Shown here: positions 1 through 5,746 of the stretch, one piece after another
Position numbering within the stretch: the first letter of the stretch is position 1
Layout of the letters: each line of letters begins with the position of its first letter
Assembly: GCA_002898915.1 (NCBI GenBank)
Contig: BEHO01000091.1
Coordinates: 1-5,746 of the forward strand
Length of the DNA stretch: 5,746 nucleotides
Reading direction: 5' to 3'
Source of the DNA: a bacterium HR12
Lineage (GTDB): Bacteria; Actinomycetota; UBA4738; HRBIN12
Notes under the pieces: generated by a model
The model's database searches: none
Told to the model about the DNA's origin: nothing
Seen by the model: the letters and a program-made list of their open reading frames with translations, nothing else
Translations under genes and position numbers: made by a program

Positions 1-822
1 GACGAGAAGATCTTCCGCGAGAAGCTCGACGTGGTCCTGAAGGAGAAGAACCTCGTCCTCACCAAGGTCTACAACCGCCTCCCGCTCGAGGCGGAGAAGA
101 TCGTCCAGGACTACCTGGGCTACGCGGAGCGCCTGCGCCCGTACGTCGTGGACACCTCGCGCCTGCTGTACGACGGGCTGCGGGAGGGCCGGAACGTGCT
201 CCTCGAGGGGGCGCAGGGCACGATGCTCGACCTGGACAAGGGGACCTACCCCTTCGTGACCTCCTCCAACCCGGTGGCCGGGTACGCGCTCGCGTCGGCC
301 GGGATCGGCCCGCACCAGGTGGACCGGGTGATCGGCGTGACGAAGGCCTACGTCACCCGGGTCGGGGCGGGGCCCTTCCCCACCGAGGAGCCCGGGCCGG
401 ACGGCGAGCGCATGGTCGAGCGGGGTCGGGAGTACGGGACCACCACGGGTCGGAAGCGCCGGTGCGGCTGGTTCGACGCGGTGATCCTCCGGTACGCGGC
501 ACGGGTGAACGGGCTCACCGAGCTGTTCCTCACCAAGCTCGACGTGCTCTCGGGCTTCGAGCGGATCAAGGTCTGCGTCGCGTACCGGGCCGACGGGCAG
601 ACCTTCGAGGACGTGCCGCCCCACCAGTCGCTGATCCACCGGGCCGAGCCGGTCTACGAGGAGGTCGAGGGGTGGGACAAGGACCTCGGGGCGGCCCGCT
701 CCCTGGAGGACCTGCCGCGCGCGGCGCGGCGGTACGTGGAGCTCGTGAGCGAGCTCGTCGGCGTGCCGGTGCGGATGGTCTCGGTCGGACCGGCCCGGGA
801 GCAGAGCCTGCCGGTGCCGTGA
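1..822 (+). CDS. purA: Adenylosuccinate synthetase, 3' part (5' end outside window)
   Basis: PurA joins IMP and aspartate using GTP to give adenylosuccinate, the first step from IMP to AMP, in the cytoplasm. The open frame runs from base 1 without a start and ends at TGA 820-822, leaving 273 residues. The family is about 430 residues long, so roughly 155 N-terminal residues, including the first GTP/Mg glycine-rich loop, lie upstream. Visible family blocks in order are EGAQGTMLDLDKGTYPFVTS (from 205, IMP-binding region), VGAGPFPTE (about 361-387), GTTTGRKRRCGWFDA (436-480, the IMP/aspartate loop with its arginine), TKLDVLSGFERIK (532 onward, GTP base recognition) and SVGPAREQ (781-804, GTP binding). 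All expected landmarks of this part are intact. An ATG at 403-ish and an in-frame GTG at 31 are internal, since homology continues upstream of both. It is followed after 10 bases by purD, so it is probably co-transcribed with the de novo pathway genes. The identification is near certain. Confidence 0.97.
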   Translation, partial: DEKIFREKLDVVLKEKNLVLTKVYNRLPLEAEKIVQDYLGYAERLRPYVVDTSRLLYDGLREGRNVLLEGAQGTMLDLDKGTYPFVTSSNPVAGYALASAGIGPHQVDRVIGVTKAYVTRVGAGPFPTEEPGPDGERMVERGREYGTTTGRKRRCGWFDAVILRYAARVNGLTELFLTKLDVLSGFERIKVCVAYRADGQTFEDVPPHQSLIHRAEPVYEEVEGWDKDLGAARSLEDLPRAARRYVELVSELVGVPVRMVSVGPAREQSLPVP

Positions 823-826
823 GGGG
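821..826 (+). promoter_or_regulatory. Shine-Dalgarno of purD
   Basis: GAGGGG lies six bases before the GTG at 833 and overlaps the last two bases of the purA stop codon. It supports the GTG as the purD start. It also means ribosomes ending purA finish on the purD ribosome-binding site. Confidence 0.6.
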
Positions 827-832
827 CTCGTC

Positions 833-2122
833 GTGAGCCTGCGGGTCCTCGTCATCGGCGGCGGCGGACGCGAGCACGCCCTCGCGTGGCGTCTCGCGCG
901 CGACCCCGACGTCGGGGAGGTGCTCGCCGCGCCGGGCAACCCCGGGATCGCGGCCGAGGCGCGCTGCGTGCCCCTCGAGCCCACCGACGTGGACGCGGTG
1001 GCCGACCTCGCCGAGCGCGAGGGCGTGGACCTCGTCGTCGTGGGCCCGGAGGCGCCGCTCGTCGCCGGCCTCGCCGACGCGCTCCGCGCCCGGGGCGTCC
1101 CGACGTTCGGTCCCGGGCGGGACGGGGCTCGCCTGGAGGGCTCGAAGGCGTGGGCGAAGGCGCTCTGCGAGCGGCACGGGATCCCCACGGGGCGGGCGCG
1201 GGCGGTGACGAGCGTGGCCGACGGGGTCCGGGCCCTGGAGGAGCTCGGCCCGCCGTACGTCGTGAAGGCCGACGGGCTGGCCGCCGGGAAGGGCGTCGTC
1301 GTGACCGAGGACCGCGACCGCGCCGTCCAGGCGCTCGAGGACTGCCTCCTCCGCGGCGCCTTCGGACGGGCCGGGGCGACGGTGCTCGTCGAGGAGCACC
1401 TCGAGGGCCGCGAGGTCTCGGCCTTCGCCCTCACCGACGGCCGGCGCGTGGTGCCGCTCGGGATGGCGCAGGACTTCAAGCGGGCGCTCGACGGCGACGC
1501 GGGGCCGAACACCGGCGGGATGGGCGCCTACTCGCCGGTCCCCTTCGTGGATGGGGCCACGGCCCGAGCGATCTGGGAGGGCGTGCTGGCGCGCACGGCC
1601 GAGGCGCTCCACGCCGAGGGCGTCGCGTACCGGGGCGTGATCTACGCGGGGCTGATGCTGACCGCGGAGGGGCCGCGGGTCCTCGAGTTCAACTGCCGCT
1701 TCGGCGACCCGGAGGCCCAGGTCCTCATGCCGCGGGTCCGGGGCCCGCTCGCTCGGACCCTGCTGGCGTGCGCCCGCGGCGATCTCGAGGGCGTGGGGGT
1801 CGAGCTCGACGGCGGCGCCTGCGTGACGGTCGTCGCGGCCTCCGGCGGCTACCCGCGTCCCCACGAGACCGGGTTCGAGATCGAGGGCCTCGAGGAGGCC
1901 GCCCGCGTCGCGGGCGCCGTCGTGTTCCACGCCGGCACGGCGCTCCGAGACGGTAGAGTGGTCACCGCCGGTGGTCGGGTGCTCGCGGTGAGCGGTCTCG
2001 GGGACACGATCGGTCAGGCCCGCGCGGTGGCCTACGAGGCGCTCGCGCGCATCCGCTTCCGGGGGATGCACCACCGGTCGGACATCGCCGCGGCCGCCGC
2101 GGCGGAGGGGGGAGCCGCATGA
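833..2122 (+). CDS. purD: Phosphoribosylamine--glycine ligase (GAR synthetase)
   Basis: PurD ligates glycine to 5-phosphoribosylamine with ATP, giving GAR, the second step of de novo purine synthesis. The product has 429 residues, normal for the family. It opens with the Rossmann-like RVLVIGGGGREHALAW (GGGGREHA at residues 9-16) and PGNPGIA. The ATP-grasp core follows, with VKADGLAAGKGV at 144-155, then AQDFKR...GPNTGGMGAYSP. The Mg-binding LEFNCRFGDPEAQ lies at 284-296 (Glu285 and Asn287 expected ligands). The C-terminal domain ends in RFRGMHHRSDIA plus a short alanine-rich tail. The GTG start is chosen because the glycine-rich strand begins four residues later and a GAGGGG site sits at correct spacing. 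No ATG lies nearby. The AQDFKR variant, where many bacteria have AQDHKR, recalls actinobacterial PurD. The stop overlaps the next start by ATGA, implying translational coupling to the purE-like gene. Confidence 0.98.
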   Translation: MSLRVLVIGGGGREHALAWRLARDPDVGEVLAAPGNPGIAAEARCVPLEPTDVDAVADLAEREGVDLVVVGPEAPLVAGLADALRARGVPTFGPGRDGARLEGSKAWAKALCERHGIPTGRARAVTSVADGVRALEELGPPYVVKADGLAAGKGVVVTEDRDRAVQALEDCLLRGAFGRAGATVLVEEHLEGREVSAFALTDGRRVVPLGMAQDFKRALDGDAGPNTGGMGAYSPVPFVDGATARAIWEGVLARTAEALHAEGVAYRGVIYAGLMLTAEGPRVLEFNCRFGDPEAQVLMPRVRGPLARTLLACARGDLEGVGVELDGGACVTVVAASGGYPRPHETGFEIEGLEEAARVAGAVVFHAGTALRDGRVVTAGGRVLAVSGLGDTIGQARAVAYEALARIRFRGMHHRSDIAAAAAAEGGAA

Positions 2123-2586
2123 CCGAACCGCTCGTCGGGGTCCTCGTCGCCTCGCCCTCGGAGCTCGCGGTCATGCAGCAGGCGGGGGCGATCCTGGAGA
2201 AGCTCGGCATCCCCCACGAGACCCGGGTGATGTCCTCCTCGCGCAGCCCCGACGTCGTGGACGAGTACGCGAGGACGGCCTTCGAGCGAGGGCTCAAGGT
2301 CCTCATCTGCACCACCGGGATCTCCGGTCACCTGGCGGCGGCGGTGGCGGCGCGGACGATCCTGCCGGTGATCGGGGTGCCCATCGCCTCCGAGCAGATG
2401 GACGGCACGATGGCCCTCGTGGTGACGGCCCAGATGCCGCGGGGGGTCCCGGTGGCCGCGGTCGGGGTGGACGCCTCGGTGAACGCGGCGATCCTGGCGG
2501 CCCAGATCCTCGGCGTGGCCGACACCGAGATCCAGGCCCGGCTGTGGAAGTTCAAGGACGATCTCGCGGAGGGCCTGCGGCTGTGA
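2119..2586 (+). CDS. Divergent PurE-like protein (AIR carboxylase / N5-CAIR mutase family) lacking the catalytic His
   Basis: The 155-residue product aligns end to end with class I PurE, which converts N5-CAIR (made by PurK) to CAIR. Shared stretches are AILEKLGIP (24-32), the SRSP/D region (41-45), AARTILPVIGVPI (77-89), AQMPRGVPVA (104-113) and NAAILAAQIL (122-131). The active site differs. By alignment from memory to E. coli PurE, GSKSD becomes ASPSE (11-15, Asp19 to Glu15), SAHRTP becomes SSSRSP (39-44), so catalytic His45 is Ser41, and AGAGGAAHLPG becomes CTTGISGHLAA (64-74). Arg42 (Arg46, phosphate contact) and His71 (His75) remain. It does not resemble class II PurE, which also keeps SAHK. 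The ATG overlaps the purD stop (ATGA) and follows a GGAGGGGGGAG run at 2104-2114. Position between purD and purB argues for a purine role, but the lost histidine makes the usual activity doubtful. It may be a paralogue, with a canonical purE beside purK elsewhere, or a variant enzyme. Family membership is firm and function is open, so I give no gene symbol. Confidence 0.9.
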   Translation: MTEPLVGVLVASPSELAVMQQAGAILEKLGIPHETRVMSSSRSPDVVDEYARTAFERGLKVLICTTGISGHLAAAVAARTILPVIGVPIASEQMDGTMALVVTAQMPRGVPVAAVGVDASVNAAILAAQILGVADTEIQARLWKFKDDLAEGLRL

Positions 2587-2606
2587 GGACGCGCCGGGCC
2601 CGCACC

Positions 2607-2613
2607 GAGGAGG
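2607..2613 (+). promoter_or_regulatory. Shine-Dalgarno of purB
   Basis: GAGGAGG, seven bases before the ATG at 2621, is the strongest ribosome-binding site in the window. It lies in the only gap longer than 10 bases (2587-2620), so purB seems able to load ribosomes independently rather than relying on coupling to the purE-like gene. I see no promoter or terminator stem in this 34-base gap. Confidence 0.75.
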
Positions 2614-2620
2614 CCGGCCG

Positions 2621-3928
2621 ATGATCCCGCGCTACGCGCTCCCGGAGATGGCGGCCGTGTGGTCCGACGAGGCGCGGATGGGCCACTGGCTCGAGATCGA
2701 GATCCTCGCCGTGGAGGCCTGGGCGCGCCTCGGGAAGGTCCCGGACGAGGACGCCCGGACGATCCGGGAGCGCGCGTCCTTCACCGTGGCCCGGGTGGAG
2801 GAGCTCGAGCGCGTGACCCGGCACGACGTCGCGGCCTTCGTCCAGTGCGTGGCGGAGTCCGTGGGGCCCGCGGGGCGGTGGATCCACTTCGGGATGACCT
2901 CTTCCGACGTGCTCGACACCGGGTTCGCGCTCCAGCTCCGGGAGGCGGCGGACCTGCTCCTCCGGCGGCTGGACCGGATCGTCGAGGTGACGGCGGATCT
3001 CGCCTTCGCCCACCGCGCCACGCCCATCGTCGGGCGGACCCACGGGGTGCACGCCGAGCCGACGTCCTTCGGCCACAAGGTGGCGACCTGGGCCTTCGAG
3101 CTCGACCGCGGTCGGGAGCGCCTGCGCCGAGCGCGGGAGGCGGTGAGCGTGGGCAAGCTCTCCGGGGCCGTCGGGAACTACGCCCAGATCGACCCCCGGG
3201 TCGAGGAGGAGGTGTGCGCGCGCCTCGGGCTCCGTCCGGAGGACGCCGCGAGCCAGGTGGTCCACCGCGACCGGCACGCCGAGTACCTGGCGGCCCTCGC
3301 GCTCCTCGCCGGCGCCTGCGATCGGATCGCGACCGAGATCCGGCACCTCGCCCGCACCGAGGTGCGGGAGGTCCAGGAGCCCTTCGCGCCCGGCCAGAAG
3401 GGCTCGAGCGCCATGCCCCACAAGCGGAACCCGGTGGCGTGCGAGCGGATCTCGGGGCTCGCGCGGGTGATCCGCGGCAACCTCCAGGCCGCCCTCGAGA
3501 ACATCGCCCTCTGGCACGAGCGCGACATCTCCCACTCCTCCGCCGAGCGCATCATCTTCCCCGACTCGACGATGGCCCTGGACTTCATGTTGAAGGAGCT
3601 CACGTGGGTCCTCGAGGGCCTCGTCGTGCACCCGGAGCGGATGCGCGAGAACCTGTGGTTCGGGGACGGCCTCGCCTTCAGCCAGGCCGTGCTCCTCGCC
3701 CTCGTCGAGCGGGGGCTGCCGCGCGACGAGGCCTACGCGATCGTGCAGCGGGCGGCGGCGGCGGCCTGGGACGAGGGGGCGTCGTTCCGCGAGCGGGTGG
3801 CGGCGGAGCCGCGGGTGCGGGAGCTCGTCTCCCCCGAGGAGCTGGACGCGCTCTTCGATCCGGCCCGGTACCTGGCGAACCTCGACGTGGTGTTCGACCG
3901 ATTGGCCAAGCTGCGAGGTGGGGGATGA
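2621..3928 (+). CDS. purB: Adenylosuccinate lyase
   Basis: PurB removes fumarate twice in purine synthesis, from SAICAR to give AICAR and from adenylosuccinate to give AMP. It works as a cytoplasmic homotetramer of the aspartase/fumarase superfamily. The product is 435 residues, of the B. subtilis/Thermotoga length class rather than the longer E. coli type. It begins MIPRYALPEMAAVWSDEA, as these proteins usually do. Landmarks are TRHDVAAF with His68, HFGMTSSDVLDT with His89, RTHGVHAEPT with catalytic His141, VVHRDRHAEY at 213-222, and the superfamily signature GSSAMPHKRNP with catalytic Ser263. The C-terminal ADSL domain follows, GLAFSQ onward. Numbering of the three histidines coincides with B. 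subtilis PurB. One variation is His215 where many relatives have Gln (QRDRHA). The start is fixed by GAGGAGG and by homology from residue 2. The stop overlaps purC (ATGA). Its presence with purA covers both lyase reactions in one operon. Confidence 0.98.
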   Translation: MIPRYALPEMAAVWSDEARMGHWLEIEILAVEAWARLGKVPDEDARTIRERASFTVARVEELERVTRHDVAAFVQCVAESVGPAGRWIHFGMTSSDVLDTGFALQLREAADLLLRRLDRIVEVTADLAFAHRATPIVGRTHGVHAEPTSFGHKVATWAFELDRGRERLRRAREAVSVGKLSGAVGNYAQIDPRVEEEVCARLGLRPEDAASQVVHRDRHAEYLAALALLAGACDRIATEIRHLARTEVREVQEPFAPGQKGSSAMPHKRNPVACERISGLARVIRGNLQAALENIALWHERDISHSSAERIIFPDSTMALDFMLKELTWVLEGLVVHPERMRENLWFGDGLAFSQAVLLALVERGLPRDEAYAIVQRAAAAAWDEGASFRERVAAEPRVRELVSPEELDALFDPARYLANLDVVFDRLAKLRGGG

Positions 3929-4872
3929 GCGGGAAGCTGCACGCGCAGGGGAAGGTCCGCGACGTCTACGAGATCGACGACGAGCGCCTGCTCCTCGTGG
4001 CGACCGACCGGATCAGCGCCTTCGACGTCGTGCTGCCGAACCCGATCCCGGACAAGGGGCGGGTCCTGACGGGCCTCACGCTGTTCTGGCTGGAGCGGAC
4101 GAAGGACCTGGTCGGCAACCACCTGATCTCGGCCGACCGGCGGGACTTCCCCGGGACCTTCCGCGACGAGCCCTCCCTCGCCGGCCGGGCCATGCTCGTG
4201 CGGCGGGCGGAGGTGATCCCCGTCGAGTGCGTGGCGCGCGGGTACCTCACCGGCTCGGGGCTGAAGCAGTACCTCGCCGAGGGTCACGTCTGCGGGGTCC
4301 CGCTCCCGCCGGGCCTCGTCGAGGCCTCGCGCCTGCCGGAGCCCATCTTTACCCCGACCACGAAGGCCGCCACCGGCCACGACCAGCCCCTCACCTTCGA
4401 GGAGACGGTCGAGCTGATCGGGCGCGGTCTCGCCGAGCGCCTGCGCGAGCTCACGATCGCGCTCTACGAGCGGGGGGCGGAAATCGCCCTCGAGCGCGGC
4501 ATCATCGTGGCCGACACGAAGTTCGAGTTCGGGTTCGCGGACGGCGAGCTGATCCTCATCGACGAGGTGCTGACCCCCGACTCCTCCCGCTTCTGGCCCG
4601 CGGAGGGCTACGAGCCGGGACGGCCGCAGCCGAGCTTCGACAAGCAGTTCGTGCGGGACTGGCTCGACGCGAGCGGGTGGGACCACGAGCCGCCGGCGCC
4701 GGAGCTGCCACCCGAGGTCATCGGTCGCACGGCGGCCAAGTACCGCGAGGCGTACGAGCGGATCACCGGCGAGCCCTTCGACCGCTACCGCCAGCGGATG
4801 GGCGTCATGTCCGACCACGACTGGGAGCGCTGCGCGGTGGATCTGGAGCGCCTGCGGATGGAGCACGCATGA
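3925..4872 (+). CDS. purC: SAICAR synthetase, long form
   Basis: PurC couples CAIR to aspartate with ATP to form SAICAR, so it uses the product expected of PurE and feeds PurB. The product is 315 residues, of the long type seen in actinobacteria and yeast rather than the roughly 240-residue type of E. coli and Bacillus. Motifs in order are GKVRDVYE (9-16, nucleotide loop), DRISAFD (28-34), IPVECVARGYLTGS (98-111, SAICAR synthetase signature 1), IVADTKFEFG (194-203, signature 2) and LIDEVLTPDSSRFW (211-224). The actinobacterial-like EPGRPQPSFDKQFVRDWL follows. Homology normally ends around the ITGEPF stretch (280-285). About 30 further residues, polar and charged, follow to the stop. The ATG overlaps the purB stop and is preceded by GAGGTG at 3915-3920, a good anti-SD match. 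The same frame is open far upstream inside purB, but that part is a GC-rich shadow. The stop overlaps purS by ATGA. Confidence 0.97.
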   Translation: MSGKLHAQGKVRDVYEIDDERLLLVATDRISAFDVVLPNPIPDKGRVLTGLTLFWLERTKDLVGNHLISADRRDFPGTFRDEPSLAGRAMLVRRAEVIPVECVARGYLTGSGLKQYLAEGHVCGVPLPPGLVEASRLPEPIFTPTTKAATGHDQPLTFEETVELIGRGLAERLRELTIALYERGAEIALERGIIVADTKFEFGFADGELILIDEVLTPDSSRFWPAEGYEPGRPQPSFDKQFVRDWLDASGWDHEPPAPELPPEVIGRTAAKYREAYERITGEPFDRYRQRMGVMSDHDWERCAVDLERLRMEHA

Positions 4873-5129
4873 AGCACCGGTTCGAGGTCCTCGTCTCGCT
4901 CCGGCCCGGGCTCCTCGACCCCCAGGGCAAGGCGATCGAGGGGGCGCTCCCCGCGATGGGCTGGACGAACGTGAGCGAGGTCCGGGTCGGCAAGCACGTC
5001 GCGCTCACCGTGGGGGCCGACTCGCCGGAGGCGGCCCGGGCGCAGGTGGAGGAGATGGCCCGACGCCTGCTCTCGAACCCGGTGATCGAGGACTACCGGA
5101 TCCTGGACCAGCGGGAGGTCCCGGCGTGA
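4869..5129 (+). CDS. purS: FGAM synthase subunit PurS
   Basis: PurS is the small structural subunit of the three-part FGAM synthase (PurS, PurQ, PurL). This enzyme converts FGAR and glutamine to FGAM. PurS bridges the glutaminase PurQ and the synthase PurL. The product is 86 residues, the usual length. It shows the family hallmarks: a first beta strand FEVLVSLRPGLLDPQGKAI (5-23), GALPAMGW, VSEVRVGKHVALTV, a helix rich in Ala, Glu and Arg, and the C-terminal LLSNPVIEDYRI. It starts on the ATG that overlaps the purC stop, with GGAG at 4860-4863 five bases upstream. It overlaps purQ by GTGA. The coupling would help keep PurS and PurQ in balanced amounts. A separate purS implies that the organism uses the small-PurL system rather than the large single-chain PurL of E. 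coli. Confidence 0.96.
   Translation: MKHRFEVLVSLRPGLLDPQGKAIEGALPAMGWTNVSEVRVGKHVALTVGADSPEAARAQVEEMARRLLSNPVIEDYRILDQREVPA
5113..5118 (+). promoter_or_regulatory. Shine-Dalgarno of purQ
   Basis: GGGAGG sits seven bases before the GTG at 5126, inside the end of purS. It decides for this GTG as the purQ start, since the next in-frame ATG falls after the conserved N-terminal strand. Confidence 0.65.
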
Positions 5130-5746
5130 GCTCGGCGCCCAGGGTCGGGGTCATCACGTTCCCGGGCTCCCTCGACGACCGGGACGCGATCCGGGCGGTG
5201 GAGCTCCTCGGCGGGCGGGGGGTGCCGCTCTGGCACGCCGAGCGCGACCTCGCCGGCGTGGACGCCGTGATCCTGCCCGGCGGCTTCTCCTACGGCGACT
5301 ACCTCCGGTGCGGGGCGATCGCGCGCTTCGCGCCGATCATGGAGGAGGTCGTGCGGTTCGCGGCCGCCGGCGGACCGGTCGTCGGGATCTGCAATGGGTT
5401 CCAGATCCTCTGCGAGGCCGGGCTGCTCCCAGGGGCCTTGATCCGCAACCGCTCGCTCCGGTTCATCTGCCGCGTGGTGCACGTCCGGGTGGAGACCTCG
5501 CGCTCGCCCCTCACCGAGGGGCTCGCGCCCGGGGAGGTGCTCGAGATCCCCATCAAGCACGGCGAGGGGCAGTTCGTCGCCGCCGAGGAGGACCTGGCGC
5601 GGATCGAGGACGAGGGGCTCGTGGTCTTCCGGTACTGCGCCCCCGACGGGACCGTGGACGACGCGCACAACCCGAACGGGTCCGCCCACGCCATCGCCGG
5701 CGTCCGGAACGCGGCCGGGAACGTCGTCGGGCTCATGCCGCACCCC
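5126..5746 (+). CDS. purQ: FGAM synthase glutaminase subunit PurQ, 5' part (3' end outside window)
   Basis: PurQ is the class I glutamine amidotransferase subunit of FGAM synthase. It hydrolyses glutamine and passes ammonia to PurL. The frame is open for 207 codons to the last base. The family is about 220-235 residues, so only some 15-25 residues are missing. The N-terminus RVGVITFPGSLDDRDA (6-21) has the actinobacterial form of the usual FPGSNCD. LPGGFSYGDYLRCGAIA (50-66) forms the oxyanion region, and Cys89 in VVGICNGFQIL is the nucleophile. LRFICR, IPIKHGEGQF and the final LMPHP follow. His206 is the catalytic histidine, and its partner glutamate should be the very next residue but one or so (HPE), just beyond the window. 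The GTG start overlaps the purS stop and has a clear Shine-Dalgarno. purL would be expected next. Confidence 0.97.
   Translation, partial: MSSAPRVGVITFPGSLDDRDAIRAVELLGGRGVPLWHAERDLAGVDAVILPGGFSYGDYLRCGAIARFAPIMEEVVRFAAAGGPVVGICNGFQILCEAGLLPGALIRNRSLRFICRVVHVRVETSRSPLTEGLAPGEVLEIPIKHGEGQFVAAEEDLARIEDEGLVVFRYCAPDGTVDDAHNPNGSAHAIAGVRNAAGNVVGLMPHP

Follow-up and report, generated by a model that had tools for sequence, protein, structure and literature searches.

A PurE-family clade without the catalytic histidine is retained in a purine operon of Actinomycetota and may have been re-purposed

The locus studied here raises the question of what a PurE-family protein does in a purine operon when serine stands in place of its catalytic histidine. 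The window, a stretch of 5746 bases that is one entire contig of an assembly 66% complete, carries on its plus strand, according to curated models, the order purA (partial)-purD-PurE-family gene-purB-purC-purS-purQ (partial) (Table 1). Coupling of the PurE-family gene to purD, proposed in the first-pass annotation, is evident from the overlap of its start codon with the purD stop codon (ATGA at 2119-2122). Bases 2233-2250, TCC TCC TCG CGC AGC CCC, encode S39 S40 S41 R42 S43 P44, and HMMER aligned this SSSRSP stretch without gaps to S-A-H-R-T-P of the five best solved PurEs; the assignment of Ser41 (TCG, 2239-2241) to the position of the catalytic histidine, made in the same annotation, was thus confirmed. 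The order purD-X-purB, X being the PurE-family gene, recurred in 12/12 loci L002-L013 and also in L202-L205, some of these loci belonging to the same genomes. An extra ORF precedes purB in L008/L202; in G022, the variant gene and purB are separated by an ORF (L202:8371-9060, minus strand) that has pterin-4a-carbinolamine dehydratase and glyoxalase-like domains.

Table 1. Genes of the window and sites of interest in the His-less PurE-family protein
Feature	Positions	Strand	Evidence or remark
purA, 3' part (contig begins within gene)	1..822	+	NF002223 366.4 bits, partial, below cut-off 402
purD, operon neighbour	833..2122	+	TIGR00877 498.7 bits
His-less PurE-family gene, 155 aa	2119..2586	+	AIRC PF00731 156 bits, cut-off 30; AF2 PurE fold
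Residues 11-15, A-S-P-S-E against G-S-x-S-D in PurE	2149..2163	+	Residue roles from PMC9376930
Residues 39-42, S-S-S-R; Ser39 (ring contact) and Arg42 (phosphate contact) retained, His gone	2233..2244	+	
Codon 41, TCG, Ser at the PurE catalytic His position (A. aceti His59, human PAICS His303)	2239..2241	+	
Residues 64-72, C-T-T-G-I-S-G-H-L, rebuilt loop against A-G-A-G-G-A-A-H-L	2308..2334	+	
C-terminal W-K-F-K-D-D-L-A-E-G-L-R-L	2545..2583	+	
purB, operon neighbour	2621..3928	+	TIGR00928 521.9 bits
purC	3925..4872	+	NF010568 424.7 bits
purS	4869..5129	+	NF004630 94.5 bits
purQ, 5' part (contig stops within gene)	5126..5746	+	NF002957 284.7 bits

The histidine in question is reported to be universally conserved in class I and class II PurE, and its exchange for serine or alanine to inactivate the PurE of Acetobacter aceti (PMC9376930). 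In the mechanism calculated there, it takes the C4 proton after CO2 addition, and in PAICS no other residue near the substrate is said to accept a proton (PMC9376930). A decaying gene would be expected to lose a catalytic side chain early on, which speaks for decay as an explanation, considered here together with sequencing error. Some 5.8 billion proteins were searched, yielding 3542 relatives, and among the best 120 of these the motif read SSSRSP in 50, SASRSP in 34, SASRNP in 11, SSSRNP in 8, SAARSP in 7, SAPRSP in 5, SSPRSP in 2, SAHRNP in 2 and SAARNP in 1. A second search, with another clade member as the query, gave 2162 relatives, the best 120 of which were likewise used. Position 41 in the 240 homologues so obtained, the best 120 of each search, was S in 217, A in 13, P in 7, H in 2 and C in 1; histidine was absent from 238/240, and the form is not isolated to a single sequence, as the first-pass annotation had considered it might be.

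The His-less gene was present, free of internal stops, in 17/17 genomes examined of the window's family, which consists of uncultured Actinomycetota; the copy of G084 is truncated where its contig stops. In the five closest pairs of variants dN/dS (Nei-Gojobori) was 0.018, 0.000, 0.073, 0.008 and 0.008, and in the next seven pairs, with dS of 0.42-0.57, it was 0.20-0.42; these values cover the 12 closest of 136 pairs. By the close pairs, the gene is under strong purifying selection. Error or decay is ruled out by the homologue counts and dN/dS, together with the occurrence in every family genome, and we give it practically no weight; the earlier judgement that the substitution is not simple decay, in a gene kept in frame, holds. 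Mean pN was also lower in the variant than in the second PurE that 11 of these genomes encode (0.133 against 0.224; variant lower in 54/55 matched pairs), with the reservation that the pairs share genomes and so are not independent, and that inter-genus exchange of the second PurE may inflate its divergence.

When 396 sampled genomes of the phylum were scanned with a profile, at most 9 candidates being scored per genome, scores of at least 249.7 bits were confined to the 17 family genomes. Within the same order, operonic orthologues with the histidine reached 218.8-231.1 bits (178.7 and 138.8 for two fragments), and everything else among the matches listed scored 174.4 bits or less. These orthologues occur in nine genomes of two sister families and keep the histidine in 9/9, as SAHRNP, SAHRTP, SAHRSP or SPHRNP. 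Directly upstream of the orthologue, the start of purD is visible by eye in 8/9 of these genomes, and in G162 (L205) the order was mapped as purA-purD-X-purB-purC-purS-purQ. One more genome of the class, G155, gave no orthologue match.

The descent of the variant was addressed by an IQ-TREE tree of 82 proteins, from which 2 of the 9 operonic orthologues were left out as fragments. All 17 variants formed one clade (support 100/100), as the first-pass annotation, which had proposed building a tree, thought possible. They fall inside a 24-row clade with seven His-bearing operonic orthologues (100/98), being either nested among these or sister to them, and their stem is long, at 0.89 changes per column. 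The 12 second PurEs lie elsewhere, in two groups in the best tree, a single origin being compatible with the well-supported branches. At two joins, one of them that of act_L106 with the 24-row clade, IQ-TREE gave a warning that long branches meet, and these forks were not relied on. Two homologues, P0096 and P0115, combine the rebuilt loop and Glu15 with a retained S-A-H-R. The best 62-row tree places them among basal branches that are not resolved, outside the His-less rows, with weak support (61/40, and 64% of bootstrap trees). Either the loop change preceded loss of the histidine or the histidine came back, and it is possible that both proteins are living intermediates.

A separate observation concerns G161 (L182, L207), which encodes a purEK pair apart from its operonic PurE, and is the only genome with PurK among the 10 genomes of the class outside the family. 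Its operonic PurE still bears the histidine (S-P-H-R) and has Ala in place of the two phosphate serines. This genome may show a stage preceding loss of the histidine.

Position 41 is not the only part of the active site that has changed. For human PAICS, 18 residues of the AIR site are listed (PMC9376930); these were placed on the alignment by motif, by eye, and the 17 variants were compared with 63 His-bearing PurEs. Of the positions at which conservation among the latter was 80% or more, the variants had replaced 9/16 in the active site against 8/46 elsewhere (Fisher p 0.005; 0.010 at a 90% threshold and 0.064 at 95%). Because all or most His-bearing operonic orthologues are themselves altered at three of the nine replaced positions (10, 64 and 70), a stricter count was made of only those positions which the orthologues still keep, and this gave 6/13 against 8/44 (p 0.049; 0.022 at 90% and 0.064 at 95%). 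Enrichment of changes in the active site thus appears modest once positions altered in the orthologues are set aside. The six changes on the stem are Gly11>Ala, Asp15>Glu, His41>Ser/Ala, Gly65>Ser/Thr, Ala66>Thr and Ala69>Ser, the last being Ser in 16/17 variants and Thr in one, and Ala11 and Glu15 being found in 17/17 family genomes. Outside the listed AIR site, Asp98, Ser102, Val104 and Gly119 are also replaced. The earlier description of the protein as well conserved elsewhere must therefore be corrected, since further active-site positions are altered as well.

What replaced the ancestral residues hardly varies. In the 240 homologues (best 120 of each search) Thr66, Gly67, Ser69, Gly70 and His71 each occur in 240/240 and Glu15 in 239/239; Gly67 and His71, the second histidine, are residues retained from PurE. 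The loop 64-72 to which most of these belong forms the CO2/carboxylate side of the PurE active site, and its Cys64 is already present in His-bearing operonic orthologues. The site has thus been rebuilt and subsequently fixed. Contacts to the ribonucleotide are largely kept: Ser39 in 240/240, Arg42 in 239/239 having a residue there, and the phosphate contact Ser12 in all with a residue at that position. Ser14, another phosphate contact, is Ser in 124/239, about half, and phosphate binding may therefore be weakened. The C-terminal segment is nearly invariant in the clade and has a similar form in the His-bearing operonic orthologues.

The fold has been preserved. An AF2 model built from 75 sequences had a pLDDT of 95.4; its best Foldseek match was A. 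aceti PurE (E 3e-17, TM about 0.93), and all 50 matches listed were PurEs. The variant resembles class I PurE (N5-CAIR mutase; TIGR01162, PF00731) in fold, length, Ser12, Ser39, Arg42, the second histidine and its place in the pur operon. It differs in having no catalytic histidine and hence no SAHR, ASPxE for GSxSD, C(S/T)TG(I/L)SGH for AGAGGAAH and mostly x-A-L-x-(V/I) for D-S-L-x-S, and in being accompanied in 11/17 genomes by another, ordinary PurE. Against TIGR01162 the window protein scored 148.8 bits, narrowly under the cut-off of 149.6, and five other His-less variants scored 154.5 (above) and 148.5, 140.2, 136.6 and 136.2 (below), so that 5/6 fell short, by 0.8 to 13.4 bits; among His-bearing proteins, P0096 scored 148.4, two operonic orthologues 193.3 and 197.0, and two second PurEs 218.7 and 189.7.

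Class II PurE (AIR carboxylase; T. denticola and the AIRc domain of PAICS) belongs to the same superfamily, and the frequent lack of PurK recalls it, PurK being mostly absent also from the sister-family genomes with the orthologue in the purD-X-purB slot. Class II proteins are described as keeping His followed by Lys, and an A-G-R-S-N-G loop (PMC9376930), whereas the variant has Ser41-Arg42 and C-T-T-G-I-S-G. LarB of nickel-pincer cofactor biosynthesis is a distant relative of the PurE fold, and identity with it, which the first-pass annotation had suggested checking, is contradicted by the score of 21 bits against NF033503 (cut-off 175). Separate, weaker PF00731 matches that look LarB-like by eye were seen in 10/17 family genomes, two of them after translation. 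From these sequence comparisons, the protein appears to be a new PurE-family variant that is neither class I nor class II. No report of a His-less PurE clade was found in a literature search whose coverage left out most subscription journals, in agreement with the earlier supposition that such a class had not been characterised.

The A. aceti His59 mutants (2fw6, 2fw7, 2fwi, 2fw9, 5clh) are a laboratory counterpart, as they too have the PurE fold without the histidine, with the difference that each carries a single laboratory change whereas the variant is altered at several active-site positions. One was crystallised with AIR and CO2: entries 2fw6, 2fw7, 5clh and 5clj have one common sequence, the first three are titled H59N, and 5CLJ is cited as the complex with AIR and CO2 (PMC9376930). 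A PurE without the catalytic histidine can therefore still hold both. With the histidine mutants inactive, AIR and CO2 nevertheless held, and the contacts and fold kept in the variant, binding of AIR without synthesis of CAIR seems likely. Our preferred explanation, held tentatively and at close to an even chance, is that the operonic PurE has been re-purposed, probably to bind AIR or a close AIR-type ribonucleotide, and would not form CAIR; ligand, binding and role are all deduced from sequence. Under it, Ser12, Ser39 and Arg42, with Glu15 for the ribose-binding Asp, would hold the ribonucleotide, the missing base would block transfer of the C4 proton, and the protein might supply, shield or sense AIR or N5-CAIR for the downstream CAIR-PurC step. 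Loss of the catalytic residue with retention of fold and conservation, and an ordinary (SAHR) PurE paralogue in 11/17 genomes, would suit a pseudoenzyme, which the protein may be. On the other hand, a loop as constant as the site of an active enzyme is more than binding alone seems to need, and this counts against a purely binding role. Also against the preferred explanation are P0096 and P0115, which have the rebuilt loop together with the histidine, the seven pairs at dN/dS 0.20-0.42, the loss of Ser14 in about half of the homologues and the modest enrichment under the stricter count.

The second PurE is central to this question. It was found, with S-A-H-R-T-P and at another locus, in 11/17 family genomes, including the same-genus relative G127, and it may have taken over synthesis of CAIR and so freed the operonic copy. 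That the His-less form would be the only PurE in its genomes, a prospect raised in the first-pass annotation, was thus not borne out. Of the two alternatives offered there, another function has become stronger and a PurE subclass that makes CAIR through a differently arranged site weaker, because of this second SAHR PurE. In the window's own assembly, 66% complete, there is one PurE only, and no second PurE was found in six genomes: G000 (66% complete), G149 (84%), G151 (67%), G152 (98%), G150 (87%) and G073 (89%), that is, six misses of 17 against about 2.1 expected from completeness summed over genomes. G000, G149 and G151 have congeners with a second PurE, and in G152 the locus is truncated by a contig edge, at which a fragment of purK remains. 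G150 and G073, single-genome genera and two of the 12 genera, gave no sign of a second purE locus, including no match to the zinc-ribbon gene described below. PurN was found in 17/17 family genomes, as was PurH (16 above cut-off, that of G151 being a contig-edge fragment); PurF and PurM were recognised in operon stretches by eye only. As G150 and G073 have PurN and PurH with neither a second PurE nor a purK fragment, the variant may be their only PurE. The failure to find a second PurE in six genomes, for G150 and G073 without explanation, is the main evidence against AIR binding without CAIR formation. The idea that the variant fills a missing step of the pathway was set aside, no gap being seen except PurK and, in some genomes, PurE.

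These two genera speak for a variant that still makes CAIR, as a third PurE arrangement in which the base would be His71, the equivalent of A. aceti His89, or Glu15. Consistent with such activity, His71 is found in 240/240 homologues (best 120 of each search), and the relatives in the same operon slot are His-bearing PurEs. A. aceti His59 mutants, in which by their titles only His59 was changed, are nevertheless reported inactive (PMC9376930), and His89 is therefore no substitute there. Considering also the second PurE in 11/17 genomes and the description of the histidine as the only proton acceptor near the PAICS substrate (PMC9376930), we judge this arrangement, proposed from sequence, to be improbable.

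Full PurK was found in 5/17 family genomes (G022, G049, G084, G106 and G153); four of these have it next to the gene of the second PurE, and G084 has both genes at contig edges. No full PurK was seen in the window's own incomplete assembly, and no purK beside the variant in L002-L013 and L202-L204; outside the family, 1/10 genomes of the sister families and class had PurK. In 7/17 genomes (G152, G117, G037, G084, G095, G049 and G127) an ORF of about 89 aa with a zinc ribbon follows purE-(purK), examples being L197:5461-5727, L200:6064-6381 and L208:380-646. Pfam gave sub-threshold matches only for the L208 ORF and none for those of L197 and L200. In G117, G037, G095 and G127 this gene comes directly after purE, so that the locus lacks purK; nor did these four genomes show a full PurK at any other place. 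The zinc-ribbon protein is possibly a partner of the CAIR step. A role of the variant as a replacement of PurK was rejected, since its presence does not track that of PurK.

An altogether new enzyme would be another solution: the rebuilt site might run a different reaction on an AIR-type ribonucleotide, such as making or breaking the N5 carbamate. Conversion of AIR and CO2 to N5-CAIR is the first half of the PurE reaction and needs no transfer of the C4 proton. The invariance of the new loop residues, like that of a catalytic site, and the slower evolution of the variant than of the second PurE of the same genomes point in this direction, and a PurK-like supply could be useful in the four genomes whose second locus lacks purK. 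The variant is, however, equally present in the five genomes which have PurK, and the sister families are mostly without PurK too, yet no His-less form was found there. We consider such an activity unlikely, though deserving attention. The more specific proposal of an undescribed PurE-fold enzyme, in which the Thr-Gly-Ile/Leu-Ser-Gly-His loop and Glu15 would replace the C4-carboxylation machinery, and which would partner the second PurE without need of PurK, catalysing the N5 half-reaction only (AIR + CO2 <-> N5-CAIR) or another reaction of AIR, appears distinctly unlikely.

Partnership with the second PurE could also be physical. PurE is reported to be octameric (PMC11451730), and the variant, which retains the PurE fold in its model, could be a non-catalytic subunit of mixed octamers with the second PurE, by analogy with the methanobacterial PurE-PurE' fusion, the closest parallel in the literature, and its PurE' half. 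That half, likewise a diverged PurE copy alongside an ordinary PurE, is said possibly to be structural, and deletion in the PurE' part of the M. smithii gene to abolish complementation (PMC3261824). The methanobacterial protein is one fused chain, whereas the variant is a single domain of 155 aa with its own stop codon. As the zinc-ribbon gene trails the second purE in 7/17 genomes, much of the family seems to share an orthologous second locus; the second PurEs nevertheless form two groups in the best tree (one origin being still compatible), vary at the active site (AAHLPG, AAHLAG, AAALPG) where the variant is nearly constant, and are encoded at a different locus. Mixed octamers thus seem decidedly improbable.

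Some features of ordinary PurEs merit mention in their own right. The A-A-A-L-P-G type (L119, L120, L121 and L122 of G095, G127, G007 and G061; L078, L079) has no equivalent of A. aceti His89, the second histidine, and keeps SAHR. PurEs of this type have no adjacent purK in four family stretches (L196-L199) and in L078 and L079; purK is present in 63/65 other loci of L015-L081, the exceptions being L019 and L024. The type may mark PurK-independent PurEs. In G095, G127, G007 and G061 the second PurE has only the first of the two histidines and the operonic variant only the second, a complementary pattern; both histidines are kept in the other seven family genomes having a second PurE. Finally, G034, G059 and G145 (3/149 Actinomycetota genomes), 90-98% complete, had no PF00731 match and may be purine auxotrophs.

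What this locus reveals is a natural clade in which the catalytic histidine and several more active-site residues were given up, yet the gene has remained in the purine operon. Many of its members are named 5-(carboxyamino)imidazole ribonucleotide mutase by JGI. That name is probably incorrect, and where a genome is incomplete it could mask the lack of a PurE. Should the protein bind or modify AIR, it would point to an unrecognised layer at the branch point of purine and thiamine synthesis.
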